From a virus, in IMG/VR virus record IMGVR_UViG_3300042934_000594, positions 205,431 through 269,430 of that record: 64,000 nt of DNA; one strand, written 5' to 3'. The position numbers were made by a program, and so were the translations under genes. Position 1 is the first letter of the stretch. Every line of letters starts with the position of its first letter. The notes beneath the pieces were generated by a model. The model did not search any database. It was not told where the DNA came from and saw only the letters and a program-made list of their open reading frames with translations. Shown here piece after piece: positions 1 through 64,000 of this stretch.

Positions 1-2
1 CG

Positions 3-398
3 ACCGTGCTTGAGATCGGTTCGGCTGGGACTTCCCAGTACCGGGCTATCTTTGACTTCTACGCAGTGGGGGATTACCAGTCCCCCACAGGCATTCGGTA
101 CAGCACCCATGCTGGCTATTACTATTACCTACTTTCAGGCAATAAGGCCGGCCGGTTGTTGGCAGCTCAGACTCAGGAGGAACTGAACCGTCGTCGTAAA
201 GCCAACCCGTGGATGCACCGTGAAGGGTTGGAGGAACTGTTGTATGAAAACCTGGTGCACAACACCGCCAGCAAACCCCTGCTACGAGCTGGGATCCCAA
301 AAGGCACTCGTGTGACCTGGACGGAACCTGGAAGAAAGCTCAATGCTGCGGAGAAGCGCTGGCTTAAGGTCGTGCAACGTTACATCGACGAAGCGTAA
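3..398 (+). CDS. Unrecognised phage protein, 5' end outside window
   Basis: The reading frame is open to the left edge, so the N-terminus is missing; a GTG at base 6 is only an internal in-frame codon. About 132 residues are visible. There is a tyrosine-rich stretch (YYYYLL) and a basic C-terminal helix ending in YIDEA. No family is recognised. It is followed by a hairpin terminator, so it closes a rightward transcription unit next to virion genes; a structural role is possible but is only inferred from position. Confidence 0.7.
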   Translation, partial: TVLEIGSAGTSQYRAIFDFYAVGDYQSPTGIRYSTHAGYYYYLLSGNKAGRLLAAQTQEELNRRRKANPWMHREGLEELLYENLVHNTASKPLLRAGIPKGTRVTWTEPGRKLNAAEKRWLKVVQRYIDEA

Positions 399-404
399 CG
401 TGGT

Positions 405-424
405 GCTGCCCCTGCGGGGGCAGC
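405..424 (+). terminator. Hairpin terminator
   Basis: GCTGCCCC pairs with GGGGCAGC around a short loop, just after the stop codon of the first gene. A T-run (TTCTTTTTTTG) lies about 25 bases further on. Confidence 0.65.
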
Positions 425-476
425 GCTATTACGCCCCCATCCTATAGGTTCTTTTTTTGTTTGCGTGGAGTCCGAC

Positions 477-1505
477 ATGGTCAAATTAGCCACCCCCGCC
501 TTTAATGGCAACCCTACCGACAAGCTGGCCGCCGTTGATGTATACGGCGCCGTTGATCCGGCCACTAAAAACGCCCTGACCTCACAGGTATCCTCCTTCG
601 GTTCCAGCCTCAGTGAGACCTTAGGCGGGGTGTACAACAAGGTCGCCTCCATTGGCACTAAGCTTTTGGGGGACAAGAGTATCAACCTGGACCAAGCCAA
701 GGACCGTATCCAACGGGCCATGGGGGGTTCACGCAATGACATCCTCGCCCTGGCCACCTCGGTGCAAGGGGGCATCGTCAGTGAGCTGACCGGTCTGGAC
801 CCCAATACCAACTACGTGCGCAAAGCCAGTGAGTTGGCCAACAGCGTGGTATTGATCACCACTCAAGGTAAACAACTGCTCAACCGTCAGGGTTATAACC
901 AGGCCGGCGCCTTGATGAACTTCGTCGGGCAGCTGACGGGTAACCCGGTGTTTAAAGCGTTGGACCTGGGTGCAGAGACCGCCATGCTCAAGGGCGTGTT
1001 GACGGAAGTGTCCAAATGGGGCATTCCTAGCCTGGTCGATGACCTGATTCGGGAGAACACCGCACGGACAGGGTCCTCTAAGGGCTCCTACCACGCTGTG
1101 AGCCGCGCAAGCGGTACGATCGCTATGACGGCCGACATCTCGGTGATCAAGCAGCTGATCGCCTCTGTGGGCGTTACAGCCCTCACTGCCGGTACACCCA
1201 ACTTCGCACAACTGTTCTTGAGTCGTTATGATTTCAAGGTGGGCACCACGGCGGACCAATACCCGGCACTGCTGGCGGAGCTGGTGGGGGTGATGAATTC
1301 CTTAAAGCCTGACTGGTTCTATGTGATCCGCAACGGTGAGCGGATCGTGAACTTGGCAGTGATCACCACGGCCAGTGAGAATGCCAAGACGCTGTTCTTG
1401 AGCAACGATGAATACGCCGGTCCCAGCATGTACGCCCCTCAGTACAAACCCAGCACGACCCTGTCGTTGATCAAAGGCCTGTACCCCAAGATCGGCATTC
1501 TCTAG
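477..1505 (+). CDS. Probable virion protein, unrecognised family
   Basis: 342 residues. The ATG is preferred over an in-frame GTG 12 bases upstream because GGAG sits at the right distance from the ATG. The protein is rich in Ala, Ser, Thr and Leu, has no signal peptide, and has a few hydrophobic helices (around KASELANSVVLI and LTAGTPNFAQLF). No family is recognised. It sits alone between two hairpins and converges on the prohead-protease block. In phiKZ-like genomes this neighbourhood holds head and inner-body proteins, so a structural role is inferred, not seen. Confidence 0.75.
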   Translation: MVKLATPAFNGNPTDKLAAVDVYGAVDPATKNALTSQVSSFGSSLSETLGGVYNKVASIGTKLLGDKSINLDQAKDRIQRAMGGSRNDILALATSVQGGIVSELTGLDPNTNYVRKASELANSVVLITTQGKQLLNRQGYNQAGALMNFVGQLTGNPVFKALDLGAETAMLKGVLTEVSKWGIPSLVDDLIRENTARTGSSKGSYHAVSRASGTIAMTADISVIKQLIASVGVTALTAGTPNFAQLFLSRYDFKVGTTADQYPALLAELVGVMNSLKPDWFYVIRNGERIVNLAVITTASENAKTLFLSNDEYAGPSMYAPQYKPSTTLSLIKGLYPKIGIL

Positions 1506-1512
1506 GCAACAT

Positions 1513-1541
1513 AAAGCCCCTCCCGAAGGAGGGGCAATATG
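1513..1541. terminator. Bidirectional terminator between convergent genes
   Basis: GCCCCTCC CGAA GGAGGGGC is a perfect hairpin between the ends of two convergent genes. It is flanked by CATA on the left and TATG on the right, so the TATG sequence discussed in the findings is present on both strands here. Confidence 0.75.
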
Positions 1542-1547
1542 CCGTCC

Positions 1548-2342
1548 TTACCAGTTACGCAAGAAGGCCGGGGCTTTCTGTACGTCACGTGCTGGGTGTT
1601 TGCTCCAACCCAGTGCGTTGATCAGGTCATTGGCATCCAGACCCCCGTGTTCCAGCCCGAGCGAACGCATGCGCTTTTGCTCATCAGCCAGTGACCACAG
1701 CATGGTCGGAGTGATCTCGATCGCCCGATCCGTGAAATCTTCCAACGACGGCGAGTTGTACTTGTTCGCCCCCAAGATCCCACCTTCACCCACGTAGTCC
1801 CAAGTCACGATTTCACGGGTGTACTTGATGCCACGGGTGATGTCATCCATGGTCACCGAGCGCACCGAGAAGTACGTGTTCTCGTGTGGGTTTTCGAACG
1901 AGTCTTTGACCACGTGGCCGTAAGGACCACACGGACGGATCTCAGCCATCACGTAGACACACGGACGGCCCTTTTCATCGCGCTGGTTTTCCAACAGGTA
2001 GACCCGGCGGATGTGCGCACAGCGACGGTCGTCGTCGATCTTGCGAATCCGTGCCAGGTACTGCTGGTCGTTCATGGGCTTGCCATCAGGCATGAACGGT
2101 TCAGGGTGCTTGTACTCAGCGTAGACCACGCCTTTAAGCATCCGGCGTACCAACACGCTGTTTTCCTTGAACATGCTCAGACCTGACGCCAAGTCGTAGT
2201 GCATACCCATGGAGTTGTCGGTGCCGTAGGCCCCGACGATCTGCGTGTAGTAGCCATCTTTGTCCGGTGTCAGGATACCCTGCTTACCGGTGCCTTTGAG
2301 CATCGAACAACTGATGCTCGTGCGGTTGGTTTGTGGGAGCAT
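1548..2342 (-). CDS. Prohead maturation protease (phiKZ gp175-like)
   Basis: 264 residues. The ATG is preceded by GAGGTGGAG; a longer in-frame start would overlap the upstream gene and has no ribosome site. The order of motifs fits the herpesvirus-assemblin/T4 gp21-like serine proteases: a substrate-like loop, then a catalytic His in YAEYKHPEP (about residue 79), then a catalytic Ser in YFSVRS (about 159), with an intervening HIRRVYLL strand. This enzyme cleaves scaffold and head proteins in the prohead. The gene order with RNA polymerase beta, beta' and a giant hydrolase is that of phiKZ 175-181. Family assignment is from motif spacing and synteny, without a search. Confidence 0.7.
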   Translation of the reverse strand: MLPQTNRTSISCSMLKGTGKQGILTPDKDGYYTQIVGAYGTDNSMGMHYDLASGLSMFKENSVLVRRMLKGVVYAEYKHPEPFMPDGKPMNDQQYLARIRKIDDDRRCAHIRRVYLLENQRDEKGRPCVYVMAEIRPCGPYGHVVKDSFENPHENTYFSVRSVTMDDITRGIKYTREIVTWDYVGEGGILGANKYNSPSLEDFTDRAIEITPTMLWSLADEQKRMRSLGLEHGGLDANDLINALGWSKHPARDVQKAPAFLRNW

Positions 2343-2352
2343 GCTCCACCTC

Positions 2353-3072
2353 TTAAGTCCGTAGAAGTTCTTCGATCCGCTCCACCCGCTCACTGGGGTT
2401 CACAAGGGCGGAGGTAATGCTGTCGCTGAAGTACGAACCGATCAACTTACTGGTGGTGTCAGAGGTGTTCCAAATCACACTTCGGAAAGGCACCACGGCC
2501 GGGGGCCGTTCATCGACGTCACTGTAATCTTGCAGCACGTGCTTGTATAACTGCGTGAAGTCGTCAGCGTTACGACCCATCGTGGAAATGATCAACTCCG
2601 GCACGGCTCGGTTGCCCAAGTTAATGCCGGCGTACTCTTCAGCGGTTTCAAACAACTTAAGCATGTCGAAGTAGTTAAACGACCACGGCATGTTACCCTT
2701 GGCGACGTGCTCATCGTAGATGTAGTACGTCAAGGTGTCATTCTTAACCAGATCGATCCCGTAGAACACCCGGTCACCCGGGAAGAAGCTGAACTCGATG
2801 TAGGCCGTATTGCGGATGGTGACACGTTCGGTAGAGCTTGGGGTGATGCGGATCATCGCCGCCGTTTCAGACACGGTGTAGAACTGGTCATTGACGATCA
2901 AGGAGAAGAACGCGAGGATGTACACCTCGGTGCCAATGCTCGCCAAGTGACGGGTGGTGTAGCGTTCAGGGATCTGAATGCGTACGTGAGCATCTGTGAC
3001 GATGCTCCCGTCGTCCTGCTCAAACAGGTGTTTGTGTACGGCGGCCGGATCACGCTTGAGCTGACCGGCCAT
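2353..3072 (-). CDS. Unrecognised virion-block protein (phiKZ gp176 position)
   Basis: 239 residues; GGAGG lies 5 to 6 bases before the ATG. The protein is mixed alpha/beta, with aromatic-rich strands (AYIEFSFFPGDRVFYGIDL) and no signal peptide or membrane helix. It lies 10 bases upstream of the protease in the same minus-strand operon. By order it is where phiKZ gp176 sits; the function is unknown. Confidence 0.75.
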   Translation of the reverse strand: MAGQLKRDPAAVHKHLFEQDDGSIVTDAHVRIQIPERYTTRHLASIGTEVYILAFFSLIVNDQFYTVSETAAMIRITPSSTERVTIRNTAYIEFSFFPGDRVFYGIDLVKNDTLTYYIYDEHVAKGNMPWSFNYFDMLKLFETAEEYAGINLGNRAVPELIISTMGRNADDFTQLYKHVLQDYSDVDERPPAVVPFRSVIWNTSDTTSKLIGSYFSDSITSALVNPSERVERIEELLRT

Positions 3073-3084
3073 CGTTACCTCCGC

Positions 3085-4875
3085 TTACTTACCGATGCGC
3101 GACCGCAGGATTTTCATCTTGATGTCATCGCCCTTGTCTTCTTCGCTGGGCACTTCAACCGGTTCAGCCGCTTGCGCCACTTCCCCGTCCGCAGGTGCAC
3201 CCAGACCGCTTTCAACGTTGTCCAGTGCTTGCACAGCGTCAGCGTTTTCCACGGTCACTTCCGTTTGCTCGCTGCCGGCTTCTGCTTCACCCGTCTCGGC
3301 TGCCTGAGCGGCGGCCAAGGCGGCGGTGTCTTCCAGCTCTTGCGTCTCATTGGAGATGACGCCTTCGCCTTCCACCGGAACCGACTGCGATTGACCGTTG
3401 TCGACCGCATTGCCCAGTGCTGGGTTGATGAACGGTACGAACGGCACGGCCTGGATTTGTGCAGCCAACCAATCGCCCCCAATGGCCACCAGCGCCACAG
3501 CGGCCAGCGCCCGGTTGTCGTCGCCCCCGTGGATCTTGCTGGCCTTGTCCATTTCCATCAAGAACTCTTGATAGATCGGGTTAGGGAAGTACGCCTCACA
3601 TACCAGCTTGGTGACCACGGCGTAGATGTTGTCGAACATCGCATCCGGACACTGTTGCAGGCTGTTACGCAGACTTTGCATCAGCTCGTTGATCTGAATC
3701 TGTGGCAGGATACTCGCCACGTCCTTATTAGGGGACGACATGACGTTGAGCAGTGTCTTGCGACGATTGCGCACAGCGTCATCGGCTTGGGCCTGGCAGA
3801 TCAGCGGGTAGACCTGCAACCACTTCTTGAGGAACACATCGGCGTGTTGCGCGAAGTCTTCCACACGGGTCACGGACGGATTGAGGATCGCCCCGCCCAG
3901 CAGCACTTGCACATCGTTGCCTTGCTCGATCCAGGCACCGTACAGATCGCCGTTAGCAACGACCTCTACCGTACGACGACCAATGGGGTCGTTACCGTCA
4001 GACCGCAGCACCAGCACGTTGCGTTGCAGCTGAGCCACACGGCGGCCGTAGGCACCGAGCAGGGCAGCACCGAACAGCTCGTGCAGGTGCATCATGGCGT
4101 TGGCCCATTCTTCCAACTCCACCGATTCACCGGTGACGTCCGCTGGGTTCTGCGCCATGTGACCGACCAAGCAGTAGGCCAACAGCAACTCGTCCACCGA
4201 GAACGGCAGACGGTGGCGTTGCAGCATGCTCAGCGACAGGGCGTCCAATGCACGCACACTGAACAACTGTTGCCAGACCGAGGCGATGGTCTCAGCACCG
4301 ACTTTCAGTAGCCACTCGGTGACCTGAGGCGGGTCCAGGTGTGGGTTGTTGTTGGCCACCATCTCGATGACCTGCTCAGCCGAAGCCTGCGGCAGGATGA
4401 ACGAGCGGTAGGACGGGCGCTGTTGCACGGTGGTGTAACGGCTTTGCAGGTGGTTCACCAGACGCGGTTCGTCATGCACCGGGTCGTAGTTGAACACGCT
4501 GATTTCGATCTTCGGCTTGACCACATCACGCTGACGTTCATCGAACGCTGCGCAGTAGGCCAACACCGCAGGACGAATGACGTTGCGCGAGTTGTGCAGG
4601 ATCGCATTCAACCCGTTGGCCATCAGACCGGAAAGACGGTCCACGACATCGCCGTCTTCAGGCGTTGGTTCAGCGTTGGCTTCTTCGAAGTCTTCCTGGG
4701 CCACCTGCATGACTTGCTCAGTCAGAGGGCGTTGATCGCCCTCCACTGGGTTGGCGTACAGGCCCGCCATGGTGGCGAGTGGGAAGGACGGTTCTTTAAC
4801 CGCCAGCACCATGCCAGACTCAGTCAGGGTTTGAGCCAGAGGAGCCACAGCGGCCAGGGTAGTTTGTTGGTACAT
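3085..4875 (-). CDS. Virion-block protein with acidic Ala/Glu-rich tail (phiKZ gp177 position)
   Basis: 596 residues; AAGGAG precedes the chosen ATG (MYQQTTLAA), 12 codons into a longer open frame. Residues 1 to about 470 are predominantly helical. The last ~110 residues are low-complexity, rich in Ala, Glu, Val and Gln (AAAQAAETGEAEAGSE), and end in a basic KMKILRSRIGK. An acidic tail with a basic end resembles scaffold or inner-head proteins that are trimmed by the prohead protease, but that is inference. It is co-directional with the polymerase genes. Confidence 0.75.
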   Translation of the reverse strand: MYQQTTLAAVAPLAQTLTESGMVLAVKEPSFPLATMAGLYANPVEGDQRPLTEQVMQVAQEDFEEANAEPTPEDGDVVDRLSGLMANGLNAILHNSRNVIRPAVLAYCAAFDERQRDVVKPKIEISVFNYDPVHDEPRLVNHLQSRYTTVQQRPSYRSFILPQASAEQVIEMVANNNPHLDPPQVTEWLLKVGAETIASVWQQLFSVRALDALSLSMLQRHRLPFSVDELLLAYCLVGHMAQNPADVTGESVELEEWANAMMHLHELFGAALLGAYGRRVAQLQRNVLVLRSDGNDPIGRRTVEVVANGDLYGAWIEQGNDVQVLLGGAILNPSVTRVEDFAQHADVFLKKWLQVYPLICQAQADDAVRNRRKTLLNVMSSPNKDVASILPQIQINELMQSLRNSLQQCPDAMFDNIYAVVTKLVCEAYFPNPIYQEFLMEMDKASKIHGGDDNRALAAVALVAIGGDWLAAQIQAVPFVPFINPALGNAVDNGQSQSVPVEGEGVISNETQELEDTAALAAAQAAETGEAEAGSEQTEVTVENADAVQALDNVESGLGAPADGEVAQAAEPVEVPSEEDKGDDIKMKILRSRIGK

Positions 4876-4885
4876 GAGTGGCTCC

Positions 4886-5089
4886 TTAGACGCCGAGTTT
4901 CTTGGCCACACGCGCCAGCAGCGCAGTCTGGATGTCTTGTGTGGTCAACAGCTGACCACCGACTTCGTTCGAAGCCCCGTCACCACCCAGGCATTGCTGG
5001 ATGGCAGCGGCGCCCAGTTCCGCTGCGGCGGTCAGGACCTGAAGGGTCTGCGCGTGAGCGGCGTTAGGGCTAAGACTTTGCTTTTGCAT
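4886..5089 (-). CDS. Small unrecognised protein overlapping the RNA polymerase beta gene end
   Basis: 67 residues beginning MQKQSLSP, with GAGGAA just upstream. The start lies 20 bases inside the end of the beta-subunit gene in another frame, which suggests translational coupling. The sequence is Ala/Gln/Leu-rich and helical, ending LLARVAKKLGV. A longer start ten codons upstream is possible but lacks a better ribosome site. Function unknown. Confidence 0.6.
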   Translation of the reverse strand: MQKQSLSPNAAHAQTLQVLTAAAELGAAAIQQCLGGDGASNEVGGQLLTTQDIQTALLARVAKKLGV

Positions 5090-8000
5090 TTGCGGTTCCT
5101 CGGTAAACAGCTGGGACATGTTGAGACAGGAGCCACAACAGGATGTTGGTGGTGCCTGACAATTTAGGTGCGTTGACCATTCGAGCCTCGACCGACGTGT
5201 TGCCGAACTTGGCGTCTAGCGCAATACCCGACTCAGTGGCGTTGGTTCCCGAGAACACCCGGGAGATCACCGTCTTCATCTGGTTGCCCATTACGGCTTT
5301 GTCGCCGACGCCCATGGCGACGTCGTGGTCAATGTAGATGCGAATGGCCACGGTGTCTGGATCCAAGGCCTTACCGCTGACGCGGAAGCTGGTGTCCACT
5401 TCACCGGTGAATGCCGGTTTGCCTTGAGCACGGGAGCTGGTCTTGCGTTCCTTGTCCGATTGCGCTGCAATCGCTTGCAGGTTTTCAGACATGTCCTCAA
5501 AATCGCCGTGGTAGAACACTTCGATCTTGGCCACATCCCCAACGACTTTTGCCCGTGGGGTGGACTGGGACAGGCGGCGCAAGGTGTCCAATGCCGCGCC
5601 CCCAAAGAGCACGTTATTGGCCGTCTCAGGGTCTTCAATCGTACATAGAATTGTTTCCAAGTCTACGTGATCGCCAACCTGCACCAAGCCATGCACCGTT
5701 TGGTCAAACCGAACCTGGATGGTTTTGACTTCGGTGGTCTGGGTATTGAGCTTCTTCGCCATGCTTTCAGAGATGGCCGAACCGTCTTCAAATGTTTCGA
5801 TATCGTCGATCATGGCCACAAAGCCCATGACCCCAGCCTTGACGATCACCTTCCCTGGACTCATGCGATCGGGGGTGAAGAACTTGCGGTTGTAGGCCAG
5901 TGTGTCCCCATGACGAATACGGTCACCGGCTTTAAGGTCGGTGATGACATCGTGTGGGTACGTGGTCCCTGCTGCATTCCCGTGAACCTTACCCAAGGCC
6001 ACCCGCGTTTCAGACCCGTCGGCATAGCGCACGGTGACCGCGTGCTTGTTGACCGAGATCACCTCACCGTCTTGCTCTGCGCACGTCGCAAAGGTGGCGG
6101 TGGTGCGTTGGGCGATAATCTGCTCATACCCGGTGCGCAGTGGGGTGGCGGTATAGCCGTCTGCTGAGACGCCCTGAGCCTGCTGGATCGCAATGAAGTT
6201 GATACGCTTCATGTCGTCGTGGTCAGCACACGGGGCGTTCAAGGCCGAGGCGGAGAACAGTTTGGCAGCACCGTCACGCTCTTTGTCAAACGGACGGGTG
6301 AAACCGCGCATGTTCTTCAAGTTCGCATCAGGCGCTGCGTAGGCAATCACCCCCACGTCACCCGAGTCCACGGTGGATTCAGACACCACCCCCTTATCGG
6401 ATTCGTGGAAGATACGCGTGCGCTCCACCATCGACTGCCCACCCCGACCGCCATCACCCCGGAACGTCATGCGTTCCTGTTCACGCAGGTTCTGGAACGG
6501 GTTGGACTCCTCGGTCATACCGGCCGATGGATCCTGCACGATCTTCATCCACACCGCGTGCGGGTTGAGCTCAACGGCATGGTCCCCGGATGCCGAACGG
6601 TTGTTAAAGCTTTTCACCGAACGGGAGAGTTCACCGTAGACCATCCCCGCAAAACGCTCGTAACCCCGGTAGCGCATGAACGCACCGTCCACTTCCTCAG
6701 GACTGTAGTCGGTCATCAACAACTCAACCGCACGCAACACCAGAGGACCGAACTCGGTCGGCTCACCCATCTCTTCGAGCATGCCGCGGGTGATCGGGTC
6801 CATCCACGCTTTAAACAGCGCGTCGATCTCACGCAAATAACGCACGCCTAGGTCGTTGTCTTCCAAGATACGGAAGTAGACGTCCTTGCGGTCAAAGTCC
6901 CACACCGAGTACTGCTTCAAGGTGCGGTGATAACGGTTCAAGCCGTTGAGCACCAGCGTGGCCCGGTAGTCCAACTTGGAGAACACCAACACCTCATCCT
7001 GGAAGGTCAGTGCATAGTCATCGGCCCCCATCTGGATGCGCTCGCCACGGCGATGGCGCGAGACTTCACAACCCAGTCGACGGATCAACTCCGTCAGGCC
7101 TGAGGCGTAACCCAAGACCAGACCGACTGGCAACACCTTGTTGGCCACGGTCATCTCAGCCGCTTCCACCGGTGCCCCGTTGGTGTCAATCCCCAAGATA
7201 TCGGGCAACGTGCCCAATACTTCCAACCCTTCGTCGGTGTGCAGGTACAGCGCGTTGTTGGTGTCCATCAGCACCAGTTGCTTACCGTTGTGCGCGATCG
7301 CTACTTGGGTGGGTGTTTCGATGGTGTGCACGTCCAACTTCAGGGCCGTGTCAAAGAACTCCGCCCGGCGCTTGTGGTCCAGGAAGAACACGTACTCACC
7401 GGCTTGGAAGGACACGAAGCGCTTGGCCAGCAACGTATAGAAGCGGGGCAATTGCAACGACATGTCAAACACACTGGAGAACCGCACGTCACTGATCGTG
7501 GCGTCCTGAGGGTCCAGACCCCGACGGGTGATGTTCTTGCTGATGAAGTTGTCAAAGTCGTTAACCGCACGACCCGAACGGTCCACGAAGGTTTTGTTGT
7601 AGTAAGAGGTCAAGGCGACTCGCGTCGGGTTGATCTTACGGATGGGTTGGTCAGCGCGCTGAAGGCCGTACTTGTAGGTCACCCCGTTAGAGACAAAGCG
7701 TCCATCGTCATCGAGCACCGGTAGGCGAAAGCGCAGGGTCGATTGACGCCCGCGCAATGGCTTGACCGTTACCGTGTGGATCTGGTAATGGTTCATCGCA
7801 TCGCGAACGGTTTCGATCTGATAGTCCTTGACGGCTACCCCTTGCTGCTGGATCGCTGCCAAGGTGACGTTGAGCACGTCCTTGGCCATCAGTTTACGGA
7901 TGTACTTGGTCTGGATGGCCTTAAGGTTCGACGAGAGCATGGACTTGTCGAAGATCGTGTCGGCATCGGGGAACTTGACTTCTTCAGGCAGCGTCAGGTC

Positions 8001-9464
8001 ACCGTCCTGGTACGTCATGGCCTCTTCAAGCGTGCCCCCCGTCCCGTACGGGTTGGGCAGGGTCTTGTACGTCTCAGCGTCGTCAATGGCACGCTGATAA
8101 GCTCGAGGGGTGATCAATTGCAGTTCCGAGAGTTCCCAGGCCTTTTCGATCACACCGCCTGTGAGCAGGTCGCTGGTCGTGGGCTTTTGCATGTCCACTT
8201 CTTCATCGAGCCCCGCCTGACTCAGCTCCTCGGTGGGCAGCACGCGGTGTTCTTCCTCCTCATCGTCTTCAACGAGTGAGGTGTCCATGACAAACTCGTC
8301 CTGGGTAGTCGGTGGTGCCATGGTGTCGCCAAAGTCAACCCCCAGACCAAAGTCCAGTTCGTCGTCCTCGGTGAGCTCCTCGTCCTTGGCCGAGTCTTCC
8401 TTCTCGTCCTCCGCCGGTTCGGCTGCCACCGGTGGGGCCACAGGCTTCTTGTCGTCCTTGCCCAGTGCCTTTTCAATCTGACCGGCATTGGGCTTGAGTT
8501 CAATGGCGCCTTCGGCGTCAGCGGTTTTACCGTCCAGTTGAACAGAACCGTTGATCAGGTCAGCCAGACTGTGCAGGAGGACCACAAAGCGACGTTGCAG
8601 CTGATCCCCAGCGACGCCCTGGGCTCGGTCGCTAATCGCCTGCTTGTGGGCTCGTAGCTCCTTAGGGGTCATCTTGCTGGTGTCGGTGGTGTCTTCAGTC
8701 AGGTCTTTACGCCAATCGTTGATCTGGCCCAGGTTCCAGACGAAGAAATAGCTGCGTGCTTTGAACACGAAGTTGATCTTGTCCAGCGCCTCTTCGGGCA
8801 CAGTGGCCAACAACGAGTCAGCCCGGTTGTTACCCAACCACTGATACAGGTCAAACGCACTGAGCATGGCCGGGGTGCTGAACACCTCCATGTTCTTTTG
8901 CGTGGCGCCTGCCTGCATCTGCACGAACTGCCCCAGGGTCGGCAGGCGTTCTGGCATGTGGAAGTTGATGTACTGGTTCCAGCCGAACCGCTCGTGGGTT
9001 TTAACCACGTTGTCCCAGAAGGTCTTTTGATTATTGAACCAACGGAAGTACGTCGCCTTGTACGACGGGATGTACCGGTACAGCGAGTTGAGCAGGTTGT
9101 AGTTGACCACCAGCGTGTTCTGCTGGTTGAGCACCAGGGCGTCGTCTTTACGCAGGGGCTTGAACAACCGGTTCTTACGACGGAACTCGTTCTCCAGGAT
9201 ATCGGGGTTGAGGACCGTGCGCTTTGGGGCGCCTTCCGTGGAGTCCAGGCGGCTGACGTGCTCGATGAACACCTTACCCTTGATTGCCGTCAGGTACGGG
9301 TCCTGTGGACTTGGACCCAGGATGGCCTGACCGTCTTCGAAGAACTGGTACACCGAACCCATCGGCAAATACAAGTGCTTGATCGGAATCATGCGCGGGG
9401 CCAGTAACTGACTGACCTGGCGCACACCGACCAACCTGTAGTAGGGGGCTTGTTTTAAACGCAT
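5070..9464 (-). CDS. RNA polymerase beta-like subunit, virion type
   Basis: 1,464 residues; AAGGAAAG precedes the ATG, and the start is separated from the end of the beta' gene by only a few bases. Near the C-terminus (residues ~1387-1440) it carries RIYIDHDVAMGVGDK then MGNQMKTVISR and APKLSGTTNILL. These correspond to the beta active-site region with GDK..HGNKG and the following GTTN-type motif. Residues ~340-415 form an acidic Glu/Asp/Pro-rich insert. In phiKZ the virion polymerase is carried in the particle and transcribes early genes. The protein stops ~78 residues after GDK, while E. coli beta continues ~280, so the beta C-terminal clamp part must be encoded elsewhere. Confidence 0.85.
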   Translation of the reverse strand: MRLKQAPYYRLVGVRQVSQLLAPRMIPIKHLYLPMGSVYQFFEDGQAILGPSPQDPYLTAIKGKVFIEHVSRLDSTEGAPKRTVLNPDILENEFRRKNRLFKPLRKDDALVLNQQNTLVVNYNLLNSLYRYIPSYKATYFRWFNNQKTFWDNVVKTHERFGWNQYINFHMPERLPTLGQFVQMQAGATQKNMEVFSTPAMLSAFDLYQWLGNNRADSLLATVPEEALDKINFVFKARSYFFVWNLGQINDWRKDLTEDTTDTSKMTPKELRAHKQAISDRAQGVAGDQLQRRFVVLLHSLADLINGSVQLDGKTADAEGAIELKPNAGQIEKALGKDDKKPVAPPVAAEPAEDEKEDSAKDEELTEDDELDFGLGVDFGDTMAPPTTQDEFVMDTSLVEDDEEEEHRVLPTEELSQAGLDEEVDMQKPTTSDLLTGGVIEKAWELSELQLITPRAYQRAIDDAETYKTLPNPYGTGGTLEEAMTYQDGDLTLPEEVKFPDADTIFDKSMLSSNLKAIQTKYIRKLMAKDVLNVTLAAIQQQGVAVKDYQIETVRDAMNHYQIHTVTVKPLRGRQSTLRFRLPVLDDDGRFVSNGVTYKYGLQRADQPIRKINPTRVALTSYYNKTFVDRSGRAVNDFDNFISKNITRRGLDPQDATISDVRFSSVFDMSLQLPRFYTLLAKRFVSFQAGEYVFFLDHKRRAEFFDTALKLDVHTIETPTQVAIAHNGKQLVLMDTNNALYLHTDEGLEVLGTLPDILGIDTNGAPVEAAEMTVANKVLPVGLVLGYASGLTELIRRLGCEVSRHRRGERIQMGADDYALTFQDEVLVFSKLDYRATLVLNGLNRYHRTLKQYSVWDFDRKDVYFRILEDNDLGVRYLREIDALFKAWMDPITRGMLEEMGEPTEFGPLVLRAVELLMTDYSPEEVDGAFMRYRGYERFAGMVYGELSRSVKSFNNRSASGDHAVELNPHAVWMKIVQDPSAGMTEESNPFQNLREQERMTFRGDGGRGGQSMVERTRIFHESDKGVVSESTVDSGDVGVIAYAAPDANLKNMRGFTRPFDKERDGAAKLFSASALNAPCADHDDMKRINFIAIQQAQGVSADGYTATPLRTGYEQIIAQRTTATFATCAEQDGEVISVNKHAVTVRYADGSETRVALGKVHGNAAGTTYPHDVITDLKAGDRIRHGDTLAYNRKFFTPDRMSPGKVIVKAGVMGFVAMIDDIETFEDGSAISESMAKKLNTQTTEVKTIQVRFDQTVHGLVQVGDHVDLETILCTIEDPETANNVLFGGAALDTLRRLSQSTPRAKVVGDVAKIEVFYHGDFEDMSENLQAIAAQSDKERKTSSRAQGKPAFTGEVDTSFRVSGKALDPDTVAIRIYIDHDVAMGVGDKAVMGNQMKTVISRVFSGTNATESGIALDAKFGNTSVEARMVNAPKLSGTTNILLWLLSQHVPAVYRGTANAKAKS

Positions 9465-9466
9465 GG

Positions 9467-11125
9467 TTAACTTTCCTTGAATCCGGTCATGTAGCGCAGG
9501 GTCAAGTCAAGCGGTTGGATTGCCACACTGAAGGACAGTCCACCGGCAGCCTGGATATACGCAGCGCGGGTTGTGAAGTGGTGATCGGTTTCAGCGATCG
9601 CCTCTTTGGAGTACAGCGAGTTGACCGACACGGTGTCTCCGTCAAAGTCCGCACCCAAAGGCGCCAGACGGGCGGGGGAGATACTGGTGGAGTCATGGTA
9701 CTGCATGACCTGACCTTGGGCCAACGTGGGGTACTCGTAGGCTTCAGGCAGGTCAGCGTCGACCTCCCAGTTTGACCCCAATTGCTTGAGGTGCAAGCCT
9801 GCCACGGTGGTCTTGACGTATTGCTTGGAGGGGATCGAGGAGTTGTAGTTCTCCACAGGGTAGCGGGTGACGAACGCTGAGTTATCCGACCACATCGGCA
9901 GGCCGACAATGTAGATCAACTCCACGTAGGTCAATGGGCGCACCAAGTTGCGATCAAAGTCTGGTGGGAAGTCTTCCATGTCACGAAACACCCGGAAGGC
10001 ATCGGCACTGACATACACCAGACCCAGGTAGTGTCCGGCGATCTCAATCGGCCGCCCCCGTTTTTCCAGCACGGAGAGTTCGTTAACGACCTTCTCCATG
10101 CCTTCCTCAGTACCCCACCGGTCCATGTCCTGGTTGGAGATCTCCACCCATTCAAGCTTCAGGGTTTCCTTGTTGATCAATTCCACCCGGTTGGCGGTGG
10201 TGTCAAACACCTGACCGATGGGGTGGGTGCGCAGGTGATAGATGGTCTTGGGCAAGACCGACTTGGCAGCCTGGTACACCCCGATCACCGTGTCGTTGAA
10301 CTTGGGCCGGTTAGGGGCATCCAGGTCCGCGGTGGTGGTGTCGAGTGAGGAGATCACGTTACGGGTACCGTTGAAGATCCGGCGACCCGCCCAGCGGTCT
10401 TGAATAAAACCGCGCTTGCCAGAGATCAGGTTCTCGATGTAATCGTACAGCCCTGCGAACTGAAGCATTAAGTTGTAGCGAGTCCGGTCGTACGTTGACA
10501 GGTCGTCGCGTGGGTTGATGCGCTCTGGGAAGTTACGCACCAACATCAACACCCGTTGGTAAAACTCGTTGATCTCAGGCAGCGACGGGCGGCCATCGGA
10601 TTCCACCTCGGCATCCCGCAGACCCGCCGGCATCACCAACAGGGTGGACAGTTCAGCGTTGTCACGGTATTGCTCGATCAACTGCAAGCGCACGGTGCGC
10701 ACCGAGGACTCGGTCTTGCCGAAACGGATCTGCTTCCAGTGTTTGACAAAGAAGTCAAACCCAGTTTTGCCATCCAGTTCGTTGGCGGGGGTGAAGTCTC
10801 CCTTCTCCTCGTCAAACAGTGCGTACGAGGTGCCCTGCATGATCTCGCCGTAAAGGCCCCGCAGTTTGAGCAGGGTACGAAAGATCACCGGATGGAACAC
10901 GGTGACTTTCAGGTCGATGTAGCCAAAGCGTTGATCACGCAAGGGGTCTCCGACGCGACCAAAGATCACGGTGGAGAACAGGCCGGCGTCGTGGAAGTTC
11001 CCGCCAGGGCCATCAAAGATGTCCAAACTGGTCACGGGCTGCAACAACTTCAGCTGGGGGGCACTGGGCACCAACAGCGAGATGTTGAGGGGGAGTAGCG
11101 CCTTTTTCACGATTGAGACCCTCAT
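9467..11125 (-). CDS. RNA polymerase beta'-like subunit, N-terminal part, virion type (phiKZ gp180-like)
   Basis: 552 residues. The catalytic metal-binding motif is at residues 493-497: LGADFDGDTVSVN, equivalent to NADFDGD. Upstream are GLFSTVIFGRVGDP (the beta' GLF..IFGP motif) and KRGFIQDRWAGRRI (lid/switch region KEGRFRQNLLGKR). It ends about 55 residues after DFDGD, so bridge helix and trigger loop must be in a separate beta' C-terminal protein, as in phiKZ. The ATG at the outer end has no ribosome site; a GTG 15 bases inside (base 11,110, MKKALLPL) has GAGGG at good spacing and may be the true start. Confidence 0.88.
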   Translation of the reverse strand: MRVSIVKKALLPLNISLLVPSAPQLKLLQPVTSLDIFDGPGGNFHDAGLFSTVIFGRVGDPLRDQRFGYIDLKVTVFHPVIFRTLLKLRGLYGEIMQGTSYALFDEEKGDFTPANELDGKTGFDFFVKHWKQIRFGKTESSVRTVRLQLIEQYRDNAELSTLLVMPAGLRDAEVESDGRPSLPEINEFYQRVLMLVRNFPERINPRDDLSTYDRTRYNLMLQFAGLYDYIENLISGKRGFIQDRWAGRRIFNGTRNVISSLDTTTADLDAPNRPKFNDTVIGVYQAAKSVLPKTIYHLRTHPIGQVFDTTANRVELINKETLKLEWVEISNQDMDRWGTEEGMEKVVNELSVLEKRGRPIEIAGHYLGLVYVSADAFRVFRDMEDFPPDFDRNLVRPLTYVELIYIVGLPMWSDNSAFVTRYPVENYNSSIPSKQYVKTTVAGLHLKQLGSNWEVDADLPEAYEYPTLAQGQVMQYHDSTSISPARLAPLGADFDGDTVSVNSLYSKEAIAETDHHFTTRAAYIQAAGGLSFSVAIQPLDLTLRYMTGFKES

Positions 11126-11168
11126 CGCGTAGAACGATATGATTGATTAAAGATGCCGGAGCATAGCC

Positions 11169-14100
11169 ATGGCTACCAAGAAAACAAAACCCACCAACAA
11201 GCCGATGAAACTCGAGCCGTTGGATCTGGGGAACCTCGACGATTTTCTCGACGACAACCCCAACCCTGAAATCAAAAAGGGTGGGGCGCTGCGAGACCTG
11301 CGCCTTGGGTTTAAGAAAGGCTTTCTGGAACAAACAAAAGTCAAGACCCTGATGCGCAGCTTCCTGCGCACCGGTATTCCTGATGGGTACTCCCGTGCGT
11401 TTGGCGCTATTGACGACGCCAAGCGTACGGCAGACCAGATCTACCAGGATGTGAAGCAGACCAACGCGGCTGACTTCGACTTGATTGCTGAGAAAGCCGA
11501 ATCGCTGTTGCCAAAGCTCAAAGGCCGGCTCAACGATAAGCACTATCAGAAAATCGCTGACTCGATTGCCAGTAAGCGTGAAGACTTCAAGTACCTGGCT
11601 CGCCAACCACGCAATGCCGCCGAACGGGCGCGCATGCAACAGATGGCACAGCGTCAAGCGGATGAACAGAAGATTCAGGCTGAACTGTTCTCCGAATCGG
11701 AATCCAACGCCGACGCTCGCTTCCAAGCCGAGCGTGCTGAACGGGGGATCCGCGATAAAGTTTCCTCAGCGCGCTTTAACAGCATTGCGCAGAACATGGG
11801 CATTATTGCCGATGCGGCGTCGTCTGAAAAAGCTTACCGTGATCAAATTGGTTATACCCTACAACGTAAAGGCGTCGAGTTACAATTCCGCTCGTACTTT
11901 GCGTTGCGCGATTTGGTCAAGTACGCCGAGACCTCTTTGCAGGTCAATAAGGAAGCGTACGAAGCGATCGTTCGTAACACCGGCTTGCCTGATCACCTGA
12001 AATCCACCAGCGCTGAAATGGTGAACTTCACCGGTAAGCGTGCCGCCGCCAAGTATGCCGTCGACAAGCTGCCTGATTTCCTCGCGCAGTTCATGCCACA
12101 GATTCAGGCCAACTTGACTGGCATGGCCCGTCAAGGGATGTCGAGCCTGGGCATGGCGATGGGTGCTGGCGATGGCATGGACTTGGGGCAACTCAAGAAC
12201 AAGAAGTGGGAACTGCTGGGTCAGGGCTTGGGTGCTTTGGGTGGCAACTATGCTAAATCCAAAGTCATGCCGTTTGTGTCTCGCAAGACCAAACCGCATT
12301 TGGAGCGCCTGTCCAACAAGTACTTGGGTGGTGGCCATGACCTGGCCAACTACTACATGAACAACGCGTCCTCCTCGCTTCAGGACTGGACCCAGGACTA
12401 TGAAAACTCCGTGGGTGGTAAGGGCATTTTGCAGGACTTCCTGCGCATGGTCGTGCCACAGTACAGCCTGAACAATCAGCTCAAAGAGGGCGGTTATCAC
12501 ACCATTGATAAGCAGGCCGCCTTTAACCAGTTGACGCAGCGTTCGATCACCGAGATCATCCCGGGGTATCTGTCGCGTTTACTGCAAGAAGTACGCATGA
12601 TCCGCACCGGCAGTGATGACGTTGAACGGGAAACCTTCGACATCACCAAGGGTAAGTTCACGGGGATGAAAAACGCCCTGAAGAACCAACAAGACCGCAT
12701 CATCACCACGCAGCAACGCACTGCGGTCTCAGGGGCGCTGAACGATGCGCTGAGCAAGTTTGACGAGCAAGGTGAACTCTCCCCTGAAGCGCGTGCTGCG
12801 TTGTCTGAGCGCATTCTGCGGGACTCGGCCACCAATGGTCGGTTTGACCCAGGGCAGTACGCCAACGCCGCTGGCTACCGTCATGACACCGCACAAACCA
12901 CCACCGACGAGCTGCGTAAGTTCTTCGCGAACAAGTTTGAGTTGGACGCCAATGGCAAGACGGTTCGCAACGCTGCTAACAACGGTAAGCTGAACCAGTA
13001 CTCCGACGCCTTCTTGAATGTGCGTAACGTCACCGGGGATCCACGCACTGAGATCAAACGTTTGTTTGGCAGCGGTAACCATGAAATGCTGCGCGAGTTG
13101 GGGTTGGTAATCAACGAGAACGGCATGGACCGGATCAACTACGACAAAGTGTGGGAATTGTACCGCACGGACGTTCCTGGCGGCCCTGGAGGTGGTGGTC
13201 CAGGTGGCGGTGGACCGGGCGGTCCTGGCGGAGGTCCCGGTGGACCCGGTAACGGCCCTGGTGGACCTGGGGGTCCGGGCGATGTGTTTGACCCGAACAA
13301 CCCTCCGCCACCTGGCTCGAACACCATTCGGATTCTGCGTGACAAAGTCAAGCAGGCCGAGGACGCTGCGAAGCGACGCTTGGGAGGTCTTCGTGACCAA
13401 GCCGCTGACCGTGGGTTTGACCGTGCTTACCTGGGCGGTTTGGCTGCTAAGGTCAAAGGGAAGATGCCGGCCTTTAATACAGACGCGGTGTTGGATCGGA
13501 TTCGCAGCATTAAAATGCCGGATGTGGACCGTACCAAGCTGCTTGCCATGATTGGTGGGTTGCAGTTACCCAACATGCCGCCTGTGAACAAGCAGATGCT
13601 CACGCAGATGCTGTCCTCGGTGCGCATGCCGACCGTCGATCGTCAAGCCCTGTTGGCGATGCTGCCTGATGCCGGTCAAGCCAAACTGCAATTTGCGGGG
13701 ATGACCAACCGCTTTACCCCACGTCAACCGTTGGCGTTGCCACACCTGGACGCCTTGCGTGAACGCGGTGGGGCGATGATGCCGTCGGGCTTGCCAAGCT
13801 TTAACATGCCAGGCCTGCCGGGCTTCCAGATGCCAACCTTCAACCTACAGGGCTTGCCAAGCAAAGCCTCGTTGGGCGAACACCTGAGCAAGTTGGGTGA
13901 CCGTCTGCCGAAGGTGGACTTGGACATGATCCGTGACACTGCCAGCCGCTTGCCGAAACTGGACAAGAAAGAACTGGCGGTCTACGGCGCTTTGGGTCGA
14001 GCCAAAGGTCAGGAAGTCATCAAGAAGTTGCTGGGTGCCGGTGAGCAAGGCATGGCCTGCATTAAAGGCCTGTTGGAATCGGGAATGGTAACCGGGGAGT

Positions 14101-17100
14101 CGATGTACCAAGTCGCCACCGATCCTAAGTTGGTGGACGACGTGACGTCCCAAGCCATCGCCCTGGGCAGCTCGCTGCGCAGTCAGGCGCAGAACGCATT
14201 GGGTTCTGACCCGGTGAGTAAACTGCAACTCAAACTGGCTGAAGGCAAGGACGTGGTGGTCGGTAAAGCGGGGGCTGCGGCAGAGGTGGTCAATGACCTC
14301 TATGTCAAGGGCACCAACGAGCTGGCTATCCGTGCTGCGGATCTTGAGGCCGGTAACCTGATCGACGCTACCTCTAAACAGGTGATCACCAAACTCGAAG
14401 ACATTAAAGGCACTGTCATTGACAAGGCTGGGAATGTGCGAGTGACCGCGGCGCAGTTGGGTCGAGGTCTGGTGGACGCTTACGGTGAAGTCAAAGCCTT
14501 GGTACCGTTCAAAGGGGCCATGGCGTGGGCGGGCAAGCAGTACGCGGCAGCAGCGGGGGCTTACTGGACATGGTTGGCCGGTAACTTCCAAGGCAAGAAC
14601 GCGCTGATGGGTACCCAGGGTGTGCAGGATCTGTACCTACCGGGTCGTAAAGAACCGGTACTGCTGGCACGTGACATTGAAGCCGGCCTGTACATCAACC
14701 AGGAAACCAATCGGCCGATCGAGTCGTTGGATGACATCACAGGTCCTGTGGTCGATCAGAACGCTCAGGTGGTGCTGACCAGTGCCGACATTGAGAAGGG
14801 CCTCTACACCGCTCAAGGCGGTAAGGTCAAACTCAGTCGCTTTAAGATCCTCTCAGGGGTGATCAAAGCAGGTCTGTCGCCGGCCACGACCTTGATCAAG
14901 GCTCAGCTCTGGCTGGCCAAGAAGGTCGCCACCATTGCTATCAAGTCGGTCATGGTGTTGGATGCGTACCTGCCGGGCGTTAAAGAGCCGCTACTGCGTT
15001 CGAGTGTGCTTAAGAACGGTGGTTACTTCTACGCTGACGGCCGCCCGATCCGTTCGTTCGACGACCTGCGTGATGGGGTCTTTGATGAGCGGGGTAATGA
15101 ATTGGTCTCCGCCGAGGAGATCCCTCACCTGATCAACCGCGATGGCTCCAAGCACACCGCCGCCAAGCGTCGCAGCTTGGTGCGCAAGTGGGGCAAGAAG
15201 ATCCTGACTGCGCCGTTTAAGGCAGTCGGTCGCGGTTACATGAAACTCACCAAGGGTTATTACAACTGGCTGGGGAGTAAGTTCAGCGGGGGACGTAAAG
15301 GTAAAGCGGGTCAGCCGTTGTCACCTGAACTGCAAGCGATCATTGCCAAGCGCGGTGGTAAGGGAACCGACCCTATCGGCACCCCAACCGATGCCTTGCT
15401 CGCTAACATTGCTCAAACCCTGGACCGTCGTTTGCCTAAGGAAGCGCCAACTGAAGGCAGCTGGCAACAACAGCTGGCTGAACGTGAAGCGCTGGAAGCC
15501 CAGGCACGGGCGAAGAAAGCCGCCAAGGATCCTCGCGACCCGAAAGGGAAGAAGGAGAAAGGGTTGCTGGAACGCCTGGCCGCGAAACTGGGTGCCGGGA
15601 AGGCGGCGGGTGAGGAAGAGGAAGGCGGTGGTATCGGGGACATCAACATCGGAGAAGGTGAGGAGAAGGATAAGCCTCGCAGTCGTCGAGACCGTGCCCG
15701 TGATCGCCTGCGTCGTCGTAAAGAAGCCAAGTATGGGCGGTTCCGTAAGGGCATCCTGCGTGGCGGGCGTGCGGTGATGAACTCAGGGGTGGGTCGTGCC
15801 GCAGGGTCCTTGGGCATGAATGCTGCACGCCTAGGTGCCACGGCGCTGCTCGGTGAGGGCGCTGTAGCCGCATTGGGTACCGGTGCGTCCATGCTCGGTG
15901 GGGGTCTGGCATCGGCCGGTGGTGCATTGGCTACCGGAGCAACGGCAATCGCTGGGATTCTCTCAGCGCCAGTGGTCTTGGGGGTTTTGGGTGTGGCTGC
16001 CGTCGGGGCGGGTGCGTACTGGCTCTACAGCCGCGACCGCGACTCGTCAGGGGACTTCCGTGAGTTCCGTCTGGATCAGTACGGGATCGGTAACGATTCC
16101 ACCAGCCGGGCATTGAAGATCCTCAACCTGGAAGCCGCATTGGAAGCCAGCGCCTCGAAAGGGGCTGAACCACAGTTGAACATCTCGGCTGAGAATGCGT
16201 CGAAGCTGGTTGATATCGTCGGACTGGACATGAACGATCCGCAGAAACTGGCGGAGTTCGGTAAGTGGGTCGACCTGCGATTCAAACCGGTGTTCTTCAC
16301 CTACCTGCGTGCCATGAAAACCATGGGCTTGAACTGCAAGGTCAACGAGCTGGATGATAAGCTCTTGCCTGAACAGAAAGCCGGCTTCTTGGAACTGGTG
16401 CGCATGTCCACGGGTGCGGACTCGCCATACGCGTTCACCGCGTCCCCGTTTGCCGATGGGGACCCACTGACCGTTACCGCCGAACAGGTCACCAAGCATT
16501 ACGAGGAGCTCAAGGCGAAGTTTGCCAAAGACGCCCCAAGTAAGGACACCACCAAAACCGCAGAGACTGAGAAGTCCACTGGAGCTGCTGCTGTGGCAGC
16601 AGGTGCTGCGGCAGTGGGGGCTACCGGGGCAGTTAACGCTGCTGCGGCTGCTTCAGGTGTACCTGCCCCAAGCAACGTCATTCCGTTTGTCGCTAAAGGC
16701 ACTGGCCCCTCGACTGGGGTCATGGGTAAGCTGACGGCTGGGACGGCCTCAGTCACGGCATTCACAGGCAACAAGGTCTCGGCCTTGCAAGCCATCCGCA
16801 TGCGTGCGTACGGCCTCTTCGGATTGTCGGTCTCGCGGGTGTCGGCGTTGATGTCGATTGAGGAAATCGTCTTTGCGGGGGTGCAAACCTCCACAGGCGG
16901 TTTGTCGGAGTTCACCGGGGATCAGGAAACGTTCCTGGATGACGCTGCGACGGCACTGGGCTTTAACATCGCAGACCCTGCTTCTCAAGAGCGGGTGGAT
17001 TTCATCAACTGGGTGCAGTACCGTTTCATGCCCGTGGTGTTGACCTACTGTTCAGCGGTGAAGAACCAGGACGCGTCGATTCAAATGGCGCGGGTGGAAC

Positions 17101-18779
17101 AAGGAATGTCTGCCATCGGTAAGGTGGGTGTAGCCAATGCGTTGATTGCCGCGACCAGCGACTACAATGACGACAAGGTGTCGGTCTGGAAGGTGCCTAG
17201 CATTCTTCTGCCGACTGCGCCTGAGCAGGTGATGTTGGACCTGGCCAAGGCTGACTTGAAGGCATTGCAGGATGAAGCCGACAAGGTCAAACTCAATACC
17301 CCAACCCAATCGGGCGCTGCGCAAAACGCGGCGGCTAATGGTGGGAGTGCGGCCATGGTCGCAGGGGCTGAGATGGCCGGCAGTAAGTCGGGGGCTGAGT
17401 CAGGGGGCTTCCTGAACGGGGTGAACAACTTCGTAGCCGGTGTTGAGGACTCGATCTCCAATGCAGCGTCCAAGGTAGGGGATTCTATCTCCAGTGCTGC
17501 CTCGGGTGCCAAGAACACCGTTAAAGGGTGGTTGGGGATGGACGACAACAAGCCGTCGACACCAGGAGGCACCATTGGCGGTGCGGGTAACGTTACGGCG
17601 ATGGCCAAGGGTAATGGCGGTAGCTGGGAGAGTGTGCCGATGCCAACGGCCAAGACGCGGGCAGGTTGTATGCCTTCGTTCTTGAAGATCCAGGACCTGT
17701 CGGGGATGGACGCTAACCTGTTGGCCACGTTCGCCTCGATTGAGTCGAACTTCAACTGGGAAGTTAAAGCCTCGACGTCGTCCGCCACAGGTTGGTTCCA
17801 GTTCATCAACGCGACCTGGGACTACATCTTGAAGTTAGCCGGTGGTAAATACGGTTGCCCTCAGGATGACGGTGCACGCTCCTTGCGTAAAGACCCACGG
17901 ATCAACGGTTTGATGGGGGCCGAGTACATTAAGCTCAGTTACGAGACGCTGTCCAAAGGCTTAGGCCGGGCTCCAACGGACACCGACTTGTACATGGCGC
18001 ACTTCCTCGGTCCAGGCACAGCGGTGAAGTTCCTGAAAATGGACAAAAACACCGATGCTGTGAACGCCTTCCCGCAACAGGCAGGTGCCAACAAATCGAT
18101 CTTCTTCAAGAAGGGTGGTTCGCACAACACCTGTGGAGAGGTCTACGCCATCATGGACGCCAAGGTGGCCAAGCACCGCGGTGCAGGCGGGACATCGGTG
18201 ACCAAGCAAGTCTTGCCCGGTGACACCGATCCGGTAGCAGCTGCTGAAGCGCAAGCTAAGGCCACTGCCGCCAGTGCAGCAGATGGGATTCAGCAGACCC
18301 CTGGTTTGCCGAACGCTGCCAACGATCCGTCTGCCGCAGCACCAAACCTCAGCCAAGCCACCAACGCTACGGTCAACCCGTTGAATGCCCAAGCCGCTAC
18401 CGGCACTGCCGGCACGCAAGGCACCTCGGGGGCGCCTAACGCACCGGTGGGTTCAGGTCAGGACGATCCCACCCTGCAAGCGTCGCAGAACGCTCAGATG
18501 CAACAAGCTCAAGCGCAAGACAAAACGCGCGCGGCGCAAGTCCAAGACCAGCAAGCTGCAAGCAAGTCGGCCATGGACATTCAAAGCAAGCAGCTTGATG
18601 AGCTTGTGGAGATGAAAGGGTATCTGAAGACGATTGCTGACAACATGGGACTGCTCAAACCTTCGGGGACGAGTCAGGTTGCACCCGCGTCGTCTGGCAA
18701 TGCTATAGACAACTCTGCACCGCAGCGTACTGATCGCAGTGTCGGCCAAGGCCGTCCACCGCTTCAGATGACTCGCTAA
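11169..18779 (+). CDS. Giant virion protein with lytic-transglycosylase domain (phiKZ gp181-like)
   Basis: 2,536 residues; GGAG precedes the ATG. Regions in order: a charged helical N-terminal half; a Gly/Pro hinge (~670-705); short repeats around MPxVDRxxLLAM (~770-850); three ~111-residue repeats (~1042-1375); a hydrophobic stretch ending in a membrane-like helix (~1550-1620); two copies of a helical module (~1630-1740 and ~1870-1990); a transglycosylase/lysozyme-like domain (~2179-2330) with the likely catalytic Glu in ASIESNFN and the GWFQF motif; and a coiled C-terminus. It probably cuts peptidoglycan locally during DNA injection. phiKZ gp181 is the known counterpart, also next to the virion polymerase genes. 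It is transcribed divergently from beta'. Confidence 0.85.
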   Translation: MATKKTKPTNKPMKLEPLDLGNLDDFLDDNPNPEIKKGGALRDLRLGFKKGFLEQTKVKTLMRSFLRTGIPDGYSRAFGAIDDAKRTADQIYQDVKQTNAADFDLIAEKAESLLPKLKGRLNDKHYQKIADSIASKREDFKYLARQPRNAAERARMQQMAQRQADEQKIQAELFSESESNADARFQAERAERGIRDKVSSARFNSIAQNMGIIADAASSEKAYRDQIGYTLQRKGVELQFRSYFALRDLVKYAETSLQVNKEAYEAIVRNTGLPDHLKSTSAEMVNFTGKRAAAKYAVDKLPDFLAQFMPQIQANLTGMARQGMSSLGMAMGAGDGMDLGQLKNKKWELLGQGLGALGGNYAKSKVMPFVSRKTKPHLERLSNKYLGGGHDLANYYMNNASSSLQDWTQDYENSVGGKGILQDFLRMVVPQYSLNNQLKEGGYHTIDKQAAFNQLTQRSITEIIPGYLSRLLQEVRMIRTGSDDVERETFDITKGKFTGMKNALKNQQDRIITTQQRTAVSGALNDALSKFDEQGELSPEARAALSERILRDSATNGRFDPGQYANAAGYRHDTAQTTTDELRKFFANKFELDANGKTVRNAANNGKLNQYSDAFLNVRNVTGDPRTEIKRLFGSGNHEMLRELGLVINENGMDRINYDKVWELYRTDVPGGPGGGGPGGGGPGGPGGGPGGPGNGPGGPGGPGDVFDPNNPPPPGSNTIRILRDKVKQAEDAAKRRLGGLRDQAADRGFDRAYLGGLAAKVKGKMPAFNTDAVLDRIRSIKMPDVDRTKLLAMIGGLQLPNMPPVNKQMLTQMLSSVRMPTVDRQALLAMLPDAGQAKLQFAGMTNRFTPRQPLALPHLDALRERGGAMMPSGLPSFNMPGLPGFQMPTFNLQGLPSKASLGEHLSKLGDRLPKVDLDMIRDTASRLPKLDKKELAVYGALGRAKGQEVIKKLLGAGEQGMACIKGLLESGMVTGESMYQVATDPKLVDDVTSQAIALGSSLRSQAQNALGSDPVSKLQLKLAEGKDVVVGKAGAAAEVVNDLYVKGTNELAIRAADLEAGNLIDATSKQVITKLEDIKGTVIDKAGNVRVTAAQLGRGLVDAYGEVKALVPFKGAMAWAGKQYAAAAGAYWTWLAGNFQGKNALMGTQGVQDLYLPGRKEPVLLARDIEAGLYINQETNRPIESLDDITGPVVDQNAQVVLTSADIEKGLYTAQGGKVKLSRFKILSGVIKAGLSPATTLIKAQLWLAKKVATIAIKSVMVLDAYLPGVKEPLLRSSVLKNGGYFYADGRPIRSFDDLRDGVFDERGNELVSAEEIPHLINRDGSKHTAAKRRSLVRKWGKKILTAPFKAVGRGYMKLTKGYYNWLGSKFSGGRKGKAGQPLSPELQAIIAKRGGKGTDPIGTPTDALLANIAQTLDRRLPKEAPTEGSWQQQLAEREALEAQARAKKAAKDPRDPKGKKEKGLLERLAAKLGAGKAAGEEEEGGGIGDINIGEGEEKDKPRSRRDRARDRLRRRKEAKYGRFRKGILRGGRAVMNSGVGRAAGSLGMNAARLGATALLGEGAVAALGTGASMLGGGLASAGGALATGATAIAGILSAPVVLGVLGVAAVGAGAYWLYSRDRDSSGDFREFRLDQYGIGNDSTSRALKILNLEAALEASASKGAEPQLNISAENASKLVDIVGLDMNDPQKLAEFGKWVDLRFKPVFFTYLRAMKTMGLNCKVNELDDKLLPEQKAGFLELVRMSTGADSPYAFTASPFADGDPLTVTAEQVTKHYEELKAKFAKDAPSKDTTKTAETEKSTGAAAVAAGAAAVGATGAVNAAAAASGVPAPSNVIPFVAKGTGPSTGVMGKLTAGTASVTAFTGNKVSALQAIRMRAYGLFGLSVSRVSALMSIEEIVFAGVQTSTGGLSEFTGDQETFLDDAATALGFNIADPASQERVDFINWVQYRFMPVVLTYCSAVKNQDASIQMARVEQGMSAIGKVGVANALIAATSDYNDDKVSVWKVPSILLPTAPEQVMLDLAKADLKALQDEADKVKLNTPTQSGAAQNAAANGGSAAMVAGAEMAGSKSGAESGGFLNGVNNFVAGVEDSISNAASKVGDSISSAASGAKNTVKGWLGMDDNKPSTPGGTIGGAGNVTAMAKGNGGSWESVPMPTAKTRAGCMPSFLKIQDLSGMDANLLATFASIESNFNWEVKASTSSATGWFQFINATWDYILKLAGGKYGCPQDDGARSLRKDPRINGLMGAEYIKLSYETLSKGLGRAPTDTDLYMAHFLGPGTAVKFLKMDKNTDAVNAFPQQAGANKSIFFKKGGSHNTCGEVYAIMDAKVAKHRGAGGTSVTKQVLPGDTDPVAAAEAQAKATAASAADGIQQTPGLPNAANDPSAAAPNLSQATNATVNPLNAQAATGTAGTQGTSGAPNAPVGSGQDDPTLQASQNAQMQQAQAQDKTRAAQVQDQQAASKSAMDIQSKQLDELVEMKGYLKTIADNMGLLKPSGTSQVAPASSGNAIDNSAPQRTDRSVGQGRPPLQMTR
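13180..13290 (+). repeat. Gly/Pro-rich hinge coding tract
   Basis: A purine-rich run encodes about 35 residues made almost only of Gly and Pro (GGPGGGGPGGGGPGG and so on). It separates the long helical N-terminal part of the giant virion protein from the remainder and probably acts as a flexible linker. Confidence 0.8.
14293..15295 (+). repeat. Three tandem ~111-residue repeats inside the giant virion protein
   Basis: Units begin near 14,293, 14,627 and 14,959. Each begins DxYxxGxxE (DLYVKGTNELA, DLYLPGRKEPV, DAYLPGVKEPL), then has a DDI/LEDI..G.V.D..G segment and an LxxGL or EEIP segment, and is followed by a basic amphipathic helix rich in Lys, Tyr and Trp. The spacing is about 333 bases. 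Confidence 0.75.
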
Positions 18780-18787
18780 CTGGCACC

Positions 18788-18818
18788 GGAGTCCCCTTCG
18801 TGGGGACTCCTTTATTTT
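18788..18818 (+). terminator. Hairpin terminator
   Basis: GGAGTCCCC TTCGT GGGGACTCC followed by TTTATTTT, just after the giant virion gene. Confidence 0.85.
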
Positions 18819-18830
18819 CGGGAACTCACT

Positions 18831-20813
18831 ATGGCTACAATCGATCGGGGTCCGATCTGGCTACGGCATGCGTTTCTGACTCCGACCTCGGAAGACCAGA
18901 CGCAGTACGGGTCTGAAACCAAACGTCGTTTCGCAACCTCCGCCGCCTTTAAGTTCACCAACACCACGTTGGGGGGCAACTGGTGTATTAACAACCCACC
19001 ACAATTTACCCGTTGGGCTGACATTCGCCAACCGGGTCGTGGACGGGATGAATCCAAGGACAGTCGCAAGTGGGGGATGGGGCGTTACTACTCCGAGGCG
19101 ATTGATGATCCACGGCAGATGGTGACGATGTCCTTCGGGGTACCGCGCTTCTCCAACTGGTCCAGCTTCTTTGTTAACTTCTACGACCGTAACTCGGCAC
19201 TGCTCGCTAACACCGGCCGGGTGAACGATCTGTGGTACAACCTGGGCAACGTCGGGGGCTTTATTGTCTCCCTGCCGATCCAGCCGATTATCATGGGGGT
19301 GATGGGCGTCAGTCGGGTGCTGTCGTTCTTGGGCAAGTCCTCACCCAGCAAATGGATGTACTTTAAACCGTCGATGCACGTGTACTGGTCCACGGTCAAC
19401 ACCATTGCCAACGAAATGGCGATCAACATGGGACTGATCCCTAAGGTGCTGCCTGAAGCGCAGCGTCCTCTGGAGGATCCGGGTCAGCGCGTGACGTTGG
19501 ACGACATCAAGCGTTTCCATGAAATCATCCCAGACATCTTCCGGGCTGAGGGCGGGGTGGACGTCATGTCGCTCGCCGGTAAGACGCAGCGCATGTCCGA
19601 CGCCTCTCAGCGCAACTTGCAGGCCATGGCCGATAAGGCCGCAACGCTCGCCGACCTTAAGGCCAGCATTGAGAAGTACCAGCAAGAAGCGGTGACTGAC
19701 CCCAACCCGGGGTACTCGGCCAGGCAGTACATGGAGGAGTACATCAAGAACGCCGACACGGTCACCGACGGTGGGCCTTCCACGGAAAGCTTCTCCAGTT
19801 GGAGCGAACTCACCAAGGTCTCGGACTTTATCATTGCGGCGCAGCGCGACGCCATGCAGTTCGTTTCCTTCCGGGTCAAGCACAATGGGTCCCTGTCCGA
19901 ATCCTGGAGCAGCACCACCAAAGCTTCTGAGGTGGCGCAGCAGATCAACACCAAAGTCTCGGCAGGCCGGTCGGTGTCGTTTAACACGATGAACGGTGGG
20001 ATCGTTCCTGGGATGTCCGATGTTCTGGACAAAGTGCAGTCTTACGCAGCCGGTGCGTTGGACTCGGTGAACCTGGGCGGTCTGGCGGTCCTGACGGGTA
20101 CGGCGTTTATTGACGTGCCTGAGATGTGGGAGTCGGCATCAGCCACCCTGCCTTCGGCCAGCTACACCGTTACCCTGGACAGCCCGTACGGCAACAAGAT
20201 CTCTCGGTTCATGAACCTTATGATCCCGATCGCCATGTTGCTTGCAGGAGGGCTACCGTTGTCGGCAGGTCGGTCGGCTTACACCTCGCCATTCCTGTGC
20301 CAGATCTACCACCAAGGGCGTGTACAGCGGCAACTGGGGATCATCGATGAGATCACCCTGACCCGCGGTACTGGCAATGTGGGTTGGAACGCTGAACATG
20401 ATATGCTCGGCGCTGAACTCACCTTCAACGTCAAGGATCTGTCTAGCATCATGCACATGGGTGTCAAAGGCGGATACGCCTCGGCATCTTGGCTGGGTAC
20501 AGCGACCCGTGCTGCGGCTGCTACCGTGGGAGAGGCGGTAGGGGGTAGCACCGGTCTGAACACCGCTGTCGCGCTGACTGATCCATCCGTGTACGACGAA
20601 TCGAGTCTGTTCAATGATTACATTGCCACGATCACGTCGTTGTCCTTGGCTGACGCCTTCTACGCTGGGAAGCGCTTGAATGTCAACCTGACCCGTTCCG
20701 TGCAAGCTTTCAAATCCTGGCGCAGTCCTTCGAACCTACTGAGTTGGGGCTTGGACGGCGGGACCGCACGGTTCATCTCGGCATTTGCCAACACCACTGA
20801 CCGTCTTGAATAG
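18831..20813 (+). CDS. Probable virion structural protein, 660 residues
   Basis: It starts MATIDRGPIW directly after a terminator, with only a weak ribosome site (GGGAAC). The protein is rich in aromatic and small residues, with no signal peptide. It has hydrophobic stretches around FIVSLPIQPIIMGVMG and IPIAMLLAGGLPLSAG that could be buried or membrane-active. The position right after the giant hydrolase corresponds to the virion genes that follow gp181 in phiKZ. No family motif is recognised, so the structural call rests on size and place. Confidence 0.75.
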   Translation: MATIDRGPIWLRHAFLTPTSEDQTQYGSETKRRFATSAAFKFTNTTLGGNWCINNPPQFTRWADIRQPGRGRDESKDSRKWGMGRYYSEAIDDPRQMVTMSFGVPRFSNWSSFFVNFYDRNSALLANTGRVNDLWYNLGNVGGFIVSLPIQPIIMGVMGVSRVLSFLGKSSPSKWMYFKPSMHVYWSTVNTIANEMAINMGLIPKVLPEAQRPLEDPGQRVTLDDIKRFHEIIPDIFRAEGGVDVMSLAGKTQRMSDASQRNLQAMADKAATLADLKASIEKYQQEAVTDPNPGYSARQYMEEYIKNADTVTDGGPSTESFSSWSELTKVSDFIIAAQRDAMQFVSFRVKHNGSLSESWSSTTKASEVAQQINTKVSAGRSVSFNTMNGGIVPGMSDVLDKVQSYAAGALDSVNLGGLAVLTGTAFIDVPEMWESASATLPSASYTVTLDSPYGNKISRFMNLMIPIAMLLAGGLPLSAGRSAYTSPFLCQIYHQGRVQRQLGIIDEITLTRGTGNVGWNAEHDMLGAELTFNVKDLSSIMHMGVKGGYASASWLGTATRAAAATVGEAVGGSTGLNTAVALTDPSVYDESSLFNDYIATITSLSLADAFYAGKRLNVNLTRSVQAFKSWRSPSNLLSWGLDGGTARFISAFANTTDRLE

Positions 20814-20823
20814 GTGCATCACT

Positions 20824-21078
20824 ATGCAGTTCAAACAACGCCTCAAAGCTTTCCTCGTGCGCACCCTGCTGGGGGTGCTCGTGGGTCGCCAAAACACGCC
20901 ACGTCTGCTGGCGTACGTTGAAGATGCCCAAGCCATTGGCAAGGGTAACATCATCATCAAACGCGCTCACGTGCACAAATCCATCAAGGAAACCGTGGGT
21001 TCGGACTTGAGCAAAAGTGAGTTGAACTTGGCCGTAGAACTGGCGGTGCAATTGGACCGTTTGATCTACCAAAAATAA
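20824..21078 (+). CDS. Small basic protein, unrecognised
   Basis: 84 residues from ATG (MQFKQRLKAFLV), ten bases after the 660-residue gene. The N-terminus is basic and amphipathic and the C-terminus helical (SELNLAVELAVQLDRLIYQK). An AT-rich terminator follows, so it closes this transcription unit. Function unknown. Confidence 0.7.
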   Translation: MQFKQRLKAFLVRTLLGVLVGRQNTPRLLAYVEDAQAIGKGNIIIKRAHVHKSIKETVGSDLSKSELNLAVELAVQLDRLIYQK

Positions 21079-21086
21079 CTGCTCGG

Positions 21087-21124
21087 AATAAGGTATAGGT
21101 CTTAGGATCTGTACCTTATTTTTG
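21087..21124 (+). terminator. Hairpin terminator
   Basis: AATAAGGTA pairs with TACCTTATT around a 16-base loop, followed by TTT. It is unusually AT-rich compared with the other terminators in the window. Confidence 0.75.
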
Positions 21125-21144
21125 TCCGCCCGGAGGTTAGGGAC

Positions 21145-21465
21145 TTGGATATCGAACTGACAGCACGCGAACCGGTACAGTTGCCCAAGCGTGTGAAGCT
21201 CACTGAGGTGCAGGTGGTGGACGTGGTCACTGAAAGCGGTCGCTCATTGTTGACCGAACTGACAGTGGTCGAATCTAAGAAGGCTGTGCACAAGGACGAC
21301 CCACGCACGGCATTGTTTCTTCGCGCGCAGACGGATGACAATGGTCCTTTTACGCGTACTTACGCTATGATCTTGATGGACCGGAAGAAAGGGACAATTG
21401 AATTGAGCATTGCCCCAGATTACTTCCATCAGTCCATGATCGCAAAGTTGCACATCAATTCATAG
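21145..21465 (+). CDS. Small unrecognised protein
   Basis: 106 residues. The start is TTG with GGAGG eight bases upstream; no ATG or GTG is nearby. Predicted beta-rich (VQVVDVVTESGRSLLTELTVVE). It is first in a five-gene operon that ends with the hairpin at 22,947. Function unknown. Confidence 0.6.
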   Translation: MDIELTAREPVQLPKRVKLTEVQVVDVVTESGRSLLTELTVVESKKAVHKDDPRTALFLRAQTDDNGPFTRTYAMILMDRKKGTIELSIAPDYFHQSMIAKLHINS

Positions 21466-21492
21466 CTACCCTGACTTGGTCCTGAGGCATGT

Positions 21493-21858
21493 ATGGAAGT
21501 CAATCTCCCGTTCTTTGAAGGCGCCCGTGTGGCGATGCCCGATAACATCATCGACGCTGTTTCCTTAAAGGAGGCAGTCAACGGTGAGGGGCTGTCCCTT
21601 AAAGAGCTGTTGTTGGATAAAAAGGATTACGGTTTCTACCACGAGAAGAACCACATTCGTCCGCAAGACAACGTACAGGCGTATTCGCTGTACGGCAAGG
21701 TACCCGCTGACCGTCGGGCCAAGCATTCGTTAATGGCCTACATCCACTTTGACTTAAAAACCCGCATGATCACACTCAACAACGTCAACCCCCTGCTAGC
21801 GCGAGGACGACTGTTGTTGCGTTTGGACCTGCGTCGTCGTGAGGCTCTTTCCGCATGA
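21493..21858 (+). CDS. Unrecognised protein
   Basis: 121 residues from ATG with GAGG upstream. It contains DKKDYGFYHEKNHIRPQDNVQAYSL-like charged/aromatic segments (residues ~38-62) and an Arg-rich end (LRLDLRRREALSA). The stop overlaps the next start (ATGA). Function unknown. Confidence 0.7.
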   Translation: MEVNLPFFEGARVAMPDNIIDAVSLKEAVNGEGLSLKELLLDKKDYGFYHEKNHIRPQDNVQAYSLYGKVPADRRAKHSLMAYIHFDLKTRMITLNNVNPLLARGRLLLRLDLRRREALSA

Positions 21859-22208
21859 TACATGAACAACCCATCTTGACCAGTTTTAAGGACTTTGATT
21901 TGCTGGCTGCTGCTGGCCGTACGGACCTGTTGGCTGCCGAGGGCAAGAACATTATCACCGGCCTTGGGTGGGGTGGGTTGTTCTTAAACGGCGTGCCTCA
22001 CCCGGAAGATGCCAAGACCACCGTCCAGCCGTCGGTGGTGCCTGATCACGACCCAGACCTGGCCGTCATTGAAGTTGAACACCTGACCATCACCGTGAGC
22101 ATGCGGTCTGGACGCTGCACGGTGGAGGATGCCCTTAACCGCCCTACTGACCAGGCCCCCTTTGGGATCTTGCGCCTGCGTCTGCCTGATCGAGGAATGC
22201 CCCTGTGA
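21855..22208 (+). CDS. Unrecognised protein
   Basis: 117 residues, coupled by ATGA to the previous gene and by GTGA to the next. It has an Ala-rich helix (LLAAAGRTDLLAAEGK) followed by beta segments (LAVIEVEHLTITVSM). No family recognised. Co-translation with the Acb2/Tad1-like gene downstream is likely. Confidence 0.7.
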   Translation: MIHEQPILTSFKDFDLLAAAGRTDLLAAEGKNIITGLGWGGLFLNGVPHPEDAKTTVQPSVVPDHDPDLAVIEVEHLTITVSMRSGRCTVEDALNRPTDQAPFGILRLRLPDRGMPL

Positions 22209-22687
22209 CCCGCGTACTGAGTCAATACTTTGCCCGCTTGCAAATCTCCCAGGAGGCGTCTGTTGAAGGCGCCCCATTGGGCGACCCTGGTGACAGTGTC
22301 GAGTTGTCGTTGCCACCTTTGAACGAACACTCCAAGAACCTGAGCATCGTGGCCTCTGGGGCCAATGAGACCACAGGTGCCCATCATCGCTACGACATCG
22401 CCAACTTCGATGCCAGTACCAACCCGGCCTACCGCGACTCTGACACCGCTAACCTGCTGACGATTCTGTTCCAGCAAGGGCCCGTACCGGACGTCGGCAT
22501 CAACGGCGTCACCCCAGAAGCGGTACTGGTGTGTCTGCTGCATCTGTTTGAAGGGTATCAGACCAGTAAGTTTGCCTGCCCTGAGAACGAGGAGGCCATC
22601 AAAGGTTTCCAGGCCTCGCTCGATGCCATTCGCTCACGCACAGCGTCGCGGATTGAACGAGGCGTTGAAGGTACTCATCAAGCGTAA
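22205..22687 (+). CDS. Acb2/Tad1-type hairpin protein, possible cyclic-nucleotide sponge
   Basis: 160 residues from GTG, overlapping the previous gene by four bases. Residues ~82-160 follow the pattern I know from phage proteins of the Acb2/Tad1 hairpin family: LFQQGPVPDVGINGVTPEA, then FACPENEEAIKGF, then RT..RxxRGVEGTHQA at the very C-terminus. Proteins of this family (Acb2 against CBASS, Tad1 against Thoeris) bind cyclic-nucleotide signals and block host immune signalling. The N-terminal ~80 residues are extra. The usual CRENALA is CPENEEA here, so ligand binding is not assured. The domain match is from memory, without a search. Confidence 0.6.
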   Translation: MTRVLSQYFARLQISQEASVEGAPLGDPGDSVELSLPPLNEHSKNLSIVASGANETTGAHHRYDIANFDASTNPAYRDSDTANLLTILFQQGPVPDVGINGVTPEAVLVCLLHLFEGYQTSKFACPENEEAIKGFQASLDAIRSRTASRIERGVEGTHQA

Positions 22688-22698
22688 GAGGTGACGGG

Positions 22699-22917
22699 AT
22701 GACTGGTAACTACGAATTGATTCAACACTGGTTGGGTACTGAGGCCGCTCATCGATTGGCCAATGCCAACCCTGATGCCGCCGCAGAGCGCTTTGCGCCC
22801 AGTTCAGTGGTCAGTGGTAACCCACGGTTGTTCTGTCGCCCTGACGGGGCTCAGCGCACTGTGGTGGAATTGCTTGAAGTTCTGCAAGCCCGCACCTGTG
22901 ACTGTAAGCTGCATTAA
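22699..22917 (+). CDS. Small unrecognised protein
   Basis: 72 residues; AAGAGGTG lies upstream of the ATG. Last gene of the operon with the Acb2/Tad1-like protein. The C-terminus has two Cys (RTCDCKLH) and there is a Cys in RLFCRPD. Function unknown. Confidence 0.65.
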   Translation: MTGNYELIQHWLGTEAAHRLANANPDAAAERFAPSSVVSGNPRLFCRPDGAQRTVVELLEVLQARTCDCKLH

Positions 22918-22922
22918 CTCGT

Positions 22923-22942
22923 AGACCTATATCACCCTTGTG
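22923..22942 (+). promoter_or_regulatory. Early-promoter-like element (TATATCAC)
   Basis: AGACCTATATCACCCTTGTG: a member of the GACCTATATCAC family repeated in this window and similar to the TATATTAC early promoter core reported for phiKZ. It lies only ~12 bases before a terminator hairpin. Confidence 0.5.
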
Positions 22943-22946
22943 TAAG

Positions 22947-22970
22947 CGCAGTCTTCGGACTGCGTTTATG
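22947..22970 (+). terminator. Hairpin terminator followed by TATG
   Basis: CGCAGTC TTCG GACTGCG, then TTTATGCCC. It terminates the operon containing the Acb2/Tad1-like gene. Confidence 0.8.
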
Positions 22971-22992
22971 CCCATTCCAACAAATCTGAAAG

Positions 22993-23010
22993 CTATATCA
23001 CTCAGGTGTA
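22993..23010 (+). promoter_or_regulatory. Early-promoter-like element
   Basis: CTATATCACTCAGGTGTA. The same 18-base element with one change occurs at 28,045, also ~60-75 bases before the first gene of a transcription unit. Confidence 0.6.
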
Positions 23011-23069
23011 TCAGAGCAATCTGATTCAGGAAATACCCAGCAGCTAAACCCTGTGAGGAATAGCCGGCG

Positions 23070-23165
23070 ATGAGCCTGACTATATCACCTACCCTATCTA
23101 ACCTTCAGACAGTTAGGTCGGCGACCCCAGAATCAAGAACTGTGGTGATCTATGCACGTCCCTGA
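23070..23165 (+). CDS. Possible 31-residue leader peptide
   Basis: ATG with GAGGA ten bases upstream; the stop (TGA) lies 11 bases inside the next gene's start, so the two would be translationally coupled. The peptide (MSLTISPTLS...VVIYARP) has no known motif. It overlaps a TATATCAC element, so it exists only in transcripts from the upstream promoter. Evidence is limited to ribosome site and overlap. Confidence 0.3.
   Translation: MSLTISPTLSNLQTVRSATPESRTVVIYARP
23081..23088 (+). promoter_or_regulatory. TATATCAC element
   Basis: Third TATATCAC within 160 bases upstream of the gene at 23,152; it lacks the CAGGTGTA half. Confidence 0.35.
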
Positions 23166-23949
23166 ACCGGCAACACCTTTAACCCCGAATAAGATCGACC
23201 CCATTGTGGTGGATGACAGCACTCGACACATGCGAAGGTTTCGCTGGGTTGAAGTGAACCTGCCTGACCTGGTCGACGATTTGGTGGGTGAGGCCCTGGA
23301 GAATTCCACCTACGGTTACACCCGGCAACAAGCTGAAGCGGCGATCCACGAATGGTTCGACGCCCACCAGGTTCCCCATGAAGGACTCGTCCCGGACCTG
23401 GAAGCACTCTGCATCGAGTCCTTACACACCGAGTTATCCATACGCAAGCGTTACACTGACGCGGCGTCCCCACCTGAAACAAGTGAGACTCTCATGGCTG
23501 ACAAAGATAAAGCAAAAGTGGTTGAATTGAAATCCCGCGAATTCATCGAAAAGCACAGCCTGGCTGAAAAGGTGCTGCTGGCCGACAACAACATCGTGAC
23601 CCTGCCGGAAGACTACCGTGCGGCGATCCTGGCTTCCGAGCAAGGCATCACCGTCGAGGAAGTCAAGAAGCAGCAGAAGATCGAGCAGCGCGTTGACCAG
23701 TCCCTGCTGGCAGCCACCACCCTGCTGTCCGGTGAACTGGCCAAGAGCAAGTTCGTCGCTGACCCTGAAGCTCGCGAAGTGGCCTTCAGCTACGAAGTCG
23801 GCCCACACGCCAAAGCCTCCGGCGTCTTCACCCGCAATGACGACGGCACCGTCGCCATCGTCAATGCCGTAGAACACCGTTTCCAGACGGCCGAGATGAA
23901 CCGCGTCTACGGTCACCTGAACGACCTGTTCGCCAACGTCAACTCGTAA
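23152..23949 (+). CDS. Unrecognised two-part protein, probably highly expressed
   Basis: 265 residues from an ATG preceded only by GGTGATC. The first ~113 residues and the remainder look different: at residue 115 an in-frame ATG begins MADKDKAKVVELK, and from there codon use is strongly biased to G/C-ending favourites, as in abundant proteins. The second part is an alpha-helical then beta protein (SYEVGPHAKASGVFTR). Either one protein is made or the short form starts at base 23,494; that internal ATG has no clear ribosome site. Up to three promoter-like elements precede the gene and a strong terminator follows. Function unknown. Confidence 0.7.
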   Translation: MHVPEPATPLTPNKIDPIVVDDSTRHMRRFRWVEVNLPDLVDDLVGEALENSTYGYTRQQAEAAIHEWFDAHQVPHEGLVPDLEALCIESLHTELSIRKRYTDAASPPETSETLMADKDKAKVVELKSREFIEKHSLAEKVLLADNNIVTLPEDYRAAILASEQGITVEEVKKQQKIEQRVDQSLLAATTLLSGELAKSKFVADPEAREVAFSYEVGPHAKASGVFTRNDDGTVAIVNAVEHRFQTAEMNRVYGHLNDLFANVNS

Positions 23950-23960
23950 CACCCCCGGTG

Positions 23961-23998
23961 CCCCTGCTTCGGCAGGGGTTACCATCCACCTTTTCTTT
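23961..23998 (+). terminator. Hairpin terminator
   Basis: CCCCTGC TTCG GCAGGGG followed by a T-rich stretch (CCTTTTCTTTTT). Confidence 0.8.
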
Positions 23999-24012
23999 TT
24001 CGAGATTGCACA

Positions 24013-25416
24013 ATGACTGAAGCAACCCCAGCTGTTGAACGCGGCGTATTGATCGTCCTGGAAGGTCAGGAATACGTAGGCAAATCCACCCAGCGCGATT
24101 TGCTTGCTGAGCGCCTGCGCGCATTGGGCCATGACGTGGTGGTAACCCGTGAGATCGGCGGTACGCCCTACGCTGAAAAGATTCGCACCCTGGTCCTGAA
24201 CACCGACCGCGACGGCGAGCATGTTTCTCCGCTGACCGAAATGCTGTTGGCCTACGCCGCCCGTTCACAACACTTGGAGCAAGTCATTGCACCAGCCCTG
24301 GAAGCCGGTAAGATCGTTCTGACCGATCGCTTCGTAGCCTCCACGTTCTGCTACCAGGTCTGGCCGTACATCGACGGCAACATGCAGCATGGTCTGTTGA
24401 ACATGTTCATGGGCCTGAACGGTTCGGTTCTGTCGGGCATCATCACCGAAGAACCTCTGGTGTTGATCCAGACGCTGAACGATGAAGACTGGCAAGCACG
24501 CCGTCGTGCCAACAACAAGCCTGACATCATCGAAAGCCGTGAAGTGGAATTCCATGCCAAGGTTGCCGCCGCGTATGCGCAGCATGCCGGTGCCCCGAAC
24601 CACCACCTGGTCGATGGCGGTCGTGAAATCCAAGTGATCAACGACGAACTGTTCCAGCTCGTGACTGATTACCTGGCCGCCACCAAGATCGTGCGCAAGC
24701 AAGCCGCTGAAGCGCGTGCGGCGCAAGCCGAACTGACCGAAGCTGGGATCAGCGACATGCCGCCTGAATTGGCGGCTCTGATGAACCAGATTCAGATGGC
24801 CCAACCCGGTGACGTCCATCCCGGTGTGAAGTCCTATGAGGAAGCGCAAGCAGAAGGCTTCCCGGGCACTGAAGCGGAATGGGTGACTTACGTCAGCGCC
24901 ATGCAACAGAACGCTCTGCACGGTGAGCCTGGCAATGGCACCTTCGACCCTGAAGCTGAGCGTCTGATCACTGACTACGCCGAAGCCAAGAACCTGGGCT
25001 TTGATGGTACGGAAGAAGAATGGCAGGCGTACCTGGCTGAGCAGGGCATCAACTCCACCTTTGCTGTACCGGTGCAGCAGAAGACCATCCAGGAAAACAT
25101 CGACGCGTACTACGACCTGGCACAACGCTACGACGCCGACCCTTCGCAACTGACTGAGGGGGAGCGCAAGTCGGTCGAAGAGTTCCGCGCCAAAGCTAAA
25201 GCCACCATGGCTGAAGTGACGCAGGTGGCTTCCACCATCGACAACGTCTCGGCAGTGTTTGCCCCGACCTTGGCTGAGCTGGGTATGGGTGTGGACGACC
25301 TGTCGTACGAAACCGCACAAAGCAAAGGCTTTGACGGCACGCGTGAAGAGTGGGATGAGATGCTGAACAAATACGTTCCAGCGGACCTGAACCCTAACGC
25401 CGCCGCGGCGCAGTAA
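24013..25416 (+). CDS. tmk: Thymidylate kinase with C-terminal GF-GTE-EW repeats
   Basis: 467 residues; usual kinases have ~210. Residues 1-220 are the kinase: P-loop EGQEYVGKST (18-26), EIGGTPYAEKIR (the phosphate-donor/substrate loop) and LTDRFVASTFCYQ (equivalent to DRY..S..AYQ). It phosphorylates dTMP to dTDP and acts with thymidylate synthase and dCTP deaminase encoded elsewhere in this window. Residues ~273-460 hold three spaced copies of YxxAxxxGFxGTExEW, a repeat I otherwise know from phage tail and collagen-like proteins. The gene has no clear Shine-Dalgarno, is biased to favoured codons, and is bracketed by terminators as its own unit. Confidence 0.88.
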   Translation: MTEATPAVERGVLIVLEGQEYVGKSTQRDLLAERLRALGHDVVVTREIGGTPYAEKIRTLVLNTDRDGEHVSPLTEMLLAYAARSQHLEQVIAPALEAGKIVLTDRFVASTFCYQVWPYIDGNMQHGLLNMFMGLNGSVLSGIITEEPLVLIQTLNDEDWQARRRANNKPDIIESREVEFHAKVAAAYAQHAGAPNHHLVDGGREIQVINDELFQLVTDYLAATKIVRKQAAEARAAQAELTEAGISDMPPELAALMNQIQMAQPGDVHPGVKSYEEAQAEGFPGTEAEWVTYVSAMQQNALHGEPGNGTFDPEAERLITDYAEAKNLGFDGTEEEWQAYLAEQGINSTFAVPVQQKTIQENIDAYYDLAQRYDADPSQLTEGERKSVEEFRAKAKATMAEVTQVASTIDNVSAVFAPTLAELGMGVDDLSYETAQSKGFDGTREEWDEMLNKYVPADLNPNAAAAQ

Positions 25417-25419
25417 CAG

Positions 25420-25450
25420 CATAACGCCCTCCCTTCGGGGAGGGCTTATG
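25420..25450 (+). terminator. Terminator with CATAA/TTATG extension
   Basis: CATAACGCCCTCCC TTCGG GGAGGGCTTATG: the GC hairpin is extended by a symmetrical CATAA..TTATG. Confidence 0.8.
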
Positions 25451-25470
25451 TCGGCGTACATTGAAAAGAT

Positions 25471-25490
25471 TTTGAGACCTAAATAATCCG
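25471..25490 (+). promoter_or_regulatory. Degenerate early-promoter-like element
   Basis: TTTGAGACCTAAATAATCCG shares TTTGAGACCTA with the element at 26,707 but has AAATAATC in place of TATATCAC. It precedes the exported-protein operon. Confidence 0.4.
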
Positions 25491-25502
25491 TAGGAGAGCC
25501 GC

Positions 25503-25538
25503 GTGACTATAGGCATCTTAACCCCCATATCCGTCTAG
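25503..25538 (+). CDS. Possible 11-residue leader peptide
   Basis: GTG with AGGAG upstream; encodes MTIGILTPISV. Its stop codon TAG is part of the TAGGAG ribosome site of the next gene, so ribosomes ending here would sit at that site. Small size leaves real doubt. Confidence 0.25.
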   Translation: MTIGILTPISV

Positions 25539-25548
25539 GAGCTTCCCT

Positions 25549-26043
25549 GTGAAACGTTTTGCATTCTTGGCTACATTGCTGTTGGCTGGTGTTGTTCACG
25601 CTCAGGAGCCTTACCAGGCCTTCCTGGACCGTCCTCTCTTTATGTCGGCCTGGCTCCCGGATTCGATTCCCTGTGTGTTTGACGCCGCCCACAACGTCAA
25701 CACCTGTATGGCACCGGACGTACCTTTGAAAGTCACCGTGCGCTTGACCACGCTCGATGGCAAAGAACAAACCGAGATGTCCTGGCCTACGCTGAACAAG
25801 ATCCGCTGCCCGAAAAACACCTGTGAAGGGGTGGACGGTTTGGCCGCAGGTTCACTGAGCGATCATCCTGAGGCTGGCGACAGTGTGTGGATCGTCACCC
25901 AGAATTACTACCTTGCCTCCCAGCAGGGCAAAGTGGTGGCGTGGCGTCACGGTAAAGGACCCATGGCAGAACAATACCTGGAACCCTTGATCTATAGCGA
26001 AACTCCTCGCTTGAAACCCACAGCCTCCTTAACGAGTAACTAA
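25549..26043 (+). CDS. Exported (Sec signal peptide) protein, unrecognised
   Basis: 164 residues from GTG with TAGGAG upstream. Residues 1-18 are a classical signal peptide: KR, hydrophobic FAFLATLLLAGVV, cleavage after HA. The mature part has four Cys in two pairs (IPCVF..NTCM and IRCPKNTC), which could form disulfides in the periplasm. It is followed by a membrane protein and a small cytoplasmic protein in one operon. A phage protein sent to the periplasm suggests superinfection exclusion, envelope remodelling or lysis control, but there is no direct evidence for any of these. Confidence 0.75.
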   Translation: MKRFAFLATLLLAGVVHAQEPYQAFLDRPLFMSAWLPDSIPCVFDAAHNVNTCMAPDVPLKVTVRLTTLDGKEQTEMSWPTLNKIRCPKNTCEGVDGLAAGSLSDHPEAGDSVWIVTQNYYLASQQGKVVAWRHGKGPMAEQYLEPLIYSETPRLKPTASLTSN

Positions 26044-26044
26044 C

Positions 26045-26359
26045 ATGCCTTTCTTCTGGTTGGTGGTCTCTCTACTGATGTGCTTCATTGCTCAGTGCTA
26101 TTGGCGCAGCCGCTTCCGGTTAGACGGTGGTTGGCGTAATGCGTTTGTGAACAGTCACTGGAAGATCGCTGAGTGGGGTGTGCCGCAGATCCTGTGTTCC
26201 GCGCTGGTGGTCACGTTGCCGATTCTGATCGCCTCCTGGTACGACATCATGACCGTCGCGGTGGCGTACATGGGGATCCTGTTTTTCTACATGGCCGGGA
26301 TGGTGATGACGTACGACACTTTCCTCAAAGAGTTCTACGCCCGCCACCCGATGGAGTGA
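26045..26359 (+). CDS. Small inner-membrane protein
   Basis: 104 residues with about three membrane helices (FFWLVVSLLMCFIAQCYW, ILCSALVVTLPILIASW, MTVAVAYMGILFFYMAGMV). It starts two bases after the exported protein gene. Probably works with that protein in the envelope. Family not recognised. Confidence 0.7.
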   Translation: MPFFWLVVSLLMCFIAQCYWRSRFRLDGGWRNAFVNSHWKIAEWGVPQILCSALVVTLPILIASWYDIMTVAVAYMGILFFYMAGMVMTYDTFLKEFYARHPME

Positions 26360-26361
26360 GC

Positions 26362-26646
26362 ATGGATTCGCACATTCGTGACCGTTATCGCAAGATGGGG
26401 TGTAAGTGGCAATTAGGACAGTGGCCTGTAATGAGCTACTCCCTGCCCTTTATCACCCTGGCGTTTCATGGACGACCACCCAGAGCCACGGTATTCAATG
26501 ACCTGCACAACCTGGGTTACGCGCCGTATGGCCCGCTGGTTACCAGCTGCTATGGCTTGAACGTCGATGACAACTATTTCTACGAGCTGACCTTCAAGGA
26601 AATAGAAGGGCACGCGGATATTGTCCGCATGTCACGTTTTGAGTAA
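26362..26646 (+). CDS. Small unrecognised protein
   Basis: 94 residues from ATG with GGAG upstream (MDSHIRDRYRKMG). A longer open frame upstream overlaps the membrane-protein gene and is not used. It has a compact alpha/beta composition with aromatic strands (NYFYELTFKEIEG). Last gene of this operon. Confidence 0.65.
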   Translation: MDSHIRDRYRKMGCKWQLGQWPVMSYSLPFITLAFHGRPPRATVFNDLHNLGYAPYGPLVTSCYGLNVDDNYFYELTFKEIEGHADIVRMSRFE

Positions 26647-26649
26647 CGA

Positions 26650-26695
26650 CATTACGGCCTCCCTTCGGGGAGGCCCTATGTTGTCTTTCTTTTTG
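26650..26695 (+). terminator. Terminator with TATG
   Basis: GGCCTCCC TTCGG GGAGGCC, flanked by CATTAC and CTATG, followed by TTGTCTTTCTTTTT. Confidence 0.85.
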
Positions 26696-26707
26696 ATTGC
26701 AAATAAT

Positions 26708-26727
26708 TTGAGACCTATATCCCTAGG
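26708..26727 (+). promoter_or_regulatory. Early-promoter-like element
   Basis: TTGAGACCTATATCCCTAGG, a TATATC element with the shared GAGACC prefix, ~50-70 bases before the next gene. Confidence 0.5.
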
Positions 26728-26776
26728 TTGAAGGATGACAATGTCGTTGGCCTTCGTACCCTTTTGGAGTGACAAC

Positions 26777-27025
26777 ATGAAACATCTAACTCGCACAACT
26801 GACCTGATCGATTCCGTCTTTGGTTTGTTCACAGGGGTAACTCTCTTGGAACAGATCGGTGACGATCACGTTGAAACGTGCTGGGAGTTATCGAACAACC
26901 CTACCTTTGAAGAAACCAATTGGGGTGATGCCCACGAGCAGTACTTGCAAGAGCATCGCAACCAACTGGAAGAAGAGCTGGTGGAACAACGTCGGGCTTC
27001 TTCGCTTAACCGCTTTAACTATTAA
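26777..27025 (+). CDS. Small acidic protein, unrecognised
   Basis: 82 residues; TGGAG lies eight bases before the chosen ATG (MKHLTRTTDLID). A start 14 codons upstream with GAAGG is possible. The C-terminal half is a charged helix (EQYLQEHRNQLEEELVEQRR), likely a coiled coil. It forms a single-gene unit between its own promoter-like element and terminator. Confidence 0.65.
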   Translation: MKHLTRTTDLIDSVFGLFTGVTLLEQIGDDHVETCWELSNNPTFEETNWGDAHEQYLQEHRNQLEEELVEQRRASSLNRFNY

Positions 27026-27032
27026 ACCCAGA

Positions 27033-27076
27033 CGGCAGTCCTCAGGGGCTGCCGCACTGACTCTTTCTTTTTTGGT
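27033..27076 (+). terminator. Hairpin terminator
   Basis: CGGCAGTCC TCAG GGGCTGCCG (nine pairs including one G-T), then CTCTTTCTTTTTT. Confidence 0.85.
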
Positions 27077-27348
27077 AGTGGCACAATGCCACAGGAAAAA
27101 ATACTGACGTTAACTGATATTATGCGAAGTCCGTAGTGGGACGCTGCACGGTGTTAATCCTTGGGTGCTGGCGCTACCGAGTTGATCAACACCAACCTTG
27201 GCGATGTACCCGGTTTGCCATGACGGGGGAGTCGCAAGTTGTGTTTTATGCACAGCCTACAGCACACAGGTGAAACTGATCGGGGGTTTGCCCGTGTGCT
27301 GTGGGATGGGTATCGAACCCTAGACCTATTGAACAAGGAAAACCCCGT
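27077..27348 (+). other. Non-coding or micro-ORF region with strong inverted repeats
   Basis: No convincing gene. It holds a nine-pair stem ACAGCACAC/GTGTGCTGT (27,269 to ~27,302) and a GGTGTT/AACACC pair enclosing ~32 bases (27,151-27,194). Two tiny frames without good ribosome sites could encode 16 residues (27,086-27,136) and 45 residues (27,136-27,273), joined by TAGTG. GACCTATT near 27,323 resembles a truncated promoter element. It could be a structured leader RNA for the gene at 27,349. Confidence 0.4.
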
Positions 27349-27615
27349 ATGGGTGTTCTGGCCGCTGCGCTTACTTTACAGGTGATGGTTAGGCTTCTAG
27401 CCATGGATCTGCCTGCTACCGTTCCCCCTGATGCACACTACGTTGATGCTATCGCCTGGCGACACGACTCGCCTGTGCCGTACCTCAATAGCGTACCCGC
27501 GGTTGTTAAGCGGATCAGTACGCGTGTCGGTGTGTATCACCCTCTGGTCCCTCCGTCTGTGCAGGATGGAGTGGGAGGTTGCGCCTTGCTGCACACGCCT
27601 AGGGTGCGTGGCTAG
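27349..27615 (+). CDS. Small unrecognised protein
   Basis: 88 residues from ATG (MGVLAAALTLQVM) with AAGGA upstream at a slightly long distance. An in-frame GTG 48 bases earlier lacks a ribosome site. The N-terminus is hydrophobic; the remainder is Pro/Val-rich. Codon use is less typical than in the neighbours, so its reality is uncertain. Confidence 0.45.
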   Translation: MGVLAAALTLQVMVRLLAMDLPATVPPDAHYVDAIAWRHDSPVPYLNSVPAVVKRISTRVGVYHPLVPPSVQDGVGGCALLHTPRVRG

Positions 27616-27649
27616 CAGATAGGGCACGACAACCTTACCAGGAGCGGGT

Positions 27650-27940
27650 ATGCGAATCTTAATCCTCGGTGGTGGTGCGTCATTGGGCCTGGCTTTGCGC
27701 GATGCTCTCCTGGACACAGCGAGACTCTACAAAGACCTGGCGGTGACATTAGCACCATGCATTGAATGCGATTGGACCTTTGTCGAGGGCGTATCGGACA
27801 CTGGGTTATTGACGACTTATAAGCGAACAGCTAAAGCTCGTTGTGGGCGCCAGTATAAGGCACTGGTTGGCCCCCAGACCCAGGGATCGAGATCCCACAC
27901 TACTGAAGGTCCTGCGTCGACCTCAAAAAACCGTACTTAG
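27650..27940 (+). CDS. Small protein with Rossmann-like N-terminus, possibly a remnant
   Basis: 96 residues; AGGAG precedes ATG. It begins MRILILGGGASLGLALRDAL, which looks like the first strand-turn-helix of a nucleotide-binding fold (GGGASLG). The rest (CIECDW, then a low-complexity Ser/Thr/Arg end) does not continue such a fold. The last codons run into a terminator hairpin. It may be a decayed or very small protein. Confidence 0.5.
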   Translation: MRILILGGGASLGLALRDALLDTARLYKDLAVTLAPCIECDWTFVEGVSDTGLLTTYKRTAKARCGRQYKALVGPQTQGSRSHTTEGPASTSKNRT

Positions 27941-27980
27941 AGTACGGCGTCAGAGCCCTCGATGGAGGGCTCTGTCTATG
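27931..27980 (+). terminator. Double hairpin terminator followed by TATG
   Basis: CCGTAC TTAGA GTACGG, then CAGAGCCCTC GATG GAGGGCTCTG, then TCTATGCCC. The first hairpin overlaps the end of the upstream gene. Confidence 0.75.
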
Positions 27981-28044
27981 CCCTCTTGCGGTTAAGGGAT
28001 ACCCTGTTTTATGCCGTCTGGGTCCATTGCAAAGAGTTTAAAAC

Positions 28045-28062
28045 CTATATGACTCAGGTGTA
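28045..28062 (+). promoter_or_regulatory. Early-promoter-like element
   Basis: CTATATGACTCAGGTGTA, identical to the element at 22,993 except for one base, and preceded by AAAAC. It drives the three-gene unit that follows. Confidence 0.6.
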
Positions 28063-28107
28063 GAAGTTCTACAATTTGTATCCCATACCAGGTCCTAAGG
28101 AGGACAT

Positions 28108-28614
28108 ATGACTGCTTTGAAACTTCGCCGCCGCGGACACTATTACATCCAGGGTATCGGCTTGATTACGGTTCCTGCATTAATCAGCCGTAACGAGGAA
28201 CAAGCCCGCTGGTACTTAAACAGCCGCTTGGACGTAGAACAACATAGCTATTCAGATTCCGCTCATGGCGGTGCACTGGGTAGCTTGCGAAAGGTGGTGC
28301 GTGAGTATGTAGAACTCATCGATCACCCCATGCAAAAGCTTAGGTTCGTCAGAACCAAAGAATCGGATACCAAGGCCTTCCCTTTACAGATGGCTGGGGT
28401 GTGTTACCGCCGTAGTGGCCGGTACGAATACTTCGTGGTTTCCAACCCGCTCGGCAGCCCTGAACGGGTACCGGTAAACAATGATTGGGATGCCGCCCTG
28501 GCACATGCCAAAGCGTTACGTCAAGACTTTGTCTGGGCGTACATGGACAAGTACCGCTTTGACATGAAAAACCTGTACAAACAACTCGGACTGCGAGGAC
28601 CTCAACATGTTTGA
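28108..28614 (+). CDS. Unrecognised protein
   Basis: 168 residues; a strong ribosome site TAAGGAGG is six bases before ATG. Basic N-terminus (LKLRRRGHYYIQG), mixed fold, aromatic-rich end (FVWAYMDKYRFDMKNLYKQLG). First gene after a promoter-like element; the last codons overlap the next gene by eight bases. Function unknown; probably an early gene because of the promoter type. Confidence 0.7.
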   Translation: MTALKLRRRGHYYIQGIGLITVPALISRNEEQARWYLNSRLDVEQHSYSDSAHGGALGSLRKVVREYVELIDHPMQKLRFVRTKESDTKAFPLQMAGVCYRRSGRYEYFVVSNPLGSPERVPVNNDWDAALAHAKALRQDFVWAYMDKYRFDMKNLYKQLGLRGPQHV

Positions 28615-29092
28615 CAACCTGAACACCCAGAAGATCGACGCCACCGTCGCCGCTGGTGAAGTGATTGCGGTATTGAAGAAAGAAGACCTGGCCAGCAACA
28701 TCCCAGGGCAGATCGGGGATTGGACCATCCGTGTGGTGACCTCCTCCAACACCGAACTGCGCACCGTGGTGGCGGTACCGTCCAATGGACGTACCCGCAC
28801 GCTGTACAACGCCGGTCGCATACTGTGGCTGCGCAACATGGGCTTTAGTGAGGAAAGAGCCAATCGCTACTTCCACGCCAGTGCCCAGGTCGCTCACCGC
28901 TGGGAAGACGACGTCGCTCGCTTTGTCCTGGACAACTGGGACATGTCGGACGACACCTACGACGCTATCCGGGCCGCCACCAGTCCTCGTCAGCGGGCTG
29001 AGGAACTGGGTGTTACTGTCACCCTGACGCGTCCCCGTTTAAATGCTGCGATGCAAATCCTGGCTAACGTCACTGAACCCACCCACCATTGA
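28607..29092 (+). CDS. Unrecognised protein
   Basis: 161 residues; GAGG before ATG. The central part is beta-rich (WTIRVVTSSNTELRTVVAV), followed by helices with conserved-looking WLRNMGFSEERANRYFHASA. No family recognised. Same unit as the preceding gene. Confidence 0.7.
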   Translation: MFDNLNTQKIDATVAAGEVIAVLKKEDLASNIPGQIGDWTIRVVTSSNTELRTVVAVPSNGRTRTLYNAGRILWLRNMGFSEERANRYFHASAQVAHRWEDDVARFVLDNWDMSDDTYDAIRAATSPRQRAEELGVTVTLTRPRLNAAMQILANVTEPTHH

Positions 29093-29125
29093 TCCATCCA
29101 CCCCCGTACCGTTAAGGAAAATGTC

Positions 29126-30544
29126 ATGGCCCGTAAGACTCCAGCCGTAGAACCAGTTGAAACTGTGACAACTGGTGCCAGCAAATTGCGTAAGTACCAG
29201 ACCGAATACGAGGAAGCTCAGCGTAACGGCTTTACCGAAGACTACGCCAAGTTCGCCAGTCGCCACACCAGTAAGCTGCGGGCACAAGCCAAAGACCAAC
29301 GCCTGGTCGATGACTTCAATGCGCGCAATCAGCAGCGCGCTCAGCCAGCGAAGAAGGCTCAGCCTAAACCGTTGACGCATTCGGCGCTGAACGCCAAGAT
29401 CATTGACGACCTGAACTTGCTCAAGAGCAATCCTGACCAGGTCTGGACCTATATCCTCAACACGTTCTCAGACGTGGTGGGGTCGGTGAACGGCATGACC
29501 ATCAAGGACATCGTCGACTCACTGCCGGCGGTTGAAGACCCTGCGCTGATGCAACAGCCAACCGATGCACCGATCAAACAGGACTTCACGCCTGAGGAGC
29601 TGGCGAAGTTGGTTGGTGTTTCAGGTTCTGGTCAATTGACCCCAGAACAACTCAAAGAAGCCGTACACCTGGCGTTCCAGGAAATCGCGGCTCGGCGTCG
29701 GGATCGGGTGCGCACCCGCAAGGAAGAGGCGGCAGCACAAGAAAACCTTAACCGCGAGAAGGCTGAGGAGGAGCGCTTTCAAGCGCGCCACAAACGTCAT
29801 CCGCTGGTCGAAGGGTTGGAGGTGGCCTTCCTTCAGAACTACACCCCAAGCCTTCAGGACCCGACTTACGGTTTTGTTCTGCGTACCTTCAAACGCAATG
29901 CTCAGCAATACCCACTGTACTACCGCCTGTACGACACACGCAACATGACACGGGGGTACAGGAGTCGGCACGAGGAAGAATTGATTGGACGGGGCGCTGA
30001 AGCACGGGGTCGTAACCCGCTGTACAACGCCGGTTTACCGACTGGGCGTGACGAGAGCTTTATCGCTCAGCAGGTGCAAGCGTTGGCGCAGTCACTCTTC
30101 GGTGACGACGATTGGGTGTTCCGTGGGATCCAGGTCCACGAGACATTCGAAATGCCAGACGTCCATACCCGGCAACTCTTCCCACTGCATGACTTTGGTC
30201 GGTTCACTGGCCAAATCATCATCGACAAGTACACCCGCCTTAACGTCGGTGCCTCAGCCGAGTCCAGCGGTTACTACCCCGTAGGTGGTTTCAGCATCGT
30301 CCTGCCATTCGACGGCAAGATGCGGCACTACCGCATTCAGGCAACACTGGAGTCGGTGCTCCCCGCTGACGTCCCGCTGGGTGAAGGTGACGCACGTTAC
30401 GTGGCTAAGCGCCTTGCTGAACTGTTGGCGGCAACCGATTCCAGTCTGATCGGTGTGGCCCACGTTCTCTACCAAGCTTCACCCACCGGCAACGAAGAAC
30501 GCGGGATGGTCACTCCCGCCATTGACATCGACATTACCGTCTAA
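29126..30544 (+). CDS. Large unrecognised protein with charged coiled coil
   Basis: 472 residues; TTAAGGAAAA before ATG. Residues 1-85 are Lys/Ala/Gln-rich. There is a long charged helix around RRRDRVRTRKEEAAAQENLN (~190-225). The C-terminal ~240 residues form a compact alpha/beta domain (DDWVFRGIQVHETFEMPD; GRFTGQIIIDKYTRLNVG). No catalytic motif is recognised. It ends the unit that begins at 28,108, with a perfect terminator behind it. Confidence 0.75.
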   Translation: MARKTPAVEPVETVTTGASKLRKYQTEYEEAQRNGFTEDYAKFASRHTSKLRAQAKDQRLVDDFNARNQQRAQPAKKAQPKPLTHSALNAKIIDDLNLLKSNPDQVWTYILNTFSDVVGSVNGMTIKDIVDSLPAVEDPALMQQPTDAPIKQDFTPEELAKLVGVSGSGQLTPEQLKEAVHLAFQEIAARRRDRVRTRKEEAAAQENLNREKAEEERFQARHKRHPLVEGLEVAFLQNYTPSLQDPTYGFVLRTFKRNAQQYPLYYRLYDTRNMTRGYRSRHEEELIGRGAEARGRNPLYNAGLPTGRDESFIAQQVQALAQSLFGDDDWVFRGIQVHETFEMPDVHTRQLFPLHDFGRFTGQIIIDKYTRLNVGASAESSGYYPVGGFSIVLPFDGKMRHYRIQATLESVLPADVPLGEGDARYVAKRLAELLAATDSSLIGVAHVLYQASPTGNEERGMVTPAIDIDITV

Positions 30545-30552
30545 CCCCAACC

Positions 30553-30579
30553 GGGGGTAAGCAGCGGATGCTTGCCCCC
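30553..30579 (+). terminator. Hairpin terminator
   Basis: GGGGGTAAGCA GCGGA TGCTTGCCCCC, eleven pairs with one G-T, followed by TTCC. Confidence 0.75.
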
Positions 30580-30581
30580 TT

Positions 30582-30600
30582 CCTATCTATATAGGTCAAA
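30582..30600. promoter_or_regulatory. Palindromic CCTATCTATATAGG element
   Basis: CCTATCTATATAGGTCAAA. On the minus strand it reads TTTGACCTATATAG, the same GACCTATA prefix as the plus-strand promoter-like elements. It sits 14-32 bases before the next start codon. It may be a two-way promoter or an operator. Confidence 0.35.
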
Positions 30601-30613
30601 CAGGAAGAACACC

Positions 30614-31075
30614 ATGGCCGTACATAACCACTCCCTGGACCCAGGATCGCATCCACCTCGGATCGACCCGAAACATCAGGTGTTGCTTCACCGTGTGAAG
30701 ACGTATGAAGACATGCGCGCCGGTTTTGCAGCAGCGATGCAGCAGTTTGCAACTAACACTGCGCCCGTGACACTGTGTATGAACGACCCCATTCAAGCGC
30801 TGATGATTTTCGCTTTAAGTGGCGATAAGACGCGCTACGCGTTCAAACACTGGGCTGTACATCTGCACAAAGTGACGAAAGGTAAAGTTTCGTTCGTGGG
30901 AGCGCGGGAGTTACTCGCCCAATCGATCGGCTACGACTGTTACCTCTCCGCTAAGCAGAGTGAGGTGGACTACACCTACAGCAACGCCCGTGGACCGAGC
31001 TGCCTGAATGAGCGGTTCTTCCTGAGCGAGGCTGCGCGAAACTGGTTCGCTCGTACTGATGTAAAGATCCATTAA
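30614..31075 (+). CDS. Unrecognised protein
   Basis: 153 residues; AGGAAG before the chosen ATG (MAVHNHSLDPG). His/Pro-rich N-terminus, helical middle, and a C-terminal part with ARELLAQSIGYDCYLSA that recalls the small ALA-LGY-S-Y helix-turn module seen at the ends of some plasmid and phage proteins. That likeness is weak. Single-gene unit. Confidence 0.65.
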   Translation: MAVHNHSLDPGSHPPRIDPKHQVLLHRVKTYEDMRAGFAAAMQQFATNTAPVTLCMNDPIQALMIFALSGDKTRYAFKHWAVHLHKVTKGKVSFVGARELLAQSIGYDCYLSAKQSEVDYTYSNARGPSCLNERFFLSEAARNWFARTDVKIH

Positions 31076-31080
31076 AATGT

Positions 31081-31106
31081 CATAGGGGGCACTGTTGCCC
31101 TTTATG
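31081..31106 (+). terminator. Terminator with CATA/TATG extension
   Basis: CATAGGGGGCACTG TTGCCCTTTATG; one base bulged in the stem. TATG is 30 bases before the next start codon. Confidence 0.6.
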
Positions 31107-31132
31107 CCGTCACCTCACATTCTGGAATCACC

Positions 31133-31495
31133 ATGACTCACACCGAAGAGAAGTCACCCCGTTGGGCACGCATCCCTCTGCGCAACCTGCGACTGGGCGA
31201 CACGTTCACCGATCGACAAGCCGGTCAGGAGTTCACCGTGGTCAGCGAACGTTGCACCACGCCAGACATCGTGGTCGAGAACGGTAAGCTGCGTGCTGGG
31301 GACCGCCTGATCTGCGACGTCTTGATTCTGTCGTATGACCTGGACAACCATCAGAGCCGTGCAGAGCTCAGCCTGCTGACCCGTGAGCTGACGGTTTTCA
31401 ACCACGACGGCAGTTCCACCCAACAACCTTATCCAGAAACGGCTCTGACGCGTTTTGCGAGCACCGAGTGGCTTAAGCTCTGGGATGTTACTTGA
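31133..31495 (+). CDS. Unrecognised protein
   Basis: 120 residues; TGGAA before ATG. A beta-rich small domain: RIPLRNLRLGDTFTDRQAGQ, then a GDRLICDVLIL strand. The RxGD(T/V)F turn near the N-terminus resembles small phage barrel proteins. Function unknown. Single-gene unit. Confidence 0.7.
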   Translation: MTHTEEKSPRWARIPLRNLRLGDTFTDRQAGQEFTVVSERCTTPDIVVENGKLRAGDRLICDVLILSYDLDNHQSRAELSLLTRELTVFNHDGSSTQQPYPETALTRFASTEWLKLWDVT

Positions 31496-31512
31496 TTGAA
31501 CGAAGTCGGCGT

Positions 31513-31555
31513 AGAGGGGCTTATAGGCCCCTCTGTGACCGCCTTTTTCTTTTTG
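31513..31555 (+). terminator. Hairpin terminator
   Basis: AGAGGGGC TTATAG GCCCCTCT within CGGCGT..GACCGCC, followed by TTTTTCTTTTT. Confidence 0.85.
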
Positions 31556-31603
31556 TTCGAATAGTATGTACGCTACACCTTTTCTAAGTTTGAGGAACTC
31601 TGT

Positions 31604-32038
31604 ATGAGCAACTTGTGGATCGATTGCGAATTTAACTCAGGGGGTGGTGACCTGATCTCGTTGGCACTGGTCAATGAGGACGGCAGTCGGGAGTTTTACG
31701 AGGTCGTTGAATGCAAACAACCCATCGATCCATGGGTCGCTGAACACGTGATGCCTTTCCTGGAGAAGGAGGCGTTGAGTCACGATGAGTTCCAGGCGCG
31801 GTTGCAAAAGTTCCTCAAACAGTTTCCTGGCATTAGCGTCTATGCCAACCATCCGGCTGACTTTAAGTACTTCATGCAGGCCGTCGAGTTCACCCAGGGT
31901 AAGTGGATGATGATCCAGCCCTTGACGATGATCCTGGATGATGACATCTCCGGTAAAGGCTCCAAGGTCCCCCACAATGCTTTGCACGACGCCCGCGCCA
32001 GTCGTGATAGCTGGATGAAGAATAACGGCTACTTATAG
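31604..32038 (+). CDS. DEDDh 3'-5' exoribonuclease-like protein
   Basis: 144 residues; GAGGAA before ATG. It has the four acidic residues and the His of the DEDDh family: WIDCEF (D7, E9), NHPADFKYF in the middle, and HNALHDARASRDSW near the end. The short length and the opening LWIDCEFN fit the small Rv2179c-type exoribonuclease group found in many phages. It would degrade RNA or trim 3' ends in the cytoplasm, perhaps host transcripts. It shares a unit with the next gene. Confidence 0.8.
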   Translation: MSNLWIDCEFNSGGGDLISLALVNEDGSREFYEVVECKQPIDPWVAEHVMPFLEKEALSHDEFQARLQKFLKQFPGISVYANHPADFKYFMQAVEFTQGKWMMIQPLTMILDDDISGKGSKVPHNALHDARASRDSWMKNNGYL

Positions 32039-32057
32039 CCATCCAGGATTTACCATC

Positions 32058-32762
32058 ATGCACCATCCCCGAAAAGAACATGCCTTAGAGGTGATTCTCC
32101 GACGCCCTCTACGAAAGAGTCGCGCGGAAACCATTTTGCGGATGCTCATGGCATCCAGCTACCCGCACGCTACCCTGGCAAACCTAACCCTTGAACTGAG
32201 CCGCATGGGCGGTGTCGAGAAGGGTGAGCTGGAGCGTGTGTCTGAAGAGCTGCGCGACATGGAGCGCAGTTTTGACATGATGGACTTTATCCGCTGTGTG
32301 GAAATCAAGCGCAACCAAGAACGGGTCACCGTGGTGGTCAAGCGTCTGAAGATCACGCCGTCGATGCAGACCATCAAAGACACGCAGTTGCACCATGAGC
32401 CGTTAACGTCTTCAAACATTGATGTCGGGGAAGGCTTGGTGTTGGCCGATACCGAAGCGATGGCGAAGACGCTGTTGGATGCGTTTCACCGGACTCAGGT
32501 CAAGCAGCCCGCCGTGGGCCGTGCGATCGAACAGTCGCTGTGGGTGCAGCGCCGCAAAGACCCAGATTCCAGCGCAGTGTCACCCGAAGGGGCCTGTAAC
32601 AAGTTTATTGACCTGAAGATTGATTTCTCCCAGGCCGGTACCTTGATTAAAGCGTCTTTGGACAAGGACAAGTTTCACCTGATCCTGACCCAAGATACGA
32701 TTCTCCTGTTGGATCAAGAGACGCGTCTGTGGTTGGTCGAAGCCGAAGCACCTGCGCCGTAA
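32058..32762 (+). CDS. Unrecognised protein
   Basis: 234 residues. Residues 1-85 form a helical, possibly winged-helix-like domain (LRMLMASSYPHATLANLTLELSR..). The middle is beta (ERVTVVVKRLKITPSM) and the end hydrophobic beta (FHLILTQDTILLLDQ). It follows the exonuclease by 20 bases with a poor ribosome site. It ends at a two-way terminator shared with the minus-strand virion gene. Confidence 0.7.
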   Translation: MHHPRKEHALEVILRRPLRKSRAETILRMLMASSYPHATLANLTLELSRMGGVEKGELERVSEELRDMERSFDMMDFIRCVEIKRNQERVTVVVKRLKITPSMQTIKDTQLHHEPLTSSNIDVGEGLVLADTEAMAKTLLDAFHRTQVKQPAVGRAIEQSLWVQRRKDPDSSAVSPEGACNKFIDLKIDFSQAGTLIKASLDKDKFHLILTQDTILLLDQETRLWLVEAEAPAP

Positions 32763-32765
32763 CGG

Positions 32766-32797
32766 CATAGACGCCTCCCACTGGGGAGGCGCTTATG
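32766..32797. terminator. Bidirectional terminator with CATA/TTATG
   Basis: CATAGACGCCTCCC ACTG GGGAGGCGCTTATG, between convergent genes. Confidence 0.8.
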
Positions 32798-32802
32798 TTG
32801 TC

Positions 32803-34578
32803 TCAGTGCTTCACCAGGTTACCGGCTTGGCCAACGTGGTAAAACCCCTTGCCGTTGGTGCTGCTGATCCAACGCCCGTACTCCAAGAAGTTCAGGAAAT
32901 TGGCCCCCTCCATTCGCACCGCCGTGTTGCCGGAGGGGTAGTACCAGACCTGATCCGGTAACACCAAGGCTGCACGCTTGCGGTCTGGGTTACTGGCAGC
33001 ATTAAGCTCTGCCACCGAATCGTACACCGGCAAACTCACCAGGCTCAACACCCCCATCACTGACTGCACGATGGGCCCGTCCTTGTGCACCGCCACTGGC
33101 AATTGCTGAGGGTGGTTAGCATTGTCACTGAAGTAAGCCTGGGCGTAAGCCTGCACTTTGGCGTACGCTTGTTGCCAGGTCAGGCTTGCGTATTCGTCAC
33201 GGGCAAACTGACGGATCACGTAAGCATGGTTCAGCACACCCTTGACCTTGTTGGCGTTGTCCACCGTGAACTTGATGCCGTAGTTGTACGGCGTAGTAAA
33301 CCGGTGTTCAATGACGTCTCCGTGGCGCAATTCAAAGCCGCGCACGCTGCCGGTCAACCAAGTGTACGTGGTTTGCACCCCGTTAAATTGGAAGTTACCC
33401 AGCAAGATCCCATTGCGGTACACCCCACCCATAAAGGTCGGGGGTTGAGCGATGGTGGTTTTAAGGGACCCATCCCACGCCCGTTTGAACGTGGTGTGTT
33501 TGTCCCCCAGCTGCTGCCCCGTCGCATTGAGGTGGAACAGAAACTCCCCCTTAATGATGGTGTACTTGTACTTCCCTGTCACCAGCGTACCGTCTTTCAT
33601 GACCACCAGGAAGTTGATCTGGTTCTCCCCCTCGGTGGCCAAAGGGATCGCCGGGATGTTACCTGGGGTGTAGGTCGGGTATTCAGTGACCACCACTTTG
33701 GATTCAGACGGGCCGGCGTAGATGTCCTCACTGTCCAACATGCCGTTGTACAGAGGATGGTCCCCGTACGTACGGCGCAGGAAACCTACGTTGACCGGCG
33801 AGCGGTCAAAGTTACCCGTGAAGAACGAACCGAAATTCACCATGACCCGGTTAGCGGTGGCGTAGAAGCCGGCACCGGCTGGGGTGGTGACCTGTTTGAT
33901 GTCGGTCTGCACATTTGTGCCGTGGTCCGTGATGAAGATCAGGCCGTTACCCTGTTCCCGGTACGTCACCAAATCTGTGATCGCCGCTGGAGTGATCAAC
34001 TCAGGGTTGTTGGGGGCGTAGGCGGTGGAGTACATCACCACACAGCAGTAAGCATCCAATTCACTGAACGTACAGCCCAGGACGCCGCCTGGGTAATCGG
34101 TCAGGTCCTTGTACACGCCGGTGAAACCCATCAGCGCTAACAGCCCCTGCATAGAGGTGTTAAACCCATCAGCCCCGGTAGACTTCACCGCGTAGCTTGC
34201 GGTGATCGGGTTGTCTCCCAGAAACAGCACTTTCTTATTGCCAGCCGCGACCTTGGCTGCGTTGGCACAAAAGTGAATGGCGTTCCACAGGTACTTGTAA
34301 CCCCCGGGGAGCTGGCTGAAGCTGGTGAAGTTCGTCCACGTGGAGTTATAGAACTTAGGGAAGCCGCCGTCGTACACCACATTACCCTTACCGTCCTGGG
34401 TCACGGCGATGAAAGGGTTGGGGGGTGTTAAGGTGTCGTAGGCGATGTACTCCGACAGTGCCGGAGGAATGTCATTGACACTGTAGGCCACCCGTTCGAC
34501 CTGGGGGTCGAACGTCCAGGTGGTGTCCGCGCGATCAGGGTAGAACTGTGGCGCAAGACCCGGGTTGATGATGGACAT
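32803..34578 (-). CDS. Probable virion/tail protein with amidotransferase-like region
   Basis: 591 residues. It begins MSIINPGLAPQFYP. Residues ~110-230 have a Rossmann-like order: KKVLFLGDNPITASYAV, then LDAYCCVVMYSTAY, then GNGLIFITDHGTN, recalling ThuA/GATase-like domains without an obvious catalytic Cys motif. The remainder is beta-rich with many Tyr, Asn, Thr and Gly, typical of tail or fibre proteins. It lies 8 bases after the small gene upstream in the same minus-strand pair. The structural role is inferred. Confidence 0.7.
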   Translation of the reverse strand: MSIINPGLAPQFYPDRADTTWTFDPQVERVAYSVNDIPPALSEYIAYDTLTPPNPFIAVTQDGKGNVVYDGGFPKFYNSTWTNFTSFSQLPGGYKYLWNAIHFCANAAKVAAGNKKVLFLGDNPITASYAVKSTGADGFNTSMQGLLALMGFTGVYKDLTDYPGGVLGCTFSELDAYCCVVMYSTAYAPNNPELITPAAITDLVTYREQGNGLIFITDHGTNVQTDIKQVTTPAGAGFYATANRVMVNFGSFFTGNFDRSPVNVGFLRRTYGDHPLYNGMLDSEDIYAGPSESKVVVTEYPTYTPGNIPAIPLATEGENQINFLVVMKDGTLVTGKYKYTIIKGEFLFHLNATGQQLGDKHTTFKRAWDGSLKTTIAQPPTFMGGVYRNGILLGNFQFNGVQTTYTWLTGSVRGFELRHGDVIEHRFTTPYNYGIKFTVDNANKVKGVLNHAYVIRQFARDEYASLTWQQAYAKVQAYAQAYFSDNANHPQQLPVAVHKDGPIVQSVMGVLSLVSLPVYDSVAELNAASNPDRKRAALVLPDQVWYYPSGNTAVRMEGANFLNFLEYGRWISSTNGKGFYHVGQAGNLVKH

Positions 34579-34586
34579 GGTTCACC

Positions 34587-34940
34587 TTACGCGGCTTTGA
34601 GTTTGGTCGGTGCGTCACAGCGCACAAACACGGTCAGCGGAGCGCTGTGATAATTCTGCACGATAACGGACCCGTCATCCTTCAACCCCACCGTGATCAA
34701 CATCTCAGAGTTGATAAAGTACCCATTGGTGGGAGACGTCGTATCAGTGTCCAGCACCGTGGCCACGATGCGTGCAGACAAGGGATCGAACTTGGCCAAG
34801 TCTACCCCCAGGGTGGCCAGGTTGTACGTCTTGGTGGCGCCTGAGGGCAGCGTGATCTTTTCGCTGATCACCGGCTTGACGCGGGCTTTGATGGCAGAGA
34901 AATAGTTGGCCACCGCTGTAAGTAAACGAGATTGCGACAT
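34587..34940 (-). CDS. Small probable virion protein
   Basis: 117 residues; AAGAG before ATG. Beta-rich and Thr/Ser-rich (SGATKTYNLATLGVDLAKFDP), ending FVRCDAPTKLKAA. Paired with the large beta-rich gene downstream; likely a small structural partner, by position only. Confidence 0.65.
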   Translation of the reverse strand: MSQSRLLTAVANYFSAIKARVKPVISEKITLPSGATKTYNLATLGVDLAKFDPLSARIVATVLDTDTTSPTNGYFINSEMLITVGLKDDGSVIVQNYHSAPLTVFVRCDAPTKLKAA

Positions 34941-34960
34941 GTGGAGTACTCTTAAAGGGA

Positions 34961-37081
34961 TTACCAGTTACTCAGGTATGCCGGTACGGACACACGAGGT
35001 GCACACACCACCTGAGGCATGAAGTCTTCTTGACTGATCATGATGTCAGTGCCGTCAAACAGCGCCTGAACGTGTCGGTGCATCAGACGGTTCTCATCCA
35101 GCTCCTGCTCGTCATCGAACGCTTCCACCGCCACCCCTTCAGCAAAGGGTGACTTGATCCCCATGATGGCTTCCACCATTTCCTGCGACCAGGCCAGGAT
35201 GTCCGCTGAACGGGTCGAGATGTTCGGCCGGTCACCGGTGTCCAAGCGTACCTTCCACACCACGGTCTGGGTAGTCGCCCCGATCCGGTGGATACGGGAA
35301 ATGGCCTGCTCATTGATGTATGCCCGGAAGGGATCGTTGAGCATGATCATGTTGTCCGCCATCACCAGCGGTACCGCGGTGGACAGTGAGTTGAAGGTGG
35401 CAAGCAGCGGGTTGATGTGCACGTCCGATTCAAACCGAGCCACGGTGTTGGCCAACTCGTTGTTGGTCTTACCGTAGACCGTCAGTGGATTGAGTCCCAC
35501 TGTGGAACAGTGCCGGTCCATCGCTTCCAGCGCTTCTACAAAGCTGGTGAACACCACCGTCTTCTTGGTGGTCGAGTCGCAGACCCCCACAAAGTCAACA
35601 TGAGGTACCATCGCTACGTGGCATTCAATCCGAGCCCGCCCCAGGACACGCCCTAAGCACTCGCCCTGGATCTTAAGCGACACGTACTTGATGATGGTCT
35701 TGGTCTCCTTAAACCGTTCCACCATCTCCCGGGGGAGTGTGGGTTGGAAGACCTTCTTCTCGTACACGTTGCAAAAGCGGATCTCTTCCCCGATGTACCG
35801 AGGGTCCGCAGTACGGACCACGATGTTCAGCACCCGCAAGTATTCACTGAACCCTTTACGGGCTGCTGTGCTTTTGAGGCTGGCTTCGTGAACACTCAAA
35901 CACTGTTTCCAGAAAGCTTCGTCCTCCTTACGGCATCCCTCGTAGTAACGGGACCGCTCCAGGATGAACTTTTGCATCAATCCCTTGATGGACTCCAAGG
36001 TGAAGGCGTCCCCATTGGGGATGGTCACCGGCAGGATCTTCATGATCGGATCAGCCAGCTTGAGCTCGGACTTCTCGACCTTGTAGGAGATCAACCCCAT
36101 GCGGTGCTTGAGAATGTCCAAGCCTTTATTCGCACTGGAGCCGTAGATCTTCTTGAAGCGCATCTCAGCATCAGCATTAAAGCGGGGATCAATGCTGCGT
36201 AGCATCGGGATGCATTCCGAACCCAAGGCTTTGATCGGTGTGCCCGAGGCCCACAGGGTGTCCTGCGAGTCCACCATCCGGTCAACCTCCAGGAAGTTCT
36301 GGGTGCGCTGACTGGTCAGTTCATTGAGGAAATGGGATTCGTCGAGAATCACCATCACCGACTTGCCTTCCTTGCGCAGCATCTCCGCAATGTGCTGGAT
36401 CTTGCCGAGGGATTCAAAGTGCACGATCAAGTACTTCTCACCGCGGTACTCGTGTCCTTGGGCCTCGATCCAGTAGGTCGGGGTTTCCTTGAACAGCTTG
36501 AGCATGCCGTCCTTTTCCCAGACCCGCTCGGTGGCGTTCAAGGGACAGGCCACCAGCACGTGATCCACGTCCAGGCACTCTGCCACCGCACAGCAGGTAA
36601 AGGTCTTACCCGAACCTGCCGCAGCAGCCAGTAGATAACCGCGCAGCCCGTAGGCGGTCACCAGGGTGCTGTAGGTCTCCAGGAAGCGCTGTTGGAACGG
36701 CAGCGGTGTGTACTTAAGCCGTGACAGGTTCTTAAGGTTCAGCCGCTCTGGAGCGTCTGCATCGGGCTTGGTGTTCTTAAGCCAGGTGTGCTCTTCCAGC
36801 GCATCACGCAGGTTGGTCAATACCCGCGTGGAAGTGAACCGTGATCGCTTGGTGGACACCAGGGTGTCCAGGATGTAGACGATCTCTGGGGCAAAGAAGG
36901 GGTTGAAGCTGAAACTGTTCTTACCGAAGTCTGAGAACATCCACTCATTGACTTTGGATGTCTTCCAAATGCGCAGGATGTCGCGCTGCATGATGTCACC
37001 GGGAATACCGCTGACTTCGATCAGGCGGTCAGTCGCGGTAACCTTGATTGTTCCTATTAGCCGCCGAAAGCCACCTAACAT
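34961..37081 (-). CDS. SNF2-like DEAD/H helicase
   Basis: 706 residues; GAGGTG before the ATG (MLGGFRRL), four codons inside the longest frame. Motifs of superfamily 2: Walker A LLAAAAGSGKTF (~153-160), motif II VILDESHF (DESH, ~247-250), and C-terminal TVVFTSFVEALEAM and INEQAISRIHRIG (motif VI, QxxxRxHRxG). The last is characteristic of SNF2/RapA-like ATPases. It is an ATP-driven DNA translocase that may remodel DNA-protein complexes during replication, repair or transcription. First gene of the minus-strand block after an intergenic region rich in promoter-like sequences. Confidence 0.85.
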   Translation of the reverse strand: MLGGFRRLIGTIKVTATDRLIEVSGIPGDIMQRDILRIWKTSKVNEWMFSDFGKNSFSFNPFFAPEIVYILDTLVSTKRSRFTSTRVLTNLRDALEEHTWLKNTKPDADAPERLNLKNLSRLKYTPLPFQQRFLETYSTLVTAYGLRGYLLAAAAGSGKTFTCCAVAECLDVDHVLVACPLNATERVWEKDGMLKLFKETPTYWIEAQGHEYRGEKYLIVHFESLGKIQHIAEMLRKEGKSVMVILDESHFLNELTSQRTQNFLEVDRMVDSQDTLWASGTPIKALGSECIPMLRSIDPRFNADAEMRFKKIYGSSANKGLDILKHRMGLISYKVEKSELKLADPIMKILPVTIPNGDAFTLESIKGLMQKFILERSRYYEGCRKEDEAFWKQCLSVHEASLKSTAARKGFSEYLRVLNIVVRTADPRYIGEEIRFCNVYEKKVFQPTLPREMVERFKETKTIIKYVSLKIQGECLGRVLGRARIECHVAMVPHVDFVGVCDSTTKKTVVFTSFVEALEAMDRHCSTVGLNPLTVYGKTNNELANTVARFESDVHINPLLATFNSLSTAVPLVMADNMIMLNDPFRAYINEQAISRIHRIGATTQTVVWKVRLDTGDRPNISTRSADILAWSQEMVEAIMGIKSPFAEGVAVEAFDDEQELDENRLMHRHVQALFDGTDIMISQEDFMPQVVCAPRVSVPAYLSNW

Positions 37082-37142
37082 GTTACACCTCAAAATGCTA
37101 AAGAAATCGGACCTATAGGATCTGATTGTAAAGGCTTTAGAG

Positions 37143-37160
37143 TTTATATCATGCTTAGGA
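37143..37160 (+). promoter_or_regulatory. Early-promoter-like element
   Basis: TTTATATCATGCTTAGGA; a TATATCA element ~200 bases before the first gene of the long rightward accessory operon. GACCTATAGG lies 30 bases upstream. Confidence 0.45.
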
Positions 37161-37347
37161 GGAAACTACTGAGGGACTTTTACTGACTCGATTAGTAGTA
37201 TGTTCTTTCACCCCGAATCCCCTGAGTAGTGAGCTCGTTTTGACTCTGTCAAACTTGCACATTAAAGGGGGGTTTGGGGGGTTTCTTAAACCAGCGAGAG
37301 GTGAGTGTAACGAACCTCTCTACGTATATACCCGAAGGGGAATACAC
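37161..37347 (+). other. Long untranslated leader
   Basis: No gene seen. AGGAGG at 37,157 has no start codon at a usable distance. Two G6 runs separated by TTT lie at 37,267-37,281. GAGAGGT and ACCTCTC (37,296-37,320) form a seven-pair hairpin just before the real ribosome site AAGGGGA. Confidence 0.45.
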
Positions 37348-37758
37348 ATGAGTCTTGTAGACATACAGGTTGAGGGACATCAAGTGAGTCTCGAGGAAGA
37401 GACGATCAGGGAGATCATAGAGGCTAAGGGACCTAACGGTGAGTGGGACATCTACCACCTGGACAAGGTCATCCTTCAATACCAGAACGCTCAGACCGAG
37501 ACTGAGCGTGAACAGTTCCTGTATGAGATCAAAACCCGCACCGACAATGTCATCCGTACCCAATCAGGCTCTCCTACCGGCAGCATCGAAAGTGCTGTGC
37601 ATTCAGCCGTGGAGCAAGTGCTTCGAGTGATTGACGGCAATGGGGACGACCGACCGGGGTATAACCTGATTCCACGCGAATACGTCGGTCAACCCGAGCC
37701 CCAGTACGACATCGCCGGGGCATTGAGCGATGCCTACTTCACGATGATCAACACCTAA
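37348..37758 (+). CDS. INT-tail family protein 1
   Basis: 136 residues; AAGGGGA before ATG (MSLVDIQ). The last ~75 residues are the shared domain of a six-member family in this window: SAVEQVLRVIDG, then RPGYNLIP, then DIAGALSDAYFTMINT at the very C-terminus. The N-terminal half is charged and helical. First gene of a long operon. Function unknown; the family repeats suggest lineage-specific duplication of an early gene. Confidence 0.75.
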   Translation: MSLVDIQVEGHQVSLEEETIREIIEAKGPNGEWDIYHLDKVILQYQNAQTETEREQFLYEIKTRTDNVIRTQSGSPTGSIESAVHSAVEQVLRVIDGNGDDRPGYNLIPREYVGQPEPQYDIAGALSDAYFTMINT

Positions 37759-37767
37759 GGAGTTGTT

Positions 37768-38013
37768 ATGGCAGTAGCGCCCGATGTCACCCAACTGGTA
37801 GCGGCGTTAGACCCCGATCATCGCAGTAAGCTTGAGGCGTTTCTGACCGATTCCCGCTCAGGCTACTTAAAGCGGTTGGCCAGTGGTATGGATCACAAAC
37901 AACTCAGTAGCCGTAAACTGTGGCGCGACTTGAATGATCGTGCCCAAGCGATGGTTACTGAGAACCTTCTCATGCTCCAACAACAGTGGTTAAAAGGCTA
38001 TGGTTATCTCTGA
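37768..38013 (+). CDS. Small helical protein, unrecognised
   Basis: 81 residues; TAAGGAG before ATG. All-helical and charged. The C-terminus (QQQWLKGYGYL) overlaps the next gene by 14 bases. Confidence 0.7.
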   Translation: MAVAPDVTQLVAALDPDHRSKLEAFLTDSRSGYLKRLASGMDHKQLSSRKLWRDLNDRAQAMVTENLLMLQQQWLKGYGYL

Positions 38014-38710
38014 CAAGGCTGCGGTGGTGTCCGACGCCAAGCAACTGCATACCCTCATGCACCAACAGCATGAGTACTACATGTCGGCGCCGGACAGTGA
38101 AACGTTTGAGTCGGTTGATGAGTTCATCGCCAACTGGAAAGACTACGACATCGACCTCAATCACATCGTACGCTGGGACTTTAGCGTTCAGGACAGTGAG
38201 TACCCGGAAGAGACCAGAGACTACGGCCCTAAAGGCTGTACCTACGCCAACATCGTGTGGGTGATGCCTCGCAAGGGGTATTTGTTTGGCAACATCATCA
38301 AGGACGTCAAGGTCCACGAGACGCCGCGCTTGCTGGCGTTCCTACAGAAGCACTGGGGCTACATGCAGAAACAGTGGGCGCCGGTGCCTGACGTGATCTA
38401 CGACCCGGTCACCAGTGCACGCGGCGTGTTCCTGGACGCCGTCACCCGCATCACGGACTTTCAAACCACGCCAGTGTTTGACACCGACAAAGAGGTGACC
38501 TACACCGCCCAATCGGTGGACGAGCTGATTCACGCACGGGTCCATCAGACCGCGGTAGATATCTTGTCGCTGGTCGATACGGGCGTGGCGGGTGTCAACG
38601 AGGGCTACCACCTGATTCCGGTGGGGGACCTCAAAGCTGACGACCTCAACCACGTCAATGACCTCGCTGGGGAATTGGCAACCTGCTATTTCGACATGAT
38701 CAATACCTAG
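38000..38710 (+). CDS. INT-tail family protein 2
   Basis: 236 residues. The end carries the shared domain: HQTAVDILSLVDTG, then NEGYHLIP, then DLAGELATCYFDMINT. The first ~160 residues are a separate alpha/beta part (DFSVQDSEYPEE; ANIVWVMPRKGYLFG). The start overlaps the preceding gene. Function unknown. Confidence 0.75.
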   Translation: MVISDKAAVVSDAKQLHTLMHQQHEYYMSAPDSETFESVDEFIANWKDYDIDLNHIVRWDFSVQDSEYPEETRDYGPKGCTYANIVWVMPRKGYLFGNIIKDVKVHETPRLLAFLQKHWGYMQKQWAPVPDVIYDPVTSARGVFLDAVTRITDFQTTPVFDTDKEVTYTAQSVDELIHARVHQTAVDILSLVDTGVAGVNEGYHLIPVGDLKADDLNHVNDLAGELATCYFDMINT

Positions 38711-38719
38711 GGGGTTACC

Positions 38720-39046
38720 GTGGGCGATCTACTGCAAGTCCAAGCACGGGGGCAAACTCACACCATCAACTCCGTCGAAATCGGGTCACCGGAACTTGAC
38801 ACCGGGGGCTATAAAAACTACATCTGGAGTTACAACAGCAAGCACGGGCAGGGTGACGGCACTATCCGAGCCGTGTTTCTGGTATCGCCGGACAAAGAAG
38901 CCGCGGACAAGCTTCTGGTCCACACCCTGGAGAAACGCACCGCCAAGCACTGCATTGCCGGCTATGAAGGAGGCACCTGGTACGCCCGTAAAGAAGGTCC
39001 TTCCTTCTACGACGACGAGCCGGTCCTCAACGTCTGCTGGACGTAA
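38720..39046 (+). CDS. Unrecognised protein
   Basis: 108 residues from GTG with AGGGGG upstream. Beta-rich with charged loops (NYIWSYNSKHGQGDGTIR). No family recognised. Same operon. Confidence 0.65.
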   Translation: MGDLLQVQARGQTHTINSVEIGSPELDTGGYKNYIWSYNSKHGQGDGTIRAVFLVSPDKEAADKLLVHTLEKRTAKHCIAGYEGGTWYARKEGPSFYDDEPVLNVCWT

Positions 39047-39051
39047 GGGCC

Positions 39052-39486
39052 ATGGACCCTCGCCTGGTAATGGCCATCGCGGTGGACGACAGTGACCTGG
39101 ACCACGAGGAAGCCAAGTTCCACTTTCGGGTCTACGGTGGGACCTGCTACCCCCATCGGGATACCTTAGCGGGTATCCCGCCCTGGGAAGTCAGCAGCAC
39201 GGGTGAGGTAAAAGCGCATCCAGGTGGGCATTACCTGTTGCGCACGATCTGTCACGTGGTACAGAAGGTCCTGGATGAACACCCTCGCCAGTTCACCAAG
39301 GAGCAAGCACTGCTCTTTACCCATCAAGTCACGGCGCCCTTGTATTTCGAACAGAACCACCCGGACCTGGCGAACTACATCGCTACCATGGCCCTGCGTA
39401 TTTGTTTACTGCTGCCCACTAAGGTATGGCGTATTCAACTACTGACCGTCCGTAAACGCATGCTGTACGTGCTACTTAACGACTAG
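39052..39486 (+). CDS. Unrecognised protein
   Basis: 144 residues, five bases after the previous gene. Acidic start (AIAVDDSDLDHEEAKFHF), hydrophobic C-terminal helices (YIATMALRICLLLPTKVW) that could be buried or membrane-associated, and a basic end. Function unknown. Confidence 0.65.
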   Translation: MDPRLVMAIAVDDSDLDHEEAKFHFRVYGGTCYPHRDTLAGIPPWEVSSTGEVKAHPGGHYLLRTICHVVQKVLDEHPRQFTKEQALLFTHQVTAPLYFEQNHPDLANYIATMALRICLLLPTKVWRIQLLTVRKRMLYVLLND

Positions 39487-39494
39487 GAACTGCA

Positions 39495-39821
39495 ATGACC
39501 AATTCTCGCACCCTCCACGACATCCTTCCAGCGGACCTCATCAAGGTCAACGCACTGCTGCAAGGCGTTAACCAGGAAGAGCTGGTGGAAAAAGCCCAGG
39601 CGGTTACCAAGCGCCTGACGCGCAAGTTCAGCAAGGACACTGCCGTGGCCCCCGCTGAGATCGTCCAGACTACTGTAGTCGCCATGCTCAAGGTTCTGGA
39701 CGGCACCGGCGGCCACCCGGGTTACATCGTCCTGGATCGGGAAAACCGTTTGAACGAGCCGCAGGCTAACGATTTGAGCGGTAAGTTGGTCGAGACGTAC
39801 TTTGACTTGATTAACGATTAA
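39495..39821 (+). CDS. INT-tail family protein 3 (minimal form)
   Basis: 108 residues; TAGGAA before ATG. Mostly the shared domain: QTTVVAMLKVLDGTGG, HPGYIVLD, then DLSGKLVETYFDLIND. The usual INT end is IND here. The preceding helix is charged. Last gene before the possible anti-16S RNA. Confidence 0.75.
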   Translation: MTNSRTLHDILPADLIKVNALLQGVNQEELVEKAQAVTKRLTRKFSKDTAVAPAEIVQTTVVAMLKVLDGTGGHPGYIVLDRENRLNEPQANDLSGKLVETYFDLIND

Positions 39822-39827
39822 TCATGT

Positions 39828-39984
39828 TATGTACAGGTGTATTGTAGTTGACACCTAGGAGGTGATCCAGCCTGCTGTTGTTACCCCGGGGTTATTTGCA
39901 CTCGCTGTGAAGCGACTTCGTAGCCCCAACGACTGCCTGTACGACCCCCGTCACCCCCTCCCCTTACCGGGAGGGGTTTTATTT
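39828..39984 (+). ncRNA. Candidate small RNA complementary to the 16S rRNA 3' end
   Basis: A gene-free stretch. TTATG and CAGGTGTA (39,827-39,840) resemble the end of the promoter elements at 22,993 and 28,045. AGGAGGTGATCCAGCC at 39,857-39,872 is the exact complement of GGCTGGATCACCTCCT, the Pseudomonas-type 16S rRNA end that includes the anti-Shine-Dalgarno. No ATG or GTG lies at a usable distance downstream. CACCT AGG AGGTG (39,852-39,864) forms a small hairpin that could mask the site. The unit ends at a good terminator. The match is seen; transcription and function are inferred. An alternative is an over-long ribosome site of an unseen leader peptide. Confidence 0.5.
39955..39984 (+). 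terminator. Intrinsic terminator of the candidate small RNA
   Basis: CCCCTCCC CTTACC GGGAGGGG followed by TTTTATTT. Confidence 0.85.
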
Positions 39985-40006
39985 CGTTTACCCCACTGAG
40001 GTTTTT

Positions 40007-40651
40007 ATGGAAGACAATTTCTGCATACAGCACGTGCCCGACTCTGAATGGCAAGCGAACCGTCAATGGTTGTTGACCACCCCCGAAGGAAAAACCATGC
40101 GGGTGAATGTAGGGCCTGAACGGCGCCCTACTGACGTGCGTGTGCATGCCAACCCGATCGTGCCCGACGGTAACGTTCACCATGGCATCCCGGCCATGCT
40201 CACCAGCAGCGGCAGTATGTTGGAACTGCGCCATCCCGAGCATCCTGAATTCAGCCACGGTGTAGCGGGCATGAACATCTGGTTCAAGTACGACGCCCTG
40301 GTGAAGGCCACGGAGCAGGGCATATTTAACCTGATGCCCATGATCCCCTTCACGCATCGCATGATGATGTTGGACGGACTGACTTGGCGACAAGCTGAGC
40401 ACTTTACCGACGAGACCAGCTATGACCCCGTTGCGGTCTGTGCGTTTCTGTTCATCCCGTACAAATCCTGCGAAGGGCAATTGCATTTCCCCAAAGCGTT
40501 GCAAAGCGACAAATCACGCGCCCTTACTGTGACGATCGATGAGGAGCTGCGCCAGATCATCGACGACGAACGGGTGCAGATGTACCCCATCAACCCCGAT
40601 CAACTCAAGCACATGACGGTCAACGTGGATCAAGCGGTGAGGGTTCTCTGA
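40007..40651 (+). CDS. Unrecognised protein
   Basis: 214 residues; CTGAGGT before ATG. His-rich segments (NVHHGIPAML; RHPEHPEFSHG) and Met-rich helix (FNLMPMIPFTHRMMML). No family recognised. Translationally coupled (TGATG) to the next gene. Confidence 0.7.
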   Translation: MEDNFCIQHVPDSEWQANRQWLLTTPEGKTMRVNVGPERRPTDVRVHANPIVPDGNVHHGIPAMLTSSGSMLELRHPEHPEFSHGVAGMNIWFKYDALVKATEQGIFNLMPMIPFTHRMMMLDGLTWRQAEHFTDETSYDPVAVCAFLFIPYKSCEGQLHFPKALQSDKSRALTVTIDEELRQIIDDERVQMYPINPDQLKHMTVNVDQAVRVL

Positions 40652-40959
40652 TGGCTGACGCTGAAAAGAAACCTTGGGTGTGTCCCGAGGACGGTCAGTG
40701 GACCCAGGATGACGTTGCCGAACAACACATCGAGGACCTGGAACAAATCCGTACCGGGGCCATGCTTCAAATCGCTCGGATCGCTGCCGGCGAGAGCCTG
40801 AACAGTGAGTCGGCGCTGGCCATTGTCACCGACGCCATGTGTAAAGTGGTAGAAGTCTACGACAACCACCAGGTCATGGTGTACACCGGGGAACCAGACC
40901 GCACCACCATGATGCCACTTGGGATGACCCAGCGGTATTACGACCGGATCAACACGTAA
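40651..40959 (+). CDS. INT-tail family protein 4 (divergent)
   Basis: 102 residues. It ends MTQRYYDRINT and has SALAIVTDAMCKVVEVYDN in the place of the family's VLxVIDG helix, but the PGYxLIP motif is replaced by PDRTTMMP. An N-terminal WVCPEDGQW segment is specific to it. Coupled to the preceding gene and closed by a terminator. Confidence 0.65.
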   Translation: MADAEKKPWVCPEDGQWTQDDVAEQHIEDLEQIRTGAMLQIARIAAGESLNSESALAIVTDAMCKVVEVYDNHQVMVYTGEPDRTTMMPLGMTQRYYDRINT

Positions 40960-40961
40960 CA

Positions 40962-40990
40962 ATAGTCCCTCCCTTCGGGGAGGGGTTATG
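40962..40990 (+). terminator. Terminator followed by TTATG
   Basis: CCCTCCC TTCGG GGAGGG then GTTATGCCC; TATG is 34 bases before the next start codon. Confidence 0.8.
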
Positions 40991-41020
40991 CCCGAAATCT
41001 TACGCACCAGAGGTATCACT

Positions 41021-41473
41021 ATGTCCCTACCAGGCAGCATTATCCGCATCAACCTGCACGATACGGATAAGCAGACTGAATGCTTCCACCCAGGCTGCCA
41101 GGCAGCCGGTACGTATCGCTTCACCGCAGAGTCGGACTCAGCAGGGGACGAATTTGAGTACTACTGCGATGTGCATATCCAACCCATTCAACAGTCGCTC
41201 CAGCAAGCAGATCGCTCGGGCTTTTGTGAGTGGTGCAAACGTCATGTGACGCTACTGAGTCCACGGCGGGATTTTGAAGAAGGGGCCCATGGACAGGTGT
41301 ATCAAGTATGCCAAGGGTGCATCCACAAACAAAACAGTGCCATCGACGCTGAGAATGCCCAACTGCGTGAAGACGAAGGCGCCTTCGAACCGTTTGACGA
41401 TTCAGAAGACGACTTGATCCTGGATCCAGATGAGTTTGACGATGACGACGATGGTGAACCCCCGATCATCTAG
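41021..41473 (+). CDS. Small zinc-binding-like protein with acidic tail
   Basis: 150 residues; AGAGG before the chosen ATG (MSLPGSII). Two Cys/His clusters: CFHPGC then YYCDVH; and FCEWCKRH then QVCQGCIH. These look like two zinc knuckles. The last ~40 residues are almost all Asp and Glu (DEFDDDDDGEPP). Such zinc-plus-acidic proteins often bind proteins or mimic nucleic acid; no partner is visible. Confidence 0.7.
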   Translation: MSLPGSIIRINLHDTDKQTECFHPGCQAAGTYRFTAESDSAGDEFEYYCDVHIQPIQQSLQQADRSGFCEWCKRHVTLLSPRRDFEEGAHGQVYQVCQGCIHKQNSAIDAENAQLREDEGAFEPFDDSEDDLILDPDEFDDDDDGEPPII

Positions 41474-41482
41474 GAGTCACCC

Positions 41483-41857
41483 ATGCACATCACCCAATCG
41501 ATCATTGCAGCCATCGCCTTGGAACGGCAGCTGCAATTGACCGGGCTGGAACTCAAAGCCACCATGCAAACCGGTGAGCCTGCTTTCCTGTGGCATTCGG
41601 TGGATGGCTTGAACTACAAGTGCTATCGCTTGTCGCTTGAGCCCACGGACACCAATCTGTACCTGGCGCTCAAGGCGCAACCTGGCCTGGGAGCGCAACA
41701 GCGCCCGATCATTGCCAACCACTGGCTGTACTGCGAGTGTGCAGGCGTGATCCAACAATCGCACTTCACGTTGAAGGACGATGACGTGGTCTACCTGGAC
41801 GACGAACAACACTTTACCATGCGACTGTCGGTTGTGGCAGTCATCACACCCAACTGA
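41483..41857 (+). CDS. Unrecognised protein
   Basis: 124 residues; AGGAG before ATG. Helical start, then beta strands. One YCEC pair (WLYCECAGV). Same operon as the zinc-knuckle gene. Confidence 0.65.
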   Translation: MHITQSIIAAIALERQLQLTGLELKATMQTGEPAFLWHSVDGLNYKCYRLSLEPTDTNLYLALKAQPGLGAQQRPIIANHWLYCECAGVIQQSHFTLKDDDVVYLDDEQHFTMRLSVVAVITPN

Positions 41858-41866
41858 GGAGTAACC

Positions 41867-42514
41867 ATGAAGCTGTATATCGCAGGTGTTGGTAGTCGTG
41901 ACACACCGGCGGACATATTGCTATTGATGATCCGAATGGGGCGTACCCTGACGGACCAGGGGTATTCCCTGAGCAGTGGGGATGCGATTGGGGCAGACCG
42001 GGCGTTCTATTACGGAGCGAGCCTGTCGCCCCGATTCGCAGAAGTGGGTTGTCGGATCTACCTACACAAAGACAATTTCCAGGGTCGCTTTAATGACCCT
42101 GTGAATGGTTTTCTGGTGGCCCCACAGTTTACGGAAACCTGGGAAAAGGCTAAGGAACTCGCCTCGCTTGCCCGAGGCGGGTTTTATAACCTCACCCCTG
42201 GGGGCATCGCACTGCACACCCGCAATGTGTTCCAGATTTACGGGCACACCCTCAAAGCCAAAGTCAAGGCCGTGTACTACTGGGCCAAGCCTAAAGGCAA
42301 GAGTGAGAAGGTTGAGGGCGGCACCAACACCGCCTTGCAGATCGCTATTCGTGGGAACATCCCGCAGCGCATCAACCTGTACTACCCCGAAATGCAAGAG
42401 CGGGCTCTGGCTTTCTTGGCCAAGTTCGAATCCAAAGAACCTTACCCTGAGAACATGCTGGAAGCCAATCCCTGGATTGTTGACGAGCGTGCTCCATTGC
42501 CAAAGGCGGCCTAA
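41867..42514 (+). CDS. SLOG-fold (DprA/YspA-like) protein
   Basis: 215 residues; GAGGAG before ATG. SLOG superfamily features: KLYIAGVGSRDTP (strand plus GSR loop, 3-14), LSSGDAIGADRAF (36-47; compare SGGAxGAD), and EGGTNTALQIA (GGT loop). SLOG proteins bind nucleotides or nucleotide-derived ligands; the superfamily includes DprA, LOG and sensors in host defence systems. The C-terminal ~60 residues are an extension. Substrate unknown. Confidence 0.75.
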   Translation: MKLYIAGVGSRDTPADILLLMIRMGRTLTDQGYSLSSGDAIGADRAFYYGASLSPRFAEVGCRIYLHKDNFQGRFNDPVNGFLVAPQFTETWEKAKELASLARGGFYNLTPGGIALHTRNVFQIYGHTLKAKVKAVYYWAKPKGKSEKVEGGTNTALQIAIRGNIPQRINLYYPEMQERALAFLAKFESKEPYPENMLEANPWIVDERAPLPKAA

Positions 42515-42928
42515 GTGAACACCACACAAACCCTGAACTACCCGGCATACAACTGGATCGTGGCCAACAGCCTGGAAGAGGCGCAGCGCATCGCCAATGC
42601 GCTTAAGCTGGTGTACACGGTCCCTGTAGAGGAAATCCTCCCAGAGAGCGTTGAGGCCACTGAGGAGGCACGCATGGCGGCCGTGCGTGAGTGGTCAGAA
42701 GCCAACAAAGCGGTACCGACGATTGTCTCGGTGACCGACATGTCTACGTTCACCCGTGAGACCCTGGGGGAACTGAGCAAGGCCATGTTTGGTCTGCACA
42801 CCACGTTCCTCGTCACGATCGGTGCGATCCAAACGGCAGGCAACCCTGAGGAGTTCTTCCTCTTGCGTAACCGCAAACATGGCAGTGGTCCGTACAACGT
42901 CAACGACCCCAATATCCCCATCGGCTAG
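42515..42928 (+). CDS. Unrecognised protein
   Basis: 137 residues from a GTG touching the previous stop. Helical start (SLEEAQRIANALKLVYTVPVEE-like, ~19-40), then a beta/helix domain. Function unknown. Confidence 0.65.
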   Translation: MNTTQTLNYPAYNWIVANSLEEAQRIANALKLVYTVPVEEILPESVEATEEARMAAVREWSEANKAVPTIVSVTDMSTFTRETLGELSKAMFGLHTTFLVTIGAIQTAGNPEEFFLLRNRKHGSGPYNVNDPNIPIG

Positions 42929-42940
42929 GAGCGTCACGCC

Positions 42941-43312
42941 ATGAAAACCCTCACAGCCTACTGGCAGGGTCTTAAGCGCTGGTACCGCGATCACAAACAT
43001 CAGGCGTACATCACCCAAGCAGAAAAGACCACCATCAAGGAAATGAAAGTGATCTGCGCTTACTTCGAGATCCCTCTGGCCCGCACGCACACCTGGGAAA
43101 TCTACCAGTGGCCTTACAAACCCCTGGTGCGTGAGCCTGACGGGTGGGAAGAACTGGAGGCCATTATCCGGGTCAAGGAGTCACCTGCCCGTCGGACCAG
43201 GCTGTATCAATTCATGGTTAAGTTCCATGACATCACCCCGGTCATGCACCGTCGGTTGCGGTGCAGTGAGCATTACCACGATTTCATGGACTGGTTTAAC
43301 GAAGAGCGATAA
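42941..43312 (+). CDS. Small basic protein, unrecognised
   Basis: 123 residues; TAGGAG before ATG. Rich in Trp, Tyr, Arg and His (YWQGLKRWYRDHKHQAY). All-helical. A nucleic-acid-binding role is possible from charge alone. Confidence 0.65.
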   Translation: MKTLTAYWQGLKRWYRDHKHQAYITQAEKTTIKEMKVICAYFEIPLARTHTWEIYQWPYKPLVREPDGWEELEAIIRVKESPARRTRLYQFMVKFHDITPVMHRRLRCSEHYHDFMDWFNEER

Positions 43313-43377
43313 CGGTTAAATAAAAAACCTACAGGCTCAATGGTAGGAGCCAATTACTTTTCCCTTGGGGTGTTGTT

Positions 43378-44133
43378 GTGAGTGTATTAGTAGACCGTAG
43401 TATCCGTAAGTTGTGCAACAAGCCGGACCTGTATGTCCGGGCTGGCAGCGCCCTGAAGTGGGAACCCTTACATCGGCAAGACATGACCGTGCGTCAACGG
43501 GAAATCCACCGCCACTTGAGTTCACGGGCCAACCGTGAGTTGCCGAACCTGGAGGAGATCGCTGACGGTTTGTCCCATCGCCTACCCACGGCGCAAGAAG
43601 ACGCCGCCTTCATCCCGATGATCGAACCGTACCACCCCAATAAAGTGCGGGTTGATGAGCAGGGTCTTAAGATCGCCTCTTACGGGCAGTCGTCGATGGG
43701 CTACGACATTCGTTGTGCCCCGGAGTTCAAACTCTTCCGTGGGGTAGACGGTGAACCCATCGATTACAAGAACATCCGTGAGGAGCAGTTCGAAACGTTC
43801 CACCAGGACCAGATCATCCTGCCACCCAACAGTTTTGTGTTGAGTCGGTCAATGGAGCGGGTCCAGATCCCACTCGACGTGCTGGTACTCTGCATTGGTA
43901 AATCCACGCCGGCCCGTGCCGCGATCAGTTGCCTGTGCACCCCACTGGAACCTGGCTGGGGTGGTTACGTCACCCTGGAATTCGCCAACACCAGCAACCA
44001 GCCTGTAATCTTGTACGCTGGCGAAGGGGCAGTGCAGCTGGTCTTCCTCAAAGGGGACGGCGAGTGCGAGAACCCCTACGGCGACGGCAAGTACCAAGGT
44101 CAGGGGGCCAGCATCATTTTACCGCGTGTCTGA
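43378..44133 (+). CDS. dcd: dCTP deaminase (Dcd/dUTPase superfamily)
   Basis: 251 residues from GTG with GGGGTG upstream; bacterial Dcd has ~190. Residues ~80-251 match: SMGYDIRCAPEFKLF (equivalent to G..DVRLG..F), CIGKSTPAR (174-180, for GRSSLAR), PLEPGWGGYVTLEFAN with the catalytic Glu in LEF (~201), and a C-terminal GDGKYQGQG (for DAKYRNQ). It converts dCTP to dUTP, feeding dUMP to thymidylate synthase. No separate dUTPase is seen, so a bifunctional deaminase-dUTPase is possible. The N-terminal ~80 residues are extra. Confidence 0.82.
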   Translation: MSVLVDRSIRKLCNKPDLYVRAGSALKWEPLHRQDMTVRQREIHRHLSSRANRELPNLEEIADGLSHRLPTAQEDAAFIPMIEPYHPNKVRVDEQGLKIASYGQSSMGYDIRCAPEFKLFRGVDGEPIDYKNIREEQFETFHQDQIILPPNSFVLSRSMERVQIPLDVLVLCIGKSTPARAAISCLCTPLEPGWGGYVTLEFANTSNQPVILYAGEGAVQLVFLKGDGECENPYGDGKYQGQGASIILPRV

Positions 44134-44149
44134 CACAGGAGCGTTATCC

Positions 44150-44449
44150 ATGAGCCTTGAGAAGCCTGAGTTACCCAAGTACCGTCACATTGAAACGGGT
44201 GAAGAAATCAACGCACTGCGCATCGCCGGCATTGTGTGGACGGGTCCGGCATTGGGGACCGCTGACGAGTCTCCGACTTCATACCAGATCAACTTCGACC
44301 AGTTCAGTGCCCATGGCCCTGTGCAGGTGGACCAAGCCTGGTACGACGCACACAACCCCAAACCGGGTGACTTCTACGCCCGCCGTGAAGACGGTACGGT
44401 CTTCAAGGTCAACGCCAGTGAGTTCGTTACTCAGTACGAACGCCTTTAG
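44150..44449 (+). CDS. Tandem paralogue A, small phage protein
   Basis: 99 residues; CAGGAG before the chosen ATG (MSLEKPELPK). Shares with the next gene the pattern P.YRHI.TG....RIA.I, then a GD(F/Y)Y segment and a C-terminal QYER. Such PGDFYxxxEDG proteins are frequent in phages and have no known function. Confidence 0.7.
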   Translation: MSLEKPELPKYRHIETGEEINALRIAGIVWTGPALGTADESPTSYQINFDQFSAHGPVQVDQAWYDAHNPKPGDFYARREDGTVFKVNASEFVTQYERL

Positions 44450-44463
44450 CCACCGGAGCCTCC

Positions 44464-44727
44464 ATGGCCGTTACCAAACCTGCCGTACCCAACTACCGCC
44501 ACATCAAGACGGGTCGGCGTTTCCACGTCAAGCGCATTGCCAATATCAGTTGGCCACGTCTGGGGTTCGACCAGTTCGGGTCCTCAGAGCCTGTATTGGC
44601 CACCCGTGAGTGGCTACGTAAGCACAGTCCCGACGTGGGTGATTACTACCTGATTGATGAAAACGAAAACGTCTCTCTGGTGGAGGCGCATTTGTTTAAA
44701 GGTCAATACGAACGGTTCTATCGGTGA
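44464..44727 (+). CDS. Tandem paralogue B, small phage protein
   Basis: 87 residues; CGGAG before ATG. Paralogue of the preceding gene (VPNYRHIKTGRRFHVKRIAN; VGDYYLIDENENV; GQYERFYR). The stop overlaps the next start. Confidence 0.7.
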   Translation: MAVTKPAVPNYRHIKTGRRFHVKRIANISWPRLGFDQFGSSEPVLATREWLRKHSPDVGDYYLIDENENVSLVEAHLFKGQYERFYR

Positions 44728-44996
44728 GCCGTTCGTTTGAAGAACTCGACCGGCTTTTAATCGAGCTGGTCGAGGAACGCAACGCGGCGTTAGACACTAG
44801 TACCCAGGACACGTACCCCCACCCCAAAGACGGGTGGCGGTGCTTTCACTGCGGTCACGTGTTCTACCATGCACCTCAAGCGGCCAAGCATTTCGGCATA
44901 CAGCCCTCGCAAACACCGGCGTGCGTGATCAAGGTCGATGAGTTGGGATTGGTTGGAAGGATCCGTGAGTTAGAAGCGGCACTGCAACAAAAGTAA
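44724..44996 (+). CDS. Small zinc-finger-like protein
   Basis: 90 residues from GTG, overlapping the previous gene by four bases. Central W-R-CFHCG-HVFYHAPQAAKHFG..TPAC: two Cys, a His and a Cys arranged like the short zinc-binding module common in phage proteins (W.C..CG.....A..HF......AC). Flanking helices may form a coiled coil. Function unknown. Confidence 0.65.
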   Translation: MSRSFEELDRLLIELVEERNAALDTSTQDTYPHPKDGWRCFHCGHVFYHAPQAAKHFGIQPSQTPACVIKVDELGLVGRIRELEAALQQK

Positions 44997-45000
44997 AATC

Positions 45001-45012
45001 TATATAACACAA
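45001..45012 (+). promoter_or_regulatory. TATATAAC promoter-like element
   Basis: TCTATATAACAC in an AT-rich gap ~60 bases before the gene at 45,065. Confidence 0.35.
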
Positions 45013-45064
45013 CTGGTAAGCTGACTTAATGGCTTGCTCAACATTAACTAAGATGAGGATTATT

Positions 45065-45268
45065 ATGTCAAATAAAAGAAGAAAGAGAGCGTCCAAGGCT
45101 CTCGGTAATAAAAACGCCAATAAGCACGCCCCTGGGCACCAGACTCCTAAGAGTCGGTGGAGGCTGCACAAGCAACATCTTTATACTGGTTTTGGTTTGT
45201 TCAAAGCTGGGATCTGGGTGTATGAACACCAAGAAGCCATCCTAGCATTTATTTACCAGCTGTTCTAA
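45065..45268 (+). CDS. Small very basic protein with hydrophobic end
   Basis: 67 residues; TGAGGA before the chosen ATG. It begins MSNKRRKRASKALGNKNANK (about half Lys/Arg/Asn) and ends with an aromatic/hydrophobic helix (HQEAILAFIYQLF). The gene is AT-richer than its neighbours and uses AAA/AGA codons, which suggests a different origin. It might bind nucleic acid or membrane. Own promoter-like element and terminator. Confidence 0.6.
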   Translation: MSNKRRKRASKALGNKNANKHAPGHQTPKSRWRLHKQHLYTGFGLFKAGIWVYEHQEAILAFIYQLF

Positions 45269-45285
45269 AGCAGGCGATAGAAGAG

Positions 45286-45312
45286 GAAGGACCCAATGGG
45301 CCTTCTTTTTTT
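45286..45312 (+). terminator. Intrinsic terminator
   Basis: GAAGGACCC AAT GGGCCTTC with one bulged A, followed by eight T. Confidence 0.85.
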
Positions 45313-45345
45313 GCCGTCTTTATACCCACACACCAAGGATTTTAC

Positions 45346-45768
45346 ATGAACTTCGATGCCATCAAGGACCAGATGCGCCCCGGTGATATTGTGCGACGCA
45401 CCACCTGGGAGCAGGGCTATTACCTGGATCGCACCGCAGAAGGCGTGATTCGTTTGCGTCGCCACCGTATGTGTGAACGCACCTTCAGTCCACCGTGGGC
45501 CAAAAGCGGTTACGATGCTCTGGCTGACGATTACTATTTCATCGCCCACCTTAAGCGCGACGATATGATCTACGCGCTACGTCGCTGCGTCGACCACACG
45601 GACCTGGAACGGGCCCGCGTACAGCTCTCACGCCACTTTGCAGAGCAAACCTTTAGCATTGACTTAAGTCGGGAAGGTTACGTGCTGGTGCGCTTTGCAG
45701 ACGCCCCTGAGCACACCGACCCGATTGTGCAATTGGACTTTGAAAAGCGCATCCCGGTGCGCATCTAG
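45346..45768 (+). CDS. Tad2-like (DUF2829) protein, possible anti-Thoeris sponge
   Basis: 140 residues; AAGGA before ATG. Residues 1-66 follow the DUF2829/Tad2 pattern: FDAIKDQMRPGDIVRRTTW (for F..A...M..G..V.R..W) and PWAKSGYDALADDYYFI (for W..S..D.LA.DW). Tad2 proteins bind the signal molecule of Thoeris and switch that host defence off. Residues 70-140 are an extra alpha/beta domain. Known Tad2 proteins are about 90 residues, so this is a longer variant. The assignment is by motif memory only; ligand and activity are not shown. Confidence 0.6.
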   Translation: MNFDAIKDQMRPGDIVRRTTWEQGYYLDRTAEGVIRLRRHRMCERTFSPPWAKSGYDALADDYYFIAHLKRDDMIYALRRCVDHTDLERARVQLSRHFAEQTFSIDLSREGYVLVRFADAPEHTDPIVQLDFEKRIPVRI

Positions 45769-45808
45769 GAGTCCCTACCCACACCCCTAACTTTATAGCG
45801 AGGTCTTG

Positions 45809-46291
45809 ATGAGCGCTATTGTCGTTTACCAACGCAACATGATGGTGTTCGGGCACGATCTGGACTGCCGACACATGATCCATTCCAGACCCACTAGCCG
45901 TCCGGCGATGTTGATCGACCGCACGGTGGTGGACATTTACGACGTGATGTTCTTTGGCAAAGCCGACCTGGTGATTGCACTGACGCCTCTGTTGATATCG
46001 GTCGCAGACGGGACTGCTGGGGTAAACGACACACTGACACCTCTGGCCAATAACATCCCAGGTTTCTCGATTCTCTTACGAGCGCGCGATGAAATCTGGC
46101 AATGCACCAACCGCCGGTGGCAACCGGTACCGCCGAGCGAGACGCTGATCCTGGGGACTCCCGATATCGACCCTCAGGTAGCCGCTGCCTTGCGAGCCAA
46201 TACGCAGGTGTCGCCGTACCTGATCCTTCAAGACTTGGTCGATGCCCGTAAGTTGGGGCGCGCTGGGTTTCAAGTGAGGGCCATGAGCTGA
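45809..46291 (+). CDS. Unrecognised protein
   Basis: 160 residues; GCGAGG before ATG. It opens with beta strands (SAIVVYQRNMMVFGHDLDC), with a hydrophobic DLVIALTPLLISVADG strand-helix in the middle. The order of short strands and the regulatory-looking GHD/DGTAG loops could fit a hydrolase fold, but no catalytic set is evident. Lies directly after the Tad2-like gene. Confidence 0.65.
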   Translation: MSAIVVYQRNMMVFGHDLDCRHMIHSRPTSRPAMLIDRTVVDIYDVMFFGKADLVIALTPLLISVADGTAGVNDTLTPLANNIPGFSILLRARDEIWQCTNRRWQPVPPSETLILGTPDIDPQVAAALRANTQVSPYLILQDLVDARKLGRAGFQVRAMS

Positions 46292-46321
46292 TCGTATGAC
46301 TCCCTACAGGACATACCGGTC

Positions 46322-46582
46322 ATGGTCGATTTTTGGAAGCGTCATTCCCTCAGTATTATCCTGGGGTCCCTGTTCTTTGGAATGGTAGCCATCAGCTACC
46401 CACTGGGTTACTACATGTGGGATGGCAAGGGCGTCTATTTCTGGTGGTGGTTGGCCCAGACTGTGTTCTCATGTGAGGCGGACATGGGCGGTGCACTGAT
46501 TTTAGTATTGGCCACCAAATGGTTCTTTGAATACAAGTCAGCTGCCAGCCGTGACTTTGTCCCCGGAACTAAATCTAAGTAA
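46322..46582 (+). CDS. Small inner-membrane protein
   Basis: 86 residues with two membrane helices (SIILGSLFFGMVAISYPLGY and GGALILVLATKWFF) and a Trp-rich loop (VYFWWWLAQ). The C-terminus is basic. Last gene of the unit containing the Tad2-like protein. Function unknown. Confidence 0.65.
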   Translation: MVDFWKRHSLSIILGSLFFGMVAISYPLGYYMWDGKGVYFWWWLAQTVFSCEADMGGALILVLATKWFFEYKSAASRDFVPGTKSK

Positions 46583-46585
46583 TCT

Positions 46586-46616
46586 AACGGCGAGGTCTTC
46601 GGGCTTCGCCGTTATG
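46586..46616 (+). terminator. Terminator followed by TTATG
   Basis: AACGGCGA GGTCTTCGGGCT TCGCCGTT, then ATGTCTTTTATACCC. TATG lies 31 bases before the next start. Confidence 0.75.
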
Positions 46617-46643
46617 TCTTTTATACCCTTTGGAGTTTCACCC

Positions 46644-47255
46644 ATGACCGTTCACAACTTTGCCGAATTGAAAGCGGCACGCCTGATGGAAGCCCGTGAC
46701 CTGACGGTCAATGAAGTCTATGAACTGCAACGCCGCATCTTCACGAACCTGGGCAAGCCGTACACTGCGGTGGCTCTGGGTCTGGAGACTGCGGCCCGTA
46801 CGCAGACGGACAATCAGCGCGCGATGCTCTTTCTCTCGGTAAATGACCCAGAGGTAGAGCCTAACCTGCGCCTGGAATACAAAAGCATGATTCACTCCAC
46901 CCTGCTGGAGAACGAAGCGCCTCGCACCTTTGCCACCTTGCAATTTTTCATGGACGGTTACGACGGCCCTGCTGCCCGGGTAGCCACCAACCCCTCGTAC
47001 CTACTGCGTCAGTTGGTACTGCAAGAACCGCGCATCAATGAATGGATGCTCGACGCCCCTTCACGCACTGTCCGTGAACTCTACAAGGCCGGCTACAAAA
47101 TGGCCACGGTGGCGCAAGACGGAATCAACCATATCTGGACGATGCGCAAAGGTCCTCATTATGTCCGCTTCGCGTTGTATGGCGACGTACTGGTGGCTGA
47201 CCGTGAACTGCTCAATCGCTACATTGCTGACAACGTACCCATGGGGACTTTCTAA
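46644..47255 (+). CDS. Unrecognised protein
   Basis: 203 residues; TTGGAG before the chosen ATG. Helical N-terminal half (LMEARDLTVNEVYELQRRIF), beta C-terminal half (HIWTMRKGPHYVRFALYGDVLV). Its stop overlaps the next ATG. No family recognised. Confidence 0.7.
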   Translation: MTVHNFAELKAARLMEARDLTVNEVYELQRRIFTNLGKPYTAVALGLETAARTQTDNQRAMLFLSVNDPEVEPNLRLEYKSMIHSTLLENEAPRTFATLQFFMDGYDGPAARVATNPSYLLRQLVLQEPRINEWMLDAPSRTVRELYKAGYKMATVAQDGINHIWTMRKGPHYVRFALYGDVLVADRELLNRYIADNVPMGTF

Positions 47256-48172
47256 TGTCGGGTTTTATCAAAGTACCAACGGTGGCTAAGACCACTCACT
47301 CTGTCACCTGTCCATGCTGCGGCAAGTACAGTTGGACGGTGGACCATCTGTTTGAAGCGGCGCCCAAGCACTCTGGCGGTCACTACACAGTTCACTGGGA
47401 TTGCAATAAGTGCCAGGAAGACTTCGAGATCCACGTCTACGGTCCAGACCGGGTGGAGTTCAAACAGAAAGGCAAGAAAGCCAATCCGTTTATCCCGGCG
47501 TTGGTATTGCTCAAGTCCTGCCACGAAGAAAGCCCGGTCTACGCCTTGGTCGAGACGTCCTCGCACCTTAAGTCGATCAAGGAATCGCAACTGCCTGAGG
47601 ATCATCCGGACGCAGGCGGTGGCATGCGCTACTACTACGACGAGAGCACGTGCCCGACTAACTGGTTTCGTGACGTCACCAAACTGATCCATGAGGGAGA
47701 CGATGACCCACATGGCGTCTTTACGTTCGTGGCGGCGTTGTCCCAAGAAGAAGCCATGGCGTACCTGGAGAAGCACCACCAGACGCAGCGTTCGATTAAT
47801 CGCCCAGGCGGTGGTAAGCCAGACGTGGAGTTCATCGAATTCGGTGAGAACGTGCATTTGCTGTTCCCACAAGCATTCGGTGAAGGCCAAACCCTGGATG
47901 GCGTGGTCATGCGTGATGGGGCAGGTGAACTGACCCGTGCAATGACCTTCGTTGCAACACCTGAAGACCCGGGTCATGAAATGTACCTCTACGGCGACCC
48001 CAGCGCCGAAGAACGTTCGATCATGGATAAGTGGCTGGTCAAAAACACCACACCCACCCCCTCGACACCGTACAGTGCCACACTGGCATGGCCACCGGGG
48101 ATCACGTGGAACCAGCCTGCACAATCTGACACACTCCCTACTGAGACCCAGGACAAATCCGATGCCGAATGA
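47255..48172 (+). CDS. Zinc-ribbon-containing unrecognised protein
   Basis: 305 residues. Near the N-terminus CPCCGKYSW and WDCNKCQED give a four-Cys zinc ribbon (~19-53). The middle is alpha/beta, and the last ~40 residues are Pro/Thr-rich and disordered. The stop overlaps the next gene. Function unknown. Confidence 0.7.
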   Translation: MSGFIKVPTVAKTTHSVTCPCCGKYSWTVDHLFEAAPKHSGGHYTVHWDCNKCQEDFEIHVYGPDRVEFKQKGKKANPFIPALVLLKSCHEESPVYALVETSSHLKSIKESQLPEDHPDAGGGMRYYYDESTCPTNWFRDVTKLIHEGDDDPHGVFTFVAALSQEEAMAYLEKHHQTQRSINRPGGGKPDVEFIEFGENVHLLFPQAFGEGQTLDGVVMRDGAGELTRAMTFVATPEDPGHEMYLYGDPSAEERSIMDKWLVKNTTPTPSTPYSATLAWPPGITWNQPAQSDTLPTETQDKSDAE

Positions 48173-48776
48173 ACCGCACTTGTATTTGCGTGACTTGATC
48201 AACGCTTCCACCACGACTATGTTTCTTTGTGTGTTCAGTGAGCGTTACGGGTCCGGTTACGTGGCGGCAGTGGCCCCGACCATGGAAACCCTGGATGACA
48301 TCAATCGGGGTTTTGTGGCCAACAACATGGCCAGTGCCGAACACACTGACACCTACCCGTTGACCGATTGGTACCCCATTGCCACCGGTCGCTCACCCCA
48401 GGCTGCAATCGATGCTCTGGAAGCACGCATTGCTGCAATACCTACGGACGACTACGACGCGTATATCGGAGCGATCCATTACGTCAGCGGTCTTATCGAC
48501 AACGGGCGATTGGGTAAGGTGTACCTGACTCGCACATGGGTCGAAGCCAAGACGGGCCTGTTCACTGAAAACCCCCAGACCAGTCATCCGGGCGACATCA
48601 AGCGAATCAACTTCACTACAACCACCACCACACGTGGGCCTGACCTAAGTACCGTCCTTAGCCGATCTAAGGATCAGGCACCGGTAGACCCCACTGGGAT
48701 GAACCCGGCCATCGTAGGGGCGCTCCTGCGTGCTCACGGCATTACTAAGGAACCGGACCATGACGAATCCGAATAA
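48162..48776 (+). CDS. Unrecognised protein
   Basis: 204 residues from ATG (MPNEPHLYLRD) inside the end of the previous gene; a longer frame upstream is only overlap. It has an N-terminal beta/helix domain and a Thr-rich stretch (TTTTTTRGP). The next gene starts 17 bases before its end. Confidence 0.65.
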   Translation: MPNEPHLYLRDLINASTTTMFLCVFSERYGSGYVAAVAPTMETLDDINRGFVANNMASAEHTDTYPLTDWYPIATGRSPQAAIDALEARIAAIPTDDYDAYIGAIHYVSGLIDNGRLGKVYLTRTWVEAKTGLFTENPQTSHPGDIKRINFTTTTTTRGPDLSTVLSRSKDQAPVDPTGMNPAIVGALLRAHGITKEPDHDESE

Positions 48777-49062
48777 CTGCACCACCTGCGAGTACAAGCA
48801 GATGAAAGAAGTCGGGCAACAGCCCGACCAGTTCTGCTACATGTTCCAGGACGCCCCGCAAGAGCAATGCATGCAGCACACCGGTTACAAGGAAGAAGAC
48901 GCCAAGTTGATGTCGAGCCTGGCCACGCTTGCCGCGCTGGCGGAGAAAGGTCTGCTCAAAAACACCACCCGTGTCCTGCGCAGTGTCACACTGCCTGACC
49001 GTGCCGACCCGGGCGTCATCTCCGGCGTGACCGACGGAATCTATCCAGTAAGGGGTAAGTGA
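48760..49062 (+). CDS. Small Cys-rich protein
   Basis: 100 residues; AAGGAA before the chosen ATG. CTTCEY, FCYMF and QCMQH near the N-terminus could bind zinc. The second half is an Ala/Leu helix. Its stop overlaps the next start. Function unknown. Confidence 0.65.
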   Translation: MTNPNNCTTCEYKQMKEVGQQPDQFCYMFQDAPQEQCMQHTGYKEEDAKLMSSLATLAALAEKGLLKNTTRVLRSVTLPDRADPGVISGVTDGIYPVRGK

Positions 49063-49448
49063 TGGACATCGATAAACACCTCGAGAACCTGTACCTGAAA
49101 ACCGACCACATCACGTTTAAGGACATCGGGGCTAACGATGCGGTCACAGGTGCCCAGATCGCCATGCATGAAGACTTGAGTGGCGAGGGCATCTGGATCA
49201 ATACCGAGCTGGCTGCTGACATGGAGCCGTGCAAGCACTTGGGTCGTGTGATCCTGATGTCGTGCGATGTACGCTTTAACGTTGAAGTGCCCGACGGTTG
49301 GAACAGCACCAAGCTGGAACGACGCACCGTTAAGGTGTCGGTGTTTGGCGCCAACTACGCCACAGTGATCCGCCGCATGGAAGACTGGGTGTCCCGCAAC
49401 CCTAAGTTCCCCGAAGGCCTTATCCACTACCGGACCCGATTGAAATGA
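49062..49448 (+). CDS. Unrecognised protein
   Basis: 128 residues; AGGGG before ATG (a GTG one codon earlier is possible). Mixed alpha/beta; the end overlaps the next gene by four bases. No family recognised. Confidence 0.65.
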   Translation: MDIDKHLENLYLKTDHITFKDIGANDAVTGAQIAMHEDLSGEGIWINTELAADMEPCKHLGRVILMSCDVRFNVEVPDGWNSTKLERRTVKVSVFGANYATVIRRMEDWVSRNPKFPEGLIHYRTRLK

Positions 49449-50050
49449 CCGCTACCTCCATACCGCAAGGGATTCCTCGCCAGTACATGGCTGCCGAAGA
49501 CATTTGGCTGTCGCTACTGTCTAACCGCAAGACCGGCAAAACCGCGGTGCGTAAGCTGTGCTTGAAGCTGCAAAAGCGCACCACCCCCAACATCGCCCAG
49601 GGATTGTTGGCCCGTATCTTGGAGTGCTCTGACCCCGAAACCGAGATACTGCTAGCGGCTGACGAAGAAGCCTCCCTCAAAACCATCATGCGTGACTTTG
49701 ACGAGGCCAACCACACCGGCATGGTCATCGTCAATGACAAGATCTACCCGTTGACGCTGGACTTCAGTCCTAAGACGTTCACCACCCACCGCATGGTCGA
49801 ACTCCAAGGCGAGTACTTCTGGATCCCAGACCAGGTTCGCGTCGAAGAAGGTGACGCAGATGACCCACAGTGGTGTGTGGAGAATGAAGAGTCCCTGGTC
49901 AATGAATGCGCTCGCGCGGCCATGAACTTTCTGGGGGTGCACACCTTGCGCTGCACGGTGGTGCTGTCACGCAAATTCGGCTTTACTAACCGACCACACA
50001 AAATCGTGATCATGCGTCAACAACACACTCGACTCAAGAAGGCAGGATAA
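49445..50050 (+). CDS. Unrecognised protein
   Basis: 201 residues, ATGA overlap with the preceding gene. A basic helical first third (NRKTGKTAVRKLCLKLQKR), then an acidic alpha/beta part. The NRKTGKT string resembles a P-loop fragment but lacks the preceding strand and Gly pattern. Function unknown. Confidence 0.65.
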   Translation: MTATSIPQGIPRQYMAAEDIWLSLLSNRKTGKTAVRKLCLKLQKRTTPNIAQGLLARILECSDPETEILLAADEEASLKTIMRDFDEANHTGMVIVNDKIYPLTLDFSPKTFTTHRMVELQGEYFWIPDQVRVEEGDADDPQWCVENEESLVNECARAAMNFLGVHTLRCTVVLSRKFGFTNRPHKIVIMRQQHTRLKKAG

Positions 50051-50052
50051 CC

Positions 50053-51192
50053 ATGCTGTTCAGCGAACGCAGTAAAATCCAGAGGGCGTTATCCAAACCC
50101 CACGCCCTGTTCACCGGGGTGACGTTTACCGACAGCCGTGGGGCATCGCGTAAAGTCAACTGCCACCGTATTGATGAATCGGCACTGTGGTACGTGGGAC
50201 CTAACTTCGAAGACCTGGGTGAAACCTGGGACAGTATCCAGGACCTTAAGTGGTTGGGCCTGACGGACGCTGAGACCGCTTGTGTTCGTGAACACTTGGA
50301 GTCACGTAGCGTGCACCTGGCGCAAGTGAACCAAGCCATTAGCCAAATCTCAGCACCGGGTCGCTGGCGTGTCCCGGCCTATCGAGACCCCCAAGGGCGG
50401 CAATGGTACATCACCAGTCGTCACAACCTGCACCGCACCAATGGACACTGGAGCGTAGTGCTGCATCGGGACGCTGATGCTCAAGACGGTGAGCACCCTT
50501 CGCTGTACTTGCCGTACTCAACGCTTAAAGGTCCGATCGATTGGGCCTTTGGGGAACGTGAAGAACTGCCACCAGAGCCGCCACGTAAACCCCGCAAGGG
50601 CGAGTGGTACAGTGTACGCCTCTATGACGTGAAGACGGACACCTTACTGCCTAACGTCGTCGCACAGGTCAGGCTGGCTCCTGGAATCATCGACTACCGC
50701 TACGGCGTACTGACCTTGAACCCCGGTGAGTTACCGGCCCGTTCACCGTCCATGTCCTTGGATTACCCCAAGCTGCACAAGGATGTGGCTCGGACCATGT
50801 CGCAGTTGCTCAATGATGACTCGGTGAAAGTCACCGCGGTGGTAATCCCTGAAGAAGAGTTTTACGGGGAGTACTACCCTGAAGTCCTGGCCATGTTCTT
50901 CCAGGGAATCCATCCAAATGGTGCGTTGGAATTGCGTCGTGGGTTTCAACTGACGCGTCATCCGCATCAGCACCCCAACCGCACTGTGCACCTGACGGCC
51001 CGTGGTCGAACGGATCACAGTGGTATTAACTGGTCAGTGGACGACGACTTCGGCGTCACGAGTATCATAGACCACAGTGGCGAGTTCTTCCCGATCTCCC
51101 GGGAAGCTCGCCAAGGCATTGAGGATGATTTGCGCGAACGGTTGACCAGGTGCGCGCAGGGACACTTGGACGGTTTTACTTTTAACTTCTGA
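50053..51192 (+). CDS. Unrecognised protein, 379 residues
   Basis: AGGATA before ATG, two bases after the preceding gene. Two beta-rich halves joined by a Pro/Lys/Arg linker (PPEPPRKPRKGEWYS, ~175-190). Many Trp, Tyr and His. No catalytic motif recognised. It is the longest gene of this operon. Confidence 0.7.
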   Translation: MLFSERSKIQRALSKPHALFTGVTFTDSRGASRKVNCHRIDESALWYVGPNFEDLGETWDSIQDLKWLGLTDAETACVREHLESRSVHLAQVNQAISQISAPGRWRVPAYRDPQGRQWYITSRHNLHRTNGHWSVVLHRDADAQDGEHPSLYLPYSTLKGPIDWAFGEREELPPEPPRKPRKGEWYSVRLYDVKTDTLLPNVVAQVRLAPGIIDYRYGVLTLNPGELPARSPSMSLDYPKLHKDVARTMSQLLNDDSVKVTAVVIPEEEFYGEYYPEVLAMFFQGIHPNGALELRRGFQLTRHPHQHPNRTVHLTARGRTDHSGINWSVDDDFGVTSIIDHSGEFFPISREARQGIEDDLRERLTRCAQGHLDGFTFNF

Positions 51193-51230
51193 GGTTAATG
51201 TTGTACCTAACTCTCTAAAGGAAGTTTCCC

Positions 51231-51740
51231 GTGATCAAGTGGTTGTTTAAACGGGCGTGTCGACGGCAGGACATTCCTGAGTACAGCGCTGAGGCCATTT
51301 GGCAAGCCTTTGCTCCTCACACCAAAAGCAGCTGGTTCTTGAAGTTCTACGGCAAGTCATTGCTGCGAGCGAACAAGTACCAGTTGTTGTTGTCGATGTT
51401 GTTGCTGGACTTTCTGACTGGCGACGGCGTGGACTGGACGTTGCAGACCTTGCGCCGCTACCTGGAACCTAAGCACGTCACCCTGGCGATCTGTCAGTTT
51501 TGCCGTGACTTTCAAACCGGGTACGGGCGACACTACTTGGAGAACCCTGACCAAGTGGCGTTCGATACTGGTTCCTACGATGCCATGCGCCGGGTGTTCA
51601 CCCAGCAGTTGGTGGCCATATTGGTGCGCGAGTCTCGCAAGCCAGATGCTGAGGACAAGTACCTGACACGGCTGCAAGGTTTCTATTGCCAGCCTTGGAA
51701 AGATTGGATGCAAGGACGCGTCACTGAACGCAGTGCGTAA
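51231..51740 (+). CDS. Unrecognised helical protein
   Basis: 169 residues from GTG with AAAGGAAG upstream. All-helical and basic. A hydrophobic LLLSMLLLDFL helix near residue 50. A CQFCRDF pair in the middle. Closed by a terminator. Confidence 0.65.
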   Translation: MIKWLFKRACRRQDIPEYSAEAIWQAFAPHTKSSWFLKFYGKSLLRANKYQLLLSMLLLDFLTGDGVDWTLQTLRRYLEPKHVTLAICQFCRDFQTGYGRHYLENPDQVAFDTGSYDAMRRVFTQQLVAILVRESRKPDAEDKYLTRLQGFYCQPWKDWMQGRVTERSA

Positions 51741-51745
51741 TAACG

Positions 51746-51765
51746 CCCTCTCCTACGGGAGAGGG
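51746..51765 (+). terminator. Hairpin terminator
   Basis: CCCTCTCC TACG GGAGAGGG then TTTATAACC. Confidence 0.8.
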
Positions 51766-51795
51766 TTTATAACCTGGGCACTCAACGGTATTTGA

Positions 51796-51812
51796 AGTTT
51801 ATATCACTACGG
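51796..51812 (+). promoter_or_regulatory. Early-promoter-like element
   Basis: AGTTTATATCACTACGG, a TATATCAC element placed just before another hairpin. Confidence 0.5.
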
Positions 51813-51819
51813 AGAGCAC

Positions 51820-51857
51820 AGTAGGGTTCGCCCTACTGGGCGTGCCTTTCTTTTTTA
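51820..51857 (+). terminator. Hairpin with T-run downstream of a promoter-like element
   Basis: AGTAGGG TTCG CCCTACT, then CTTTCTTTTTT. It lies ~13 bases after the TATATCAC element, so it could attenuate transcripts started there. Confidence 0.65.
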
Positions 51858-51863
51858 GAGTGG

Positions 51864-51941
51864 ATGAAGATGTCTCAGATGCTCAACCTTAACCGAGCAC
51901 CCGGGTCCCAGATGGACGTTGTCCGGGAGGTGCTACCTTAA
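51864..51941 (+). CDS. Possible 25-residue leader peptide
   Basis: ATG after GAGTGG, encoding MKMSQMLNLNRAPGSQ and so on, stopping 15 bases before the next ATG. Weak ribosome site; kept as a possibility because similar micro-frames precede other units. Confidence 0.25.
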   Translation: MKMSQMLNLNRAPGSQMDVVREVLP

Positions 51942-51956
51942 CTACAGGAGTTTGTA

Positions 51957-52463
51957 ATGTCACGCCTCGTCAAGTCACCCCGTGCTGCCAAGTCCGTGTT
52001 CAAGGACTTCTACCCGGGCCGTTTGTATTTGATCTACAAAGTCAACCCCCACATTGGTCGTCTACTGCTGGAAGACTTCGCCAAGACGTTCCATGACGGC
52101 TATATGACCGTCAAACCGCGCTGGGAGGATGCTCACGACAACATTCGACTGATCACCTACGATCACCCGGAAAAGGGCCGTGCGGCGATCATGTACGACT
52201 ACAGCCGCTCTGAGGCCGTCGTTCAGCTGATCCTGGACTTGAATGGCCCGTTGCCCGAGCTGTTGTGTAAAGACTGGCGAGCGTACCGTATAGTGCGCCA
52301 AGGTCGCAAACTGCACCCCAATGCAGACACCCCCTGGGGCGTGGTTTACACCGAACAAATTTCTCACCCCACCGTACCCGATGAGCGCAGTGAAGAGCGT
52401 GCTACCCACGACCGTTCACTGTGGGCTTTGATCGTGCGTTACTTTAAAGGAAAGTTTTCATGA
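51957..52463 (+). CDS. Unrecognised protein
   Basis: 168 residues; CAGGAG before ATG. Basic start (SRLVKSPRAAKSVFKDFYPGR). Alpha/beta middle, basic aromatic end (LWALIVRYFKGKFS). The end overlaps the next ATG. First gene of the operon that leads to thymidylate synthase. Confidence 0.7.
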   Translation: MSRLVKSPRAAKSVFKDFYPGRLYLIYKVNPHIGRLLLEDFAKTFHDGYMTVKPRWEDAHDNIRLITYDHPEKGRAAIMYDYSRSEAVVQLILDLNGPLPELLCKDWRAYRIVRQGRKLHPNADTPWGVVYTEQISHPTVPDERSEERATHDRSLWALIVRYFKGKFS

Positions 52464-52831
52464 TTCGTAAAATCCATTGGGCCAATGCCGCTGTGCAACT
52501 GGACACCATCCTTCACGAACTGACCCTGGCTGAGCAACACCACCCAGGTTTCCCGCGTCTGGTAGTCCCGTTCGAAATCTTCAAGTGCTACATCAGCTTG
52601 CAGCGCGCACGGGTAGACTTCTTCGCCCCCCTTGAGGTGAACATCGGTTTTCCGATTGCCGATGCGGCGATCGCCAAGCATGTTGACGCCCTGTCGTCCT
52701 ACACCACCCTGGTAGAACCGGAGAACGGCTTCAGTGTGCTGGAAGTCATGGAGTACGTACTCACCCTGCGTCACAAACTGGAGCGGGCTAAGCTGGATTA
52801 CCTGGCTGGTCCGTACAGGGTGCGACTGTGA
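52460..52831 (+). CDS. Unrecognised protein
   Basis: 123 residues, coupled by ATGA; AAAGGAAAG lies upstream. Helical with a central beta segment. Function unknown. Confidence 0.65.
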   Translation: MIRKIHWANAAVQLDTILHELTLAEQHHPGFPRLVVPFEIFKCYISLQRARVDFFAPLEVNIGFPIADAAIAKHVDALSSYTTLVEPENGFSVLEVMEYVLTLRHKLERAKLDYLAGPYRVRL

Positions 52832-53133
52832 TCCCGATGACCGAAGTCCCAAAGGTACGCATGCCGCTGTCCGCCGAGCGTTACTTGCAACGTTTTGAAG
52901 GCGTGCGGGTGTTGTTCCGTGTACCGGTTGAGCAAGAAATGCGTGGCAGTTACGAATACGTCCACCCACTGCAAGACAGTGACTCGGTGGGGGCCCTGGA
53001 ACAACGGGTTCGGGAATCGTTCCCGGGCGTGTGCTTCTCTATTCTGGATGGGCGCAGTTCAATCCCCCTTACCTGCATCAGGACCATGGGGCAACTGCGC
53101 AACACCTACGAACACAGCAGGAGGTGTCCATGA
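52828..53133 (+). CDS. Unrecognised protein
   Basis: 101 residues from GTG overlapping the previous gene by four bases; an ATG three codons later is an alternative. Basic and aromatic; two Cys far apart plus a terminal RRCP. Function unknown. Confidence 0.6.
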   Translation: MIPMTEVPKVRMPLSAERYLQRFEGVRVLFRVPVEQEMRGSYEYVHPLQDSDSVGALEQRVRESFPGVCFSILDGRSSIPLTCIRTMGQLRNTYEHSRRCP

Positions 53134-53609
53134 ACGTACCCATACTGCACCCCTTACTGTTTCTGGTTATCAGCGCCGAGCCTGAGATGACTGCCGAGAT
53201 CGCCATGGAGGCGGTCTCCGACATCCCTCTCCATGGTCTGACTGAAGACACCGTGGTGGAAATTGCCATGGCGGCGGTGGAATCTAACCTCAACAACATG
53301 TCGCTTGGTGTGGTGCGCATCACCAACCACATGCAGCGCCAACCTGAATTGCGTGTGGTGGGTCATGGCTTTAATGCCCTGGGTCACGGCGTCCCAGGTG
53401 CCCTGGAGGAATTCCAGAACTGGGTCAAGGGATACGTGTCGGGCGGTCTTCCTGAAGAACTGCTGCTGCACAACACTCTGACCAACTGCTACGTGTCACT
53501 GATGGTGTCACCGATGACCTTGGCCCAACTGGCCATGGTGACGTTACCACCAGACCCCCCTCGAGAACTGCCCAAGCAAAACGCACCCAGTACACCCACC
53601 CTGCACTAG
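53130..53609 (+). CDS. Unrecognised protein
   Basis: 159 residues; the strong site AGGAGGTG precedes the chosen ATG, which overlaps the previous stop (ATGA). A longer upstream frame is only overlap. Helical, with a Pro-rich C-terminus (PPDPPRELPKQNAP). Function unknown. Confidence 0.65.
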   Translation: MNVPILHPLLFLVISAEPEMTAEIAMEAVSDIPLHGLTEDTVVEIAMAAVESNLNNMSLGVVRITNHMQRQPELRVVGHGFNALGHGVPGALEEFQNWVKGYVSGGLPEELLLHNTLTNCYVSLMVSPMTLAQLAMVTLPPDPPRELPKQNAPSTPTLH

Positions 53610-53617
53610 GAGGCTGT

Positions 53618-54154
53618 ATGTTTGATTGGTGGAATACCTTACGTTACCGTAAACGGATCTTTGCTTTCTTACAGACGGTGGTCGCCGCCCAGTACCCGCA
53701 CTTGAGCGTGCGCTTTATTGACGGGATGGGTGAAGACCGGCGCGCGACGTTTGTGGGTTTTGATCGCCAGCGGGTCTGGTTGCGCACGGGGTGCCATTTG
53801 ATCTGGATCCCGCGCAACAAACTGCGCATGTCCCTGCACGACGTAGCTGAGGAGACGCCTCAGCTACAGCGCTGGAAGAACTCGGACCGGTATCAAGCTA
53901 CGGTGGCGGCATTGGCACAACACCGGGCATTGCACCCTCAGCAAAAGATCAGTGTGTTGGTGCGTGATACCAATGAGATCATCACCAGTAGCCGAGGCGT
54001 GCAGCACACCACGTTTGTGGAGGCACAGTACCCAGACGAATCCCTCTCGGTGATCTGGCATTACACCGACGCCAGTTGGTCTCGGGCCAGGGTCTTCTTC
54101 CCTCACGAACTGCTGATCGGAGTCTTCCATGAAAAACCGATGGTACCCGCCTAA
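53618..54154 (+). CDS. Unrecognised protein
   Basis: 178 residues; TAGGAGG before ATG. Basic, with alternating strands (GFDRQRVWLRTGCHLIWIPR). The end overlaps the next gene by 26 bases. Function unknown. Confidence 0.65.
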   Translation: MFDWWNTLRYRKRIFAFLQTVVAAQYPHLSVRFIDGMGEDRRATFVGFDRQRVWLRTGCHLIWIPRNKLRMSLHDVAEETPQLQRWKNSDRYQATVAALAQHRALHPQQKISVLVRDTNEIITSSRGVQHTTFVEAQYPDESLSVIWHYTDASWSRARVFFPHELLIGVFHEKPMVPA

Positions 54155-54341
54155 ACGGCAAAAAGCGTTTCGTAACACCATCAAGCAGCCTACCCGTTAT
54201 CGGCTGGGCGATATCGCTTGGGTCACGCGATTGATCACCGACTCCCTAATTGGCCACCTCCAAGACGTGGCGGCCAGCTGGACCCCTGAACAACGCACCG
54301 CGGTGCGTGAACACATTCACCTTAATTTCGCCTCTGTGTAA
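54129..54341 (+). CDS. Small basic protein
   Basis: 70 residues; start inside the previous gene, with GGAG upstream. Lys/Arg-rich N-terminus (MKNRWYPPKRQKAFRN) and a helical C-terminus. Ends nine bases before thymidylate synthase. Confidence 0.55.
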   Translation: MKNRWYPPKRQKAFRNTIKQPTRYRLGDIAWVTRLITDSLIGHLQDVAASWTPEQRTAVREHIHLNFASV

Positions 54342-54350
54342 GGAAGTAGT

Positions 54351-55604
54351 ATGCGCGCTTATCAAGACCTGGTCCGTCACGTCCGGGACAATGGCAATAA
54401 TCACCCCAACGATCGCACTGGTGTGGGCACTCGTAACGTGGTCGGTGCTCTGATGCGCTGGTGGCTGCCCGACGGTTTCCCCGCGGTCACCGTCAAGCAC
54501 ACCGCCACCGGGAATGTGAAGAGCGAGCAGCTGTGGCTGCTGTCGGGTAACACTGACCTGAAGTTCTTGTTGGACAACAACAACCACATCTGGGACGAGT
54601 GGGTCCTACCTGGCACCGAAGTTTGGGGTGAGACGCCGTACACCCTGGAAGAGCGTTGGAAGATTTTCCTGCGTGGTTGGGAACGCGAGCAATACGACGG
54701 CAAGCAGCTACACGCGCTGGGCCTGTCTTATGACGTCGCGCTGCCTGAGTCGAACAAGCAGAAACAAATTGTCCTCGATGCGCTCAACATCTACACCCAC
54801 CCGCTGCTTGACGGCAAATTGGGTAAGGTATACGGCCAGCAGCAACGCGCCTGGGACGACACCCGTACCGTTACCCGTGACGCTTACTACCACGGCAAAT
54901 ATAGCAGCAGGGGCTACAAGGTCATCGGCGAGTACCACGCGAAAACCGATGATGAAAGCAACCCGCGGGTTGACATGGTGGTGATTCAACGCAAGGTCGA
55001 TCAGTTGAAGAACGCGATCGACACCCTCAAGACCAATCCTGACTCACGCCGGATCATCGTGATGTCCTGGAACCCGGGTGAGTTGGAAGACATGGCATTG
55101 CCGCCGTGCCATATGGACTATCAGTTCACCACCACCATCCTGACGTTGCACGAACGCATGGAGCTGTTCAACGCACTGTTAGCCAAGGCTCACCTCAAGG
55201 CTGTACTGCCGGCCATGCCTGAGCCGGACTTCAATGAAGAGCTCGTGCACGCGATCATGGACCGTTACGAGGTGCCCAAGCGTCGTCTGAACTGCATCTT
55301 CCACATGCGTTCGATCGACGTGGGTCTGGGGCTGCCGTTTAACATCGCCTCCTACGCGATGCTGACTCACATGGTCGCGCAGTGCGTGAACATGGAAGTT
55401 GGTGAGTTGGTCTGGCTGGGCGGTGACGTCCACATCTACGACAACCACCAGAAGTTGTACAAGATCCTGGAACGCGATCCGCTACCTCTGTGTCAGATCA
55501 AACTGAACCCAGAGGTCAAAAAGATCGATGACTTCAAGATGAGCGACATCGAAATCCTCAACTACAAGTCGCACCCCAAGATCACCCTTCCGGTGGCCGT
55601 ATGA
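54351..55604 (+). CDS. thyA: Thymidylate synthase (ThyA type)
   Basis: 417 residues; AAGGAAG before ATG. ThyA motifs in order: DRTGVGT (21-27), SEQLWLLSGNTDLKFLL with IWDEW, LGKVYGQQQRAWDD, SRRIIVMSWNPGELEDMALPPCHM with the nucleophile Cys at ~253, and RSIDVGLGLPFNIASYAMLT with Asn at ~331. That Asn marks dUMP as substrate, rather than dCMP as in hydroxymethylases. It makes dTMP using methylene-tetrahydrofolate. Two insertions (~170-230 and ~265-310) explain the extra ~130 residues over bacterial ThyA. Confidence 0.92.
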   Translation: MRAYQDLVRHVRDNGNNHPNDRTGVGTRNVVGALMRWWLPDGFPAVTVKHTATGNVKSEQLWLLSGNTDLKFLLDNNNHIWDEWVLPGTEVWGETPYTLEERWKIFLRGWEREQYDGKQLHALGLSYDVALPESNKQKQIVLDALNIYTHPLLDGKLGKVYGQQQRAWDDTRTVTRDAYYHGKYSSRGYKVIGEYHAKTDDESNPRVDMVVIQRKVDQLKNAIDTLKTNPDSRRIIVMSWNPGELEDMALPPCHMDYQFTTTILTLHERMELFNALLAKAHLKAVLPAMPEPDFNEELVHAIMDRYEVPKRRLNCIFHMRSIDVGLGLPFNIASYAMLTHMVAQCVNMEVGELVWLGGDVHIYDNHQKLYKILERDPLPLCQIKLNPEVKKIDDFKMSDIEILNYKSHPKITLPVAV

Positions 55605-55846
55605 AGGTACGCGAACACCGCGGGTCGCTCGATGAATCCATGACCACCGTCGCGGAGATCGAACCGACTCGCAGTGCTTTGCTGGCCCACATCAAAACAC
55701 GGTTGCACTGGCCTGTGCACCTGAGCGTTGACGACCTGGTGCTCAAGCCAGGTCTTTACGATGCGCGCATTGACTGGAACACCCATGTCCTGGCCATTCG
55801 TGGCTATGGGGTGTTCGGGATGACGGACGGTCCATTGGAGGACTGA
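55601..55846 (+). CDS. Unrecognised small protein
   Basis: 81 residues, ATGA-type overlap with thyA. Helix then beta strands (WPVHLSVDDLVLKPGLYDAR). Function unknown. Confidence 0.65.
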   Translation: MKVREHRGSLDESMTTVAEIEPTRSALLAHIKTRLHWPVHLSVDDLVLKPGLYDARIDWNTHVLAIRGYGVFGMTDGPLED

Positions 55847-55847
55847 G

Positions 55848-56126
55848 ATGACCCTTGAACAAATGATGCCTAAGCACTTCCCTGATGCGATTGGGGTGAC
55901 GCTGCAAGGCCCCGAGTCTGTACTGGATTCGATGGTCGTGGATTTGGCTGCCGTTCTGCAAGCCAAGGGCTACTCCGTGTACAGCGCCTCGCGCATGGTC
56001 GAAGGCCAACGTCCGGTGGTGTTCCTCAACGCCGGGGATGCGCAGGCTGCACAAGAACAACTCCACCACTCCTGCCGCAATAGCTTGGCGGGCGTTCTTA
56101 CCTTTGATAAGGAAGCTTCACAATGA
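55848..56126 (+). CDS. Unrecognised small protein
   Basis: 92 residues; GGAGG before ATG. Alternating helix and strand (SMVVDLAAVLQAKGYSVYSA) like a small alpha/beta fold. Overlaps the next start. Confidence 0.65.
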   Translation: MTLEQMMPKHFPDAIGVTLQGPESVLDSMVVDLAAVLQAKGYSVYSASRMVEGQRPVVFLNAGDAQAAQEQLHHSCRNSLAGVLTFDKEASQ

Positions 56127-56524
56127 CTTCACTGGCCCCCAAACTTTACCCTGAAGACGTGCGTCGTGTCACCCGCGCGCTGATCGCTGCGCTGTTGGAG
56201 ATCGTCGATGGGGTGTTGCCCAATGAACCGATTGACGTCGATTACATCCTCTACAAACCCAAAGACCTCAAGTACGTCAAGATCACCCTGACTCAAGTCA
56301 CCCCTGATCGTATCCGCGTGGCCTTCACGCTGGAAAATGGCTCCTCGGCCACTTACGGCTGGCGTCGCAATCAATTTGGCAAGTGGGTGCAGTTGGATGA
56401 CGCCAACGTCGACGCCGGTAACGGGCCGTCACATTGGATGCTCACGGGCATGGATGAGGTCCGTGCCTTGACGCATGCAGTGTTGGTGGTGCGCGGGTTG
56501 ATCCGCGACAGCGAAGATGAATGA
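56123..56524 (+). CDS. Unrecognised protein
   Basis: 133 residues, coupled by ATGA; AAGGAAG upstream. The opening helix ALIAALLEIVDGVLPNEP recalls the VLxVIDG helix of the INT-tail family, but the tail motif is missing. Beta-rich middle. Confidence 0.65.
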   Translation: MTSLAPKLYPEDVRRVTRALIAALLEIVDGVLPNEPIDVDYILYKPKDLKYVKITLTQVTPDRIRVAFTLENGSSATYGWRRNQFGKWVQLDDANVDAGNGPSHWMLTGMDEVRALTHAVLVVRGLIRDSEDE

Positions 56525-56741
56525 CCGTCTGCTGATCCTCGGGTTTGCCATCGGTGGCATCCTGTTGCTCGGCTCGTTCATTGCCCGCATCGCGATCTAT
56601 TGTCAGGGTAAGATCGCAGAGATGGATGACATCGGTGCACGGTTGTTCTTCACCCTGGCCAATGCCGTGGGGTGGATCATCCTGACCATCACCTGGATGG
56701 CGTTTATCGTCCCAGCGCTCTGGCGTTATTACTACTCGTAA
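56517..56741 (+). CDS. Small inner-membrane protein
   Basis: 74 residues with two membrane helices (LILGFAIGGILLLGSFIARI and GWIILTITWMAFIVPALW) joined by a short charged loop. Overlaps the preceding gene by eight bases. Last of the thyA operon. Confidence 0.65.
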   Translation: MNDRLLILGFAIGGILLLGSFIARIAIYCQGKIAEMDDIGARLFFTLANAVGWIILTITWMAFIVPALWRYYYS

Positions 56742-56744
56742 CCG

Positions 56745-56776
56745 CATAACGCCCTCCCGCGGTGGGAGGGCTTATG
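56745..56776 (+). terminator. Terminator with CATAA/TTATG extension
   Basis: CATAACGCCCTCCC GCGGT GGGAGGGCTTATG; TATG lies 28 bases before the next start. Confidence 0.85.
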
Positions 56777-56800
56777 TCCTTTTACCCCATGGAGTTTCTT

Positions 56801-57097
56801 ATGACTGTCCGCATGCTTGTTGTTACCCCTCAGAGCGCACCGACCTTGTTCAATGGGGAGGATATTCTCAAGTACCTCAGCGCTAACATCGCCAGCGACG
56901 ATCCCGATGCGACGATTTACACCTGGAGCAGTGAAGGTAACCAGGTCACCGCAGGCGGTCATCGTCATGACCTTAATGTGGAAGTTCTGGACGTCAAGGT
57001 CACCCCCGCCCTAAAAGGCTTGAAGGGTGATCTGCTGAGCTGGCTGCAAGACGGTAATGAAACCGACACCCTGGAAATGGGCTTCGGCACACTCTAA
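56801..57097 (+). CDS. Unrecognised small protein
   Basis: 98 residues; ATGGAG before the chosen ATG. Alpha/beta with a LFNGEDILKYLSANI helix and an acidic end. Single-gene unit between two terminators. Confidence 0.65.
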   Translation: MTVRMLVVTPQSAPTLFNGEDILKYLSANIASDDPDATIYTWSSEGNQVTAGGHRHDLNVEVLDVKVTPALKGLKGDLLSWLQDGNETDTLEMGFGTL

Positions 57098-57102
57098 ACA
57101 TA

Positions 57103-57130
57103 AGGGGCCTCTTCGCCGGAAGAGGTCCCT
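57103..57130 (+). terminator. Hairpin terminator
   Basis: AGGGGCCTCTTC GCCG GAAGAGGTCCCT, twelve pairs with one G-T. Confidence 0.7.
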
Positions 57131-57162
57131 GCAATACCCCTTACCTATTTAGGAGCTGTACT

Positions 57163-57672
57163 GTGACAACATTTGAAACCCGAGACCTGCCTGAAGATGA
57201 CGCTGGTGCCAAGGCTGCTGACCTTATGCGCAAACGCAGTCTTGCCAGCAAAGCGCTCAAGGCCTTCAAGATCACCGTGTGGGTGTTTATCGCTGTGGGC
57301 CTGCTCGCTATCGCAGGTTTCCTTTATTACGCCTACACCACGCACGTAGGCGGTTACGTGACCGATGAACGCGCTTGCTCGATCGACATCGGTAAGAAGA
57401 ACATTGCAGGCACCCGTTCATACGGCTACCACTACGACGAGTACCTGGGCTTTCGTTTTATCGACACCCGCACCATCAGTGAACAGACCAAGATGCAAGT
57501 CCGCGGGGCCGGGTACACGGTAGTGAACCTCTATACCGACAATACCTTTGACACCACCCGCGTCGGGCAAGGCGAGCAAGGCATTCAGGTCCTCAAAGCT
57601 GCGGAGCGCTACGTCTTTATTTTCGAAGACGGCTCCATTGGTATGTCCGACTACAAGAAACTGTGTAAATAG
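57163..57672 (+). CDS. Single-pass membrane protein
   Basis: 169 residues from GTG with AGGAG upstream. Cytoplasmic charged start, one membrane helix (ITVWVFIAVGLLAIAGFLYYAY, ~46-66), then ~100 residues outside with two Cys (RACSID; KKLCK). Probably an inner-membrane protein with a periplasmic domain. Unrecognised. Confidence 0.7.
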   Translation: MTTFETRDLPEDDAGAKAADLMRKRSLASKALKAFKITVWVFIAVGLLAIAGFLYYAYTTHVGGYVTDERACSIDIGKKNIAGTRSYGYHYDEYLGFRFIDTRTISEQTKMQVRGAGYTVVNLYTDNTFDTTRVGQGEQGIQVLKAAERYVFIFEDGSIGMSDYKKLCK

Positions 57673-57682
57673 GAGTCTTTCA

Positions 57683-57892
57683 ATGACTGATAAACACGCA
57701 GGTTACCTGATTGTTCTCGATCAGGACATTCGTGAAGATGACGCTGAGGCGATCATCAACGCGATCAAAATGATCAAACACGTTTCCACCGTGACCCCCG
57801 TGGTGGCGAATCCGACGATGTACATTGCCCAGAATCGCGCTGACGACGTCTGGCGTGAGCGTCTGCTTACGCTGTTGCAGGAGCCTAAGTAA
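57683..57892 (+). CDS. Small conserved phage protein
   Basis: 69 residues; AGGAG before the chosen ATG. The pattern YLIVLDQDIREDDAEAIINA, then AIKMIKHV..V.PV, then R..V...LL is one I know as a frequent short phage protein of unknown function, with a predicted ferredoxin-like alpha/beta fold. Coupled to the next gene by TAATG. Confidence 0.75.
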   Translation: MTDKHAGYLIVLDQDIREDDAEAIINAIKMIKHVSTVTPVVANPTMYIAQNRADDVWRERLLTLLQEPK

Positions 57893-58545
57893 TGGGAAGT
57901 AGTGCCTATCCGGTGGTAGGGCGCTTGCGTCGTGACCACCCGTTCCCGTTCACGGGCGACCTGATGGCCATGATGGCTTCCGGGCTGTACCGCCCTCAAG
58001 ACTTTGAGTTCCTCGACCCGGATAAAGACGAGCCTTTGATCAATGGTAACTTCGCGGTTCATCTTCACTCCAACTACCCACTGTTCAGTTGGTTGGCAGA
58101 CATTCGTGGAACCACTGCACCGATCGAAGGGTACCTTCAAAACAAGGTGGACAGCGAAGCGTTTTGCGATTGGTTGAGTAAAGGTTTTCCGAAGTACCTG
58201 GACGGTACATGGAACCCGATCGACCCGAAGGAAGACTTCAATGAGCGCTACGTCGTCGGATGGCGGGGTCCGCACATTCGCACCATCGACTGGTTGCTGA
58301 ACTTTAACTACGACACCGTGGCGCATCTACAGCATGGGTTTGACGACGACGAGGTGGTGTTCAACGAGACCACCTGTTGTTTCGAGTACGTAGGTCCCGG
58401 CGTGCCTCACCCCGAAGGGCGTACGTACCGAGATATATTCACGTTTGCCGAAGGTTCCGTAAATTGTCCGGTTGATGAGTACTTCCAGTACTTGAAAGCT
58501 GCCAAGGCCGAAGATTGGGATTTCATCATCTTTCTGTTTGATTAG
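57892..58545 (+). CDS. Unrecognised protein
   Basis: 217 residues, starting one base inside the previous stop. Rich in Asp, Phe, Tyr and Trp, acidic, with a CCFEY pair near residue 160. No family recognised. Confidence 0.7.
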   Translation: MGSSAYPVVGRLRRDHPFPFTGDLMAMMASGLYRPQDFEFLDPDKDEPLINGNFAVHLHSNYPLFSWLADIRGTTAPIEGYLQNKVDSEAFCDWLSKGFPKYLDGTWNPIDPKEDFNERYVVGWRGPHIRTIDWLLNFNYDTVAHLQHGFDDDEVVFNETTCCFEYVGPGVPHPEGRTYRDIFTFAEGSVNCPVDEYFQYLKAAKAEDWDFIIFLFD

Positions 58546-58553
58546 GAGGCCCT

Positions 58554-58952
58554 ATGGCTCTCAGCGATAAAGATTACATCCACCGCTTGACCGCGGTGGA
58601 CCCAGGGTTGACAACGTGTCACGTGGCGTCTGTCGATGTGGACAAAGACGGTAATGTGACTGCGGCGGCCGTATTCAAGGACGGGACCGAGACGACCTTC
58701 GGAATCCCTAAGGGACCACGGCCAGTGCGCAGCTTAAATGTTGACTACGATGGGGACGCCTGCCACGGTACGGGTCACCAACCCCGTGAAGACCTGGCGG
58801 TGGGTTGGATGGACACTAACCTGTACGCGACTCGACTATTGCTTACTTACGCAATGCTCGTTTCGCGTTATCACGAAGAAAACACCAAGCGTCGTCCGAG
58901 TCGGGACAAGTACCTGACCAAGCTCATGCGTTACCACAACCGCGCCAAATAA
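58554..58952 (+). CDS. Unrecognised protein
   Basis: 132 residues; TAGGAGG before ATG. The start (TAVDPGLTTCHVASVDVDKDG) resembles an RNase-H-like first strand, but no other acidic motif is clear. Basic helical end. Closed by a strong terminator. Confidence 0.65.
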   Translation: MALSDKDYIHRLTAVDPGLTTCHVASVDVDKDGNVTAAAVFKDGTETTFGIPKGPRPVRSLNVDYDGDACHGTGHQPREDLAVGWMDTNLYATRLLLTYAMLVSRYHEENTKRRPSRDKYLTKLMRYHNRAK

Positions 58953-58954
58953 AC

Positions 58955-58998
58955 CAGCAGGGGCTTCGGCCCCTGCTGTATGCCCTTTTCTTTTTTGT
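58955..58998 (+). terminator. Terminator followed by TATG
   Basis: CAGCAGGGGC TTCG GCCCCTGCTG, then TATGCCCTTTTCTTTTTTG. Confidence 0.9.
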
Positions 58999-59030
58999 GT
59001 TGGAGGCATTACTGGATGTCTTATCTATTG

Positions 59031-59045
59031 TAGGGTAGCACCCTA
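59031..59045. promoter_or_regulatory. Short inverted repeat upstream of alginate lyase
   Basis: TAGGGT AGC ACCCTA, a perfect six-base inverted repeat 35 bases before the start codon; a possible operator or RNA hairpin. Confidence 0.4.
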
Positions 59046-59079
59046 TTCCGATGTACCACCCTTCACTCGGAGCTTCACA

Positions 59080-60177
59080 ATGCGGTTTGCACAGTTGAAC
59101 GAGTTCAATCACACGGACTCGACGAACCACCTCACGTCCAACAAGGACTTGCCGGCACTGAACAACCAGTACTTTCAGCAGTGGCCTGATCGTCTGCGTT
59201 TCAACAGTCCGACATCAGGTGAGAACCTGGACAGCACTTCCGATGCTACCCCGTACGGGCGCTCGGAGCTGCGTGAGTGGGACATCAAGAAAAACCGTAA
59301 GGCTGGCTTCTTAATGAACCAGTTCGCGCAGAGCTTCTTTGCTGCGCGCCAAGCCATTGTCGACGTAGGCCCTGCGGGTAAGTCGATCTCCATGCAGATC
59401 CACGGTGCTGGTGATCATCCTGTTGGCAAGTTGCAATGGAAGCTGGCTAAGGACAAGAAGTCCGTTGACCTGAACTTCCAGTATCGGGTCAAGTGCAACA
59501 CCAAGGAAGACCAGGACATCATCTTGGTCAAAGGCGTTCCGTTCAACGTCGCGTTCGACCTGGCCATTTCGTATGGCGAAGGTTGGATGGCTGTCGACTA
59601 CAACTGGAACACTGACAAGCCAGTCAGTAAAGTCATCACCCTGGACAAGAAAAGCTACGCCAAAGACCCGCAGTACTTTAAGTCAGGTGTGTATTGTCAG
59701 ACCCAGGTGGTCGACAAGAACAAGCAGCTTAAGGGTCAAGGTGTGGTTGACATCTTTGCCTTCGCGATGCATCACGGGGAGAAAATCGAATTGCCAGACT
59801 TCGATAAGCAAGCAGAGTTCAAGGCTGGTGAAGACACCACCAACCAGAAAAACCCAGCACCCGTCCCTACACCCGGCACGCCTGAAAAGCCTGCTGAGTC
59901 GCAGAACCCCGGTCAGAACCCGGTGGATTACCCTGAGGTGGACATCCCGAAAGTCCCCGCAGCCACCAACGCTGACCAATTGCTCGCAGGCGTTCCTGCT
60001 GGCAAAGTAGAAGCAGTCAAAGTGCTGATCGGTCAGATCAACACCGCCGCCAATGCGGGCCAACCGGCGCTTGCCAAAGAAGCGCTGACCAAGTTGGAAG
60101 ATATCGCCGATCATTTCGATGAAGACGAGATCGTCAACTTGCGTACCTGGCTCAAGTCCATGCGCGACGCGATGTAA
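59080..60177 (+). CDS. Alginate lyase, PL7-like (alginate_lyase2 fold)
   Basis: 365 residues; CGGAG before ATG. It has the three signature segments of PL7 lyases in the right order: GRSELREW (61-67), SMQIHGAG with the catalytic Gln and His (106-108), and YFKSGVYCQ with the catalytic Tyr (199-207). It would cut alginate by beta-elimination. No signal peptide. Residues ~255-290 are a Pro-rich linker, and the last ~75 residues a helical module of unknown role, perhaps for attachment to the particle. It stands alone between terminators. Alginate is the exopolysaccharide of Pseudomonas and Azotobacter, so it may clear host capsule or biofilm. Confidence 0.85.
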   Translation: MRFAQLNEFNHTDSTNHLTSNKDLPALNNQYFQQWPDRLRFNSPTSGENLDSTSDATPYGRSELREWDIKKNRKAGFLMNQFAQSFFAARQAIVDVGPAGKSISMQIHGAGDHPVGKLQWKLAKDKKSVDLNFQYRVKCNTKEDQDIILVKGVPFNVAFDLAISYGEGWMAVDYNWNTDKPVSKVITLDKKSYAKDPQYFKSGVYCQTQVVDKNKQLKGQGVVDIFAFAMHHGEKIELPDFDKQAEFKAGEDTTNQKNPAPVPTPGTPEKPAESQNPGQNPVDYPEVDIPKVPAATNADQLLAGVPAGKVEAVKVLIGQINTAANAGQPALAKEALTKLEDIADHFDEDEIVNLRTWLKSMRDAM

Positions 60178-60182
60178 TAAGG

Positions 60183-60208
60183 GCAGTCCCTTCGGGGACT
60201 GCTTTATA
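60183..60208 (+). terminator. Hairpin terminator
   Basis: GCAGTCCC TTCG GGGACTGC then TTTATATCG. Confidence 0.85.
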
Positions 60209-60272
60209 TCGTCTCTAACTGCACCGATTTTGAAAACTACATAATGTCGTTAGTAACCCTGAGGACTAACAC

Positions 60273-60707
60273 ATGCGTGAACCGATCACCGAAGTCATCC
60301 AATCCCTGACCCAACAGTACCTTGATAAAACCCCAGGCCTTACGCTTGAAGGTATCAACCGAGGTGAATGTGAAACCTTCGCCCAAGCGGTTATCGCTCG
60401 GGTGTATGGGGGCAACATGTTTGGTGTGGAGGAATTCCAACAGCCCGACGGGAAATTCGATTGGCATCACCTTGAGGCGGAATGGGGCATTAGCCCGCCC
60501 GGCGGCTTTACCCACGAACAGGTTGATGCGGCTGATCTGGGTGGCCATCTGTGGATCGTCCAGAGAACCGTGACGTTTGGCGGCGTTACTACAAACCGCC
60601 ATTATGACTGCGAGTGCCCTGAGGGGGTGGACAGTTTCTTTGACCTCCCTTTCTTCAAACGACAACTCACCAAACGAGTACCTGACCATGGCCTTCACAC
60701 TTCCTGA
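60273..60707 (+). CDS. Putative papain-like fold protein
   Basis: 144 residues; weak ribosome site (CTGAGG). GINRGECETFAQAV has a Cys at the start of a helix, followed much later by a His in GGHLWIV and an Asp/Glu in HYDCECPEGV, then DLPFFKR. This order fits small phage proteins with a Cys-His-Asp peptidase or transglutaminase-like fold; activity is inferred. The end overlaps the next gene. Confidence 0.55.
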   Translation: MREPITEVIQSLTQQYLDKTPGLTLEGINRGECETFAQAVIARVYGGNMFGVEEFQQPDGKFDWHHLEAEWGISPPGGFTHEQVDAADLGGHLWIVQRTVTFGGVTTNRHYDCECPEGVDSFFDLPFFKRQLTKRVPDHGLHTS

Positions 60708-61347
60708 GTTCTTTCAGCGCCTACAATCAATGCAGGATCAGCACGATCAACATTATCACGCTGACGTCTATACTTTGTCACGCGCCGATAACCTGCGTCA
60801 CATGACCCTGCACATGGGTAAGTACCTGGGTAAGCTGGCCCAATTCGAACGCGATGGTAAGGCACTCGATCCAGCCGTTGAGGGTGTGCTGGTGGACTGG
60901 TTGATCATCTGCATGTCATCAGCCTGCCGCTTGAACTTCAACCTGGGTGTGGCCCTGCATGAGAAAACCCTGACAGGCGATCTGTGGGAACGCCATCACG
61001 GCAGCTATCCTAATCCCGAAACTGCGGATGAGGCCATCCGTCAGATCGCCAACGAGCAGATCCTGGGTAAGGGCAGCCGCCTGTCGATCGTCCACCTGGC
61101 AATCCCCGTTGGGCGCATGGCCAAGGCACTGGAAGCACTGGACCACCTGGAGGATTTTGATTCCAGGGGTGTTCTGGAAGCCAGCGTTAAAGAAGTCTTC
61201 ATGCAAGTACTGGCGCTCTGGGCTCACTACAGCCCGCACGCGAAGTTCAGCGCCTGCATGCGCGCCCGTTTGGAGCACGTGGAGTCCCGTAACTTCATGT
61301 ACCGCTTCAAACCCAAGTACCGCGAAAACTTCAAGGCCCCGCTGTAA
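60688..61347 (+). CDS. Unrecognised all-helical protein
   Basis: 219 residues from ATG within the previous gene's end. The first ~95 residues (NLRHMTLHMGKYLGKLAQFE; VDWLIICMSSACRLNFNLG) resemble in pattern the helical MazG-like NTP pyrophosphohydrolase fold, but the EExxE metal motif is not seen. Adjacent to the next start by one base. Confidence 0.6.
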   Translation: MAFTLPEFFQRLQSMQDQHDQHYHADVYTLSRADNLRHMTLHMGKYLGKLAQFERDGKALDPAVEGVLVDWLIICMSSACRLNFNLGVALHEKTLTGDLWERHHGSYPNPETADEAIRQIANEQILGKGSRLSIVHLAIPVGRMAKALEALDHLEDFDSRGVLEASVKEVFMQVLALWAHYSPHAKFSACMRARLEHVESRNFMYRFKPKYRENFKAPL

Positions 61348-61904
61348 TGAAATTCCAGGCCGCGATGGATGCGTGCCCACCAGGCTTCTTCGTCAAAGAT
61401 GAACGTGAGGGTTGGAACGAGTACGCCGTGCAGTTTGGTCGTGGTGCCGATGGCGTACCGTTCTGGACGGCGGGCGGTACGGTGGGTGGGGATCTCACTC
61501 CAGAACGTACACCCACCGATGAGGCGGTGTACCACATCTACGACCGAATGGGCAGCAAAAGTCCGCTGAGCCTTAACGAGGTCAAGCGTCTGTACGAAGG
61601 ACGTCAACGCCGACTTAAGGTCGAGCAGGAAGTGTGGGTCAACGACCGTAACGACTTCCTGGGTAAAGTCAATCGGGTCATCCACCGCCAGCTGGAAACC
61701 CCGATTGCGGAAGGGACCTTGCTGTACGACGCCCTCCCCAGCCAGCTTAACACCTTGGCAGTTGAGATCCTCAAGATCATCGATGGCAAACAACACCCTA
61801 AAGATCCCGGCTACACCCTGATCGCCAAGAGTGTTGGTCCGATAGGCCACCACAGCGATATCAGCGGTGAATTGGCGGTCCTCTTCAATGGCATTAATAC
61901 TTAA
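61347..61904 (+). CDS. INT-tail family protein 5
   Basis: 185 residues. The C-terminus carries the shared domain: NTLAVEILKIIDG, then DPGYTLIA, then DISGELAVLFNGINT. The first ~100 residues are a separate alpha/beta part with a Gly-rich TAGGTVGGDLTP loop. Start overlaps the preceding stop (TAATG). Confidence 0.75.
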   Translation: MKFQAAMDACPPGFFVKDEREGWNEYAVQFGRGADGVPFWTAGGTVGGDLTPERTPTDEAVYHIYDRMGSKSPLSLNEVKRLYEGRQRRLKVEQEVWVNDRNDFLGKVNRVIHRQLETPIAEGTLLYDALPSQLNTLAVEILKIIDGKQHPKDPGYTLIAKSVGPIGHHSDISGELAVLFNGINT

Positions 61905-61915
61905 AGGAGTCGTCC

Positions 61916-62587
61916 ATGTATCAAACCCCGAGCGCAGGCCAGCTGGCTGAAATCAAATTGCTAGTCCCAGGTATCGCTGACCTGATCAACGAAGCGCAAC
62001 TGGCTACGCTGGCCACCAATCTCACCCGTGAAGACGACGCAGGCACTACCCTGCGTCAGGTCCTGGAAGTGATGGTCAAGGCGCAGGCTGTCACTGAAGA
62101 GCACCTGGTAGATTTGGTGCGGTATGTCAACTTCCAGCGCTTAGGCCCTATGCTTAAGCAGCAGGAACAACTGGCCATCGCAACCCAAGGATTTGCGTTG
62201 CAGGGTGTGTTCTCCACCAAAGAAGGGGAAACAGATCGGGCCTACACCATCGGCCTCAGCATCCGCACAGGCTTTGAAGTGTTTGCCATGGCCGGTAATG
62301 ACGTGAACCTACTGCAAGCCATGGTAGCGTCCTACGCAAAACTAGCGCTGGATGGGCAGGACATTGAAGTGCCTCGCAACGATTTAGGTGGTATGAGGCA
62401 TCAGCCCAACTATGGCGTGCGCACGGTGGCCGTTCCGGTAACTGACCCTGAAGCGATCCAACGGTACTTGCCAGGTCAGCCTCATCCGGTGACCAAGGTG
62501 TACCAGATTCTGATTGCCGACAAAAACAACCTCCTGCCTAACGAGCAGGGCTACGATACGGACTGGGTCCAACCCCTGGTTGGGTAG
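61916..62587 (+). CDS. DUF4262-like protein
   Basis: 223 residues; AAGGAG before ATG. The helical N-terminus (~1-90) is followed by a domain with FALQGVFSTKEG..RAYTIGLSIRTGFEVFAMAGND, the AYTIGL..G.PE opening of DUF4262. The end has Pro/Gly loops and VYQILIADKNNLLP. DUF4262 has no established function. Sits between two INT-tail genes. Confidence 0.6.
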   Translation: MYQTPSAGQLAEIKLLVPGIADLINEAQLATLATNLTREDDAGTTLRQVLEVMVKAQAVTEEHLVDLVRYVNFQRLGPMLKQQEQLAIATQGFALQGVFSTKEGETDRAYTIGLSIRTGFEVFAMAGNDVNLLQAMVASYAKLALDGQDIEVPRNDLGGMRHQPNYGVRTVAVPVTDPEAIQRYLPGQPHPVTKVYQILIADKNNLLPNEQGYDTDWVQPLVG

Positions 62588-62596
62588 AGGTGGTAT

Positions 62597-63688
62597 ATGA
62601 ACGATACGCCAGCATGGGTTACTCTGGCTGTACGGGACGTCCTGAGTGATGTCACTGATCGCCGTGGCCTGCGACAAGCATTGGACCAGTGTGATCAGGA
62701 AACCCTGGACGCGATGGAAGGGCATTTCAAAAGCTTGGTAAGTTGCACGTCCACTTCGGCGCTGGCGGTGGATGCGATCCTGTGCTATCTGCGCAATGAG
62801 GACAACTCCTTTGCCCGTGAGTGGGATCAGGTCGATGCAGAAACACAGCACGACATACGCACCCAGTGGGAGACATTGATCCAGCGTCGTCGTGAGACGG
62901 ATTGGAAGAAAGTCACCCCCAGTCAGGACCGTAGTGAGCGCTCCTGGGAGCGTGAGGTTGCCGTCAAGCTCTGGGACGGCCTCTGGTTGAAAGCCGGCAC
63001 TCGAAAAATCGTCGGCGATGTCGCACTGAACGAACGTGAGCAGTTGTTGGACTTGATGGCGGATATGATTCGCCGCAACAAGAATACCACCGCAGCTGCC
63101 AACGGGGTGCTGTCCTTACTGCTGTTGGAGATGGCGGGTTTCCATGACATCTACTACGGGCTCACGTACACCGAGCGGATGGAGTTGCTGCGCGATTGGA
63201 ATCAGATGATCCTGGCTGCCATTCCCAAGACCGAGCCGGCACCCAAAGATAAAATCTTCAAGCAAGACACCGGCGCGTTCTACCAACTCCCCGTCCCGGA
63301 ACAGCAAGCCAACCTGTACGCTCATGCGCGTTACCCGCTGATCGATGCAGGCCTCACCGCTGAGCAACAAGCCTGGGAACTGCGCAGTGCATGGCTTAAG
63401 GGGTGTGAGTGGCAAAAGACCCAAACACCGTTGGACAACCTGGGGCCTAAAGACCGGCTGATGTATGACCTCAATGCCATCGTCGATATGTGGGACGACA
63501 ATGGCATCTCACGGGCTGACACCAAAGACATCATCGGTTCGGTACTCAGTTTGATTGACGGGGAGCCCTACGATGACGACCTGCCTTCAGGACCTGGGTA
63601 TTACCTGATTCCGAAGAGCGGTCCACTCAATGCCGAATTCGACCTTTCTGGAAGCCTGGCCTACCTCTGGGATGAGATTAATACCTAA
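62597..63688 (+). CDS. INT-tail family protein 6 (longest)
   Basis: 363 residues; GAGGTGG before ATG. Helical and charged for the first ~230 residues, with two similar helical blocks (SALAVDAILCYLRNED and AANGVLSLLLLEMAGF). It ends with the shared domain: DIIGSVLSLIDG, then GPGYYLIP, then DLSGSLAYLWDEINT. Function unknown. Confidence 0.75.
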   Translation: MNDTPAWVTLAVRDVLSDVTDRRGLRQALDQCDQETLDAMEGHFKSLVSCTSTSALAVDAILCYLRNEDNSFAREWDQVDAETQHDIRTQWETLIQRRRETDWKKVTPSQDRSERSWEREVAVKLWDGLWLKAGTRKIVGDVALNEREQLLDLMADMIRRNKNTTAAANGVLSLLLLEMAGFHDIYYGLTYTERMELLRDWNQMILAAIPKTEPAPKDKIFKQDTGAFYQLPVPEQQANLYAHARYPLIDAGLTAEQQAWELRSAWLKGCEWQKTQTPLDNLGPKDRLMYDLNAIVDMWDDNGISRADTKDIIGSVLSLIDGEPYDDDLPSGPGYYLIPKSGPLNAEFDLSGSLAYLWDEINT

Positions 63689-63730
63689 TACTCTGTGGTA
63701 CCCGATCGCTTACCCGAAAAGGAGACACCC

Positions 63731-63883
63731 ATGAGTTTGGCTCTGACAATCTTGTTGGTCTTGCTTTTACTTGGCTGCCTACCTACGTGGGGTTACTCAC
63801 GCAGTTGGGGTTATGGGCCAGGTGGAATCGTCGGCACCCTCCTAATCATCGTCATTGTCTTGGCGTTGATGGGACGGTTGTAG
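63731..63883 (+). CDS. DUF3309-type small membrane protein
   Basis: 50 residues; AAAGGAG before ATG. MSLALTILLVLLLLGCLPTW, then YSRSWGYGPGG, then a second helix (TLLIIVIVLALMGRL). This is the DUF3309 pattern (LP.WPYSR.WGYGPSG) known from proteobacterial genomes, so it was probably taken from a host. Two membrane helices; function unknown. Confidence 0.8.
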   Translation: MSLALTILLVLLLLGCLPTWGYSRSWGYGPGGIVGTLLIIVIVLALMGRL

Positions 63884-63891
63884 CACCACCG

Positions 63892-63911
63892 CCCTTCCCT
63901 TCGGGGGAGGT
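63892..63911 (+). terminator. Weak hairpin terminator
   Basis: CCCTTCCC TTC GGGGGAGG with one T-G pair, then TTATTTCC. Confidence 0.55.
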
Positions 63912-63949
63912 TATTTCCTGTACCTCTGAAGAAGATGAGAAACTTACCT

Positions 63950-64000
63950 ATGTCGAATGTCATCGACCTCTTTGCTAAGCGCAGTGATGCAGAACAGCGC
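63950..64000 (+). CDS. Gene start, cut by window end
   Basis: Only 17 codons are present (MSNVIDLFAKRSDAEQR). The frame stays open to the edge. The opening is common among small phage and bacterial proteins, but nothing more can be said. The ribosome site is weak. Confidence 0.5.
   Translation, partial: MSNVIDLFAKRSDAEQR

Follow-up and report, generated by a model that had tools for sequence, protein, structure and literature searches.

Grad-seq of phiKZ at 10 min after infection identified two non-coding RNAs, the PHIKZ298 3′ UTR and the p40 5′ UTR, the latter partly sedimenting with the 30S subunit (PMC8545117). In Bacillota, the OLE RNA, about 600 nt in length, imitates part of the 30S Shine-Dalgarno (SD)/anti-SD duplex and binds bS21 through an SD:anti-SD mimic of which both strands are internal (PMC12054373). 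Synthetic SD oligonucleotides pair in vitro with the 3′ end of 16S rRNA, thus acting in trans as complements of the anti-SD (PMC10901742). Trans-encoded base-pairing sRNAs have their own promoter-like motif, a terminator and a pairing segment held between hairpins, and target mRNA.

The RNA described here resembles the Grad-seq RNAs in being short, structured and non-coding and in belonging to the same phage group. However, those RNAs derive from UTRs at other loci (p40 near 114.5 kb in phiKZ, compared with 212.8 kb for the new RNA), and neither is the 16S-complementary RNA. Unlike OLE, it spans about 110–150 nt, carries only the 16S-complementary strand and has no Rfam match. Whereas the SD oligonucleotides are synthetic, it appears to be a natural, structured, phage-encoded gene; and it shares the layout of trans-encoded sRNAs, although its predicted target is rRNA and its pairing segment is invariant. 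Rfam 15 gave no gathering-score match in the window, where all matches to local stretches fell far below the gathering score, and none for the phiKZ or DT01 RNA. Within the literature searched, the family appears undescribed: no description was found, including in 2025/2026 reviews and a ribosome paper, the dedicated phiKZ transcriptome papers lying outside this scope, where a prior mention is possible. We know of no counterpart to a device that would capture the 30S subunit by RNA only.

Results

A complement of the 16S rRNA tail in a 185-bp gap

The window, i.e., the whole stretch of DNA analyzed, comprises the final 64 kb of a 269-kb virus record. It encodes an SNF2 helicase (34961–37093, minus strand) with 53% identity to the helicase of the Pseudomonas phage Noxifer; since this helicase is also common to phiKZ-like phages, the window virus is a relative of the nucleus-forming phages. 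An initial inspection made without database searches (the sequence-only reading) had reported a 16-base complement of the 16S 3′ end, and AGGAGGTGATCCAGCC, the complement of 16S nt 1525–1540, is indeed present at 39857–39872 on the plus strand. It lies in a 185-bp gap between an ORF that stops at 39821 and another that begins at 40007. The features of this gap, all on the plus strand, are the following:

39822–39945, plus strand: conserved structured RNA, matched by the covariance model over its full length, with the 9-nt promoter motif counted in
39828–39831, plus strand: TATG motif; +1 placed at G39831, the first base of P1, from the late-promoter consensus
39831–39837, plus strand: P1 5′ strand GTACAGG (closing helix), pairing with 39936–39942; about 99% of cells paired, with compensatory changes
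39838–39853, plus strand: P2, 5′ hairpin region; weak in the window; the phiKZ and D6 groups have a strong GC hairpin here
39857–39872, plus strand: core AGGAGGTGATCCAGCC
39888–39894, plus strand: P3a 5′ strand GGGGTTA, outer stem of the 3′ hairpin, from the window fold; mixed family support
39902–39915, plus strand: P3b hairpin TCGCT-GTGA-AGCGA with a GNRA tetraloop; two-sided change in all five pairs
39921–39927, plus strand: P3a 3′ strand TAGCCCC, from the window fold
39936–39942, plus strand: P1 3′ strand CCTGTAC, pairing with the P1 5′ strand
39953–39980, plus strand: Rho-independent-type terminator hairpin, then TTTTAT (window fold, z −2.8)

Only one exact copy of AGGAGGTGATCCAGCC exists in the whole 269-kb genome, and near-matches to its first 12 bases are about as frequent as chance predicts (5 seen, 5.3 expected). 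By arithmetic, the chance expectation for one given 16-mer in 64 kb, both strands included, is about 3e-5. The bare 16-mer was dropped as proof: 65 stretches in IMG/VR carry it, the majority apparently coding or ahead of a real start codon, and unrelated viral contigs have it too, with two uses that are specific to a lineage. Because 16 matching bases on their own prove little in large collections, conservation was used as the test, and the significance of the window 16-mer lies in its conservation at the matching position of an aligned RNA across 35 loci. As a separate observation, the 16-mer stands immediately 5′ of ATGAAGTAC in the viral contigs L004, L012, L021, L022, L040, L050, L061 and L068, apparently as an extended SD kept within a lineage, with 10 nt from AGGAGG to ATG.

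Distribution and genomic setting

When annotated phage records were searched for the core, two matches emerged, in the Pseudomonas phages D6 and RVTF4, each lying in the divergent gap ahead of the same helicase gene. These phages and a 305-kb environmental contig have a long block of conserved sequence around the core in common, and Psa21 also carries the core. In fourteen IMG/VR loci whose helicase-upstream gap was read, the core was present in most, and it was then located in phiKZ, PA7, PhiPA3, PA1C, Phabio and Viktualia. Absence of the 16-mer from all close relatives had been named in advance as grounds for giving up the claim; the opposite was found. A pattern search yielded a third group of jumbo contigs, in which P1′ is GCCTGTAC. 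One copy of the RNA each is carried by phiKZ, PhiPA3, PA1C, Noxifer, Phabio, Psa21, D6, RVTF4, Viktualia, DT01 and many environmental jumbo contigs. The phiKZ RNA, at 212,844–212,973 between PHIKZ203 and PHIKZ204, is matched by 57 Pseudomonas phage records, and no feature is annotated at its locus in the phiKZ-type annotated records among the matches listed.

Every named carrier is a Pseudomonas phage. Searches of the sampled Erwinia, Serratia, Klebsiella, Escherichia and Vibrio relatives and of one smaller (211-kb) Pseudomonas relative, run in part under strict filters that distant forms could escape, did not recover the RNA. Given its absence from the sampled non-Pseudomonas relatives, the RNA is not universal in the phage group. 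A weak model match in Klebsiella phage N1M2 (E 0.14, small search) was rejected, as the core variant AGGAAGTGATCCAG lies there in coding-looking sequence.

In phiKZ, PhiPA3, D6, RVTF4, Psa21, Noxifer and others, the helicase gene has the RNA in its upstream gap; in the window, 2.7 kb with several small ORFs separate the two, and in DT01 and the third group the RNA sits among other genes, about 17–43 kb from the helicase. These two settings, beside the helicase or tens of kb off, point to an independent unit rather than the leader of one gene. In the phiKZ and D6 groups, where examined, a TATATTAC element, which we take to be an early promoter, lies 3′ of the RNA terminator and 5′ of the next gene. 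The proteins flanking the gap had no functional match, and a search with the helicase against bacterial and archaeal genomes returned no relatives.

The helicase gene showed irregularities of its own. Its open frame reaches 954–1463 aa in some third-group phages (helicase loci G013, G016, G017, G018 and G022), compared with about 700 aa elsewhere, and the helicase matches of PhiPA3 and PA1C are split in two pieces, together suggesting inserted sequence in the gene. In contig L081, a putative GIY-YIG-type homing endonuclease ORF lies between the core (5164) and the helicase (6001), with the RNA ~700 bp away.

A covarying structure around the core

A covariance model (R1) was built on a hand-set structure from eight seed sequences, with the window left out. 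In a search of the whole 269-kb genome, R1 found the window RNA at full length (E=6.5e-4), with the P1 closing helix, the 16S-complementary core and the P3b GNRA hairpin in order, and it also found phiKZ, PhiPA3, PA1C, Phabio, Viktualia and Noxifer. The model rebuilt from 22 matches (R2), in whose seed the window was included and whose seed sequences match by construction, gave E=7.0e-13 for the window and E=2.0e-12 for DT01, with a single copy per genome in every carrier and, likewise, in each of ten additional jumbo contigs outside its seed. The order of elements is TATG or TATAG, the P1 5′ strand, the 5′ hairpin, the core, a variable stretch with the 3′ hairpin and its GNRA-type loop, the P1 3′ strand and the terminator.

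Across 34 distinct RNAs, 96.0% of modelled pair cells were standard, compared with an average of 71% for shuffles and 24–55% for slid structures; the pairing figure benefits from an alignment fitted to the structure, but the margin is large. Two-sided (compensatory) changes occurred in 14 of the 17 modelled pairs in this set, and the sequence around the core diverges (mean column identity 57%). The outer stem P3a is strong in the window (z −2.3), Noxifer, L074 and phiKZ, among others giving no signal in the same test. RNAalifold on a MAFFT alignment, in which the helices are misaligned, detected almost nothing. A CACCT/AGGTG hairpin proposed earlier to mask the core forms in the window fold but is not a family feature, as other members lack CACCT before the core. 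Judged from the alignment, phiKZ-like (nucleus-forming) Pseudomonas phages carry a non-coding RNA whose structure is conserved and whose 16S-complementary core is invariant.

Conservation of a structured body beyond the core, with a GNRA hairpin as a possible docking site, would suit an RNA that the core merely docks on ribosomes, while the function itself falls to P3 with its GNRA loop or to a phage protein bound to the RNA, e.g., by recruiting ribosomes to exported phage transcripts. Such a tether is quite unlikely in our assessment: we know of no protein partner of the RNA, which counts against it, and outside the core, P1 and the loop, the body has little conserved sequence. In its favor, host ribosomes are reportedly a target of phiKZ proteins (PMC10914614, as described in a review).

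The core matches the single-stranded 16S tail

Using what we take to be the Pseudomonas 16S tail sequence, its nucleotide numbering and the helix 45 boundary, core positions 0 to +12 pair with 16S 1540–1528 in 35/35 loci, the sole variation being A or G opposite U1537, both of which pair. On the 3′ side, +13 (C1527) pairs in 34/35, +14 (G1526) in 33/35 and G1525 in 27/35, and past +15 pairing falls away; toward the 16S 3′ end, U1541 pairs in 31/35 and A1542 in 25/35. The matched segment is therefore essentially the entire single-stranded tail, which starts where helix 45 ends and runs to the 3′ end, far more than an SD needs, as the sequence-only reading had maintained. The predicted RNA:16S duplex ranges from −31 to −41 kcal/mol across members, with −36.7 kcal/mol for the window core, and TAAGGGGGTGATCCAGTCGT of phiKZ could form 20 contiguous pairs with the 16S 3′ end, G-U included. 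In thermodynamic folds the core is only partly unpaired (mean 0.25–0.56). Elsewhere in the phiKZ genome, nothing matched the core or its complement with ≤1 mismatch. An invariant 13–14-nt segment in a fast-changing RNA is economically explained by pairing with the 16S tail.

A contiguous duplex of 14–20 bp, G-U pairs included, could also guide RNase III or a phage nuclease to remove the anti-SD and leave altered ribosomes. Phage genes keep their SD sites, however, and the adjacent proteins tested included no candidate nuclease, making such cleavage very improbable.

The RNA does not appear to be a host rRNA gene fragment, as its 16S similarity does not continue beyond the 3′ tail, with a weak CTACGG..CCTTG resemblance elsewhere. 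This 3′ part (CTACGG..CCTTG; L089:12856-12971, L070, L092, L076) resembles the complement of 16S about nt 1497–1514, with a member mean z of −1.6; the signal is strongest in PA1C, L082, PhiPA3 and L076, and stronger in the phiKZ/PhiPA3/PA1C group. We do not claim this second complementarity (CTACGG..ACCTTG, ~1497–1514), as the RNAs are related and the strand lies in P1.

Promoter, terminator and coding potential

In nearly all members, TATG or TATAG abuts P1 at the same place. The phiKZ late promoter consensus, recognized by the nvRNAP, is (−3)TATG(+1) (PMC7618050), and the motif of the RNA looks to be of this late class rather than the early one. Terminator-like hairpins were found in every member examined, as expected of a trans-encoded sRNA gene with an intrinsic terminator. 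Both the promoter-like TATG start and the terminator, noted previously in the 185-bp gap, thus held up, and from these motifs we infer that the RNA is transcribed. The family's terminator hairpins (39953–39980 in the window, and relatives) often end in TTATG(C/T)C, possibly a phage-specific termination signal.

A start codon 3–15 nt past AGGRGG is absent from 15 of 21 members and the remainder share no ORF, in agreement with the earlier remark that none stands at a usable distance. As far as these members indicate, the RNA is not an SD leader of a protein-coding gene. That the core matches by chance, or serves some small unannotated ORF as its ordinary or extended SD, might be argued from the real ATG that follows the 16-mer elsewhere in IMG/VR; the start-codon test and the recurrence of the same core in all 35 loci within a covarying structure refute this as far as sequence allows. 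We regard it as scarcely credible, and the initial judgment that the match is not fortuitous stands.

A late-type promoter would also suit a need to conserve ribosomes. Held double-stranded by the phage RNA, the 16S 3′ tail could deny RNase R and related exonucleases a start on 30S degradation, and the host ribosomes would be saved for the phage; the extension of pairing to the 16S 3′ end, reaching A1542, is consistent with this. Since an SD-type oligonucleotide shields 30S from RNase R in vitro (PMC10901742), such preservation is a serious rival. We nevertheless deem it unlikely, as A1542 pairing is less conserved than the core and a 14–18-bp duplex would need displacing before translation.

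Discussion

As a whole, we hold with moderate confidence that the locus is best explained as a late phage sRNA that pairs with the 16S tail on free 30S subunits. The gap would encode a small phage RNA, non-coding and about 110 nt long between +1 and the last base of P1 (about 150 nt once the terminator is counted), and the late RNA polymerase of the phage itself probably transcribes it. P1, the 5′ hairpin and the GNRA-capped 3′ hairpin would hold a 14–18-nt segment complementary to the 16S tail (about nt 1525–1542), which may base-pair with the tail on the free 30S, covering both the anti-SD and the 16S 3′ end. The RNA thereby probably grips the host small ribosomal subunit. Its most likely effect, later in infection, would be to withdraw some 30S subunits from ordinary SD initiation or to keep them for the phage; this effect on translation, like pairing in vivo, we infer from the conserved complementarity.

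An SD 4-mer precedes 59% of 78 annotated phiKZ genes, compared with 5% of random sites. Since phiKZ genes use SD sites, a global block would harm the phage too, and a decoy acting globally must approach the number of ribosomes. The earlier proposal of a phage RNA complementary to the 16S 3′ end thus survives as a non-coding jumbo-phage gene, whereas the host shut-off or favoring of phage mRNAs that it suggested becomes less likely: SD use by the phage genes and the late-looking promoter both argue against a simple early shut-off.

We consider it fairly likely that a natural trans-acting RNA of nucleus-forming phages captures the 30S subunit via the entire 16S 3′ tail, and so takes over or keeps ribosomes by RNA only. 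The means by which these phages redirect or preserve host ribosomes have so far been studied mainly through proteins. The RNA sits in phiKZ itself, a leading model of nucleus-forming phages, where it offers a small target for knock-down, pull-down and compensatory mutation of 16S. If the proposal is true, this would be, to our knowledge, the first known natural RNA acting in trans on the anti-Shine-Dalgarno.
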